NCBI GenBank assembly: GCA_963576735.1
Contig: OY755184.1
Location: forward strand, 2,542,001-2,606,000
Reading direction: 5' to 3'
Origin: Bedellia somnulentella
Lineage: Eukaryota; Arthropoda; Insecta; Lepidoptera; Bedelliidae
DNA: 64,000 nucleotides
A program made the translations under genes and the position numbers. Under the pieces are notes generated by a model. That model was given only the letters and a program-made list of their open reading frames with translations. It searched no databases and had not been told where the DNA came from. Below are positions 1 to 64,000 of the stretch, in pieces (within the stretch, counting starts at the first letter, position 1; each line of letters opens with the position of its first letter).

Positions 1-781
1 CTAATTTAAAGCAAAGTTTATAAACATTTGGGTACAGCTTGTAAGTCTCTCCTTGTAATTCTAATTTAATATTATTTTATTTCACGTAATACGTAGTTTT
101 GTAAACTCAATCGGTATATACCGAACAAAGCACTTCATTTTATTCATTTACTAATAACGGTATAACTGGAGTGTCATTAATATTACTATTCATAACAAAT
201 ACAAACCAATAGACCATCAAAAGATATGGAAAATGGCAATACAGATTGAATAATTTATTATTTTTAAGTTTTTTTTTATTTATTTTTAATTTTCACTGTA
301 AGAAATATATTGGCTAAAATAAAACTACAAACTATATTTAATTGGCAGTTCTATCTACAAAATAAATCAAAGATTAAAAATATGAATGTCAAATAAATAA
401 AATACATTTGTAAACGACGACTTTTTAAGTAAGTTAATAAAGGTTTTTCTTCATTTCTCACCTTTCAGCTATACTACACTTATCAAGGCAACACTTTAAC
501 ATTTTTCATCTAGAAGGTTCTAGCACTTTTACTATCCGAAACAATGGCCCAAGTTTACTATGTTTGAATACGAAAACGAAAATAAAAAATCATATTTACT
601 CTTAATTTTTTGGGATAATTTGTAAATATCTTAAATTTTCATGAACAAAGTAAACTAAAGCTGGCCTCCCTAGCTTTATCGACTTAGCATTTGTATCATT
701 CATTCAGTCCAAGATGGCGGATCACTGCCATTCACTCATTCAGTCTAAGATGTAAAATAGTGATTGCATTCAGCAATTCGT
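1..781 (-). other. APPBP2 3' untranslated and downstream region
   Basis: AT-rich sequence following the APPBP2 stop codon on the minus strand. No ORF is visible. Possible polyadenylation signals (AATAAA on the minus strand) are at 254-259 and 275-280, but several AT-rich alternatives exist, so the transcript end is not fixed. A short tandem-like stretch around 690-780 repeats the phrase cattcagtc/attcattcag three times. Confidence 0.5.
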
Positions 782-888
782 TCAGTCAGCGTTTGGACTA
801 AACAGCTGAGCTCTGAGTTCATCAAGTGAAAGAACTTCTTCGTCTTCAATAGATGGTTGCTGCTCTGTGCGGGATTGCTCTCGCAGCT
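782..888 (-). CDS. APPBP2: APPBP2 exon 13 (last coding exon)
   Basis: Encodes residues about 599-634, starting ELREQSRTEQQPSIEDEEV and ending LFSPNAD before TGA at 784-782. The acceptor is ttttacag read on the minus strand. The acidic, low-complexity tail is shorter than the vertebrate one, and the LREQ phrase matches vertebrate LRDRQ right after the last TPR. Confidence 0.85.
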
Positions 889-3800
889 CTGTAAAATTAA
901 ACATGATTTAATCAATGATAAATATATAATGGTTATTATCTCAGACTCTCAGAAGAAGGAAGAAGGTGGGAGTCTGAAGTGAGCATAAAAGAACAAGTAT
1001 GAGAAGAATAAATAAAGGATATCTTTTAAATGTAAGGGAAACAAGGGAGGTTTGTCAAGGTCTCTGCCTTCGCCAGTGGGAAGGACGGGCGTGAGTGTAT
1101 TTAACTAAGGAAGTCCAGACCAATACCAGGAAAAGAGAAATTATGCTAATTTGAAAATAATATTTATTTATGTGTACCAATATTTGACAGATGAGGCTGT
1201 CAAATGAAGGTGCACTTTGGTGAACACGTGTACTAATGCAACCGCGATAGCTCAGTGGGTAGAACACCGCTTATCGTGCAGACGATGAGAGTTCAAATCC
1301 CAGGTCTGCTTACACCAATTTGTCTTTTCTAAAGTCGTATATGTGGTTAATTTAACATGGTTTTTAACGGTGAAAACCCACATGGCCAAGTTGTACTTTG
1401 TCATGTGAGAGTGTATTCATACCGAACAGCGATAAGCCTGTCACCTATCACGTGAGTACAATATCCAAGCAAAATATGGGTACTCTGAACACCAGGTGAC
1501 AATGTCACGTGATGTTCAGAAGTATTAATACCTCTGCCAACCCCATCAGTTTTAGTGTACTAAGTGTAATGTTCATGGGCGGATTCAGCCATATGGGCAA
1601 GATGGGCATGCCGACAACCCTAATCGACATACGACCTCACACTATTATAGTCTATTGAGGCTAAAGCTGATATGCTGAGCAAGATAATTTTGGGTGCCTA
1701 TGCCCACAACCTTTTTTGAGGACTGCATTCGTTCCTAATAGTTTCAGTTTCGTAAACACGTGGACTAAGAATAGTGTTATAGTGGTACGGTGGCATAGTC
1801 TCAAATAAGCACCTGCCTATTCGACGGACACCTGTCCGAATTATGAAGAATAAAAAGCATGTATGAAAAGATTGATGTATGTGAACGAAGATAGAGAGGT
1901 TTGCCAGTATCGTACAAAGTGGCGATCGATAGTCTCTGCCTGCCCCAATGAGAACTAATGGCGTGAGTATTTGTATGTATGTATGTGTATTAAGTATATT
2001 GTTATAGTGGCAAAGAAAACTCAAGTAAATAGACCGATAACCAAACGAAGTTCAGTATAAAAATTGCTAAAAAACATAATTTAAATCTTTTTGCTCATGA
2101 AAACTTCATGTGGGGATTATTACTAATAAATAAAGGAAAGAAAAATTTCGACACAGGCGGGAATCGAACCCGAGACCTCGGGTATACGCCTCCAACGTGT
2201 GAAAGAAATAAAGGATAGAAGAATTTCGCGCTGGCAACCATTGACACGGTAGATCAATTGGCAGAGCGACGGGGGCGTATAGCCGTGGTCGCGGGTTCGA
2301 TTCCCGCCTGTGTCGAAATTTTTCTTTAGTTTATTTATTCTTTATTTATTTGCTAAAAAACAACCGCTTAAAAATAATTGTTAAAATAAGTAATCCCTAT
2401 ACCCTGATTTGTGGATTCAATGTTCTGACTTTTGTTGGTTATACTTTTGAATTGACTGAATCGTTTAAAGATATTGAAATTCTTGGTTTTTTCTCTGTGT
2501 ACTTAAGTTCTCAATGTATGGTGGTATAGATATTTGATCATATATATATTTATTTATTTACATAACATAACCATTACAGGCATAGCCCAGTGCGATTATA
2601 TTAAACTTAAACATCTATTAAATATCTACTACAAAATACCTATCACATATATTAACATTATTATTGACGACAGCCGTGGCCGAGTGGATAGGTGACTAGC
2701 TTCTCGGTCCGGAGGTCGCGGGTTCGATCCCCGCTGAGAGCATCATTTATGTGATGAGCATAAATGATTGTTTCTTAGTCTTGGATGTTATTTATATGTG
2801 TATTATATAATATTAAATATATCGTTAAGTTAGTATCCCATAATACAATGTTCTACTTAGTTTGGGGCTAACTTGATCTGTGTAATATGTCCATATATAT
2901 TTATTTATTTATTTATTTATTATTGAACCTATTAAGTATGAAATAGTTATCTTCTAAATCTTCGCATTTCCTCTTTTACACATTGAAACATCAATTTTTT
3001 CATAACATAAGTAATACAATGAAGATTCTGTAAAGTCAGCCAGCGAACATGAGAATAAATCTATGCGATCGGCAATCTGGTTCAAAGATCGTACCGCTCG
3101 CGCAAAAGCACTCTCAAACAAGAGATTGGTCCGTGAAGATGGAACTACCAGTAGACGACCCCAGCGCCGCCTTAATGTATTACTAGGTACCATTAATTTT
3201 AGTTTGAACAGGATAGTGGGGTTAATAATTATTCCTCTTAAAACCTTTAATAAGTAAACTAACATAACTATATATATATATTTGTTAATAGTTTGTGTTT
3301 GAAGTGCAATAAAGAGTTATTCTACTCTATTCTCACCGTGCCAATGATGCAGCAGTCGGTTGTAGAGGTCGGCGCGGTCGTGCTGTTTCAGTTTCGTGAA
3401 CACGTGGACTTAGTATAGTGTTATAGAGAAAAAGTGGCATAGTGAACTTAGCTAAGTAGACCGATAACCAAACGTAGTTCAGTATAAAAATTGCTAAAAA
3501 CTTCTTGTTAAAATAAGTTATCCTTATACCCTGTTCTGTCTTATATGTTCTGACTTTCGCTGGTTATACTTTGGCTTCGCTTAAGTCAGTGGAAATCACT
3601 GAATTTTTTACAGATATTGAAATTTTTCGTTTCTTCTACAAACATATACTCACGGCTATAAATCCCTTAACGGGGTAGCCAGAGCTTTGGAATTAGAAAT
3701 TCCTCAGTCACTTTTGGAACTTGATTGGGCAAAAGATGGTAATAATAAATGTTTTTGGTTACGGGTCTCCAACCGCATCGCCCGAAAAACCCTTAAAAGC

Positions 3801-6800
3801 CCCAATACCGTTAGTCGCCTCTTACGATCACCCACGGGTAGAAATGGGGTAGTGCTATTCTAAGCGGACACTACACAGCAATTACAACCTATTAAATAAA
3901 CAAATATTCTCACCGTGCCAATGATGCAGCAGTCGGTTGTAGAGGTCGGCGCGGTCGTGCTGTTTCAGTTTCGTGAACACGTGGACCAACCCGCGGTAGT
4001 CGTACTCGAGCCCGGAGTAGCGCTCGCCGAACAACTTTAGACCTGGAAATTTATATATGAAATGACGACGTGATAGCTCAATGGGTAGAACACCGGTTAA
4101 CGTGCAAGCGACTAGTGTTCAAATCCCGGGTCGGGCCTACACCAATTTAGTCTTTTTTAAAGACAAATGTGTGGTTAATTTATCATGGTTGTTAACGGTG
4201 AGGCAAAACATCGTGAGGAAATCCAAATGGCTGAGTTATACTTAGTCATGTGACAGTGTATTCGTACAAAACGGCGACAGGCCTACCCCCTATCACGTGA
4301 ATACACTGTCTGTTGTTGTCACTGTCCATGCAAAGCGTGGGTATTCTGAACACCAGGTGACAAAGTCACGTGATGTTCAGAAGTATTAGTACCTCTGCCA
4401 ACCAACCATTTTTAGCATGTTTATGTTATGTTATACATGAAAGCTTCGTGAAAATATATATCAGTAATTAAAACAACGAATGATTATCGGATATTAAAAT
4501 AATCAATCGTTGTTTTAATTATAATGTACAATCGTGGTCTTAGAAAATAATATATCTATTTGTGTGAAATTATTTAGTTAATGACGTTATAGTAGCAGAG
4601 CAAGCAAGAAAAAAGATTGCCTTAATTTTTAAACTTGAATTCGGATTTTGACATGACATTATATTCCATTTATTATGGAACATTATCCATGTGATATATT
4701 GACGTTGATATGCCATCTTATATTTATAAAAGAAAGTGGTGTTAGTTACTCTATTTATAACTATAGAACGGGTGAACTAATCTGGGTAAAAATTGTTGGA
4801 GAGGTAGCTTAGAACCAGGAAAAGAACAAAGGATATATATCATAACGCTAAATATCGTAGAGGGTAAGCAGTAAAAAATACTAAACACTATTTGTGGAAA
4901 GCCAAGGCGGACCACTAGTTAAAAATAAATAAATATGTTATACTTACTAATAGCAATAGATCTAAAGTACAGTTTAGCCGCAGCTAGATGATTATCCATA
5001 TGATAGTTGTATAGTGAGGCGAGGTGACCAATACTGAGCCCCACTTCGTAATCTTCTGCGCCAAGTAACTCTTCTTTTATTGCTATCGCTTTTAAATGCA
5101 TCGCTTCTGCGTCCTGAGAACAAGGAAATAATCTTTTGAGACACATAATGGACAAGTAAGATATTTAGTTTTTTGATTTTAAAACATGTCAAGTGGTGTT
5201 CAATAGATATAGTGGTAAAACTTTTGTTGTGGTGTGGGCCTAAAATAGCATATTTTTTAAGTGTCGTTGAAGGCCACAAGTGTACGGGATTTTTATGTAA
5301 TTTTTGGGCGATATCATATGTTATTTTAAAATCTATTTCACTGAACTTTCAAAGCAGCTGAGAAATAACTAATTCCATAGCTCTTGATTGGCCTACTTGG
5401 CATTTATTACCGTAAATTAAGGATAGAATAAAAAAAAGTCTGTGTATGTTTCTAATTTGCATCTATGTTTTTTTTTTATAATAATGAAATAATTGAACAC
5501 TACATCAACAATATGACTATGTAGTCTCAAACTATCTAATGTTGATATAACTTTAAGCCCCTAGCGATCAATTTTCGAATAATTAAATACATTACCTCAA
5601 ATTTCTGCATACTCTGATACAGCCTACCGAGGTTGCCGTAATGTTTCGCAGTTTGTACGTTCTTCTCACCGAAGGCTAGCATCGAGAGGTTTAGTGCTGC
5701 CTTGTGAAGTGCTTCAGACTCTTTTAGAAGGTTTGGTTCTGGAAGCAAAGGAAATACTTGTTGCCTTCACTGTGTATTTATATTTTTAATAGTTATTTAT
5801 AAATGTTGTATTTAAAATAATTAAGCGTACAGTATTGTTTAATTATTTGTTAAAGCAAAAGTACTTTTTCACCAGTGATGAAATTTGCGCAAATAGTAAA
5901 TGCTAAACTTTGAAAATATGTGCCCGTTTAATGTAAGCTAAGCTATGTAGCAAGGAAATTTCAAAGCTCCAAAGGTGTCCTTTGCACATAGTTACACCAC
6001 TTACAATCCACATAAAACATAAATTAACCGATTGGTCGATATGAGACCCATCCAAATTATCTATAGCATAGTAACATAACACATCTTTGGTGGAAAAGCG
6101 ACTTTAAAGATAAAAATGATTCATTTTTACAACGTTAAATGTGTCAACGGATTCAAATTAGAAGAGATACAACAAATAAACGTTATCAAATATTTTACAC
6201 GCTTTTATTAATTTTATGATTAAATAAATTTCCATCCTTCTCTTAAACAACTTTATAAATGGGATGGCCGCTTACAGACAACTCTAAAATGGAAATGACA
6301 TTTTATTTGTTCCAACTGAAATAATATCTCTTCTAATGAGAACCCAAATTGTGAGTTATTACCACTCATGGCCTGACCGGCCGGGGCGTCCAGAGCTATC
6401 TCTTCCAATATTAACGCTTTCACTCGCTTCGCTGACGCGAGTAGTAGGTGGTCGGGCGGCACTAAATTCTGAAAATTACAATTTATATTACATAGGGTCG
6501 TACAATTGCACACATATACTTACGCCATTTTTTCCCATAGAGGTAGGCAGAGACTATCGATCGCCACTTCGTATGTTCTTGACATACCCATCTAATTTCG
6601 TTAACGTCCATCAATCTTTTCTAGCATGCCGTTTTATTCTTCTATCGTTCAATCACGCGATGTTACGTTTTATCTTGTAAACTGTCCCTCCCTTAATAGA
6701 TAAATATGATTGAGTAGGGAGAACTATATACATAAATATACTCACGGCCATAATCCCCAAAACGCGGTAGTTATAGCTAATGAATATAATAATAGAAAGC

Positions 6801-9800
6801 ACGACCCCAATCATTTTGCACTCCTACACGCAGAACGTGACACTTTTTTATGCGGGCATCCGGAATTCTTCATATTTTTTTAAATTGCTGTGTAGTGTCT
6901 GCATAGAATAGCACTACCCCATTTCTTCCGGTGGGTGTACGTAAGAGGCGACTAACGGTATTGGGGCTTTTTGGATTTTTGGACGATGCGGTTGGAGACC
7001 CATCACCAACAACCTTTATTCTAGCATCTTTCCCCACTCAACTTCAAAAAGTGGCTGAGGAATTTGTAATTCCTTAGCTCTGGCTACCCCTTCTAGGGAT
7101 TTATAGCCGTGAGTATATGTATGTATGTATGTTTTTTAAATAAACCCACTATTACCTATCATTCTCGTTAGTAATCTCTCAATGATCTGTATGGCCTGGC
7201 GTGATCCCTTGCCTTGTAGACTTATCTATAATTGTCCACTGTATACTATATACGTAACATAGAGAACTTTACTAAACTGAGAAGAAACAAAGAATTTCAA
7301 TAGCTGTAAATAATTCACAAGCAAATATATGACTAACAACGGCCAGAACATTGAATAAACCAATCAGAGTGTAGGGACAATTTGATTTCACAATTAGTTT
7401 TTGGCGGCAATTTTTGTATGCTGTGTAGTGTCGGCTTAGAATAGCACTAACCCGTTTCTTCCGGTGGGTGTACGTAAGAGGCGACTAACGGAATTGGGGC
7501 TTTTAAAGGGTTTTTGGGCGATGCGGTTAGAAACCCATCACCAACAACCATTATTTTACCATCTTTTCCCCACTTAACTTTCCAAAAGTGGCTGAGGAAT
7601 TTCTAATTTCTTAGCTCTGGCTACCCCTTCTAGGGATTTATAGCCGTGAGTATATGTATGTATGTATGTTTTGTACTGAATTACGTTTGGTGTCTGTTCT
7701 ATTTATTTAAGTTATTTTTGCTATGTAACAATAATACCTCAATAATCCTAATGGCCCTCTCAGCATGCTCCCTTGCTTTATAGAACCGGCCGGTGGAATA
7801 CTCCATTACGTATAGAGCGTACGCGAGATCTTCCTGCGCGGTCGCCACGTGGAGGCTGCTGCGGCCGAATACGAGACGCAGGGTCGATAGAGCCTCCTAG
7901 GGAGAAATATATAGAATGCATATTGTGGAGGTGAAGATGATTGAAAAAGGTGTAGTGATGTTGAATATATTTTTAAGCTCAACGAGTAGCAATCTGGTTT
8001 AATTTTAACTTTCAATCTTTGAGTGCCAGCTGATACCTCATGAGAAAAGGTACGTTCAACATATCAATTCTTGCAAATGCGTCGTATTTTTTTTTCATTT
8101 AATACTAATATATTTAAAAAAATAGTATGTAGCAATGTGTCCATCCCCAAATAAAACGATTCCCACTACAAATACATTAAAAAATTCTAAATCGCACCTC
8201 ATATACAACCACACTGGTAGGCATCTAATCAACATTAAGCAGATATAATCTAAGATCATGTAAGTGGCCGAGCTACGCGAATGCGCTACATTACACTAAA
8301 CTTATCATTAAAAGCTGGTACCTTTCTAAAAGGTCGCTAATTTAAATGTGATTTTACTTCTAAAACGAATGCAAATACAAATATCACAAATACTGACCTC
8401 ATAAACAGCCACACTAGTAGGTATCTGATCCACATTAAGCAGATAGAACCCAAGATCGAGATGCGCGGCGGCGCTACGCGGGTGTGCTACGCCATAGTGT
8501 CTACGCGCGCGGGCGGCGGCGCCTCGTAGCAGCGCGCCCGCTACGCAGAACTGCCGCTTCACTACGCACGCCTTGCCGCACGCTCGTAGCACTTCTATTA
8601 CCACTCTAAGGAAAATCTTTGATTATAGTTAGGCGTTTGATTGAGTTAGTTGGAGAGTTGGTAGGAGTTAGTTTTTTTGGGATGCTGAATTGTAGTGCTT
8701 AAACTGCGTTTATGTTTTATGTATATGATGGCTAAAATTTGTTTTTGAAAGTAGAGTTGTGGGAACACGATCGTGGGACTTTAAGGTGGAGTGCTGCAGG
8801 GCAACATTTATTTTGGAAATGAATAAAGCATTGAAAGGAAAAAAAACGTTCATTTCTTAAATTCGATATAACAGGATACTCACTTTGGAGGTGTATCCGG
8901 CGTTAATAATTTCAAAGCCTTCATACTCCAGCTATAAGCGGCGTTGTAGTCACATCTTACGAAGAACAAAGCACTGAATTCCTTATAAAGCCTCGGCAGT
9001 AATGAGCCCATTCCTTCGACCACAGTACGACCAATCGGACACTCTTCATGCTCTTGCAATCTGCAAGTATAAAATATTGTTCTGAATAAATTTGGGTTAC
9101 ATGTTACAAAAACTCTACGCCACAAGCTACACACGCCTTTTTTACTATATGCGCTGAAAACTGTACTACTCCAATGATGTTAAATGAGGTTAAAGCTCAA
9201 TTTGCATTATCATTTAAAATAATATTAGTATGTTAATTTTTTTTTTATATGGAAGCAACTCAACACCAACTTGTTACATTTCTATTTTATTTTTATTTCA
9301 AATACTTTGCAATCCATAAACATATTGTAAACAGTTTTGATATACAATGTAAAGTGATATAATAAAAATAAACAATAATATAATTCAATGACTTTGAAAC
9401 ACAAATAAAATGTTTTGTTACCATGTCTATAACATTGTATTCAAAACTGTTTAGAACATAAATACATTTTACGGCTATAAATTCCAAAACGGGGTAGCTA
9501 AGAACTTCGGAGTTCGAAATTCTTCAGACACTTAGAAATTCACCACACATTTATTTCACCATCTTTTCCCCACGAAACTTCCAAAAGTGGCTGAGGAATT
9601 TCTAATTCCCTAGCTCTGGCTACCCATTTAAGGGATTTATAGCCGTGAGTATATGTATGTATGTACTTAGAAATTGAGTGAGAAAATATTGTAAAATATA
9701 TGATGGGCTGTGACTTCAGCCATATCTCTCATAAACTTAAAAATCCCCAATACCCTTAGTTACCTCTAACAAACACACACGGGAAAGCCAACTCTATTGA

Positions 9801-12800
9801 TCAACCTTGTCTTAGAATAACACCGTTCAGAGCTATTTTAGCTACATTTCCATTTAGATCAATAATTCCCACGAAAGTTTTTCTTAAAAAGTCGCAATTT
9901 CACTGTGAAACACAACCCAATACTCACCTGCAGCAAATTTCATCATCATCATCAGTCTGCGTGGCCTTATCACAGACATCGATATCGTTGTAGTAATGGT
10001 CTATTCCAGGGTGATCTAGTGATGAGGATGATTCATCAGAATGGCCTAGCAGTTTGAGAGCGAGAGAGTAGGTTTCTGCGGCCGCCGGGAAACAACAGTA
10101 GGCTGATTGGGTGTTTAGTAACCTGAAATTTATACGATTTTATTTGTTATGTATGACGCAATTATAGAGAGAAAGAATAAAACTTACACTTAAGAAGTAA
10201 AAGAAAAAATTCTTAACTAAGTTCCGTTTCAAATAACATATATTTTACTGCATTTTTCAATGTTAAATTACAATATTAAAAATATATGTATGAGAAGAAT
10301 CTCGGTATGTTTTATGCCAATTTAACGGAACGATTTTAACAAAATGGATAGTGCGGGGAATCATTCATCGCTCCGTTAACAGATCGTATATCCCTAAGGG
10401 TAGGTTTTAAATAAAATTATAACCACTTATTTAAGTATTTTGTTTAACCGAGTAAATACAAGAATGCAATTTACAATGTTAAGACACTATTTTTGGCTAC
10501 CACAGAATTTGTCATTTGAAATGTATTCAAATAACATCAGTACTATACTATTGAAGAGCCAAATTGGCGTACATTTAGCAAATATTTATATCCAACTGGC
10601 AGAATAAAACCGACATGAAACATTATGCAGCCATCATGTAAACTGTACATAATAAAAAATAGGTATAATAATAAATAACACGAGATGACGCCAAGACACC
10701 TCGTAAATGATTTGGCTCGACACCAATTCCTCTCTGGCAATTTATACTAATGTTTAATCCAAGTTGAAGAACACCCATTTTTCACGCATACGTTAATATG
10801 CTCTTAGTTTGCTGACCTAACAATGTCAAGGTTACGGCAAACGTACATACTTTTCAGCAGGCCAAAATACAGTGTTACTACGTTTTAAGCGTATTCATAG
10901 ATACATAAATTGATTGTACTGTTTGTGCTGGGCAAATCAAAATGTGAAAGATATGAATTGCTGATGTTTAAAATACATTCAATGGAGACTCAGTCATCAT
11001 AACTATAAGCACTATTTCATGTGCTGTTAATAGTTGGACTTTAATGTTGTTTTTTATTACGGGTAAGGCAATCGCCTGAAGATATAAACTGTCTCATGAT
11101 CAGAATAACTCACTCATGTGGGTTTCCATGCGATGTTTTTCTCATCTTTTGATAATTGGGCAAAGAGGAGTAAGCCTGATTAAGCAGATTTTCAAATGAC
11201 AAGCGAAATTAAGGAAATAAAGGACAGCCCATAAATTTATGTGATCCGAAACAGATCAATAAAAACCCCTATCAGCTCAGTTGGCAGAGCTACCGGGGAA
11301 TACATCCGGGTGTCGCGGGTTCGAGTCACGCTGGTCTCAAAATTTTGCAGCCCCAAGCATGTTTACTAAAGCCGTGCTCTTCGCTCTGAGCTAAAAATAT
11401 TGTTAAACTAAAGCTTAGCTCACACGTTCAGAGTTAACGGCTAGAGACTGTGTACAATGCTACTTAGCACAGTGAAAGCGGCTACATTCTTTGATTGAGA
11501 TTTCAAAACAAAGGACTTCGCAAAACCTTTGCAAGCACCGAATACTCTCCCGACGGGTCTCTCGCCAATCTACTCCATAAATGTGAGACTCACCTATAAC
11601 AGCACTCCAGTGTAAGTCGCCTATAGTGCGTGCTTCTTGGCTGCGAGCGGCACAGTTCGCGACAGGTTTTACTCTATCTTTAGCCTAACAACCCCTTTAG
11701 CCCAGTACAAAGACTAAGCCTATGAAAAAAATCGATTCCCTAAGTCCTCACCTATGACAGCACTCCAGTGTGAGTCGCCTATAGTGCGTGGTTCTCGGCT
11801 GCGAGCGACACAGGTCGCGACACGTCTCGAGCACGGTGCGCGCGTCCGCGTACCAGCCTGCTTCGTTGAGGAACCCGCCTGGAATTATGGGGGACATGAA
11901 TTGGGGGTTCCATAACTGAATGGTGAGGTTGTATATAGAGGCAGTGACAGAGGTACTAATACTTCTGAACATCACGTGACTTTGTCACCTGGTGTTCAGA
12001 GTACCCACGTTTTGCTTGGACAGTGTACTTACGTGGGGCAGGCCTATCGCCGTTTTTGTACGAATACACTGTCACATGACTAAGTACAACTAAGCCATGT
12101 GAGTTTCCTCACGATATTTTCCCTCACCGTTAACAATCATGATTGAACCACAACATACGTCTTTAATAAAACATCTTGATATAACAATGGGTATTAAAAA
12201 AATGTTACACATTCTATCCAAAACTGAGTTAGCATTGAAATTACTAACTTTGGTACCAAAAGTGAGCATTGATGCTCATACATACCTACATATACTCACG
12301 CCGTTAGTTCCGATTGAGGTAGGCAGAAACTATCGATTGCCACTTTGTACGATCCTGGCAAACCTCTCTATCTTAGTTCACATTATTGATGCTCATAGAG
12401 TATTTTTTTATGGATATCCAAGGGATATTGAAATACAAATTATTCTTCCCCTAAAAACCTAGAGAAAGGGACGCTAAGATGGTTGGGGCTCATAAACCGG
12501 CTAGATGACAGAACAAAACGCAACCCACAAAACCCTATGTAAGTAAACATCAAGTAAAATTGGCAATACCTTACCAAGGCTTAATCCCAACAGTATCAGC
12601 TGATGTTTGGTGTGCGTCCCCTGGTCGACCCTCGTCAGATACACGCTGGCCAGCTCTGTCGACAGCATCGAGCCGTATTCGATCACCGCCTGAAATATAC
12701 AACATTGCTTACACTTAATAAATAATAAACATAAACATACATAAACGTTCACGCCGAATATCCCCGAAGGGGTTGGCAGAGGTACTAATACTTCTGAACA

Positions 12801-15800
12801 TCACGTGACATCATTTTGCATGGACAGTGTACTCACGTGATAGGGGGCAGGCCTAAATAATAAACAAAAAAATATTTCCACAAATAACAATTTTGCAAAC
12901 TATGTCGTTTGTGTTTAGAATAGCATCAACCCATTTTTGCCCGCGGGTGTCGTAAGAGATGACTTAGGGATTTAAGATGATGGGGGTTGTGGCTGGTGAC
13001 CCATCACCAACAACTTTTATTTTACAAAGATTTTCCTTACACAAGTTCCAAAACTGCATCATGAATTTCTAATTCGATCTTTGCCTATCTTTGGGATTTA
13101 TAGACGTAAGATTGAAATAATCTGATTCGTGGACAGTGCAGGGTGAATATTACATTGTATAAAATACGGAAAGGCAATGTCAAAGTAGGTCATTAGAGAG
13201 GGAGAATGAAAGTGACGTAGTGATAAAAAAAATGTTACTAAAGACCAAATACCTTTAGATCAAATAATTAGAATGTTTTTTGTTCATGAAAACCTCATGT
13301 GGGGATTATTTCTAATAAATGAAGGATAAATAAAGGAAAGAAAAATTTCGCACTAGAAGCCATTGACACTATAGCTCAATTGGCAAAGCGACGGGGCGTA
13401 TACCCGGAGGTCGTGGAGAGGCGATCCTAGTCTGTAGAAAAGAAGGACCTGAATATTACTTATATACGAATTTGCCGTGTAGTGCTGGCTTAGAATGTCA
13501 CTACCCCTTTCCACCCACGGGTGTCGTAAGAGGCGACTAAGGGTATGGGGCCTTTTAAAGTGGTTTTTGGGCGATGCGGTTGGAGACCCATCACCAACGA
13601 TACTTTATTTCTACCATCTTGTCCCCTATCAACTTCCAAATGCGGCTGAGGAGTATCTAGCCCTTTTTGGGATGTATGGCCGTGAGTGTATGTATGTATG
13701 TACAGGACGACCACAGAGACACGTTTGGACCAAATAGAGGCTGTGCTTAAAACGCGTTCGAAGTATGAAGAATAAAAGAGCATGTATGAAAAGATTGATG
13801 GATGTAAACGAAGCTAAAGAGGGTTGCCAGGATCTCATTAAATGGCGGTCGATAGTTCGCTTTAAACTGTACAATTATAAAGCAGAGACTTACAAAGAAA
13901 TAATCTAATTTAATTCAAATTATTCTGATTGGAAAAAAATCTTTTTTTACCACGGTTGCCAATTAACATTATAGTAAGAAATCAATAATCGATTTCTTTT
14001 TATCGGTACCTCAATTCTATGTGAGAATTGCTTTTACAATACATATTTATATTTAAAAAATAAATTAAAAAAAAGTTATAGTTTTGTATTTCAGAGATTC
14101 ATTATTTTGTTTATGTCTGTTGTTAACTGTGCTTTAAAAATTACAATTATGATTATATATACTGTAAATCATTAATAAAAAAGCATGAAATTGTCAATTG
14201 CTTAATTTTTTCGTATTACTATCCGTATTATACGGATATATCTTGGTACTGCTAAGTGGGTTATCAGGTGGAGTATACAATATTTGGGTGCAAAATTGGA
14301 TGTACTATTAGGACAGATTGAAGATATAATGGAGCCCGTCCCAGCTTCGCAAGGATAGTGTTGTTTTCCAAATATAATGACTCAATCACTGCACTATGAA
14401 ATTTAGCACGCCATAACCAATGCCTTTTTAACCGACTTCAAAAAAGGAGGTTCTCAGTTCGATTGTTTGTATGTATGTTTGGTTTCTAGAAAAGTATTTG
14501 TTCCCAAAATTTTTTAACAATGCCATTTATAATTCTTTTTTACATTACTACAAAGTTTTTATAGAATAAAATGACTATTGGAGACTTTGCCTTATTATTG
14601 AAGTTTGCTGATCCACCTTATGGTCGCCTTACACGCCCTAACGGAAAATAGAAGCGCTGCGTGCAATGTACTCTTGCCATTGCTATTGCTACTCTCTATT
14701 ATGATTTGAGTTACTCAAAGCATACGCATGTAACCAATGCAAGGTACAAGGTTGATGAACTTTGTCTTGAGACACTAGCTTTAGCTCATCGTAGTAATGA
14801 GGAATCTGGACTAGCAATGGGAGACGGTAACATGAGGTCGATTTGATGTAATATTAGCATGTGTGTGATGCCAGTACATATTTGACATCTTTACCTTTAA
14901 TCTAATATGTAGTTAGGTCACAAAAGTGTGTTTTAGAATGTGCGTTTTGTTGATGAGTAATTTAAGACTTATGGTTTTGGGAGTGTTTTGAGTGAATGTA
15001 GGGCGATGCGACTCTTTCTTCGTCGATCGACGATCTTTCTTCCTTTACAAAATACATACATATACATACATATACTCACGCCGTTAATTCCCATTGGGGT
15101 AGGCAAAATATTAGCTGAAAAATTCAAATTTCAAAACTCTGGTTACCTTTTTCGGATTCATAACCGTCAGTATTTTTGTATTGGTCAAGTATTGTAATTT
15201 CATATCTTTTACTAAAACTGATGTAATGACTAGTAAGATATTAACCTGGAAGCACTGCAGTAGTTTCAGCTGATGTCCGGAGTAGCGCAGCAGCCGCTCG
15301 AACGTGTCCAGGTCGGCCAGCTCCGAGCCGAGGATGCAGAGACGTTTCTCCTGCAACATCTGGAACAAACAAACATTTGTAAGTTAATAAAAGGGGATAC
15401 AATTATTAACGGAATGTTTTCTGTAGAGAAAAACGTTATGGAATTGTTGTATAATTAAATTACTCCAATATGAAAAAGCAATGCCTTGAAATCCGGTTTT
15501 TTAGTCTTATTATCGTATCTTTCAAATTTGGTATCTAACTAACAATCCAATGCTAATTTTCCCGCTCGTACAGGAGACGAAAGTCCAAAAACAGAGTCGA
15601 CCCAAATCAATGTTTATCTATTTATTTGGATAAACAGCAAGTGTGTCATTTCAAAAGTCATACATGTTGTCAAGGGATATCGTCGTGAGGAAACCCACAC
15701 GCTGACTTGTACTTCGCCATGTGACAGTGTATTCGAAATAAACATGCGGCGATAGGCCTGTCCCTTTCACGAGAATGCACTGTCCAAGCAAAACGTTGCT

Positions 15801-18800
15801 ACTCTTAACACCAGGTGACCATACTGTCACGTGATATTCAGAAGTATTAGTATCTCTGCCACCCTTTCGAGAATATACGACGTCAACATGAAAATGAGCC
15901 TATCTCTTCCCATCGCAACTATGACCTACACTTTCTGTTAACCTTGGCCGAGTCTACACACAATGTGTGAGTAGGAAACAAAAGCGATTCATAAAAGAAA
16001 CGAGAATACCCGGTAACAACACAATCGCGACCTCTCGCTGAACATCCGATACGGGTTATTATGTCAATGTTCTGGTAGCCTCGGCACTCGGTGGCCTGCT
16101 GGTGAGATTTGCTTCGATTTCAGACGCATAAACTTACGGCTATAAGGCCCAAAAATGGGTAGGCAGGCATTCAAAGTTAAAATGTGGTATAGAATACTAT
16201 ATCAGGGGTATAGTATCAAAACAAGCTATGTCCATTCAGACAAATTTTACAGGATTCATTTTTTTTCTTTTGTTTATAATTGTAATCTCAAATTGATAAG
16301 TAACCTAATCTATACTAATATTATAAAGCTGAAGAGTTTGTTTGTTTGAACGCTAGGATCTCAGGAACTACCCAACAAGCAAAAAGTGGTTTTTAAATTA
16401 TCCTAGAACCATAATTTCTTGAGGACTATATGATACTTATATCCTCATATAAGTTGCAGAAAGGGCCCATTATATAAGTCAAATTTTACTTAATGCACAT
16501 TTAAATTAGCCCGCTTAAATGCCATATACGCCTATATGGCTCCTATAATCGAATTACGTCAGTGTAATTACTCCTGCAAATGTCAATATAAGTAACTTAT
16601 AGTCAAAAATAAGATGAATACGCGCCTAACAATTCTAATATAAGCCGTTGTAATGTAAACAGTCAAAGTGAGTGTGTTGCACGTTGTTTCGCTCTGGATT
16701 TTTTAAATAATATTTGTTCTTTATCCTTTAAAGGTAAGTATTATTTAGAATTAATTAATGTTAGCCATAATATAGGTCCCGTTTGTATCTTGTGTAGCGA
16801 ATAACGTCAGGGAAACGTGATTTTTCTGTGAAAACTCATAGGGTTATGTTCAATATTTTTAAGCGCTTCATGAATCTTGCTTATTTACATAATAGAATTA
16901 AATATTATTTCATAAATATTATGCAGGCAGCTGCCATTTTGTTGGTGAGCATTCCCAGGTGTAAAATAGAGCTAAAATAAGTCTTTTTAGCATTCCTAAG
17001 TGCTATATAGAGCCAATATAAGTATCTAGGTTTTATATTGGTCTATCTCAAAACCGAAGAAGATTCGCCATTGTTAATGATTAGGGTTCCGCAATGCCCA
17101 GATGAAAATTTTTAAATATAAACTGAAGGAATATTTTAAGGATTGAAAATTAGTTAAAACTTTATTTTTATTTGACTTAATTTAATTAATTAACAGGTCG
17201 ATATGCCGATAATCCTGGATATTGATGGATTTTTAACCAAAAAACATTTTCGATCTCTAAGAAGTCTTCGATGGCCTTGGAGTGTTACACATTTCGTGTT
17301 ATCTGAGACATGTCCCGGTTGTCACAGCCTGGTTTCTATTAACAATAGAAATTTTCATTTTATTAAGAATCAAGAACGCATTAGAGCATTGCTGTATCAA
17401 GATTGGTTTTGGTGTGACAACTGTTTTACTTACGCAGTTTATGATCACTTTCCAACAGACGAATGTGAGATTTGTAAATAATATTTACTCAATATGTAAT
17501 GTCACTATCTACGTCACACAATATTATTTTATGTGAGTAAAAGTGAATGTTCCTTTATTAACTTATAATTAAAAAAATATTTAAATAGGTAGCTATCTTA
17601 TAATTAGTCATTATTACATCAACGTTTACACATTTCCTACAGAATATCACAAAAAGTACCTACTGGCATAGCATTCTCCTTTACCACCCTACTTGATTCA
17701 AGTCATGCTATTAAATCTGGGAACGTTGTCGCCTTTATACTGATCGGGCAAAATCACTTGCGTGCGAGCATATATTATGCTGTCAATTTGAGTCGATCAA
17801 ATATGGACCGTAAACTTATAGTAAACTGCTTCTTCTTAGTTTGTCGTGTTTGCTGCCATAAAAATTATAGTGGTCTACGCGCGACGTTGCCGATCTTCTA
17901 CTTTACAGCATAGCATGGTACCGGGGAATCACCGTGCGTCTCAAATCATATTACCTTTTGTTTATTTATTTAGTGTTAGAGTTAGAGCGAAAGATCAGTA
18001 TAAATAAATCAACCGAACAGTGAGAACGTAGTTTAGTGCTTAATTTAGTGTATAATCTATACATATTCATAGTCATAGGTAACGTAACATTTGAAATTTT
18101 GGTATTTTTTCATTGAATTATCAAATTATATTTATTTTATACTTAGGTGGTTTGGTTTAATCTAATTTTAAAATAGGTGAGGTCTTGATCGTCGAAATGA
18201 TCCTTTCTCAAGTAAAAGTAGAAACTTATCTCAAACTCATAGGTGGTCGGTTCACTACTGAAAGAAAGGGAAGGTATTCATAAACATTACCTTTATATAA
18301 AACATCATAAGGTAGGCTGTTTTCTCAGCAGTGGGATACTACCTACCTAATAAAAACATTATAGTCCAGCCTCCGGTCTCTCTTCTCTCATTATTGATTT
18401 CATAATGGCAAACTGCTAATGTTGTGGGTTTGAGTCCTGTTCTGGGTGGGTTGTAAATCTGGTAATATTGTTAATTAGTTATTTTACTTGTAGAAAAAGC
18501 ATTCTTAAGGAAGTAAATGGTGCTGTATATGATGTACGAAAACTCACTTATATATTTATTAATTTTCAGATTTTTACTACCAATCACAATGCCCTATAAA
18601 GTAGTTCAGACAATGGAAAGAGGTAGATTGAGATTGACGGCTGTACCAGATCGATGGGAGCGGAATGGTATTTTGTTTTGGCCCAAAAATAAACAGGATA
18701 AACTGAGAAGAGCTGAAAACTGTGATCCAGACCAAACTTGGACACCTATTAATTGTATAGTGAAGAGAAGCAATTTAAGAACGTTAAAGGATGCAGAAAA

Positions 18801-21800
18801 TGAAATAGACGCTATGAGTGATCGGTCTGATACCGAGACCGATAACGAACGTCGCTTTCAAACAAAGCGGTCATCTCAAGATATTATTACTCAAAGTGAA
18901 TCTATGGCTAAAAGTTATAATAAGATGGCACAAGAGTTGGTAGAGGTAAGTTAAATATAGCAAATTTTCTAGATTACTAATTTAATTTTCACGATTAATT
19001 TTCGGGACTACCCCTTACTACTACTCTGACACACTTTTTTCACCTTGTAATCCTTTCATGTTTCTCTTTTCCATTGCCTTAAATACTTTATCAATCTTAA
19101 ATTTGATTTATTCTTTTACATTCAATAACATAACATACTTACATATAGTACTGATACCACTAACTCAAATTTGATCATGTACAAGTTACACAAGTTACTT
19201 GTTATATTTTCAGACTTATGAACAAGAAGCTAGTACCGTTGCTATGCCTCAACAAGTTACCATACCAACAGATGAAAGATATGTTCAAGCCGATAGTATA
19301 ATTCAAAACCAGGAACCAAAAACTGTCACAGAGGAAATAAGTCTAAGCACTGGAAATATTAATAATGAAAGCTTTTTAATCTTGAATCCAGATAATACGC
19401 AAATGCAGCAAATACAAGAGGATGTGCAGGCTATTAAACAGGATATCAAAACAATTCTAAATAATCAAAATGCTATGTTTGAACTTCAAAGCAAATTACT
19501 ATTAAAATATTCAGAATTTCAGATTCAGTTCGATGAATATATAAAACTATCTTCTAAATCCCCTGCTCTAAACCAGGATGATGCAATTAAAATTATAAGA
19601 AACTTAGAGGATTTCAATGATTTTGAAAAAAATCTTACTGACCCAAAACTTAAAGAAGAATACCAAAAAAAATTACTTAAGTTATGTAACAAAGGATCTG
19701 GAAAGGGCAGTACGAACGCATACTACCTAATTGATCACTTGTTTGAAAGAGAGTTTCTTAAAGGTTGTTCATGGACAGGATCATCAAAAAAAGACAGTGA
19801 TGGGGATAAAATTTGTTTCAAAGGTTTCAAAAACACGATAAGCTTTTTTTTTGAGACTGTTTTCGAATCGGACAAAACATTCACAAAAGCAGAATGTGAA
19901 AAGTTTTTCAAAATCATACTGAAAAATGCTCGTCAGCGCTGTGAGAGCAATAAGAGGACGTCTGCTTCAAGGCAGAGAGTTAAGGGAAAAAGAAATAAGA
20001 TTGCAACAACTTCTGAAAACGTCACAATTCCAGAACAACCAGTTCCAGTTGAGATCTTGGAGGTTGATGTGGAGGTACATCAGCCGCCTCGTTCTGATGC
20101 AGTACAGCCATCTGGTTCTGCTAATAATGCTGTACAACCATCCAATTCTGCTGTTGATGTTGTGCAGCCGAATAATTAATGTCAAAGTCTCATCATCATC
20201 ACATTTTTCCAATTAAGTTTAAGTACTTTCCATTGTTTTTTTTTTTTAGCTTTTTGCCCTTTAAAAAGGATGATTTTGTTTATATAGCCCCGGTCTAAAA
20301 GACCCAAAAATATGATTAATGCAAACCAAGTATGAGCAATGATTGTTTTATTGTTTTGTTAATTGTTATTAACTACTTTTTATTTTTTTAGACTAGTTAC
20401 TTGTTAAGAAATTGAATTTATCTGTCAGCACGGTAAACATTTTTCATACCCCGGTTCCTTTTTTGTTGTCTAGAACAGCAAAAATCCGAATGCACCTTGC
20501 ACATGCATAAGGAAAGATGTTTTTTCGTGCTGATATATGTAGGGTAAGTTTTAACAGAAGATTCAATGACAAAATTCTCGGCTTCATTTCAGCAGATCTC
20601 AATCTCACTTAGTTTGACTGCTTTAATTTACTCTGCTTCTGTAAAAACGCATCCTACCCATTGTAGGTACTTACATAAAATGTGTACTACTTAAAATGCG
20701 CAAATCCCTTCGTCAAGAAAAATAATAGCGGATATAAACAAAAATCTTGACCTCCCATACAAAGTCTGTTGACCTGTTTGTGACTTTAGTAAGTATGGAA
20801 GATTAGATATATTTTAATTTCGGGCCAACCTTACAAAGGAAATATTGTTCAGTCAGTTTCATTAAATCCCCGAAAGGATTTGCACATTTAAGCTGCCGAC
20901 AAATCTGCCGCCCCGCGCCGCGTTGCGGTGCGTCCGCGGCGCGGTATTTGTTTATAATGTATGAGTTGCTATGGAAACTGTCACACCGCAACCCGGAGCG
21001 GCGGGCGTTTGCGGTGCGGTCTAGGTGTGACAGGTTCTATAGTAACTCATACATTACAAAACAATACCGCGCCGCGGACGCACCGCAACGCGGCGCGGGG
21101 CGGCAGATTTGTCGGCAGCTTTAAAGACACAGGTTGTTTATGTATGTTTTATTTTATTTTAATTGTTAGGGTAGTTTTAAAAAATATACAATCGTAGAGA
21201 CTCATTATTAGACTGATTAAAATGTCAATTGTATTTTTAGTTGAATTTACCAGTCTGTTAAGTAATTTTTAGTGGAATGATATTAAGTTGCCTCATTAAA
21301 AAGACTGATTATTTAAAAGTACATAATCATGTAAGTTAATTAACAGATTATTTTGCGAATTTGGCAGAACTCGTTTTGTAAGCCAAGATATAGGTTCGCT
21401 GCCCAACAGAGTTTAATTTTTAGTTACCTAATTATCAAAAGCTTTTGACTAAATGATGAATAAAAGAAATGTAAAATTTTAGACATGTTTTTTTTATTCA
21501 AAACCTTTAACCTATGTTATAATGTATGTAGTAATGGCACCAAATATAAATCTGTATTATATAACACATTGACAAGCTTACACTTAATGTCTGAAACTTT
21601 ATACACGTCTCTAATCTTTTGAAGATCCCTGCAATCACATTTGAAGATATTTAAAAATGAAGAGCAAATAGGTTCCTCAAAAGCATTTTGGGTGGCTCTG
21701 ATATGGTAGCCGTGTATTTCTATTTCTTGCTCTTGGTTCTCTATATTCTTAAAATTTACCGATATAAACTCCACGACATGATTTGCTTTGGTCAGAAACC

Positions 21801-24800
21801 ATTTATCTTGTTTTTTGGCTGATAATATAAACGTCCCCAATTCTAAAACAAAAAGAGATTTTCGGCTTTTCCCTTTCGTTATTGTTGGATATTTTTTGTT
21901 TGATTTAAGTTTGTCTATATCTATTGAAGACATTTCATTTATTCTGTTAGCGACTTGAGCAAGTGCTCTGTTTCCTTGTCTGACCATTTTTTTAATTGAG
22001 TAAAGTTTATTCTCAAAGCAATATGCATTAAAGTTTTGAAGGATTCCAAATTTTCTTACCTCTTCAACCAAGTGCAGGAGGTTGTGTATATTACTAGTAA
22101 TATAGTCTTTTCCATAAATAGTTTTAAACTGCTCAACGAAATATGTTAACATTTCTTCAGCAACACGAAGCAAAGAGAAATATCTCTCATTGGAGCAAAT
22201 GGTAATAGCACAATATAAATGCATGAAATGGTTATAAGGTTCAGTTCTTAAGGTTTCCTTAAGTATTATAAAACTGAGATAGTAAAAAAAGCAACGGTAT
22301 TCAGACCCCTTCCAATGAGCTAGAACGTCAACCGACCTTACTGATCTGTGTATCTCTTTTGGCATTTTACGATCTATCAAAAAACTATTAACCTTTTCTA
22401 TGGTCTGAGCATTCCATTTCGTTAAGTAAGTGCCAAAATTTCCATCCCTCCAACCTATCAAAAGCCTTTTCATCAAGCCCAGATCTATTAAATGCAGTGA
22501 ATCCGATACAGGAAAATCTTCAATCATATCGATGTTTAACTTCAGCAAAGGTGAATCTTTCTTGTGATGTTGTCCATACTTCTTCAAATGAAAGTCGTCA
22601 TTGTTTCTTTTAAGACCTCGAGATCCAACAAATGTTACAGTATTAGATTTGTGCGAGTATTCACCGACGATTGTGCATTTCAGGCAACCATGTTTGCTAT
22701 TAAAATTCGCAACACCTGTAAAGATATTTAAATTAGCTGTAGTCATTCTGTCAGTACAAATAATTATGATGAACGTATAATTTTATTTAGTCAAGATCTC
22801 TTTTCCAGGTTGGTAGAATGAAACCTACCTAAATAAAGAATGCATTATTGTCAATAATGTAAGTAGACAATATATTTTCAGAACTCAAAATATTTAAAAT
22901 ATCGTATAAGTATAACATAATGTAACATAAGGCTAAGCATTTTATAAGTAAGATAATAAGGACTCAACTTACCTTTTATCATAGCCCTGGCTGGCGAATC
23001 GCAAATGAAAGCTCTTAGTTTTACATGCACTATTTTTTCTTCGCCTGAGTCAGCAACATTATTTATTGCTAATCCCTCTTCAAGTAGTTGCTTCATTTCT
23101 GTTACTAATGGTCCTAAAAAAGCGTCTAGATCTGATGGTTTTCCATTGCCAGCAAAGATTCCTGTTGAGAATAAAATAACATTTAATTTTCATTAAAAAA
23201 ATAAGGTTACAATACACTTCTATAAAAAATTACAAAATTCTTACCTACAGATATGTATACTATTTTATACTACATATCGAGAAAAACACTTAAAAACGTA
23301 AACATGCATACATGCTTTGAGTTTCTGATAAACCTAACTTTAAAAACATACATTTGTATACTAACTAACCCACAACAAACGGTGTCAAATTTGGTATTTC
23401 AAAGATGGTACATAATATAGGCCAAAACTGGTATCTTGAACTGTTAAACACTGGCAATCCATCAACATTTATGTTTAAAGAAATCTCATTTGGCAAACAA
23501 GAAACATTTTCATATATTTTTTTCAAACATTTGATGAGCCCATTGTGCCAGTAGTGCCCTGGAGCAGAATCACTGATGTGCAAAATTTCTTTATTTGTAT
23601 CTAGTAACGTTCGTGCGTCCTTAGGCAAAACATTGCTTATTCTTTTGTTTAAAATTTCAAGTAAAGAGTTAACCGCAGCATGAGAAATATTAAAATCTAA
23701 AGCCCAATTTTTAATAGAATACCGCAGCTCTACATTTTTGTTATAGTCTGATGATTCTTCCTGACCATCGCTTTCAATATCACTCAAAGGTTTTGTATTT
23801 TCGTAGTCCCAACCTTTTTCATCTAAAGTAGTAATAGAAATATCTTGTCCGGAACCCTCGCTAGAGTTTGCAATATGGTCTTCACCAGGTTTTAAAAATT
23901 CAGTAGTCACTGCGTTTAACATTTCTCAGTATGTCTTTTTAATTTTTCTTTTATATGATCCACTCTTTTTGAACCGCTTCCACTTATTTATATCCATTTT
24001 TAATATTTCTAGATATTTGTGAAGAAAACCAAATGTATGCAATCAAAATGGCTGACACAAAATCCTACAATAGAACTCGCAAAACTAAATAAAGCGTATT
24101 TTTTCCTATATCGGTCGTACCGAGCAAAATTGGATTTTTAAGAGTTTTAGCCAGGAGTGTTTGAGATTACTTGAGCAAGTAGAATGCCTATATAAACATA
24201 TTTAGGATTAAAATGGCATACACTAAATCCATAAAGAGAACATTTTATCCTACCGAGTGCTGTTATAATCTTACTAATTTAATATTTGTAAAATGTGGAT
24301 AATAATTTAATTTAAAACTTCCTTCTAAGCTTATGTAAAACCAAACCAAATTAAATGAATTTTACAGTAATTTAATTTTAGTCACTTATATTAGCCATAA
24401 AATATTGGCTTATATGAGTTTATAAGTAAAAATAACAAGTACAATTACTCTTCAGTGCAAATATGCCTGGTACGTGCTCATATAGAACTAGTAAGATTAA
24501 AATGGTCATCAGACGTTATCTTATATACGCATATAAGTCAGGGTTACAGGAGTAATTATGCTTCAGTGCAATTGCTCTTGCTTAATGCCCATATAGGAGT
24601 CACCATCCTATAATTGCCAGGAAATATAATCTTATATACCGATATAAGTACAAATTACAAGATTAAACTTACTTGAGTAAAATCAGCATGTATTTATGCT
24701 GTTATAAATGCGGTAGCATCCGTCAAAACCATTTTCGGAGTTATATAAATCCATATAGCATTACAAAATCGCATTCCAGGATAATTTTGCTTGTTGGGTA

Positions 24801-27800
24801 CCCAATCAAATTGAAAAATTCTTTTTGTGTTGAATAGTCCATTTATTGAGGAAGGTTTTAGGCTATATATCATCACGCTGCGACCAACAGGAGCAAACTA
24901 TCAGCGAATAATGTTGCAAAAACGGGGATAATTATTCATACTAAGTTTCCCGTTGTGTGCGCTGCGTAAACGGTTTAAGTTACCCAAAAATGTATTAAAG
25001 AATTATTTCTCTTTAAATGGTCTAAAAAAATGCCCGCTGCAGTATATGTCTAACTTTTAAGTTTCACTTACTATAACCATTTTTATGGTAAATAAATTTG
25101 GTCGAATTTAATGCATAATTGCCATAATGTTTTATCAACATAATATTAATCTTTATCCAAATAAATATGTTGTTGGTTGAGAGTATTTAATTGAGAACAA
25201 AATTGTCCTTAACATTACTTAATTTAAATAAACATCTTAGAAGATAATACAATTTTTAAATTGCTCCGTAACAAAATTTACACGCGTGCATGAAGCGCAA
25301 GACAAGACGCTGCGCTGGCCGGCGAGCGAGGTCACCTGCGCGAGAAGCTTATGTTTAAGCCTTATCTTATTAATATTATAAATGTGAAAGTTTAGATGTT
25401 TGTGTGTTTGTAGCTAAATGAAGACTAATTCACAGAACGTATTTAAAATAAAATTTACAGGAAGCCAGATAATGGTCCCAATTAACACAATAGGACACTT
25501 TTTATCCCAGAAAAATTAAGAGATCAATAAATTTTCTTAAAAAAATGTTAAACAGACTAAGAATCAATGCTCAGCCGAAACTACTATACTTATAAACTTA
25601 AAATTTATAAAGTGAAAAAATTGTGAGGACACTATGAAAAACACCTTTTTTCTCATCGCATGACAGAGACCCTCAATAGGTCAGTTAAATATTTCGGTTT
25701 GACGACGTGAAAGTCTACAATTTTGACAGTACGAAGTCTGTGGGGTCAGCTAGTGAGTAATATAAAATAAGACATAATTATTAGAATGATGTAAAATCCC
25801 TTCATACCTGTAGATCAAAAATCTACAATAATTGAGAAAAACTGTTGGACGTAGCTGATTTTGAAGCTAAGCTGCGGACGGAACCATTTTTGATTCTCAC
25901 TTCATAGGACATAACCAAGTTTGATTCTAATCTGAATCACAGGGGTAGATTTAGTGAACAATCAATCCACTTGCAGTCATCTTGCAGGGACTTCAAATAA
26001 TAGAATTGGTATTTTTAGAATCGTTGCTTAAGTCAATATTGATAAGTGAAACAAAAAAACATCATTTTTTATCAACATAATTTTCCAACATTCCATAAAC
26101 ATGCTTTGTTTGCCTTCCAATTTTGTGGCTTTGCAGTCCGTTTCCGTGCCTGGTTTTTATTCACAGGTAAGGGAAACACATCCATTTCGCTTTTTTTGTA
26201 GCAATTTAACATGAAAACACAGAATTTCTGTATTAATTTATAATAAAACTAAACAGTAAACTACAGCGTACTTGGATTGACGGCCATACTGTTTTGATGA
26301 AAATGAAGCTCTCTCATTGGTTGCCGAAAATCTAACCAGCTTTGATTCTAAACCTTGCGGACGTAGCTAAATTTGATGGCAACTTAAATTTTTGTAATGA
26401 AATAACTCTGGACAGAGCCAAATCTGATACGAAACTGTTTTTGTATTCAAATCTTAGGCTATAAATAAAAATGTTGCCATCATCAAGTCAATTTCAATAA
26501 CATGTGGACATAGCTAGTTTTGATACTATACCCCTGATATAATACACATAATTTAAATAACGTCTAAGACTAAGAAATAATCAATCATGTTCATCACATA
26601 AATGGTTCCCTCAGCGCAATTCAAACCCCGACGCCCAGAAACTTGTTACCCATATACATATATTATAATTATCAGGTCTTTTCTTCTATGTGACTTTTTG
26701 CAGTTTTGAATTTGCGTTACTAGAAGTTTTCATTTTCTTTTTATATAATCGAAGGGATCTCAAGTAAAACGGCGGCGGGCTGGCAAGCAAAACTAATAAA
26801 ATACTAAGCGATATATTTAAACTGTTTATACAAGAAATTACGCAGTTTTCGTTAATTATTTTGACTTATATCGTAAGTCAAAACAAAACATTATTGTTTA
26901 TCATCATAGCAGCAGTTTGGGGGACATTCGATATTTACTATAAGTTCGTTGATAAGAAGGTATGAGAGTTCAAATCAGAAGTCAATTTATGATTTGCAGA
27001 AGTCATCAAAAAAAATTAGGAAGATAAAGCCTTGGCATCTTTTAATTTAAGCATGATTTACAAAATCTCAAGATAAATAAATAATATTTCTACAGAAGAA
27101 TGTGCACAGAATGGTAGGCATCTGAAGCATATATGAAAATATTGGTAAAAATTGAGATGAAGTTTCAGAGGTTTCCCGGGATAATGCACTATATAGTGAT
27201 CGATTCTCTGTCTAGATAACAACTAATGGCGTAAGTATATGTAAAATTGTTATATCGCCACAAACACAACCCCTCCTTTTCCCACAAGGCATTAACATCC
27301 AAGACCCTCAAGTCGCGCTGCTTTGAAAGCATTAACAAGGAGTCAATTAACCGAATATAACTCAATCAATTGACAACAATTCCACTCAATTGCCAGCCAG
27401 CCATGTCTCGCTGCCAGATTCACCTCATCATTCATCATCACGTGATGATCGCGACGGCCAATCATGCTTTGAATGCCCTTCGTTTGTAGAAATCTTGTTA
27501 TTTTTGTTGCTTCAGCTGGCGTTTACAGTTGTTTGTATTCTCGTTTGCTTGTTTGTTTGTTTTGCTTCCCTTTGTTGTTGATGCTATTTGGATTTCATAG
27601 CGTTAATTTATGTGTTGAACTGTTATTTGATTACCTTTTTTTATTTATAATTTTTAGGGTTCCGTACGTCTGAATACAAAAACGGAACCCTTATAGGATC
27701 ACTCGTGTGTCTGTCCGTCCGTCGCTTACAGTCAATTATCTCCGAATCCATTATACCGATTAAGTTGAAATTTGGTACACATATCAATGCCTGTGACCCA

Positions 27801-30800
27801 AAAACAGAGGTGTGACGTGAGCAGATGAAATCTGTATATGGGGGGTCATTTTTGGAGGGGAAGGGGAAAATTAAAAATAAAACTTCTGAAAACTGCATCG
27901 TGTGGCACACAAATGAAAGGTCTTGTTGAGAAGATCTTAAATATATATTTTTTGTAAGTTTAAAATAAATAGTTTCCAAGTTATTCAAGAAAATAGACGA
28001 AAATTGACCATTCCCCCCCTTATCTCCGAAACTACTGAACCTAAAATTTGGAAACAAATACAGAAATTAGTTTTCTCCTTATAGATTATAGGAAAACCTA
28101 TAAGAAGTCCATGATATTAAAGTAACATCGTACGGAACCCTCTTCACGCGAGTTCAACTCGCACTTGTCCCCTTTTTTTTCAACATTAACTTTTATGAAC
28201 TACAATACATATAACCCGAATCGATAAATTACCCTCAAGAAAGGATGATTTAGTAGTATTGTATCTAAACAGGTCATGCAAAAGGTTCCAGCGATATTCT
28301 CTTCTCCATTTTAAACCCATTCGTCGAACCTAAGAGCATAGCAGTTTCAATATTAGTCATCAGAACCTAAATAATTGAGGGATAGTAATCAACTAAGTGA
28401 AGAGCGTATTAAAATGACAAGCATTCCATCACTTAGCACGCCAATAATGGACAATTGGCGTCCAATTAGCTGCATGTGAATAGATAATTATAATGCTATC
28501 TATAGTGTTGAGATAAACCTATATAACGCAGATACGTACGAACATACAAACATACCTACACACACCATATATTAAATACCTATAGACTTGGAAGAGTGAC
28601 TAGTTTTTCTACACATCACGTGGCCCCTCGGGGAATAACAGCGGCTAATTCTATCTCTAATGACTTATATATAATTCAGTGAATCATAGTTAAAACAACT
28701 ATGATGCCAATTTAATTGTGTTAATTATGTCATTATTCAGCAGTGTAGTAACAGCTTAGAATAGGCCATTTCCCCGCGGGTATCGTAAAAGGAAACTTAA
28801 GGATTATTATTTTTTCAGCGATGGCTGGGTGATGTGGTTGGATACCTATCACAAACAATAATTTTTAAATCTTATCCTCATTCGACTTTCTTAAGTGACT
28901 GACTACCCTTTTAGTGGGGTTTATAGACGTGATTTTTAAGTATGTATGTATCGAGAATTCCATAGAAACCTACAACCTATTATTACCTACCGACACAGAC
29001 CTACTTTCATAAAAAACACCAATCGATAGGCCAAGAAATCGTGTCGTCCGTAATGCAATGGTTTGCGGGAAAGCCAATGTACGGCCCCGCTAGGCGGGAG
29101 AGTGTCGCGCGTAAAAACGTGCGCGCCCATGTATGCCACACGGCCACCGGGTTACCGCGGTGAGACAAGAATGTGCCTGCACTTAGATGGGATTGTGCTC
29201 TTTTACACCGAGTCGATGGACTACTTTGGGATAACATCTATGTTATCGACCGACTTACAACGTATGTGAGGGAAGCAAGAGAGAATTGTTCGGATCAAAG
29301 TGGCGATCGATCTCTGCCTACCCCTAGGGGAACAATAGGCGTGAGTAGTTAAGTATTGTGTTGACAACAGTCATCGATTCGTGTCCAAATATGTGAAAAG
29401 ATTGATTGATGTTTGTGATGTGAAGCACGAAACGTTTGCCGAGATCTTAGGAAACGAAGATCAGTTTATTATAATTACAGGAACTAATGCAGCATTTATA
29501 TCATCGAGCTGTCAGGTTAGAATAGCACTACCCCGTTTCTTGCCGTGGGTGAGAGGCGACTCAGGTTATTGGGGCTTTTTTTGGGCGATGCGGTTGGAGA
29601 CCCATCTCTAACAACCTTTATTTTACCATCTTTTCTTCATTTAACCTCTAAAATGGCTGAGGACTTTGTAATTCCTTAGCGCTGGCTACCAATTCTAGAG
29701 AATTATAGCCATGAGTATATGTGATTTGGATGTGATGATAGTATATCATCGCGTAGTAAAACACAAACGTAAATAATCCATTAACGTATGCTCGAAAGAA
29801 ACTATAATATTCGAAACCTTATTTTGCTTAGGTTTACCAGGGTCGTACCTGGTAGGTCGCGATCGATAGTCTCTGCCCACCACAACGGGGACTGATGACA
29901 TGAGTATATGTATCATTTACAGTAACGATAATGAAATGACTTTAATGAACATTGCCACTGCAAATGTTTTTTTTTTTTGTTTACCGGAGGGGAAATCCTC
30001 ATGGATCCCCTCTCTCGAGCGACGGGGGTATGTCGCACTTTTACCGACTAAAACCCCTCCGGCTCGGTGCTGCTGGCCCTGCGGCCTATGCGGCGTCACC
30101 TTGATGTGTTGTGCCGGGCGGCTGAAGGCCGCCCTGGCGGTGAAAAGGAGTGTACCTAAGCTAAGTCGGATAGGGAGCTAAGTCGGATAGGGGTAACTGC
30201 AAATGTAGTCGCGTATCACATTTATATTGCAATATTGCTACTTGTCTGATTGCATGGCGTATGCAGCGGTTTGGTGACCTTGACCGGCTGCCGCGCTGGC
30301 GCCATCTCGCGATCAAGAGGTGAACGTGCGTCAGGCCCTTCAGAGTTGTGCTAATTAAAATATTATTGGACTTAGCGTAGTATTTTAATAGAATATCAAG
30401 TGTTTTCAGTATTTTCATTGTATTTCACCAACAATACATCAGCATCGGTATAGTTGTAGCTAGATTAAAATGATAGTAGTAGTTTGAACGAGCGTGAATA
30501 TTAATTACATAACATAAACGTTCACGCCGAATATCCCCGAAGGGGTTGGCAGAGGTACTAATACTTCTGAACATCACGTGACTTTGTCACCTGATGTTCA
30601 GAGTACCCACGTTTTGCATGGACAGTGTACTCACGCGATAGGGGCAGGCCTATCGCCATTTTGTACGAATACACTGTCACATGACTAAGTACAACTCAGA
30701 CATGTGGATTTCCTCGCGATGTTTTCCCTCACCGTTAACAACCATGATAAATTAACCACACATATGTCTTTCACAAAAGACAAATTGGTGTAGGCCCGAC

Positions 30801-33800
30801 CCAGGATTTGAACACTAGTCGTTTGCACGATAACCGAGTGTTCTACCCACTGGGCTATCACGGTTGCTATTGAATATTAATTGTTTCTAAATAAAACTAT
30901 GATTACTTGGAGCAAGGTTACTAGATACATATACAAAAATATCTAGAGCAGATACTTCCATTGACCATGACCATCTTATCGCCGAATATTATCTAGATGT
31001 GACCGAGAAAACTTAATTAATCCCCCAAATGTTACAGTTAAGGGTAAAGTAGAACTTGTGTTTTTGCATAGCACGTAGACATTTGCTTTGTAGTGTCGGT
31101 TTAGATTGCTGTGTAGTGTCGGCTTAGAATATCACTACCCCATTTCTTCCAGTGGGTGAACGTAAGAGGCGACTTACGGTATTGGGGCTTTTAAGGGTTT
31201 TTTGGGCAATGCGGTTGGAGACCCATCACCAACAACCTTTATTTCACCATCTCTTCCCCATGCAACTTCCAAAGGTGGCTAAGGATTTTTTTTATTCCCT
31301 AGCTCTGGCTACCGCTTCAAGGGAATTATAGCCGTGAGTATATGTTTGTATGTACGTAGTCATTTATTTATATTATTTACATTGATAAATTACTATGATT
31401 CGCGATGTGCGATCAGCAGAGGCCTTTCCAAATCCCTATTGGGAATAAAACCTGAGTAAATATATGTGTATTTGAACGGTTGGAAAACCACGTAAGAATA
31501 TTGCTAATACATTTACCCCCACCACAATAACCCAACAGAACTAGATAAGTCTCCTCACATAACTAAACTGACATCAACCTGTCAAAATACCATCGTAATA
31601 AATGCCACTCAAACATCCATGTATACGTATACGAACCGCCATACTGTTTAGCATTCGAGACAATTCCCGCAGTTTCCTTATAGGTCTGTCAATGAATTAT
31701 TTACGTTCAAATATAAGATTGTATTCTGCACCCGCCGCTGACGGCCTTGAGGCTTAGTTTATGAGCTGACAACGGACCAGCTCTTCCTTCTTCGAACCTC
31801 GTAAGCATTGAGCATATCTACTATAAAGAAAACCCTACATGAAAATGCTACATGAGGCTTAACATAAGTAGGAATGATTTTCCATCTAAGCCTGTATGGT
31901 TGTAATTGCGATTAATGGAGCTATGTTGATTTTAATACTCCGTCAATTTAAGCATTCCAACAAATGGAAGACAGAAGTTCAAATAAATTATTTTTGCTAT
32001 TCTAACGTAAATCCTTTATCTGCCTCGTAAGACCCGCATACACCCCTCGTACCCAAGAGATGCGCTTTCTTATGTCTTTTCTAGACGGCGACTATTTGAA
32101 ATAGAATCAACCATTACAAATAGACAATTCAGCAACCAAGTGGAGATAAAGCTGATCAAGCATTGCTCCACTATAATAACCTACACGTAACCTCTCAGTC
32201 CACAATATTTACTCAAAAATTGTTAAACTATAGCAAAATTGTATTGTCCTGTCTATCATCACATGTATTGATGTGATTGACCTAACCACAGTATGATAAA
32301 TGTTAGGACCGCCACCGTCCGAGGTCGCGGTGTCATCGTGTGACGCAGCTAGTAACGCCATTATCACTCCGCTATTTTTATGCACACCTCGTGCTCACCG
32401 AAACCTGGCACGAGCGTGTGTTGTGGAGATTGGAATCTCGATTGATTGATACCTTTGTTAAGATGTAACATGGAGACAATTGTACATGTTTATTTGTGAC
32501 ATAGTTACAACTTAGTAGCTCGTGGGTGCTGTGTAGTGTGCTCAGAAGAATTAGAGTTTTGTGGATTTTAAGTGATAGTTTGACGATGTGGTTGGATATA
32601 CCCATACCATCCCTTTCCTCCACTCATGTTCGCTCTTAATTTGTAAAAGTGGGTAAATATTGTGAATCTAGCTACACCGGATTTAGAATATAAATGCGCA
32701 ATTCGTTCCTATTGGGGTAGGCAGAGACTACCGATCGCCACTTTGTACGATTCCGGTGAACCTTTTCGAGCTAGATGCGCCTGCATTTTTACAAAACAAA
32801 GGTCTAAGTCCGATTCTGAATTTTATAAACCCATGCCTCTTAAAATCTGAATCAGTTATTAACACATGTCCCAAAACTCAACCTTAATCTTGAATCAGAA
32901 AGTTGGCATTGTACCTACTCTGAGAAATTCTCAAACGATTCACAATGTTTGACGCACAATGTAAAATATTTGATGTTAAAATATCAATATTTAAGCAATA
33001 AGTTCTACGTACGTTAGTGTGGTACGTCATTGCAATCACGGAAAAATTATCAATAACATTGTTAACTTTTTCATAAATTCCAAAATGTCAAATTAAATCT
33101 AATTATAGTGTTTGAAGGTGTTTTTATCGTCAACTTTGTCCACATTTCATGTTCAGTTCGATTAATATCGAGATTTGAAAGCGGATACGAAGTATTATGA
33201 ATGAATAAAAGAGCTTGTATGAAAAGATTTATGTATGTCAAAGAAGCAGGAGAGGTTTGCCAGGATCGCATAAAGTGGCGAACATTGTCTCTTCCCCAAT
33301 GGGAAGTAATGATGTGTGTGGATATACAATGTTAAGATGCAGTCGAGGTTAAAATCCGGTAGGTTAAATTGCGAAGAATAAAACTGAGAAGGCTTGCCAG
33401 AATCACATATACATGAGCAAAGGCCAATACTTAGTTTAAGCCCTTCCATGGAAGTTCATGACGTGTGTACAAGGAAGTAGTTACTGAAAGTTTGACGTTA
33501 TATGGTAAAGCGACTAATATTGTTCTGGTTGCAACAAAACATACGTAACATAATGTACACAAGAGAAACTTGGTCTTTATCAAGCGTTCACATTCACACT
33601 GGAGTAGCGTGATGAGTAATAGTCAACATGATCAGGAAAATTAGTGGTTGTCGGCTTAGAATAGGCCTAATATATTATTAACTAATGATATTGTATTATC
33701 TAATATTCCACTGGTGTCGTAGGTGTTTTTGGGCGTTGTTTCTGAAGGCTTATCACCACCATCTTTTGTGAAGTGAAATCTAAAGTGAACGTAAAATTTC

Positions 33801-36800
33801 TTCTTTTTTTGGGATAATTTGTAAAAAAAAATACATTGTATAAAGAATACGAGAAAATTATAATATTTATCGTTTTAATTACGTATGTGATGAAAATACG
33901 TACGAATGACAATATTGGCTTATTTACTATGCATATTGGTTTATTCAGCAGTCTTAGTCAAATAAAAGTCGTAATGAATCCTACTGGGCGTGGAAGTGAC
34001 ACGAGTGTTTATAGTTTTCATTTTATCATATTATTCAATACAATTCTGAATTCTGCTCGCCTTCTGAATTCCAATATTTTTGGAGTCTTGCAGAGCATCA
34101 ACATTATCAGCCTATAGACGTCCACTGGTGGACATTGGCCTCCTCCAAAGATCTCCACAAAGACCGGTCCTGTGCTGCCCTCATCCATCGGCTTCCCGCA
34201 ACCTTTACCAAGTCGTCGGGCCACCTTGGAGATAATTTGTTGTTAACATAAGTTTCACTGTTATGCTCAGCTTCCCTAAATTACAAAATTACTCGTACAT
34301 TATTCAAGAATGGCAACGTTCGTAAACCTGTATTAAATGTTCCAAAAACATTAGACGGAAGCGTATTAATGGCCAAATTGTGTTATTGCGATGCCAACGT
34401 TATAAATGCAACACTGAACTCGTGTTCTTGTAAACAATCTACAAATGCATCCACATCACAGTAAATCATCGTTTTGTGTCTTGAATAATGGTTGATTTTA
34501 TTCCAGCTGTAATAAACTGTTTCTGATAAATTTCACTTTGCTGCTCACTGCTGCTTTGATAGTGTGTTTCATGACAGTTTATTTTAAAGGGGCTATAAGC
34601 GGGCACTAAGGAGTCGAGCCAATCTTGAATAGAATGATTGGGTCAAAGTATACCAAACTGGCCTAGTTCAGATTGATATCCAATAATTATTTCTATCGTT
34701 AAGTACCCTCCGAAGCACAAACCATTCACGATAATATTGAAAATGCGATATAGTATCCAATTAAAACCGATGTTAACAGTGTGATAAATGAACTAAACAA
34801 ATAATTCAAGTACATAATATATAGAACAGATTACGTAATCACACTCGTGTATTTACTAATACTTCTCCAATAAGCTGTACACTATGGAGAAATACTGGAA
34901 CAATATTAAAATTATTCTGAGTAAAACACCGCAACACAGCTAGAAAGGATTATCTGAGCTAAAATTCTTATCAATTTGATACTAGAAACTATTTATAGTA
35001 CATGAGCATATTTTCCGCTTCCGAAGTTAAGCTATTCGTATTATGAAATAACACATCCTTTCACAACCAAACTACAATTTCAATGCTATTATATCTAGCA
35101 AAAACATTTTCAACTCTCATCAAATGCAACATACATACATATACACAGTCTTAAAATTAGAAACTCCTCTGGCACTTTTGGAAGTTGAGTGGAGAAAAGG
35201 AGGCGGAATAAAGAATGGTCTGTGATAGATATTCAGCCAAATCGTCATTTGCCAGTGCTATTCTAAGACACTACACTTACATTACTAAAACCGGACCATT
35301 CAAAGATTGCAACACAGATAGTCAAGAATACAATGTAAACAGTTCATATGAAACAGCTAATGACACCGACTCGCAACAAGGGTACAAACAAACCGTCTAT
35401 AAATAGACGAACAAAACAACCGGAATGTAGAACAAAAGTGCATTTGCGGTATTACTAAGTTGCGAGTGAAGGCGATCTACATTGCCGAGCCGATTCGTGA
35501 ATAACAAGCCTTACCTTGAACAAAACATGACTGGGATAAGAGTGCTACACGCCGCAGTTGCATTGACGTCGCCTGTTTTGAATGCACAGACTGTAAGAAC
35601 AGAAGTTCTATGGTAATAGATAGAACTTTGAAGAGAAAAGATGAAAAGAAAGACGTTTAGTCGCCTTTTCCGGCACAAGAATGAGTATTACAAACTAAAA
35701 TGTAAACAAAATCGGGTCAGTTTTAAGACCTTGTAGAATATAATGAAAATTTCTAGTTTACTTATTGACGTTGCCGGTAAAAAACTTATCACTAATTAGT
35801 GTGGCGTTTCTCACTAGTATATCTAACTGATTATCTCGTTTCATCAGTCAACTTTATTCAACAATTCACATTTATTCATCTTTACATAAAAAAAACCTGC
35901 CAAATGTACGTTTATATAAAACTATGTTTTTGAAAATACTGCATTTGTGCATGTGTAATAAAGACAAATAATAGACTTTTATTCGAGTAAAGACTTTTTA
36001 TATTTTAGTCCAATTTGAATATCTACTGTATGTGATTGGTGCGACTTTCTCAATAGATGGTTTCACCATGTTACATTCTGCTAGTTACAGCATATTACAT
36101 ACATACATATACTCACGGCTATAAATCCCTAGAAGGGGTAGCCAGAGCCAAGGAATAAGAAATTTCTGAGCCACTTTTGAAAAATTGTGTGGAGAAAAGA
36201 TGGTAAAAAAAGGTTGTTGGTGATGGGTCTCCAACCGCATCGCCCAAAAATCCCTTAAAAGCCCCCAATACCGTTAGTCGCCTCTTACGTACACCCACCG
36301 GAAGAAATGGGGTAGTGCTATTCTAAGCCGGCACTACACAGCATATTAAGACAATAAAATATAGCCTTTTTTATTTGTGCACATTTATATGTTATATTAG
36401 GCAAGTTTCTAAGTTGCTTAAGCTTAAAATCACACCTTGCTACACCAGCATAGCTAGTACGAGCGACCTTTTAAATAAATAACGCGTGGTATAAAACAGC
36501 CATCTCTTTCGCGCTAAGATAGTATCGTATTCTGCCATATCATTCTAACAGATATCGTGACTATAAAATAGCGCTCGTACTATTAAAACCTCTTGGGTAG
36601 GTATGGCGAAGGTGAACAGGCTATGCGAACAGCAATATCGTCATTATAGATAATTCTAGTTAGCTTATATCAAATAATTACTCGTACAATACAAATATAT
36701 TATGTCCAACTGACTTCGGATGTTCGGGTTTTTTCTGTAATAATTTAAGGATTCGTTAAGCAACTCATCACTAATTATTAAATAATTTACAACCTACCAT

Positions 36801-39455
36801 CTTGTCGATAGCTAAAAGTGTGTAATGATTTGTTAATTTTGGCTACCTCGCCATGATTTAAGCCGTGTGTATTTTTTATGTAAGTTTGTAGTTATATTAT
36901 GCTGCAACGGAAAGGAGGGCAAGGCAAGAGTTCAATTATTCAAATGGAGATAACGAAATACTTGTTTTTCAAATCAAGGAAGGAAACTTAAACATCATTT
37001 GGTGTAATTAAAGAATAAATAATTCATCAGCCACTTTTGAACGTTGAGAAGGGAAAATAATGTAGTATAATAGATGGTTGGTGCTGTGTAGTGTCGGCTT
37101 AGAATAGCACTACCCCATTTCTTCCAGTGGCTGTACGTAAGGGGCGACTAACGGTATTGGGGCTATTAAGGGATTTTTGGGCGATGCGGTTGGAGACCCA
37201 TCACCAACAACCTTTAATTTTACCATCTTTTCCCCACTCTACTTTCAAAAAGTGGCCGAGGAACTTCTAGTTCCTCAGCTCTGGCTACCCCTTGTAGGGA
37301 TTTACAGCCGTGAGTATGTGTATGTATGTATGTAAAGGATGGTTGGTGATGGGTTTTTCACCTATCAATCATTTCAAAACTTAGGATAACAAGGAGAAGA
37401 TACACAACAAGATGATGCAATATCTCAATACTAAACTTTCGTTTTTATTTAAATTTAAATTTTACCGCTTATCGTGCAGACGATGAGGGTTCAAAACCCG
37501 GATCGGGCCTACACCAATTTGTCTTTTCTAAAGTTATCAGCGCGGTTAATTTATCATGGTTGTTAACGCTGAGGGAAAACATCGTGAAAAAACCCACATG
37601 GCTAAGTTGTGCTTTGTCATGTGAAAGTGATTTCGTACAAAACTGCGATCTGCCTGCCTCACACCACCTTTGTACACTGTCCAAGCAAAACGTGGGTGCT
37701 CTGAACACAAGTGACAATGTCACGTGATGTTCAGAAGTATTAGTACCTTTGCCAAACCCCCCGGGGATATGCGACATGAACGTTTGAGTTTGAGAGTATT
37801 ATAAACAACAATATGGACATTAGAAAATAACTGAACAATAGTATAATGATTACACCATTCGCTCCGTATCACTGCATGACAGATAGACCACTTAATATAT
37901 TTATGTTATCATCACACGACACACAATATTCAAACACTGCCAGTAAAAGCCATGAATTAATAGAGCAATTAATATTGCTTCACACGAGTGCCTAGTATTT
38001 TACAGCGATATTTTTTATTACTATGTTATAAAAAAATATCGCTAATTATAAATTTAGAAACTGTGAAAGGATTAGCTAAACTGCGCTTTGAAAAGAGGTA
38101 AATATGATAAAGTAGAGAACTAGGTGGGCATGAATGCTTCGCGATGCCAAATTTGAGTTAAATTTTGTTTACAATGGTTTCGAATACAATTAATGGTAAC
38201 ATTTTCTCTCCGTCACGATCAGTGGGGCAAGCACAAGCACTATTTTATCGACACGATAACGGTTAGAATGAGATGGCAGTATACGATACTAAGTAAGTGT
38301 GTAAGAGATGGCTGCTTTATCGCACGCGATAACTAGTTTAAACACCGCTCGTGCTTGCCCTTCTGGTACTTGATGCTAATGATCATCATGCAAAGTTTGG
38401 TAGAGATTGGTCCAGCCGTTTAGGATGAGTGATCTTACAAGCGAAGGCGGGGTAAAGGGAGCTTAGCTCCAATAACACTTACCCATTTCTACCTGCGGGT
38501 GTAGCGTGTTTGGGGTTGTTTAAGTGATCGTTGGGCGAAGTGGCCATCCACATGAGTCAGGAAAAGATTGTTAAATTAAACATGATTGGTGAATGGGGGG
38601 CCCAGCCACATCGCCCAATAATCTCTTAAAAAAGCCCAATACCCTTGTTCACCTAGCACTTAGCAAGATGAGTATATGAGATTATTGTATATTTTATGCC
38701 CAAACTACACAGTTAAAGAAATCTAAAACGGAAGAGCTGACGTTAACTCGTAACTCGTATGTTATGTTATGGTACAAAAGCAATTCCCTCTTATTAATTA
38801 TTACGTATTGAGTTAATCAAGATTACGACAGCATTTATCTTGGGTTGGTTTATAGCGGCTGTATATATGTAGAAAATATCATACCATTTAGGTATTACAC
38901 GCGAGTGTGTGCTATTACTTTTTAGTACTGAATATTCAATGCGTAACTAAATAAAAGATACAATTTCGTTTTGAGCATATGAGTATTTATGTCTCAGTTG
39001 AATGCAGTGCAGGTTCGTTTCTCTTATGGTTATAGAAAGATGGAAAATTTGTATTATATTCAGTGTTCAGTATTATAATTGCCTTTCAAACGTATTCATC
39101 TTCGTACAAAATCGTCTGCAAATGCAGATTTTTTTCATAACGTTGTGCACAAATGACTCATTTTGTGCCTGGTAGTGTAGACCTTATTTTGCTAAAAAAA
39201 ACAGGAAACAAGACAGAGCTTTATTTATTTGGAACCAAACAAAACAATTTAACTAAATGTAACTCTGCAAATGATTGCACTTTTGTTTTGAATTTCAGCA
39301 AAAACTAAACGCATTGTTCGATCATAATCGAAAACATCTATACTTATAATAAATCTGTAGAGAGGTCAATTCTGTACATGAAATATATTTTCAAAATAAC
39401 CATCAGGTGGTGATTAGGGATCGATACTGATGCCAAAAATGCAATCAGTAAAATT

Positions 39456-39493
<38 letters not shown>

Positions 39494-42400
39494 GGTTTGT
39501 ATGTTCCTTATGGAAACAAAAACTACTCGACGGATTTTAACGAAACTTGGTACAATTGTTCTTCATACACCTGCGCAGGTTTTTGTATACTTTTCAGCAG
39601 AGTAGTAAAGGGGAATTTTGGGAAATTTTGGGAAAACGGGAGAAGTTACTCCATTTTTTAAGCTTCCGTCGCGTTTGCAGCCTCAATGGTTAAACTTACA
39701 TAGAAATCATGTGTGACGGAAATATTCTTCATAAAATTATCTAAAAAAAAATCCTCAACAGTTTATGTCTATCTTTTACGGTTGACTCACAATAACACGT
39801 GTAATTCCTGATAGCTTAGCAGTTCGGAACATTCTGATTGTATTTGTTTACTCTTACGTTTGTAAACCTCTCACTTATCCCTAATTTAAATAAGGTAACA
39901 TTATTATCTATTCAATAAAAAAAGAATCATAGAAATCGGTAGACAAACACCGAAATTATACATAAAATAAGCCACCGCGCCCGTGACCAAAACCAAATCT
40001 TTACTAATTTACATATAACATACTAGATGGCGCCAGTAGTTGCATCCTACATCACGTAATGAAATGATTTATTTTTTAGATTGTTATAAATACTGTTACG
40101 TACCGGGTTCTTAATTTGATAAATACCAGTCACACTTTCGTGCAATAAGGTGTAATTATATTTATTGACCAATAACGCACTTTACACAACACAACAAACA
40201 CTATCGATAATTAACTATCGATACTCGCACTAATTAACAACACTAATTTACTCCGTTATAGTAACACTGTCCACACCGTTAAGCTTATTTCCGTAATCCG
40301 TATATCACTGCACTGTCGTATTTAATTTCTTCGCTCTAGTATTTCGCTTGTTCTCGCTTTAGTTCTTCGCACTCGAATAACTCCGTAACACGCGTCGCTC
40401 TTTATATATGCCAAATCTCAAATACGCGAATATTACAGAAAGTTCTAGTACCACATTCTCGAAAAGTCGATATTCGAGAAACATCTAGTAATTCCTTTTT
40501 TTACTTACTAGTAACGCCATCTGTTATCTAGTAGTGGCAAATCCTATCTCCTACTTGCGAACAGATGTCGTAACATTACCCCCTCCTTACATTAATACTC
40601 GTCCCGAGTATTATTGCTTCCATGGTACTTCGCAAGTCGATCGATGTGAACTATTTTCGAAGCCTCTCTAGGTTGGCGTTGAATTCTGTACGTTACATCG
40701 TTTATTCTAGTGACCACCTTGTACGGTCCTTCCCACCTATTTTGTAACTTAGGGGACTTCCCTTTCTGGCGAGTTGGATTGTGTAACCAGACGAGCATAC
40801 CCTCTTCGAAACGCGGCGTGTAAGCTTTACGGTCATATCTGGTTTTCATCTTTTCACTAGCATGTAAACCATTTTCACGCACTAGGGAATGTACATCTTG
40901 CATTCTTTCCCTCAGCGGGCAACTTAATCTCAAATGGCCCCTTTTCCCGCAGCCATAACAAATCGGTCCAGTACTCCTTCCGACGGGTGCTTTAATGACC
41001 TTGACGTCCTCATTTGCTTCCGCAATCTCACGAAGTCGATGAGTTTGGCGCGTATCCTGGCGGCAAGCTTCAACTTCTAGAGCGTTCGCCAAGGCATCCT
41101 TGAGAGACGTGTGGTGTTGAAGTCTCACCGCTGTTCTCACTTCGATATCTCTGATGCCGTCGACGAATGCTTGCACCAGGTTCATTTCCACCGTCTTCGG
41201 ATCTACACTGGGATAGGCCTTGCGGACGAGCTTCTCGATTTCAAGGGCCCACTGCTGAAGTCCTTCTCCAGAACGCTGGACCCTATCACGCAGCTGAGCG
41301 CGGAACACGTGCTCCAGGTGTCGCTCTCCATAGCGAGACTCCAACGCATCCAGCAGGTCCTTGAAACCACCACTCGGAGTCGGCAGCGCCTCTATTACTG
41401 ACAGTGCTTGACCTCGGAGCGCCACCGTCAGTGCAGTCAAACACTGTTCATCAGTCCAACCATTGGCAGCCGCAACAGTCTGGAACTGATGTCTATACGC
41501 CGACCAGGATGTTGTTCCGTCGTAGGGAGGAACCTTCACACGAGGACCATGGACAGCTACTACATTCTCACCGGAGACAACCTTGACCGGTCGTGATTCA
41601 AGCTGCAGAACCCTTTTCTCCATTCCGCGGAAGTCGGTCTTCATGTCATCGATATCTTTCTCAATAGTGGTTACCTGCTCCTTCATCTGCTCTACGTCTT
41701 TTTCCACAGTAACCACCCGACCACTGACTTCATTGACCGCAGTGAGAACTTGTGAGAACTTAGTTTGCTGTTCCTCGCGCAACTCACGAACTTCTTGTTT
41801 CACAACACCCTGTACCTCCGAATGTATGTTTTTTTTAACATCCTGTACCTCCGAATGTATGTTTTTCACAACATCCTGTATGCTTTGTTGTGCTTCACGC
41901 ATGCTTTGAAACATTTCAACTATCATCGTCAAGTCAGTATTAGTTGCGGCCGCCGGCGCCGTTGATGTAGACGGCGCGTTAGTCACCGCGGACGTCTCCT
42001 CTGGAATGTCACTCCGAGGGTTCGTGACCGATGAACTCATTTCCGACAGCTGTTCACCCTCTGCGGCTTTCTGAGCGCGTGTCTTCACACCCTCTCTTCC
42101 GTCTTCCTTCGGCATAACTGGCATCTTCAAATCCACTTCTGTCACCAATTGTTACGTACCGGGTTCTTAATTTGATAAATACCAGTCACACTTTCGTGCA
42201 ATAAGGTGTAATTATATTTATTGACCAATAACGCACTTTACACAACACAACAAACACTATCGATAATTAACTATCGATACTCGCACTAATTAACAACACT
42301 AATTTACTCCGTTATAGTAACACTGTCCACACCGTTAAGCTTATTTCCGTAATCCGTATATCACTGCACTGTCGTATTTAATTTCTTCGCTCTAGTATTT

Positions 42401-45400
42401 CGCTTGTTCTCGCTTTAGTTCTTCGCACTCGAATAACTCCGTAACACGCGTCGCTCTTTATATATGCCAAATCTCAAATACGCGAATATTACAGAAAGTT
42501 CTAGTACCACATTCTCGAAAAGTCGATATTCGAGAAACATCTAGTAATTCCTTTTTTTACTTACTAGTAACGCCATCTGTTATCTAGTAGTGGCAAATCC
42601 TATCTCCTACTTGCGAACAGATGTCGTAACAATACTTTATAGCGTTTTATTTAAAAATTTGCTATTAAACGGAAATACTGAACCGTTCATCAAAGCGCAT
42701 TTAAAATCACCAAACTACACTGTTTAGGGAGCGCTATAAATTTAATAAATTGAAAACATTGCGCTGAATTTCACAATGCTTGAGCAGTGACTGAAGAAAG
42801 AAACCTCAGATATTTAAAAAAACAGCGCTACCCGTGCGAAGCTGGGACGATCCACTAGTTATAAATATGCGTTTAGCGGTATCATTGGAAAAACAAACGA
42901 TTGTTTCCCTCTCTTGACAACAAACACTTATTGTCACATGTCTCTATAATTATGAACAACCGTCGCTCCTTAATTATTAGTTTCATTGTTACTTCCTCCT
43001 CTTTCTACCCACTGGTGTAGATAATGAGTGCGAGCGAGACGGTGAATTTCGCAAAGTAAACACGCCACTTTCAATGGCGACACGGTCGATAAGAGGTCGC
43101 AAGATTTACGTAAGTCGCGAGTGAAAGCGAAAACTGACAAAGCAAACACAACCCGACATCTTAAGGAGAAGCTCGCATAATGTTAAAAACAAGTTTTATT
43201 AGTTTATTATTTACATTTCCTCTCTTATAAATAACAACGACAGTGGAGATGGAGACAAAAACGAACCTCAGTTCCCAAATATACCTTAAATGTCAAGAGA
43301 ATTCACCACAGTATTTAATGTCCTGAAGCAAGATTATAAATTTATATATCCTTTCTGCACCTATTAATTCTGTTTAATCATAAAATATACTTAACTTTTT
43401 GCAGTTTCAATTAGTTGAGTTCAGTTCAGTTAAAAGCATTATCAACAGAAAACAAAGTGCTTACTGAGTCCAAACCAAAATGCGGCCAACTTCTCAATAA
43501 GTATAAAAAGATTAAGAGCATATGAAAGTTAACTTCATGTTTACCGTAAAATATCAAGCTTACTACTTAAAAGTGGAACGAGCCTTTTTTCATTACCCGC
43601 CGGCCGGGAGACTGCGGTCTTGACCGGGTAATGAACCCGGAATACGGCCACGCAACAGCCATTTGCATTTTATATTAACAATCCTTTCAAAATAATCAAA
43701 ACTAACTATTTTTTAAAGAAAAGTGACATATAGGTTATATCCGTTTTTTGGTGCGCTATGTAAATTAATTAAAATAAAAACTTTTGAGATGAAAAGCTAT
43801 TTATTAGTCTTACGCCATTACTTTCTGCGTATAGCTGAGTGTGTCTATGGCTACTGATATATGAAGATGGGACAGAAATGTACGTTTAGTATCACGTTAA
43901 GGCTACTCCTGAACTATGGTACTAGCCCATTCCATGCCAATCTGTAAGGCATTTAGCGATGCAGAGCGCAATCAACTCTATTTTTTTCAACGTCATGAAT
44001 ATCAGTATTATATAAGTGAATAGACGTCCACTGCTAGATATAGGTCTCCAGAAAATATGTCCGTATATACATGTACTCACGGCTGTAAATCCCAGATACG
44101 GGTAGGATAAATTAAAATTTCAGCCACTTTTGGACGCTAAGTGGGGAAAGAATAGCACAACCGCGGGAAGAAATGGGATAGTGTTATTCTATATTGAACG
44201 CTTTCTATCAGTTTTGTTCAAATAATCAGTTTTATAATGCAAATCATGTATGTAGTTTATAAGAATGTACGCGGAAGACTTGCTGTTGCCACTTCAACGG
44301 AAGAGAATGTATCATGCCGTACAAACAAGGTGTTATGTAATTTTTATCACATGACAACTTTCGCTTGAATGCGGGAACGACAAACACATAAACATATTTA
44401 TAAATGTCAATACATTACGGACATAGTTATACTCACGATAATAAATTTGAAAAAGGGCAGTCAGGGGTAGTGAGAAGGGAAAAGATGATGACATTACCTT
44501 TACGCCTCCATTTTATTGGTTGAATTACAGCCGTCATTGCCTTGTACGATAAATAAGGGAAGATATTGGGTAGTTCTATTCTAAATCACATCTGTATCAC
44601 AAATATTTAAGTGAAAATAAACGCTAAACTACAAGAAAGCTTCTCTTTAACCGAAGTCAGCTGGTGAAATTTACCTTGAAAAGCGAAAGCACGCGACTTT
44701 GCTTCGTCTATTTATGTTTGTAATATTGATTTTGTGCTGCTAGACTTGCCATACTCATATTTTTTCTTGAAATCTCATAATACAAATCAGTGTTGTGCGT
44801 ACATAAACACATGATATTCTTCATGTGAAAAATGCACCAGGGCATGTGCAGGGGCTAAATTTCACTACATTTTGAACATACATTCATATGCTCACGGCCA
44901 TAAATCCCTAAAAGGGGTATCCAGAGCTTCAGAGCTAGAAGCTCCTCAGCCACATTTGAAGTTGATAGCGGAGAAGATGGTAGAAAAAAAGTATTGTTGG
45001 TGATGGGTTTCCAACCGCAGCGCTCAAAAACCACTTGAAAAGCCTCATACCTTAGGCGTCTCTTTCGACACCCGTGCGTACAAAGGAGTAGTGACATTTT
45101 AAGCACGGAAACTTATTAAATTTTGAAGTTTTCTTTAAGTAAGTAATGCCTAAAAGTGGCCCATGCAAAGTCTCGTCACGAGTAAAAGGTGAGTCAAACT
45201 GTAAGTGGAGTGTGAACTTTCGTCGGTGGAAAGCGACATCTTCATCACTCGTTTCGATTTTATATTAACACCCTTTCACTTGATTTCGGTAAATAAGTAT
45301 TCGAAATGTGATTTAAAATTACAAAAGTTAAATACATAACATAAACGTTCACGCCGCATCCTCAAAGGGATTGGCAGAGGTACTAATACTTCTGAACATG

Positions 45401-48400
45401 ACGTGACTTTTTCACCTGGTGTTCAGAGTACCCACGTTTTGCATGGACAGTGTACTCACTTGTAAGAGGGCAGGCCTATCGCCGTTTTGTACGAATTCAC
45501 TGTCACATGGCTAAATACAACTCAGCCATGTGGGTTTTCCTCACAATGTTTTCCCTCACCGTTAACAACCATGTTAATTAACCACACTTATTTTTTTAGA
45601 AAAGACAAATTGGTGTAGGCCCGACCGGGGATTTGAATACTAGTCGTTTGCACGATAACCGGTGTTCTATCTATTGAGGAATATTAGCTATCACGTCGTT
45701 AAAAAAAGTAAATTATAGAATACATTAAATATATAATACATAAAAACATTAGAAGATTGCTGTGTAGCAACCAATAAGCAAATAGCAACCAATAAGGGTA
45801 GATAGTAAAATAAAGAATAATTCGTTGATGAGTTGGTAAACCTATCTATACCAAGCATTAACAATATTAGCAAATATATTACACAGATCAAGTTAGCCCC
45901 TAACTAAGTACAACTTAATGACTTGTATACTTTAGCAAACCCTCTCTCAAAATGCTCTCAATGGGCCCACACACGGCTAAAACTTCTTGGAGAGAAATAA
46001 ATTTGAGATTTCATGTGTGAACTAGATGACTCAGCAAATGTTTCAATCGGTCCCAGATGTTTCATATAATTGTTCCGCTTATACCTATTCCCGTAGGAAT
46101 TTCAGAAATACATGTGAAAATTTTAAACACCTGCGGTTTGGGATGTGAGTTTATGTTTATCAGTGGCTTTTTAAATACTTATATAATAGATGCAGAAAGG
46201 ATGTGTACTAATAATTATTATAATAGATGTGAATATTAAGTTGACGATTTTATAAATAACTGAGGCATTTAAAAGATTATAATGATCGGCTTACGCTACT
46301 TATCCATAGTATTTTATTGGTATGGCTATAAATATTTAGATACCACAATTGGCAGAACATGTATAGCACAAATGTACAAACAAGACCATATTTATCTCAT
46401 GTTATACTCGTAGAAAATGAAATATTTTATTTTATTCATTTATTTATTCAGGGCGTTTCCCTCACTAATGTCAACTTCAATCTGTACTCAGGATGTTTTC
46501 ACGTGGCAACGACTTTGCTCGCGTGAGCCAATATTTACTCTTTGTTTTTCCTTTTAACTTATTTGTACAACACTTGAAAGAATCTATATAGTAATACGTG
46601 AAGAATCATTGTAGTATACATACACTTATATTGGGAAGAGTTTAAGTGTGTAAGTTGATGTTATCAGACTTTACCATTGTAACATTTTTCCAGAGAGACA
46701 ATACATTTTACAGTGAAATCAAGGCGTGTGAGGTGCAAACGTACTGGACTTAAGGAAAGGGCTGGTTGGATGAAAGTGGTATATTAACGAAATGGAACAA
46801 ATCGCAAAGTCCTTGGGCGGTTCAGCGGGAAATCTAAGGAAACCTTTATGAGTGCGTACTAGTAATTAAAGAGTGGTATTTAAAAGGGGCAGTGGTTTTG
46901 CCACTAATCAACACATTCCAGACAAAAGGTAAATCAATAATACTTTAACCTGTGACTTCCCGAGCACTAGCGAAGGACAAGTACCGTCACAACCCGGGAA
47001 CAATAGAATTATTTGCGTTTGGCTAAACGTAATTTAACTCTTAAAATAAAAGAAATAAGGGGTTAATTCGAACACGGTAAGCTGGCCATCGGCGGCTCCA
47101 CGGGGAGCCATCGGGGTTTGACGGTACTTTTACTTCTGGCTACTCTGGGAGCCTGCGGGACGTGAAAGGTTAAGGGGACAATATCGTCAACACCATATAT
47201 GTCTTTATGCAATAACTGTCAACTCTCGCTTTAATCATACAATATTATTGCCACTTTTTACCTTTGAAAGTTAAGAAACTCTTGTCCTTTGTGTGGGCGT
47301 TCCAAAACATTGCCAGACTACCTTCTACTCGCAGCTCGTATTAAAAACCAGGTACTTTCACTTGGCATTAATACATATACGAAATCCGTATTCATGTCTT
47401 CGATTTAGATCCTACATTACAGGCCTATACGACTATACCTTAAACATTTAGCCTCATTGAAGTCCAGATCATAATCAAAGTGGTAATAACGTACCTGAAA
47501 TGACAAAAAATAAATTATTATATAGCAATTAATTAAAAAAATTGAAGATTTTTGGGTCTTTTTTTTAAGACATACGTGGGGTAAATTCATAAAGGTTGTA
47601 AACTGTGAGGGAAAACATCATGAAGTTTGGCTGAGTTGTACTAAATAATGTGTCTGTACCCTATCACGAGAGTGGAGAAGCAGAACGTGAGAACTCTGAA
47701 CATTAGGTTCCTACAATTATAAATTTTACAGCGTTATCTTTGAGTTTGTGGTTTTTAAAATATTTGGCACAATTATTTGTATAGATTTCTTAGTAGTTTC
47801 TTAGTCTGAGCCTTCGATTATACAAATTTACTTGTTGAAAGACTGTTAAAAATACATAATACCAAAAGGCAATCAATTCGATGTTTTGCAACCATAATTT
47901 AACTGCAAATAGCAATATTCTAATGAGATGAACGACAGAAAGAAGATAATAATCGAAATCACAGTTTAATGGGAGGTTTTCCTTTTTTTCTTTTTTTCTT
48001 CTTCCCTGTTCTCAGGATAGATGGCGCCAGACTTGCTATGTTACTGGTAGGAACGGAACGTCACACCGTTTTTCACACTTGGCTGTAATGATGTCGTAAA
48101 ACGGAACGTACATAAAAACGTTCTGATTTGAAAGTCTAAATTAACATCAGTTTAAGCCAAGATAGCTCAAAAGTAAATAAACAAAGACGGCACTTATATT
48201 TAACGTTCTTTTTGTTGTTTTTACTCGCCAAAAAGTTACTCTATGGTGCTGTGACACATGTTTTTAACGTTGACATTGGTGAAATTATTGTGTGGCGAAA
48301 TTGTGTGGTAAGTAACGTAGTTACATCAACGCCATCTACAGAGCTCTAGGAAACTATGTTGTTTTTTTATTTCTCAAAAAGAAAACCTCTCATTATAAAA

Positions 48401-51400
48401 TGGTACAAATATTGTTTTTTCTGCCCTTGTTTGTCATTTGATTCATTTATATGTTATCTGTTATGTTTGTTTTGGTTATTGTCGTTATACATTACATTGC
48501 TTGTGTCAAATTACAGCCGCTAATAGGTCCTTCAAATTTTCCTCCCTAAGCTCCGATATAAAGAAGAAATGGCTGAAACCTAGGGCAGAAAACTTTCAGA
48601 AAAAGGCAGATCAAATAAGGAAATACAATAAAATTATTTTGAGAGAAATATTTTGAGTATCCAATATAAAAATGCCACAGAGCATTTGTGAAGTAACACA
48701 ACTGTCACATCAAGAAGAATGAAACGTCAAAGTGACAACTCAATGTTGCCATCATAATAAATTGCTAGTACAATACAACCTCAACCTGTTTTCGCACGAC
48801 ATCACCTCAATACCGAAACCACCGTTACGCTTTGCGGCTATCGAATTAGCACAAACTCGACTTGGCGACTACAAGTAAAAAATATTGACTGTGAGTGACT
48901 CATTACAACAATACTAAGACAGTGGGACATTGACCTCAACGGACGAGGAAAAAAATAAGCGAATTCAATAATAATCTGTTTACATAACTGGCGGAACGGT
49001 ACATTAAAAACACGATTCAGAGAGAAGCTAAAATTAGTCAGTGATTTTTGCGGGCTTGAGTGTGGGTCGCTTAAGTGATCTTGTAAATCGAGTTGGTATG
49101 GCGCCCCACCACAGACCACTTCTATCTATTGTCACTATTTATCTGACAGTCCAGGGCATTTATTGAGATGAAAAGTCTGCGATTTTCTTGTATATAAATT
49201 GATCAAACTCAAATGTTATTGAAACAAACAGCAATCGCTTTCGAAACTGGGATGCTGTCATATAAATCTAGTAAACAAGCAGACAAACAAATTGTGTAAA
49301 TGCCGAGGAATAGAATGTCGTCTACGAATTCTGTGAACGGTGGCTTTCGAAACGCGACATTGAACCGTCTTACTTAAATAGTAGCCAATAGATTGATGAA
49401 GTTTATGTTAAACCTATAAATGGTGTCTGTTTTGTAAGGATTATATAATATACGATATTATCGTATCTAGGTTCGTAGAAGAGAGACGTTCTAGAACTTC
49501 AAAATAAAATATATTTAGAAATCTACATATGAATACACACAGCTATAAATTTTAAAAAGGTATAGCCAGAACCTACGAAATTCGTAATTCTACAGCGACT
49601 TTTACGTTAGTGGGGAAAAATTATAAAATAAAGGATATTTTGGGATGTGTCTCCCGCCACATCGCCATAAAATCGCTTTAAAATTGCGTCCAAAACCTTA
49701 AGTCGCTTTTTACGGGACCGACACGAGCAGTAATGGGTTAGGGCTATTCTTAGCCGACGTTTATTGCCTAAATAAATACATTTTAATTACTCTAACGATG
49801 TAGTTTAATACCCTATTGTTAATTCTAAATTTACTGAATTAGAGTTTTAGAGTAGTCAGCAATTCTAACATCTTTAAGTTTCTGAGGGAAACAGGAAGCA
49901 TCCCACTTTATTTCGCATATGGTAAAATTTTACGACTCTAAGGCAAAAGTTATCTGAGGTCAAATGATAGTGACAACGCATACGCCCGATATACTGAATA
50001 TGAACATTCAATTTATACATATTAACGCACTTTGTGGTGGGATGCATAGCTACACTCTATTCTAATCGTATCACATTAGTTTCAAAACCTCATTTTATTT
50101 TATTCTTTTAATATAATTTGTACTCCTCTACTGGCATGACCATCCACATTATACAACTATCGTACTATAATTCGTTTAATTTCTAAGGTCCCACATACAT
50201 ATAAGTTGAAATGAGCTAACTACAAATGAAATAATCTGAAGAATAAAGAGGCTATGCATGATACAACCAATGACAATGAACGTAAACAAAACGCAAGATG
50301 TACTAGTATATGGATGCTGGTGAGCCAATATGACGATCGATAGTCTCTCTACCAACTCCAATACTTAACAGCGTGAGTATAAGTACGTTGTAAAGTAGAA
50401 CGAATAAAGTAGTTACATTATAAATAGGTACGCTTATAAATGTGGCGTATGGTTTACCGCTAGGCGGGCGGGCCATTTGGAAATTACCATTTTGAGGTGA
50501 AGGCAAACGGCATAATGTTACGTGTCTGCAGATTCAAGTTGTCTAATCGCTTTATTCTAGTTTCGACTCGGATAACCTAAGAAAACTGCAACGACACTGG
50601 GTAAAACTTCGCTATAGCATATACATTTTATATATATTGTTTAAGCAATTTTATCGCCGTCAAGATAGAGAGCGAGCTTTAAACAGATTAAATATATATA
50701 CGTACCTAAGTATTATTACTCACGGATACGAATCACAATAAAATTTTTAAACAAAGATTTTGTGATGGGTCTCCACTCCAGCCACATCTCCCAATAAGCG
50801 CTGGGTTTAGTGCTATCCTAATCAGACACTACACAGCGAACAATAGATTTTCGTATCATTTACTTTTAATCATTTTGCATACATACACATACATATACTC
50901 ACGGCTATATATCCCATGAAGGGGTAGCCAGAGCTAGGGAATTAGAAATTCCTCAGCCACTTTTGGAAGTTGCGTGGGGAAAAGATGGTGAAATATAGGT
51001 TTTTGGTGATGGGTCTCCAACCGCATCGCCCAAAAATCCCTTAAAAGCCTTAATACCGTTAGTCGCCTCTTACGTACACCCACCGGAAGGAATGGGGTAG
51101 TGCTATTCTAAGACGGCACTACCCAGTATTTTGGTATAAAGTAAACGATTTACTCAGCTCTCTATGATCTTACACATACAGAAGCGTAGCCGACTTCAAT
51201 ACTAGAATTATACTAATATGAGATGCAATACAAAAGCAGTCTGAGAGTGCTAATGCTTTGCTAAGAAAACCAAGGCAAAATTCCATTACACTTCAAAGCA
51301 AACTCATCACAAAGAGGAATTATTTGTATTGGTTTGCCTGTAATGTTATAAATTCCTCAGCCACTTTTGGAAGTTGAGTGGGGAAAAGTACTACTACTTT

Positions 51401-54400
51401 ACTAAACTTTACTTTAACTTTACTTTACTTAACCGATTTTAAGAATTATTTTTCACATTCACACATTGACTATAATATATCACACGCAATATTCCATAAG
51501 GGTCATTGAAGTTACCCTAGATATCTAAAAAATAACATTACTCGTACAAACCTGGGCGGTCCATTAGCTTAAAATAAACAGATGCGACATATTTTGACTC
51601 AAATAATCTTAAACCGTACCGTCTTCTAAGGTGTGGCAAAAGTACTAAGATTCCATCACGTGACATTATTGTCATCTGGTGTTCAGAGTAGTCAAATTTG
51701 CTTAGAAAATGCATTCACGTCATCAGTGCAGGTCTCTGCCATGTGGGTTTCCTCACATTTCTCTAATCTTACGACTTTAAGTCATTGTACCATTTGTAAA
51801 TAACACTAAAGGTTTGTAAGGAATATCACAACTCTGAAAACTATTAGAATACAAGATAATTAAAGGACCGTAAAACAGGTACTAGAAACAAAAGGTCGCT
51901 AATCCTTATCATCCCATCTTTAATATTATCTATCACCTAAAAGTGACTAATGATTCCAGTTCCAAGAACCATGGAAACAACAGACGGAAACTTTCCACTC
52001 AGTGAGTAACTGAGCATGACAAAACGTAACAATGTATACATGTTAATTCGATTTGGATGAAATTTGCGTTGCGATTTAATCAGTTGCGCAGAGTCGGCTT
52101 GGAATAGCAATGTCGGTTTCTTTATTTGAACAAGACGGGAAAGACAGCGTTGCCCCATATTATCCCAGGGGAGAAGCGGAGGTACTAGTAATATAGCGTA
52201 TTATTCCAGTACAGTAAAATTAATGTGTCTAAGACGTGGGAGAAGAAAAAGATACTAATATGATTAGAATTCTGAGTTAAAGATATTTATTTATTTATTT
52301 ATTTATTCAAGGCACACCAACAGCATTATAACATAGATTGCATTAACATTTATTTTTAAAGTATTGGTCAGTTATAATGCCAACAACAGTGCACACAGCA
52401 TTGACAATATTATAACTTAAAGATATAACTAAAAATTTGATTAAAAACTTTAATAAAATAAAACTAGAATAGACAATTAAAATTCCTAACATTAATAATA
52501 AATTACAAACAAAAAAATCAATAAAATTAAATAAAATTATAAAAAAAAAGTGACAATACCAAATCATTTGAAAATTTGTATTTAATAAGAATTTAAATAA
52601 TAAAATAATAATAATAATTGATTAATTAATTTCTGGCACCAATTGCCTACATTTTTTCTTAAAACTAAACAGTGAGTCATTATAGACGTCAGGCTCGCAT
52701 TCATGACCTATTGCACACAATGAATTGTAAAGTTGGCAGACTCTGTGGATAGGGTTGTTTGCGGCCATGTTTGTTCTCACAGTCGGGACGGCCAGAGGGC
52801 GAGCTCTTTGGGGACCGTTCAGCTGAATTAAGGGCAATAATGAGGATGACATAGATCCATCAATAATCTTGTGCAAAGTAGCTAAATCCTGGAGTTGCCT
52901 GCGAGCAAGCAAAGGATCCAGTTTAAAATACCTACACCTTTCCTCATATGATCTCAACTGCCTTCTCAGATTCGAGCGCGAAGCCAAAAGCCTAACAAAT
53001 CGTTTTTGAACAGATTCGAGGTTCTCTATATGGGTGTTATAAATAGGTGTCCATATTACACATGCGTACTCTAACTTACTTAAAACAAAAGATTTAAAAA
53101 GTCTAACCATACTTTGGGGGTTTCTAAAATCCCTTGTTACTCTAGAAAGAAATCCAAGCAGCCTATAACACTGATTCACTATCTCAACACACTGTTCCGC
53201 AAACGATAATTTTGTATCTAGAAGTACCCCAAGATCCTTGACAACTGACTTCCTAGTTAGTGTCTTTTGCCCAACTCTATAATCGTACGAAATCGTATTG
53301 CTTTTCATTGTAAATGTTGTGGTAAAGCATTTATCTATATTTAATTTCATGTAATTTTTTGTGCACCAAGTATTAATTACGTCAATATCCCTCTGCAAAT
53401 CCTCACAGTCGTCAAGCGTGTGAACAACCCTAAAGATCTTTAAATCATCAGCAAAGAGAAGACAGGGGTTGTGAAGATGGCCAACCAGGTCGTTAATAAA
53501 TATGTTAAATAGTAACGGTCCCAATATAGATCCCTGGGGAATTCCAGAGGTTGCTGTTATCGGTTTGGAAAGGTAACCCTGTAATGCAACTAGTTGGGAC
53601 CTGTTCTCCAAGTATGACTTAAGCCACCTTAGTAAACTCCCGTGAACCCCATAAGCCTCTAGTTTACCATTCATGATAACATGTATGAGCTTGTCAAATG
53701 CTTTCATGAAATCGGTATAAATAGCATCAACCTGAGCACGCTCCCCAAAAGATTTGTGTATGTAATTCACGTATTCCATTAAATTAGTAACAGTGGATTT
53801 TCCCTTGATAAAACCATGTTGTTCAGGAACTATAAAGGATTTCATATGGAAGCTCAAAGCATCAAATACGAATGACTCAAAAACCTTTGATAAACATGAC
53901 AAGATGCTAACCGGCCTATAGTTGCTGCAATCAGACAAGTTCCCGGACTTGTGTATTGGCATGATAAAAGCTTTTTTCCAGTAACTAGGAAATACTCCCA
54001 TTTCAAGGCTTTTATTGAAAATAAGGTAAAGTGGATACGTTAACGCTTTAGCGCAAGCTTTTATAAACATTGGGGGGATACCGTCCGGTCCGGAACCCTT
54101 ATTCACATCTACCTGTTTTAATTTTGTAAGAATATCGTTTTCAGATACGGAAAAACTAGATAAGGTTGTGTGGGATATTATGTGGGAGTAATCATAATGG
54201 ATGTTGTGTATATCCCTCTCGTATACAGAGGCGAAGAATTCTGCGAACATGTTACATACATTTTCAGGTCCACTGACAGAGTTTCTTCCTAGAAACATAG
54301 TGTTAGGTATGGAATTATTGTACTTTTTCGACTTTACAAACGAGAAAAACAACCTATTATTTGAATCAAGAGAGGCTTCTATACTTTCAACATAACTAGA

Positions 54401-57400
54401 ATAGCCATTTTTAATTAATTGTTTAGATCTAGCACGAAGTAAGGAAAATTCGTCGTAGTCACGTGGGTTTCCGTACTTTTTATATCTTTTATGTACTTTT
54501 TTCTTATCTTCGATACATTGCTTTAACGGTTCGGAAAACCAAATTGGATATGAGTAGGTATTAATATTTTTCAGTGGTGTATTTTCAGAAATAATTTTAT
54601 TTAAGGTAGAATAGAACAAGTCTATGTTACAGTTTATATCACGATCGCCCAAAAGCTCTAACCAGTTTACCTCTTCAATCGATTTGACACATTGAGCTAT
54701 ATTGCATTTTCTAAAATTAAAAACTCTTTTCCTCAGTGGTTTAGGAGGTTTAGGACCATATAGTGATTCAAGCAATATATGTGCTGTTGAAACAAGGAGT
54801 AAATTCCAAAAAACCCAAGCATATATTAAGCAAGCCGACTCGAGCAAATAAAAGCCTTTTCGACAAACAACACGAGTGCAAAAACAATACTCGACTATTA
54901 ATTAAACAAAGTAGACTATAGAAGGCCAAAAAATAAGTGCAAGTTCAAGATCAGAAAGCGTTGCCGAGTCAATATTTAAATGTCAATTTGTACAGAGTAC
55001 GTGTACTGTGTCGTTCATCCGCGTTTGTAGATCACACTCGAGTCTTTTCTAGATAAGTGTCGGCTTAGGTTTGCACTACTCTATTTCTCTCTCTCTGAGT
55101 ATCCAATAAGTTGTCCAACTGTTTTGGGGCTTTCCAAGTCATTTTCGAACGACGTGGCGTGATATCACGTCACCATTCTCGTTTCTACTATATTAGTTAC
55201 TAAGTTCTAGGTACCCCTTTAGAATTTATAGCATATATTTTTATGTAAGTACGGGTTCGTAGCCTCGTAGGTATTTGCGTGTCATTAAGCAACCGTCTCA
55301 TATACACATACCTAATTCCGCATATAGCCATCTCAGTCTCTACGATCAGATAAGATATGACGATACTGAGGGATGTGGTAACGATAACGACAGACCGGTC
55401 TGAAAGCCTGCGTCAGTTATCTAACGCAGCCTACGTCTTATTACCACCAACCTGCAGTATACAGCCTATCTTGCAAATGAAGGGCTTACGACAGCTTGTT
55501 TTAAGTACCTACCTATTGGTGTAAGATAAAACTTACATACATATACTCATAACATAACATAAACATTCACGCCGAATATCCCCGAAGGGGTTGGCAGAGG
55601 TACTAATACTTCTGAACATCACGTGACTTTGGCACCTGGTGTTCAGAGTACCCACGTTTTGCATGGACAGTGTACTCACGTGATAGGGGGCAGGCCTATC
55701 GCCGTTTTGTACGAATACACTGCCACATGACTAAGTACAACTCAGCCATGTGGGTTTCCTCACGATGTTTTCCCTCACCGTTAACAACCATGATAAATTA
55801 ACCACACATATGTCTTTAGAAAAGACAAATTGGTGTAGGCCCGACCCAGGATTTGAACACTAGTCGTTTTCACGATAACCGAGTGTTCTACCCACTGGGC
55901 TATCACGGTTACATATAGGTATAGGGGCTTTTAAAGTGATTTTTGGGCGATGTGGTTGGAGACCCGTCACCAAAACATTTATTATTTATTACCATCTTTT
56001 CCCCAATCAACTTCCAAAAGTGGCTGAGGAATTTATAATTCCTTGGCTCTGGCTACGCCTTCTAGGGAATTATAGCCGTGAGTATATGTATGTATGTATA
56101 CTAGTATCAATTTGTGGTCACGAGTAAATATTTTAATACTTTAACAACATTCAAACCTACGTCTAGCTGAAAATAGAAGTACAGGCTTAAAATAAGAGAT
56201 CTTATAAAAAAAGGAGAGGGTAGACTATATTTGTGAAATAGTTAGAATAACACAAACCCCTTTTTTTCCAGGTGTCGTATAAGATGATTATAAATTGTGG
56301 TGTGGACGATGTGGCTAAATATATCACCAGCAACCGAAGCTCTACTTTCCAAATTGATTAAAAAATAAATAAATGCAGCCCTGGCTACTTCTCTACAAGA
56401 TTACATCCTTTATAGGATTTATAGCCGTGCGTATAGGTTGCCAAAAAGTAAGGTTCGTAAAATAAAGTGGTTTAAAACCGGTAGGAGTGTAAAAACTTTC
56501 ACATGGTAACCAGGAAGTGGTTGGCATGCAAAACATCAGCACAACTTTCGATTCGCACAGCTTTGTCGAATTATAAGCAGCAGTCATGTAATCTGAGATG
56601 ACCAAGCGACCTTTACATTGCATGACTATAGCTTCACCTACCAACCTTTAGTCACGAATTTAAATCTAAGAAATTGGTAAATCAAGAGCCGGAATTAGAA
56701 TTTAGTTCAGAGAAAAAAATATCGATTGATGATGGGGTTTGTGGCTGTTCGTAAAGCACTGGCAGAAATGAGGTAGTGATTTCCTAATCTTACATTACAC
56801 CGAAGTGCATTCTTTTGGCGTATTTACGCAGACTCTTATTTTAAAGACCAGAACCTTGATCAGATAAGAATTAAGAAACTAGGGTAGAAATAATGATGGT
56901 ATATTTGTGAAAATATCCAGAGGGAAACTCATATGACTGAGTTGTCTTTATTAATAGGCCTGTAATTATCTACAGAAGATTATATGAACACCCAGTGTCA
57001 AAATGTCAACCGCTTTAAAACATCCTGATATCATTTACGATTGGCAAATACAAAGAGTTTGGAAACTTTCACAAACTAATCAGAGAATGTTGATGAAACC
57101 AGCTCTTAGTATTGTTTATCGAAACATTTCAACGATATATTTCACAAAACATACGCGTTACTGGTTTATGCAATAACTTACGTTTACACACCAAATTAAT
57201 GGATTAATTTTATATCTATGAAAATGTTACGACGTAACATCTTTTATGACATTATATTACAAATACCGCGGTCCTACCAAAGTTTTTTTCTAAGAGTTCA
57301 TATTTTCATAGTTTGTGTGTTTGAATAATCACAGTTTTATCTTTAATCACATACATACATATACTAACGGCCATAGATCCCAAAAAGTGGTAGCCAGAGC

Positions 57401-59755
57401 TTCAGACATAAAAACTCCTCAGCCACATTTGGAAATTGATAGAGAACAAGATGGTAGAAATAAAGTATTGTTGATGACGGGTCTCCACCAGCATTTAATG
57501 AATTATACCTATACATATACTTTCACAGAGATATGACACAAAATATGGATAGCCACAACTTTCAAATCAGAAATTACTCAGCTATTTATGGAAGAGTAAA
57601 ACAAATAAGGTTGATGGGTTTCCTGCACTTTTAATTACATTACCCTACAACAAAGCTTTGTAGGCTGCTTATGTTAAAAAGTGAGCTAGGCTAGTGTGTC
57701 TAAAAATTAAAAGATAATTAGAATAGCACCACCCTGTTTCTACCGATGGGTGTATGTAAGAGGCGACTAACAGTATTGGGACTTTTAAGGGATTTTTGGG
57801 CAATGCGGTTGGAGACCCATCACCAACAACCTTTATTTTACCATATTTTCCCCACACAATTTTCCAAAAGTGGCTGAGGAGTTTCTAATTCCTTAGCTCT
57901 GGCTACCCCTTCTAGGGATTTATAGCTGTGAGTATATGTATGTATGTAATTTGAAAAACACAAGCAATAAATTTCATTATAATTAATCAATCTATTATAA
58001 AATGATTAGATCATAGTGAAGTCACCAGTGTTATAACACTATTCTGCATAAAAACATATGTTTGATGATACTTGTGCTAAGTATGACATGATTAATGTTT
58101 AAGGATTATATCATTTATTTATTCGATAAATTCGCTTTTATATATAATTTATATATTTATTATTTAGTCATCTCATTCTGACCAATATAGTGTCAATAAA
58201 ATAGTGCTCATAATAGGCCTCCTGTTTGATGTGGTCATCTAAATGCTACATTTTAGTTTGGTCCTATCCTATAAGGTCTCTAGCGTTTACCACAACATGA
58301 ACACCAGTCAAAGCTTAATAATTATTGACCAGTATTTTATATTTAGGTCATTGTGAATCTTAATACATGTCAATACTTATTGGGTCAGTAAATAAACAAA
58401 TTAATTCTTTACCTTGACATCTTGACCTGTTATTATACTGAGTGCGAATATTATCAGGCCAAGTAAAATTAATGCAAATTATATACTGAAATTATAACTA
58501 CACTTTTAAGAAAATATTGATACTGTTTGGAAAATAAAACAAAAAGTTAAGTGTTAGTTTTCATAAGCATATGAAGACAGTGAACAGAGTTTTGAATATT
58601 AATTCAGTGTACTATGAGAATAGTTACTTATTTAAGCCAATTGCTTTCATTAGGGTAGGCAGATACTAAACTGTGAAGGAGAAAGTTGTGAACTGTCAAG
58701 AAGAAATAGATAAAGTTCCTAGTTTAAATAGTTCTGTATGTAATACCTGATTCAGGTAATAGAGTCATGGAGATGTACAACAGCATTAAATAAAATTAGA
58801 CCTACATAAGACTCCAATATTAAAATATGTCTTTTATTAGGAAAAACATGATTGGAGTCTCTAACAAAAATTTATTACTATTACTTGGTATTTTCTCCAC
58901 AGAGAAAGTTATCATTGTTATAACACACCATAATCCAAAGATAAGTAAACAAAGTCTGATAGGTAATAATTAAGAAATGGTGATAAAACAGTACTATACA
59001 CATAACAATAAATATTTTGTATCTTTAGTCTCTTTGTTGCCAAACACAAACAGATAAAGATTTAATAACATTACACATCCTTAGATAGTACCACCACAAA
59101 TAATAATCAAATTCACTAATAAGGGAATATTCATTTAATTATCCTGGATAACTGCATTCAGAAGTATATCTCTGGGCAAGATATTTGCATGTAAGGCCTA
59201 TATATTGCATAAGTTCTAGGTGGGTAGGATTTTTTACCTTGATCAAAAATTGTGTGAAGAAATAAAAATCATCAGTTTTCATATGAAGTATGTTCTCATG
59301 TAAGCGATTAGTTTCGTAACAAAGAGCATCGTATGACTGCTGTCGCACAAAACAAGTTCTTCTAGTGAAAGTGATAAAATAAGGCCTCTCGTTCAGCCGT
59401 GACCACATTTACGAAAATAAATATTATGCATTTTTGACACCAAGTATATTCTCCGACTTAATACGAACAAGTTCAGAATGTCAATTATGTCTAGCTCAAA
59501 ACAGAAGCGAATAAACTAAAGAAATAACGGTATAATCGACCCGCAACATTTGTAGCGAGTTTTAATCATAAAAGGATCGTATATTGTGAAACCTACCTTA
59601 TAGTACACATCCATAAGGATAGTGTCCGGAAGTCCCCGCAAAACATCTCTACCGCACTTAAATTTATGCAAGTAATTCACTAAATTCGTCAAACACAGCT
59701 GATATAAATTATCTGGTATTTTTTTTGCACTAGAGTTATGCGACGCGTCAGCCAT
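782..59755 (-). CDS. APPBP2: APPBP2 orthologue (amyloid protein-binding protein 2), 13 coding exons
   Basis: Joined minus-strand exons 59755-59597, 15359-15246, 12689-12575, 11878-11752, 10122-9928, 9060-8884, 8605-8398, 7896-7738, 6468-6363, 5738-5596, 5113-4948, 4042-3914 and 888-782 give 1905 nt, that is 634 residues plus a stop. Every junction has GT/AG ends and a matching phase. The product aligns from end to end with vertebrate APPBP2 (about 585 residues), through phrases such as DVYYK, RLCILGSEL, GGFLNEAGWY, GFYLLNVD, HVATAQEDLAY, AKHYGNLGRLYQSM and GLEYDYRG. Residues about 290-600 form TPR helices. In vertebrates APPBP2 binds the cytoplasmic tail of amyloid precursor protein, associates with microtubules and is a CUL2-RING substrate receptor for certain C-terminal degrons; those roles are inferred here. 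The ATG at 59755 sits in the better context and matches the vertebrate start. An in-frame ATG at 59785 would add 10 residues. Confidence 0.93.
1237..1544 (+). repeat. Family A tRNA-derived SINE, copy 1 (defines the family)
   Basis: A head with Pol III-like boxes (box A about gatagctcagtgggtag, box B about gttcaaatccc) is followed by a body with a CACGTGA-rich inverted motif and an end reading cctctgccaacccc. Full copies continue to ggcgtgaacgtttatg and a (TTATG)n-like tail; this one lacks that tail. About a dozen copies occur in the window on both strands. Confidence 0.8.
1848..1986 (+). repeat. Family C non-LTR retrotransposon 3' end, copy 1 (defines the family)
   Basis: Translates in part as MKRLMYVNEDREVCQ- and KWRSIVSACP-like text, the C-terminus of a lepidopteran reverse-transcriptase ORF, followed almost at once by a stop and the tail ggcgtgagtatttgtatgtatgtatg. 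It is 5'-truncated, as LINE insertions usually are. I cannot assign the clade from the tail alone. Confidence 0.6.
2143..2321. repeat. Fold-back pair of tRNA-like (family D) sequences
   Basis: Both ends are tRNA-like with box B ggttcgattcc, facing outward in opposite orientations. The outer ~29 bp (AAATTTCGACACAGGCGGG and its complement) form near-perfect terminal inverted repeats. The right half has a box A-like tagatcaattggcagagcg. It is flanked by the family D leader taaataaaggaaagaaa. These are SINE-type relics, not working tRNA genes: there is no credible acceptor stem. Confidence 0.65.
2669..2925 (+). repeat. Family E tRNA(Ser)-like SINE
   Basis: The head has box A tggccgagtgg and box B ggttcgatccc, followed by an AT-rich body ending cttgatctgtgtaatatgtcc and a (TTTA)n tail at 2896-2922. 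Fragments of the same family occur on the minus strand near 26575-26640 and 45865-45935. Confidence 0.7.
2923..3265 (-). pseudogene. Truncated LINE ORF C-terminus
   Basis: Minus-strand translation of about 100 residues ends with phrases such as VPSSRTNLLFESAFARAV and LADFTESSLYYL, typical of the extreme C-terminus of insect Jockey/CR1-type ORF2. It is cut off upstream, and its tail abuts the (TTTA)n tract at 2896-2922, which could belong to either this element or the SINE beside it. Confidence 0.55.
3328..3630. pseudogene. Duplicated APPBP2 exon 12 fragment, unit B
   Basis: 3328-3409 is identical, as far as I can read, to 3905-3986: the splice donor and 3' two-thirds of exon 12. It then switches abruptly to sequence resembling the inverted flank of exon 8. 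The fragment has a donor but no acceptor, so it should not act as an exon. The lack of mismatches suggests a recent duplication or conversion. Confidence 0.75.
3643..3880 (-). repeat. Family B SINE-like element, copy 1 (defines the family)
   Basis: About 240 bp. In its own orientation it starts tgctgtgtagtgtcggctta and ends tatagccgtgagtatatg plus (TATG)n. A conserved middle reads gatgcggttggagaccc, whose ggttggagacc resembles a Pol III box B. There is no ORF. Around 20 copies lie in this window. I call it SINE-like rather than SINE because the 5' promoter box is weak. Confidence 0.7.
3914..4042 (-). CDS. APPBP2: APPBP2 exon 12
   Basis: Encodes residues about 556-599 including LKLFGERYSGLEYDYRG, the most conserved C-terminal TPR segment, then VHVFTKLKQHDRADLYNRLL. 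The acceptor is tttccag and the donor G|gtgag. A partial copy lies about 0.6 kb downstream at 3328-3409. Confidence 0.92.
4064..4404 (+). repeat. Family A SINE, copy 2
   Basis: Nearly full body with both tRNA-like boxes (tgatagctcaatgggtag and gttcaaatcccgg). It ends cctctgccaaccaa without the usual gcgtgaacg tail. Confidence 0.8.
4948..5113 (-). CDS. APPBP2: APPBP2 exon 11
   Basis: Encodes residues about 502-556, DAEAMHLKAIAIKEELLG through HLASLYNY to RSIAI. This is a canonical TPR unit matching vertebrate HIKAIQIKEQLLG. The donor is A|gtaagtat and the acceptor ttctcag. Confidence 0.93.
5596..5738 (-). CDS. APPBP2: APPBP2 exon 10
   Basis: Encodes residues about 454-501 including AFGEKNVQTAKHYGNLGR and YQSMQKFE, nearly identical to vertebrate APPBP2. 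The donor is GAG|gtaatg and the acceptor gcttccag. Confidence 0.93.
6363..6468 (-). CDS. APPBP2: APPBP2 exon 9
   Basis: Encodes residues about 419-453, NLVPPDHLLLASAKRVKAL then ILEEIALDAPAGQAMS, matching vertebrate LPEDHLLLASSKRVKAL. It ends in phase 1 and joins exon 10 through a Glu codon. Confidence 0.92.
6510..6640 (-). repeat. Family C LINE 3' end, copy 2
   Basis: Minus-strand tail segment starting at the (TATG)-side acttacgccatt and running into the KWRSI- and KRLMDV-like codons. It is 5'-truncated in the intron just upstream of exon 9. Confidence 0.55.
6886..7131 (+). repeat. Family B element, copy 2
   Basis: Full-length, from tgctgtgtagtgtc to gccgtgagtatatg and (TATG)n, within APPBP2 intron 8. 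Confidence 0.8.
7419..7669 (+). repeat. Family B element, copy 3
   Basis: Full-length copy about 290 bp from copy 2, in the same orientation and the same intron. It splits sequence (7190-7340 and 7675-7730) that also occurs inverted in units A and B near 1.7-3.6 kb. The duplicates lack the insertion, so the element arrived after, or was absent from, the copied version. Confidence 0.8.
7738..7896 (-). CDS. APPBP2: APPBP2 exon 8
   Basis: Encodes residues 366-418, EALSTLRLVFG then HVATAQEDLAYALYVMEYS and FYKAREHAERAIRIIE. This TPR pair matches vertebrate HVATAHEDLAYSSYVHQYS. Both ends are phase 0. Confidence 0.93.
8196..8289 (-). pseudogene. Decayed partial duplicate of APPBP2 exon 7
   Basis: About 80% identical to 8394-8487, covering the donor side of exon 7 (caaccacactggtaggcatc versus cagccacactagtaggtatc). 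It has several substitutions and no acceptor. It lies about 200 bp downstream of the true exon, in the same orientation. Confidence 0.7.
8398..8605 (-). CDS. APPBP2: APPBP2 exon 7
   Basis: Encodes residues about 296-365: VVIEVLRACGKACVVKRQF, an Ala/Arg-rich helix pair, then LDLGFYLLNVDQIPTSVAVYE. It matches vertebrate VVVDVLRQASKACVVKREF and GFYLLNVDN. The exon is unusually GC-rich. The donor is GAG|gtcagt. Confidence 0.92.
8884..9060 (-). CDS. APPBP2: APPBP2 exon 6
   Basis: Encodes residues about 237-295, LQEHEECPIGRTVVEGMG to LYKEFSALFFVRCDYNAAY and LKLLTPDTPPK. It matches the vertebrate LYGELCALLFAKSHYDEAY segment. The acceptor is acttgcag. Confidence 0.9.
9466..9664 (+). repeat. Family B element, copy 4, with an opposed remnant
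   Basis: 9545-9664 is the 3' half of a plus-strand copy ending in (TATG)n. 9466-9535 is a decayed minus-strand start of another copy, so two truncated copies meet head to head. Confidence 0.6.
9928..10122 (-). CDS. APPBP2: APPBP2 exon 5
   Basis: Encodes residues about 172-236. The first part (LLNTQSAYCCFPAAAETYS then LALKLLGH) aligns with the vertebrate RLLHVRNGNC...ETFKLAQTY region. The second, acidic part (DESSSSLDH, NDIDVCDK, TDDDDEICC) has no vertebrate counterpart and is an insect-side insertion that accounts for much of the extra length. Confidence 0.88.
10130..11588. other. APPBP2 intron 4, mostly unassigned
   Basis: AT-rich, without a convincing ORF. It holds a tRNA-like family D head at 11261-11340 and little else recognisable. 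Confidence 0.5.
11261..11340 (+). repeat. Family D tRNA-like SINE head
   Basis: tcagctcagttggcagagc (box A) and gggttcgagtc (box B) separated by a 30-bp loop with tacatccgggtgtcg. The flanks do not pair into an acceptor stem, so this is a SINE relic rather than a tRNA gene. Confidence 0.6.
11589..11669 (-). pseudogene. Decayed partial duplicate of APPBP2 exon 4
   Basis: About 88% identical to 11747-11828: the donor and 3' half of exon 4. It keeps the splice donor (tcacctat) but has no acceptor and contains substitutions. It lies about 160 bp downstream of the real exon, in the same orientation. Confidence 0.75.
11752..11878 (-). CDS. APPBP2: APPBP2 exon 4
   Basis: Encodes residues about 130-172, GGFLNEAGWYADARTVLE to CRDLCRSQPRTTHYRRLTL and ECCH, matching vertebrate GGFLSDAGWYSDAEKVFL. 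It begins by completing a split Gly codon from exon 3. Confidence 0.92.
11941..12168 (-). repeat. Family A SINE, copy 3 (truncated)
   Basis: Body only. The tRNA-like head is missing beyond the tcatgattgaaccacaaca region. It abuts exon 4's upstream intron sequence. Confidence 0.7.
12275..12400 (-). repeat. Family C LINE 3' end, copy 3
   Basis: Starts at tacatatactcacgccgtta and reads into the codons for the SIVSA/DRTKW-like terminus on the minus strand. Confidence 0.55.
12575..12689 (-). CDS. APPBP2: APPBP2 exon 3
   Basis: Encodes residues 92-130, AVIEYGSMLSTELASVYLT to KHQLILLGLSLG. It aligns with vertebrate ALMDHGVKVASVLAYSFSR and KAIQVGFVLG. The acceptor is tatttcag and the donor G|gtaagg. 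Confidence 0.9.
12743..12858 (-). repeat. Family A SINE, copy 4 (3' end only)
   Basis: Contains the tail side (ataaacgttcacgccgaata, cgaaggggttggcagagg) and stops in the middle of the body with an internal deletion. Confidence 0.7.
12922..13112 (+). repeat. Family B element, copy 5 (old)
   Basis: Strongly diverged but collinear: atcaacccatttttgcccgc through gacccatcaccaacaac to ttatagacgtaag. The (TATG)n tail is lost. Confidence 0.5.
13350..13445 (+). repeat. Family D tRNA-like SINE with leader
   Basis: Preceded by the family leader (catgtggggattattt, aataaaggaaagaaa). Box A is tagctcaattggcaaagcg; box B has decayed. Confidence 0.55.
13474..13703 (+). repeat. Family B element, copy 6
   Basis: A variant with cccacgggtgtcgtaagagg and a shorter end (gatgtatggccgtgagtgta plus TATG repeats). 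Confidence 0.7.
13756..13865 (+). repeat. Family C LINE 3' end, copy 4
   Basis: Reads NKRACMKRLMDVNEA and CQDLIKWRSIV in one frame, then breaks off before the tail. It lies 50 bp after a family B copy. Confidence 0.6.
13866..15245. other. APPBP2 intron 2, mostly unassigned
   Basis: AT-rich, no convincing ORF. It contains a fragment with gcccgtcccagcttcgc near 14335 (the reverse of a Helitron-like 3' phrase), the common lepidopteran phrase accgacttcaaaaaaggagg at about 14431, and a minus-strand family C tail at 15055-15105. Confidence 0.5.
15246..15359 (-). CDS. APPBP2: APPBP2 exon 2
   Basis: 38 codons, both ends phase 0 (residues 54-91): MLQEKRLCILGSELADLD then TFERLLRYSGHQLKLLQCF. It aligns with vertebrate QGRLCQLGSEFCELEVFAK. 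Its upstream partner, exon 1, is 44 kb away. Confidence 0.92.
15679..15862 (+). repeat. Family A SINE, copy 5 (headless)
   Basis: Body from tcgtgaggaaacccacacg to agtatctctgcc, without the tRNA-like part. Confidence 0.7.
16371..17020. repeat. Left subterminal repeat zone of the DNA transposon
   Basis: Multiple ATATAAGT/ACTTATAT copies (about 16436, 16446, 16472, 16586, 17014), plus gccatatacgcctatatggc. The tnpA-bound subterminal repeats of CACTA elements are the nearest known analogue. Binding here is inference. Confidence 0.6.
17203..17481 (+). CDS. Small Cys-rich protein of the DNA transposon (92 aa)
   Basis: Begins MPIILDIDGFLTKKHF, then has CPGC at residues about 37-40, WCDNC at about 72-76 and CEIC near the end: three Cys-x2-Cys pairs that could bind zinc. 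The reading frame follows an acceptor (ttaacag) at 17196. A likely 5' noncoding exon ends AAAG|gtaagtatt at 16733, giving an intron of 463 nt, so the ATG lies 6 nt into exon 2. I do not recognise the family. It is the first gene inside the transposon, in the same orientation as the DUF4806 gene. The presence of a spliced leader and an open frame argues for a real gene. Confidence 0.6.
   Translation: MPIILDIDGFLTKKHFRSLRSLRWPWSVTHFVLSETCPGCHSLVSINNRNFHFIKNQERIRALLYQDWFWCDNCFTYAVYDHFPTDECEICK
17482..18588 (+). other. Spacer and 5' region of the DUF4806 gene
   Basis: AT-rich. A possible 5' noncoding exon ends at catag|gtaacg (18078), with the acceptor ttttcag at 18563-18569. The tRNA-like phrase gtgggtttgagtcctgttc near 18423-18445 suggests a decayed SINE in the intron. 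No ORF of note. Confidence 0.4.
18589..20179 (+). CDS. DUF4806-domain protein of the DNA transposon (440 aa, 2 exons)
   Basis: Joined 18589-18945 and 19214-20179, phase 0, donor GAG|gtaagt and acceptor atatttttcag. The N-terminal 40 residues (MPYKVVQTMERGRLRL, then WERNGILFWPKN) look like the lead domain often found ahead of DUF4806 in insect and cnidarian proteins. Residues about 120-225 are polar and partly coiled-coil (IQEDVQAIKQDIKTILNNQ). Residues about 240-362 match DUF4806: IIRNLEDFNDFEKNL, a Gly/Ser linker, LKGCSWTG, then FKIILKNARQRCESN. The basic region after 362 may be a nuclear signal and the Pro/Val-rich tail is low complexity. DUF4806 has no established function; its position beside a transposase suggests DNA binding at the subterminal repeats, which is inference. 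Upstream ATGs from 18517 lie in the intron. Confidence 0.8.
20180..21516. other. Convergent spacer of the DNA transposon
   Basis: Lies between the 3' ends of the DUF4806 gene and the transposase gene. It is AT-rich except for a GC-rich fold-back element at 20892-21119. No ORF is convincing. Confidence 0.6.
20892..21119. mobile_element. GC-rich fold-back MITE, 228 bp
   Basis: About 97-bp arms are near-perfect inverted complements, starting GCTGCCGACAAATCTGCCGC and ending with its complement, around a short centre (cggagcggcgggcg). Flanked on both sides by TTTAA (20887-20891 and 21120-21124), read as a 5-bp target duplication, though TTAA or TAA cannot be excluded. Its GC content is far above the surrounding transposon. 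Confidence 0.85.
21517..22715 (-). CDS. Transposase exon 3
   Basis: Starts after ctttacag with VANFNSKHGCLKC and runs 399 codons to the stop. An ATG at 22746 lies upstream in the intron and is not the start. Confidence 0.82.
21517..23922 (-). CDS. DDE-type transposase, CMC/EnSpm tnp2-like (646 aa, 3 exons)
   Basis: Joined minus-strand exons 23922-23370, 23161-22973 and 22715-21517. Phases fit and there is no stop until TAA. A TGA two codons before the ATG supports the start. Visible blocks: YSIKNWALDFNISH (about 68-81), NINVDGLPVF with D154, FAGNGKPSDLDAF (187-199), FICDSPARAMIKG with D239, GCLKCTIVGEY with a Cys pair at 258/261, DSLHLIDLGLMKRLL with H322, and CFENKLYSIKKMVRQGN with E482. 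The D..D..E spacing and the final block correspond to the DUF4218-like end of tnp2-type transposases of the CMC superfamily; residue roles are inference. Known role of the family: cutting and rejoining at the element's ends. Convergent with the two plus-strand genes. Confidence 0.82.
22973..23161 (-). CDS. Transposase exon 2
   Basis: Starts after ctcaacag and completes Gly185. Carries GKPSDLDAF and CDSPARA with the second Asp. The donor is AAAG|gtaagttg. Confidence 0.8.
23370..23922 (-). CDS. Transposase exon 1
   Basis: Residues 1-184 plus one base. Acidic N-terminus, then the helical block NWALDFNISHAAVNSLLE and the first catalytic-type Asp in INVDGLP. The donor is G|gttagt. Confidence 0.8.
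24300..24798. repeat. Right subterminal repeat zone of the DNA transposon
   Basis: Paired ACTTATAT/ATATAAGT motifs at about 24383, 24408, 24510-24540 and 24630-24650, with recurring agtacaattactcttcagtg and aattatgcttcagtgcaatt phrases. The zone mirrors the left side and ends in the terminal inverted repeat. Confidence 0.6.
25754..27655. other. Unassigned intron with a degenerate GGAC...TTTGAT repeat
   Basis: AT-rich. Six loose copies of a motif like GGACGTAGCTGATTTTGAT lie near 25855, 25883, 25905, 26356, 26410 and 26513. A minus-strand fragment of the family E SINE is at 26575-26640, and a family C LINE tail lies at about 27125-27245. ORFs here are short and not convincing. Confidence 0.45.
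27656..28170. repeat. Dispersed lepidopteran repeat with GGTTCCGTAC ends
   Basis: Opens agggttccgtacgtctgaat and closes catcgtacggaaccctcttc followed by ttcaactcgcacttgtcccc. Inverted GGTTCCGTAC/GTACGGAACC at the ends and the middle phrase tgtctgtccgtccgtcg are features of a repeat I recall as very common in moths and butterflies. Its class is unsure (MITE-like or truncated retroposon). Confidence 0.6.
28171..28734. other. Unassigned intron
   Basis: AT-rich, with no ORF or repeat I can name. Confidence 0.5.
28735..28951 (+). repeat. Family B element, copy 7 (old)
   Basis: Collinear but with many substitutions. It ends tttatagacgtgatttttaa and a short TATG run. Confidence 0.6.
29270..29350 (+). 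repeat. Family C LINE 3' end, copy 5
   Basis: Contains aaagtggcgatcgatctctg and aataggcgtgagta. A second short piece of the same tail is at about 29825-29915. Confidence 0.5.
29509..29723 (+). repeat. Family B element, copy 8
   Basis: Missing a few internal bases (ttgccgtgggtgagaggcg). The tail is reduced to gccatgagtatatg. Confidence 0.7.
29965..30195. repeat. GC-rich dispersed repeat after a poly-T tract
   Basis: A run of T at 29967-29979 precedes taccggaggggaaatcctca and a GC-rich body with cgactaaaacccctccggct. It ends with a short tandem agctaagtcggatagggg. It resembles a repeat family I recall from Lepidoptera (taccagaaggcaaatc type). The poly-T suggests a retroposon in minus orientation. 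Confidence 0.45.
30501..30866 (-). repeat. Family A SINE, copy 6 (full length)
   Basis: Complete: the tail acataacataaacgttcacg is at the left, and the head with box B gatttgaacactagtcg and box A ctgggctatcacggt (minus strand) is at the right. Confidence 0.85.
31107..31355 (+). repeat. Family B element, copy 9
   Basis: Full length. It is preceded at 31086-31106 by a second, truncated start (tttgtagtgtcggtttagat), so two copies or a slippage duplicate meet there. Confidence 0.8.
31356..36096. other. Unassigned intron with small repeat fragments
   Basis: No gene is supported. It contains family C LINE fragments near 32695-32790 and 33205-33320, decayed family B pieces near 32525-32650, 33651-33770 and 35128-35290, and the lepidopteran phrase tatagacgtccactggtgga at about 34111-34230, which belongs to a dispersed repeat whose minus-strand frame is open for 68 codons. 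A GC-rich patch at 32305-32420 has no assignment. Confidence 0.5.
36097..36342 (-). repeat. Family B element, copy 10
   Basis: Full length, with the tail acatacatacatatactcac at the left. Confidence 0.8.
37082..37334 (+). repeat. Family B element, copy 11
   Basis: Full length. Its tail is extended to gagtatgtgtatgtatgtatg. Confidence 0.8.
37463..37790 (+). repeat. Family A SINE, copy 7
   Basis: Lacks box A: it starts at accgcttatcgtgcagacg. It keeps box B and the body and ends gatatgcgacatgaacgttt. Confidence 0.75.
37791..39336. other. Unassigned intron
   Basis: AT-rich, no convincing ORF. Decayed family B pieces lie around 38465-38680 in both orientations. Confidence 0.45.
40094..40575 (-). 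repeat. 3' LTR of the retrotransposon
   Basis: Reads TGTTACGACAT...CGTAACA on the minus strand. A TATA-type box (catatataaagagcg) is at about 40397-40411 and AATAAA at 40161-40166. Confidence 0.9.
40592..42124 (-). CDS. Gag-integrase C-terminus fusion ORF (510 aa)
   Basis: Starts at the ATG at 42124; the open frame extends upstream to near the LTR without another ATG. Residues about 1-60 are polar. 65-180 form a long coiled coil with two copies of a NIHSEVQ repeat. About 195-350 is a retrotransposon Gag domain (YDGTTSWSAYRHQF). A CCHC zinc knuckle, CYGCGKRGHLRLSC, is at about 389-402. Directly after it, about 408-505, is the C-terminal end of a Ty3/gypsy integrase (KTRYDRKAY, MLVWLHNP, RWEGPYKVV, VHIDRLAKY). 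The join falls within about 10 residues after the knuckle and keeps the frame. It encodes a capsid-like protein with a nucleic-acid-binding tail but no enzymes. Confidence 0.88.
   Translation of the reverse strand: MPVMPKEDGREGVKTRAQKAAEGEQLSEMSSSVTNPRSDIPEETSAVTNAPSTSTAPAAATNTDLTMIVEMFQSMREAQQSIQDVVKNIHSEVQDVKKNIHSEVQGVVKQEVRELREEQQTKFSQVLTAVNEVSGRVVTVEKDVEQMKEQVTTIEKDIDDMKTDFRGMEKRVLQLESRPVKVVSGENVVAVHGPRVKVPPYDGTTSWSAYRHQFQTVAAANGWTDEQCLTALTVALRGQALSVIEALPTPSGGFKDLLDALESRYGERHLEHVFRAQLRDRVQRSGEGLQQWALEIEKLVRKAYPSVDPKTVEMNLVQAFVDGIRDIEVRTAVRLQHHTSLKDALANALEVEACRQDTRQTHRLREIAEANEDVKVIKAPVGRSTGPICYGCGKRGHLRLSCPLRERMQDVHSLVRENGLHASEKMKTRYDRKAYTPRFEEGMLVWLHNPTRQKGKSPKLQNRWEGPYKVVTRINDVTYRIQRQPREASKIVHIDRLAKYHGSNNTRDEY
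42150..42631 (-). repeat. 5' LTR of the retrotransposon
   Basis: Same length and sequence as the 3' LTR. It would hold the promoter for the gag ORF. Confidence 0.9.
42859..44064. other. Unassigned intron with a short GC-rich hairpin
   Basis: Mostly AT-rich and without ORFs. At 43592-43629 the phrase cattacccg...cgggtaatg forms a hairpin of about 40 bp around ccggccgggagactgcgg. A fragment tagacgtccactgctagata at about 44023 belongs to the same dispersed repeat as 34111. Confidence 0.5.
44065..44193 (-). repeat. Family B element, copy 12 (truncated)
   Basis: Tail end present (tatacatgtactcacggctg); the middle is deleted. Confidence 0.55.
44877..45103 (-). repeat. Family B element, copy 13
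   Basis: Same variant type as the copy at 13474, with cgctcaaaaaccacttg on the minus side. Confidence 0.7.
45333..45692 (-). repeat. Family A SINE, copy 8
   Basis: Full length, with the tail acataacataaacgttcacg and the head near 45620-45690, slightly decayed in box A. Confidence 0.8.
45693..49527. other. Unassigned intron with scattered relics
   Basis: A fragment of the family E SINE (minus strand) is at 45865-45935, and a decayed family A body is at 47573-47715. A small inverted motif (ggctccacggggagcc) is at about 47092. A plus-strand frame at 48518-48655 follows a good acceptor (caaattacag) and reads KKKWLKPRAENFQKKADQI, but no upstream exon fits in phase, so I do not call a gene. Confidence 0.45.
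49528..49763 (-). repeat. Family B element, copy 14 (old)
   Basis: Collinear with the family but heavily mutated (cacacagctataaattttaa to cttagccgacg). Confidence 0.5.
49764..50879. other. Unassigned intron
   Basis: A family C LINE tail piece at about 50240-50400 and a decayed family B piece at about 50700-50840. Nothing else recognised. Confidence 0.45.
50880..51127 (-). repeat. Family B element, copy 15
   Basis: Full length and well preserved, with the tail acatacacatacatatactc. Confidence 0.8.
51128..52283. other. Unassigned intron
   Basis: A 3' family B scrap at 51345-51390, a short (ACTTT)n-like stretch at 51388-51425 and a decayed family A body at 51630-51755. No gene. Confidence 0.45.
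52284..54847 (-). mobile_element. 5'-truncated LINE (Jockey/CR1 group) with ORF2
   Basis: On the minus strand it ends in a (TAAA)n tail (52284-52307). Its 3' untranslated part includes ctgttggtgtgccttgaata. Most of ORF2 is intact but the endonuclease and ORF1 are missing. A copy of the last ~105 bp of the same family is inserted in a SINE at 62602-62709, showing the family has moved within the genome. Confidence 0.85.
52622..54847 (-). pseudogene. LINE ORF2 fragment, reverse transcriptase and C-terminal region
   Basis: About 740 codons open. Residues 30-240 are the linker after the lost endonuclease. 240-500 is reverse transcriptase: GSGPDGIPP, NYRPVSILS, QHGFIKGKS, YTDFMKAFD, SGIPQGSILGP and the catalytic FADD at about 465. 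500-740 is the C-terminal region ending in SLFSFKKKCRQLVPEI. No initiating ATG exists: the open frame begins at a TTG and a stop lies about 80 bp upstream. Because the coding sequence has no frameshift over 2.2 kb, this is a fairly young truncated insertion. It should not be expressed as a full protein. Confidence 0.85.
54848..55549. other. Unassigned intron
   Basis: Only a decayed family B piece (55057-55260) is seen. Confidence 0.45.
55550..55912 (-). repeat. Family A SINE, copy 9 (full length)
   Basis: One of the best-preserved copies, with the tail cataacataacataaacatt at the left and an intact head at the right ending tgggctatcacgg. Confidence 0.85.
55921..56099 (+). repeat. Family B element, copy 16 (5' truncated)
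   Basis: Begins inside the element at aggggcttttaaagtg, immediately after SINE copy 9, and keeps the full (TATG)n tail. Confidence 0.75.
56100..57348. other. Unassigned intron
   Basis: A very decayed family B relic at about 56245-56430. Otherwise AT-rich and empty. Confidence 0.45.
57349..57500 (-). repeat. Family B element, copy 17 (truncated)
   Basis: Tail and 3' half only; a second tail-like piece follows at 57505-57630. Confidence 0.6.
57715..57948 (+). repeat. Family B element, copy 18
   Basis: Missing the first ~15 bp, otherwise intact with tail gtgagtatatgtatgtatg. Confidence 0.75.
57949..59138. other. Unassigned intron just downstream of exon 1
   Basis: AT-rich, and unusually free of family A and B elements. 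Minus-strand AATAAA motifs at about 58832 and 58866 could serve the small ORF at 59139-59408. Confidence 0.4.
59139..59408 (-). CDS. Hypothetical small protein (89 aa) inside APPBP2 intron 1
   Basis: Begins MWSRLNERPYFITFTRR and ends LAQRYTSECSYPG. Composition is balanced and protein-like (DDFYFFTQFLIKVKNP), unlike the AT-biased frames around it. It is in the same orientation as APPBP2 and 188 nt after the exon 1 donor. A good internal acceptor (tttcactag at 59357-59365) would place it as an exon, but its phase (needs two bases) does not fit APPBP2 exon 1 (phase 0). I do not recognise the family. It may be a tiny nested gene, an exon with an unseen upstream partner, or a chance ORF. Confidence 0.4.
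   Translation of the reverse strand: MWSRLNERPYFITFTRRTCFVRQQSYDALCYETNRLHENILHMKTDDFYFFTQFLIKVKNPTHLELMQYIGLTCKYLAQRYTSECSYPG
59597..59755 (-). CDS. APPBP2: APPBP2 exon 1 (start codon)
   Basis: Residues 1-53: MADASHNSSAKKIPDNLYQL to LRGLPDTILMDVYYK, matching vertebrate IPETLYNTAI and LPENIQFDVYYK. The LP..I..DVYY segment is where a CUL2-box-like contact would lie (inference). The ATG at 59755 sits in ccaaaATGgc. An ATG at 59785 in the same frame would add MKRVLFYLAK. The donor is AAG|gtaggt. Confidence 0.9.
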
Positions 59756-60250
59756 TTTGGCGAGATAGAACAAAACTCGCTTCATTGTAGAACAGTTGAC
59801 AGATTGATAACGTTTCGCACGAACTTCACGGCATTGAACCTTCTCTTATTGGTTGCTTCGGGTGAAATTTAAAAAATCAATCGTTGGGATTCGCTGTCAT
59901 AATTGACAAGTATTCAGTGTTGGTAAAGACCACTAGTCATCTCTTTCTACCGTGATTATTGACGCCGTAATTCGTTTGACATAAAAGCGCAATTCAAACG
60001 TTACAAAAGAGATAGTAGGTAGTTTTCCATCTTGAAACAGCTGATTCAAAGAGCAGTGCCCGCAAACAATAATATCAAACGCGCGTTTTTTAAAAATCTC
60101 GCGAAATATTACAAGTTTATGGACTGAGCTGCGTACGGGGTATTTACACGCTAGACGTCTTTTGCAGTGGTTTTATACTGTTTTTCTAATCTAGGCTTTG
60201 TTATTTTATTTGCATTAGGTAGTGATAAACGATAAGATAGACGACCACGC
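59756..60250 (-). promoter_or_regulatory. Presumed APPBP2 promoter and 5' UTR
   Basis: Directly upstream of exon 1. A CCAAT box (minus strand) is at 59848-59852. No clear TATA box is seen. The region is less AT-rich and has fewer repeats than the intron, as expected of a promoter. It may also serve a divergent plus-strand transcript. Confidence 0.45.
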
Positions 60251-60421
60251 CTGCCCATATGGTTTTCACTCATGAAGTTCATGAACCCTTATCTTACAAA
60301 ACCACTATTAAACATTGTTAATAGTTCATTATAATAAAAAACAGTCATTCAGTCCATCTTGGTTCGCTAAATCTAACGGTAAATTTTATCACCACGACTT
60401 TTTATTGCGATGTGGAGGGCA

Positions 60422-60437
60422 TGACAAACGGAAGTGG
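60422..60437 (+). CDS. Possible first coding exon of a divergent gene
   Basis: ATGACAAACGGAAGTG is followed by a strong donor, gtgagtaaaa. It lies about 670 bp upstream of APPBP2 in the opposite direction. No downstream exon could be found before the window ends, so this is only a candidate. Confidence 0.2.
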
Positions 60438-60511
60438 TGAGTAAAAGGCAAATTAGCCTAGACCTCGTTTTTAAAACATACCCTTTTTATATTTTAAATC
60501 GATTTATCTGT

Positions 60512-60750
60512 GTGTGCTTAGAATAGCACTACCCCATTTCTTCCGGTGGGTGTTCGTAAGAGGCGATTAACGGTATTGGGGCTTTTAAGGGATTTTTGGG
60601 CGATGCGGTTGAAGACCCATCACCAACAATCCTTATTTCACCATCTTTTCCCCACTCGGCTTTCCAAAAGTGGCTGAGGAATTTCATATTCCTTAGCTCT
60701 GGCTACCCCTTCTAGGGATTTATAGCCGTGAGTATATGTATGTATGTATC
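60512..60750 (+). repeat. Family B element, copy 19
   Basis: Nearly full length and close to the family consensus (ttcttccggtgggtgttcg). Confidence 0.8.
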
Positions 60751-61867
60751 GATTGAAGACATCAAACAAAACCACTTTGCCTGTGGAATGCTTATCTAAA
60801 ATATTGTAATTTTCAAAATAAATAATACATAAAAAGATAAAAAGTGTCGCTGCATAGATCAAATCACAAGATATGTTTTTTTTATTTAAGTTGAGGCTAA
60901 GAAACCCACCATACTTTATCAGTTTGATATAGACAGTGACATTTTTTATGTATTAATTATTTTGAAAATTACAATATTTTAGATAAGCATTCCGTGGGCA
61001 AATATGTTTAGTTTGATGTCTTAAATCGATTTAAAATATAATAAAAAGGATATGTTTTAAAAATCGTGCAATATGATATGATGGTTGCCGTGTAATTTAA
61101 CCAATGGCTTCATACACACTTTTGGTTGATGATATCACGTGAAGAATGGGGATCAACACAAGGTAACAAATTTGAGATATGTCCTCTTTGCTCTGGGAAT
61201 ATTTATAATATGTATTGTTATATTTTTGAATTCAAGAGTTAAGCGAATTGGATGGGAGTTAAGTGTTTGCGGATCTTATTTTATAAAATACATAAACTGA
61301 TAGATATAAAAGTTTACAAAATTATATGACAAACAAAATCATTAAATTCAATGTTTTCGCACATTAATGTAGAGACATCTGTTAATGGACACATTATCTA
61401 GTTAATGCGCGTTAACACGAAATGTTTCTAGAAATTTCGCTATTAACCAACCAGATCAGGAAAATTGCTCTTTAAATAATTTTACACATGGCCGGTTACA
61501 TACATTGGCAGAGACCCCGGCTTAAGAGACTAACTCGAAAACACCACCGACATTGCCAGTGAGGTTAAAGAATCCCCTAAGACTAACTACGTAACGCTAG
61601 ATTAGCAGCCTCCAGTGACACTTACAGAGTTTTGCAAGGTGCAGTGAATTCAACACTGTATGACATAAATAAGCCTCCCGCTTGGTCACTTATTAAGACT
61701 CCCTTTCCTCTCTCTAACACATTTTCAACTTACATTGTCCTTAATTAGGATTTGTTTGGCATGAAAACTTCATTTTCGACATCAGCGGAACTCAGCAATG
61801 GATGGCGGGCGGTAACACGAGTAAAGTTGTAAAGAAACAAGCAATGACATATTTTCGCGCCAGTGGT
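60751..61867. other. Unassigned region upstream of APPBP2
   Basis: AT-rich, without convincing ORFs or repeats. Confidence 0.45.
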
Positions 61868-61950
61868 GGTCACTTGATACCATTGCTCAGTTGGCAGAGC
61901 GACGGGGGTGTGTACCCGGATGTCGTGGGTTTAAGTCCCGGTGTTGATTA
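61868..61950 (+). repeat. Family D tRNA-like SINE head
   Basis: Box A-like ttgctcagttggcagagcg and box B gggtttaagtcc. The acceptor stem does not pair, so it is not a tRNA gene. Confidence 0.6.
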
Positions 61951-62428
61951 CATTGTCCTGTTTAGTCTAGTAGTTAAGTCTGGTAAAGCCAGCTGCGACT
62001 TATCAAAAAGAAATAGACAGTGTGAATTTCTAGGCCTTAATTACTTCCTAATTGATGTTCCCACAATGGTGACCCTTTAACATGAATAACACCACCCGTG
62101 TTCTCATAGCACCCGACTACGACTGCCGATGTACGGTCTGGCTCTGGCATACTGGGTCGATGGAATAGGTACGTTTAAGCCTTACCATCTATCGAATAGG
62201 AGATAGTGCTGTTACGATCACTAGTTCATCCATACTGACAACAAGTCACTCGCAGTCAACAAAATATCTCTTCAGATCGCACGACATCCTACATCGCAGA
62301 CTCAAAGAGATAAACTCGCACATAATAAAAAAAAAGCATGTTAGTTCTTTGTAGGGACTATTAGCAAGTATATCTTAACTATCGTATATTTGACATCTTG
62401 AATATGGTTATTTGAAACAGATAATAAT

Positions 62429-62910
62429 GCAACCGTGATAGCTCAATGGGTAGAACACCGGTTATCGTGCAAACGACTAGTGTTCAAATCCCGGGTCGGG
62501 CCTACACCAATTTGTCTTTTCTAAAGACGTATGTGTGGTTAATTTATCATAGTTGTTAACTGTGAGGGAAAACATCGTGAGGAAACCCACATGCACAACA
62601 ACATGCTGTGTGCACTGTTGTTGGCATTATAACTGACCAAGACTTTAAAATGAATGTGAATGCAATCTATGTTATAATGCTGTTGGTGTGCCTTGAATAA
62701 ATAAATAAATGGCCGAGTTGTACTTAGTCATGTGACAGTGTATTTGTACAAAATGGCGATAGGTCTTCCCTCTTTCACATGAGTACACTTTCCATGCAAA
62801 ACGTGGGTACTCTGAACACCAGTTGACAACGTCACGTGATGTTCAGAAGTATTAGTACCTCTGCCAACCGCTTCGGGGAGATTCGGCATGAACTTTTATG
62901 TTTATGAAAC
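62429..62910 (+). repeat. Family A SINE, copy 10, with a nested LINE tail
   Basis: Both boxes intact (gatagctcaatgggtag, gttcaaatcccgg). The body is split after cccacatg by about 110 bp of LINE tail and resumes at atggccgagttgtac. It ends gattcggcatgaacttttat. Confidence 0.85.
62602..62709 (+). mobile_element. Truncated LINE 3' tail inserted in the SINE
   Basis: Matches the 3' end of the LINE at 52284-54847 (atgctgtgtgcactgttgtt, then ctgttggtgtgccttgaata) and finishes with the (TAAA)n tail. Only ATG is shared at both junctions, with a 9-bp filler (cacaacaac) at the 5' side. Confidence 0.85.
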
Positions 62911-63187
62911 AGAAAATCTGTTTTACACAATAAACATAATAAATAACTACTTATCAAAAGTTTGGAGGTAAGTTTGGGACAGAACGCTAGTTAACTAAGT
63001 TTTAGATAAGAAAAGATATCTAACACAAGTAACAGATAAAGAGCACGCATCCCAGCAGACAATAATGATAAGTGTTTGTAAAACTAAATGCACGCCTACT
63101 CGCTAAACAACATTGTTTACCAACGAAAACAGAGCAGGTTACAAAGACGCGTATATCACGAATACCTTATGACAAGGTGGTCCGCCC

Positions 63188-63349
63188 CCTGATTATGTAT
63201 CTTTTGCGAGTGACCATTCACCGATTGTGTCGCAAGTTGCACGATTGTCGTTGTCAATGGCATAGATTTGTATGCGATCTGACACTTTTGACAGCGACAA
63301 TATTGCAACTTGCGACACAATCGCGGTCGCTAAAGATACATAATCAGCC
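63188..63349. mobile_element. Hairpin MITE, about 160 bp
   Basis: The left arm ctgattatgtatcttttgcg...gattgtgtcgcaagttgca pairs with the right arm tgcaacttgcgacacaatcg...gatacataatcag. CCGCC occurs on both sides and may be the target duplication. A plus-strand frame open through it (63072-63491) is a by-product. Confidence 0.75.
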
Positions 63350-63400
63350 CGCCGATTTGGCTAATTATTTTTTTGCTAGAAAGTGTATGTACCATCTTAT

Positions 63401-63480
63401 TCGTGATAGCTCAATGGGTAGAACACCGCTTATCGTGCAGACGCTGAGGGTTCAAGTCCCGGGTCCGGCCTACACCATTT
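63401..63480 (+). repeat. Family A SINE head only
   Basis: The tRNA-like part (gatagctcaatgggtagaac to gggtccggcctacacca) ends abruptly in T8 with no body, immediately before a family B copy. Confidence 0.7.
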
Positions 63481-63496
63481 TTTTTAAGTAATATTA

Positions 63497-63630
63497 TACA
63501 TACATACATACATATACTCACGGCTATAAATCCCTAAAAGGGGTAGCCAGAGATGAGAAATTAGAAATTTCTCAGCCACTATTGGAAGTTGAGTGGGGAA
63601 AAGATGGTAGAATAAAGGTTGTTGAATGAC
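63497..63630 (-). repeat. Family B element, copy 20 (truncated)
   Basis: Tail tacatacatacatacatata and 3' half; it breaks off at gttgttgaatgacg. Confidence 0.7.
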
Positions 63631-63644
63631 GAATGACTAAAATT

Positions 63645-63784
63645 GTAACATAGGATACCTTTTATCCCGGAAAAAAATTGACCAATAAAACATTCACGCA
63701 TGATTGAACTAAGAGTACCGCAGAAAACGCCTTAAGCTTAGTCATAAGAAAATTTGACAGTACGAAGTCTGTCGGGTCAGCTAG
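63645..63784 (+). mobile_element. Helitron 3' end
   Basis: ccttttatcccggaaaaaaa through gacagtacgaagtctgtcgg to gtcagCTAG before T. Same family as the Helitron ending at 25753; its 5' part is missing. Confidence 0.7.
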
Positions 63785-64000
63785 TTGTTCCATAATTGCG
63801 CCACGCATTTCATTGTATGGATTTCTTCGATTTCGATAAGTATACTTCTGTGTTCAACTTTAACATTTTAACATTATAAAATTGAAATTGAAAGCAGCAA
63901 AGCCGTGCATCGTTTCGTCGGTTCAGTTTGGCAGACTTCGGCACGGTGTTTGGGTGCGTGCGACTAGACGTATGCGTGTAGACCACAGATTACAATATAG

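What the first reader, a model, noticed from the sequence alone, without database searches (positions are those of the whole stretch)
16371..24798. Apparently intact three-gene DNA transposon with an unfamiliar layout
The sequence shows 14-bp CCCAACAAGCAAAA terminal repeats, TA on both sides, and an empty site that is restored when the element is removed. Inside are three open genes: a 92-aa protein with three CxxC pairs, a spliced 440-aa DUF4806 protein, and a spliced 646-aa transposase with D154, D239 and E482 in tnp2-like blocks. CACTA elements normally pair a transposase with a tnpA-like protein that binds subterminal repeats. Here the DUF4806 protein and the ATATAAGT-type repeats could be the counterpart. 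The termini are not CACTA and the duplication is 2 bp. I am not aware of a named family with this gene set.
Basis: partly seen in the sequence, partly recalled or inferred. Interest (0 to 1): 0.9.

Follow-up and report, generated by a model that had tools for sequence, protein, structure and literature searches.

The report
Insect CACTA-type transposon with BEN-fold partner
This is a recently spread cut-and-paste DNA transposon of a known animal branch of the CACTA group; besides its transposase it carries a gene whose protein is predicted to fold like a known DNA-binding domain and may be the partner that recognises the element's ends.

Summary
Window 16371-24798 is a transposon with 14-bp CCCAACAAGCAAAA inverted ends, a TA repeat, an empty site and the three genes described. 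It is one of 13 both-ended copies in its genome (median pairwise substitution 0.216%). The layout is not unplaced: CCC ends, 2-bp duplications of varied sequence (12 of 13; one 3 bp) and a tnp2-like DDE transposase with C-x2-C and H-x3-H are features of animal CACTA elements (TRC, DeMarco et al. 2006; EnSpm in Repbase). The window copy is not intact: an in-frame stop cuts off a basic N-terminus that the other 12 copies read through. New here: DUF4806 is predicted to have a BEN DNA-binding fold, and outside this family 19 of 29 DUF4806 hits lie within 12 kb of a related transposase, all 19 convergent (0.10 expected). CxxC hits are also linked (21 of 36, all convergent). I read the DUF4806/BEN protein as the TNPA-like binder of the ATATAAG subterminal repeats; binding is inferred, not shown. 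The three genes do not always travel together. I found no report of this gene set in the papers held here; Repbase and Dfam were not on hand.

The parts
16369..16370 (.). left copy of the 2-bp target site duplication (TA)
   Evidence: empty site
16371..16384 (+). left terminal inverted repeat CCCAACAAGCAAAA
16436..17022 (.). left subterminal repeats: ATATAAG on either strand at 16436(-), 16447(+), 16472(+), 16586(+), 16638(+), 17016(+); 16436/16447 form CTTATAT-N4-ATATAAG
   Evidence: 0 of 500 shuffles reach the count
17203..17481 (+). gene 1: 92-aa protein with three CxxC pairs; all six cysteines invariant in the three sequences compared
18589..18945 (+). gene 2 (DUF4806 protein) exon 1, 119 codons
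19214..20179 (+). gene 2 exon 2; PF16064 DUF4806 at 19595-19855; predicted long helix then BEN-like fold
20887..21124 (.). fold-back inside the element between genes 2 and 3: 101-nt arms, 93% complementary
   Evidence: PF13960 DUF4218, 22.7 bits against a cut-off of 27
22973..23161 (-). gene 3 exon 2; PF02992 match (22.8 bits against a cut-off of 28.6), D239
23926..23928 (-). in-frame stop codon private to the window copy (codon 24 of the 671-codon frame)
24385..24648 (.). right subterminal repeats: ATATAAG at 24385(-), 24409(-), 24520(-), 24531(+), 24631(-), 24642(+); two CTTATAT-N4-ATATAAG palindromes
24785..24798 (-). right terminal inverted repeat
24799..24800 (.). right copy of the target site duplication (TA)

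Best explanation
The element belongs to a young family of animal CACTA-type (TRC/EnSpm) cut-and-paste transposons in a probably lepidopteran genome (host inferred from the best protein matches). Shown by sequence: both-ended copies, 2-bp duplications, deletion derivatives and a DDE transposase with CMC signatures. Inferred: the transposase cuts at the CCC ends and inserts with a 2-bp stagger. The DUF4806 protein, a predicted long helix followed by a predicted BEN-type DNA-binding domain, binds the palindromic CTTATAT-N4-ATATAAG repeats inside both ends and brings the ends and transposase together, as TNPA does in maize En/Spm. The 92-aa protein is a small, probably zinc-binding accessory of unknown role.
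Confidence: 0.75

Rival explanations
1. The DUF4806 protein is a transcription regulator of the element (self-regulation or anti-silencing), not a component of the transposition complex; end binding is incidental.
For: Solved BEN domains in the list are of host factors; BEN proteins are described as transcriptional or chromatin proteins (PMC10080584, passages). Maize TNPA acts on its promoter as well as in transposition (PMC1636069, passage).
Against: Repeats lie at both ends, including the end far from the DUF4806 gene, which fits an end-complex role at least as well as promoter control; not decisive.
Confidence: 0.3
2. The DUF4806 and CxxC genes are captured host genes that ride along without a function in transposition.
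For: Ten of 29 outside DUF4806 hits and 15 of 36 outside CxxC hits have no detected transposase within 12 kb; DUF4806 genes are listed for zebrafish and Hydra (PMC11075544; PMC7642931).
Against: The same convergent order recurs in four further families at the 80% identity rule and in an eight-copy family that I could not cluster, and N- and C-terminal regions of the protein are conserved; unused passengers would hardly be kept so.
Confidence: 0.1
3. A TA-specific element of another superfamily (ESTA-like or Tc/mariner-like) rather than CACTA.
For: TA at the window copy.
Against: 11 of 13 copies have another duplication: TT, AA, AT, CA, AG or TTA; the transposase carries tnp2 and DUF4218 matches.
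Confidence: 0.02

Closest known systems
Animal TRC elements of the CACTA superfamily (SmTRC1, Aedes aegypti 9.2-kb element CCCAGTCAAC, Tribolium castaneum CCCTAGTAGC...; DeMarco et al. 2006)
   Same: CCC termini, 2-bp duplications, Transposase_21, size range
   Different: SmTRC1 makes alternatively spliced non-transposase proteins without detected similarity in other elements; the paper is not among the 4 that name DUF4806
Spongebob / EnSpm-4N1_HM of Hydra (PMC4298943)
   Same: TIR begins CCCAGCCAACATTGAC, 2-bp duplication, called TRC
   Different: authors could not find the exact transposase because of stops or frameshifts; not among the 4 papers that name DUF4806
Plant En/Spm (CACTA)
   Same: two-protein logic, TNPA and TNPD; tnp2-type transposase
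   Different: CACTA termini, 3-bp duplication (EnSpm); TNPA not of BEN type as far as I recall
ESTA of fungi (PMC12730594)
   Same: EnSpm-like transposase group with C2C and H3-4H
   Different: ESTA duplications are TA; here varied 2 bp
BEN-domain proteins (insv, Bsg25A, BEND6, BANP, NACC1)
   Same: predicted fold of the DUF4806 domain; DUF4806 is called a BEN subtype, after Pan et al. 2023, in PMC11075544
   Different: those are host factors; here the gene lies in a transposon

Membership tests
Animal TRC / EnSpm branch of CACTA | CCC at the start of the terminal inverted repeats | tested here: met
   window copy; the other 12 pairs were found by this exact 14-mer, so they do not test it independently, but element and flank part right there in all
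Animal TRC / EnSpm branch of CACTA | 2-bp target site duplication | tested here: met
   12 of 13 paired copies perfect 2 bp, 1 of 13 3 bp TTA
Animal TRC / EnSpm branch of CACTA | Transposase_21 (tnp2) domain | tested here: met
   window exon 22.8 bits, below the 28.6 cut-off; Cydia relative with 80% identity 32.9 bits, above it; 10 of 15 relatives match at E<=0.01
Animal TRC / EnSpm branch of CACTA | C(2)C and H(3-4)H between second D and E of the DDE triad | tested here: met
   C258/C261, H458/H462
Animal TRC / EnSpm branch of CACTA | transposase groups with SmTRC1 and other TRC in a tree | not tested
   no TRC reference sequences were fetched
Plant En/Spm (CACTA in the narrow sense) | CACTA terminal core | tested here: not met
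   ends are CCCAA
Plant En/Spm (CACTA in the narrow sense) | 3-bp duplication | tested here: not met
   1 of 13
ESTA | TA target site duplication | tested here: not met
   2 of 13 copies TA
BEN domain (DUF4806 protein) | BEN fold | tested here: met
BEN domain (DUF4806 protein) | PF10523 sequence profile at its cut-off | tested here: not met
   E 0.008-0.024, below cut-off, in 4 of 5 proteins, no match in the fifth
BEN domain (DUF4806 protein) | sequence-specific DNA binding | not testable with these tools
   needs protein
TNPA-like function | binds subterminal repeats and is needed for transposition | not testable with these tools
   repeats present; binding not tested

The most novel reading that the evidence does not exclude
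A large branch of animal CACTA transposons uses a BEN-fold DNA-binding protein (DUF4806) as its essential second transposition factor, encoded convergently to the transposase. Much of the scattered DUF4806 gene content of animals would then be transposon cargo or derived from it, and the 92-aa CxxC protein would be a further accessory that deletion derivatives tend to keep.
Probability: 0.5. Interest if true: 0.72.

Novelty: new variant of a known kind. Interest (0 to 1): 0.55.

Why it matters
Animal CACTA transposases were described in 2006, but that paper found no similarity between its candidate TNPA-like proteins and other elements and asked for experimental verification; I saw no later answer in the papers listed here. 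A conserved gene with a predicted DNA-binding fold, convergent with the transposase in several families, gives a concrete candidate and a concrete DNA target. It also gives an origin hypothesis for DUF4806 genes, which genome papers list as enriched or numerous in a beetle and in Hydra and as a small group in zebrafish (passages).

Tried and rejected
TA-specific superfamilies: rejected on the duplications of the other copies. A longer duplication (TACCCAA) from the CCCAA that follows the right TA: rejected, because the other copies lack it and 40 of 40 scored empty-site paralogues match the joined query over its whole length at 99%. 'CxxC-only' loci as a sign that the gene lives apart: the one read (L061) held transposase exon 1 on the opposite strand, i.e. 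an internal deletion of the same layout. With an exon-1 query from L061 added, 21 of 36 outside CxxC hits have a transposase within 12 kb; with the exon-2 and exon-3 queries alone it was 4 of 32 (hits with E up to 0.001). The exon-1 query comes from a CxxC-bearing locus, so copies of that one family make up most of the gain, and the 36 include 4 hits with E above 0.001 and two adjacent hits at one place (C69).

Dead ends: AlphaFold of the CxxC protein was poor (mean pLDDT 54.9) and is not used. The ends of the eight-copy sister family were not found in the 5.5 kb read. PF02992 as a six-frame genome query found nothing, in the 14 controls either, so it shows nothing. Sequence search of the PDB gave no relevant match. 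Rfam gave 0 matches in 16000-25200. The fold-back at 20887-21124 could not be searched in the genome.
Full report
What is there. Window 16371-24798 is flanked by TA and ends in perfect 14-bp inverted repeats. The same 14-mer occurs 17 times in each orientation in the 548.9-Mb genome, against once each for the pattern read backwards. Of the 34 matches, 26 make 13 pairs in inverted orientation, one being the window's. I fetched the other 12. The 13 are 3.2-13.9 kb long; the 12 are 99.1-100% identical to the window copy in their same-order blocks. Median pairwise substitution is 0.216% over 78 pairs, so the family spread recently. Of the 8 unpaired matches I fetched 7 (not C209): three are damaged or one-ended copies of the family (L024, L026, L028), one (L027) is an 88.7% identical relative over the left 300 bases, and three (L022, L023, L025) show no nucleotide match to the element beyond the 14-mer apart from a weak 38-base match in L023.

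Target sites. The duplications next to the ends are TT, TT, AA, AT, TA, AT, CA, AG, AA, AG, AT and TA (window), plus one copy (L021) with 3-bp TTA instead: 12 of 13 are perfect 2-bp repeats, and 2 are TA. The window copy sits in a high-copy repeat. The joined flanks match 40 of 40 scored uninterrupted places at 99% over all 133 positions; the first look had 1489 candidates.

Genes. The transposase has D154, D239, C258/C261, H458/H462 and E482. In 15 relatives the first D, both C, the first H and the E are invariant, and the second D and second H are kept in 14. One fault was missed. Three of four relatives that I read (P0001, P0002, P0005; the fourth, P0012, starts later) begin with a basic stretch. 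The other 12 copies have no stop there. Of the 8 copies with all six exons at full length, 1 has all three frames open; the CxxC frame is open in 7 of 8, the DUF4806 frame in 4 of 8 and the transposase frame in 3 of 8 (splice sites were not checked copy by copy).

What it is. Sequence matches are to tnp2 (PF02992) and DUF4218 (PF13960), in the window itself below the cut-offs, in the Cydia relative above it for PF02992, and in 10 of 15 relatives each at E up to 0.01. The terminal CCC, the 2-bp duplications and the Transposase_21 domain are what DeMarco et al. (2006; PMC1636069, passages, section 6) gave for 'TRC', the animal CACTA elements, with an Aedes element of 9.2 kb ending in CCCAGTCAAC. 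PMC4298943 (passages) gives CCC and 2 bp for Spongebob of Hydra, a Repbase EnSpm. I therefore file it there. PMC12730594 (passages) states CA..TG termini in most cases for the wider group, which is not so here. No transposase tree was made, so the filing rests on features. The best 120 of 414 protein matches include moths, butterflies, beetles, mosquitoes and other flies.

Linkage. I searched the genome with PF16064 (40 hits), the CxxC protein (50 hits at E up to 10) and three transposase queries, which merge into 86 loci. Within the window family 9 of 11 DUF4806 and 11 of 14 CxxC hits have a transposase within 12 kb, all convergent. Outside it, 19 of 29 DUF4806 hits do, 19 of 19 tail to tail, against 0.10 expected by chance; for CxxC it is 21 of 36, 21 of 21 convergent, 0.13 expected. 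The hits are not independent. At 80% nucleotide identity the 23 loci I clustered form 8 families, the window's included. Comparing, four of the other seven have a convergent DUF4806 gene; so has an eight-copy family (C19:6998090 and its like) that I could not cluster and judge separate by its scores. CxxC is seen with the transposase in the L058/L061 family, at C9:6548827 and at C279.

Do the three travel together? Not always. All three were found together only in the window family. The eight-copy family shows no CxxC-like frame of 60 aa or more in about 2 kb upstream of its DUF4806 exon 1, judged by eye in one copy. L061 has CxxC and transposase exon 1 back to back, with exons 2-3 and DUF4806 missing between them; L058 has CxxC next to exons 1-2. 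All 4 strongly deleted paired copies of the window family (L009, L011, L013, L014) keep the CxxC gene, in L009 with a frameshift near its end; the 1.2-kb copy L026 does not. Whether the gene or merely the end region is what is kept cannot be told from so few.

The CxxC protein. One relative (87% identity) was found in the protein collection, whose search needs shared 5-residue words. With the L061 copy (51%), 39 positions are invariant in three sequences, among them all six cysteines and the block T-H-F-V-L-S. It looks like a small zinc-binding protein; no model is usable.

Mechanism. Shown: mobility in the past (copies, duplications, empty site), deletion derivatives, ATATAAG repeats concentrated at both ends and arranged three times as CTTATAT-N4-ATATAAG with 11-bp offset. 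Inferred from En/Spm: the DUF4806/BEN protein dimerises through its long helix, binds these palindromes and helps the transposase pair the ends; the transposase cuts at CCC and joins with a 2-bp stagger.

Print. Only 4 papers of the held library name DUF4806, none with EnSpm. I saw the DUF4806 passages of three (not about a transposon) and not the fourth (PMC11445403, listing only). CACTA with 'BEN domain' gave 2 papers; in the one on Lepidoptera the terms are in unrelated passages, the other was judged by title and abstract start. A search on TRC terms gave 1 paper. Repbase and Dfam were not available, so an annotation of this gene set there cannot be excluded.

Noticed in passing
window 20887-21124: Near-perfect fold-back (101-nt arms, 93% complementary, DNA fold z -21) in the middle of the element, seen also in the other fetched copies that hold this region; possibly a nested fold-back element older than the family's spread.
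   Followed up: partly
L009, L011, L013, L014; L061 1-1800: Internally deleted copies in two different families lose DUF4806 and much of the transposase gene but keep the CxxC gene.
   Followed up: partly
L059, L060 and hits at C19:6998090, C19:13633494, C27:242950, C27:5973162, C2:17304483, C10:8942424, C12:18257480, C21:7182896: A sister family whose eight transposase exon-3 hits score almost identically (53% identity to the window's): probably another young family, with convergent DUF4806 and no CxxC seen in about 2 kb upstream of DUF4806 exon 1 in the one copy read.
   Followed up: partly
window 16200-16370 and 24799-24930: The insertion lies in a high-copy host repeat (1489 first-look candidates for the 133-nt joined flank, 40 scored).
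   Followed up: no
L022, L023, L025: The same 14-bp end without nucleotide similarity to the element; L023 also holds a short transposase-like C-terminal piece (26 aa, 58%), so perhaps a related family with the same ends.
   Followed up: partly
window 40592-42151 (-) and 52622-54901 (-): Long frames that look by eye like a retrotransposon gag with a zinc knuckle and a LINE-type reverse transcriptase.
   Followed up: no
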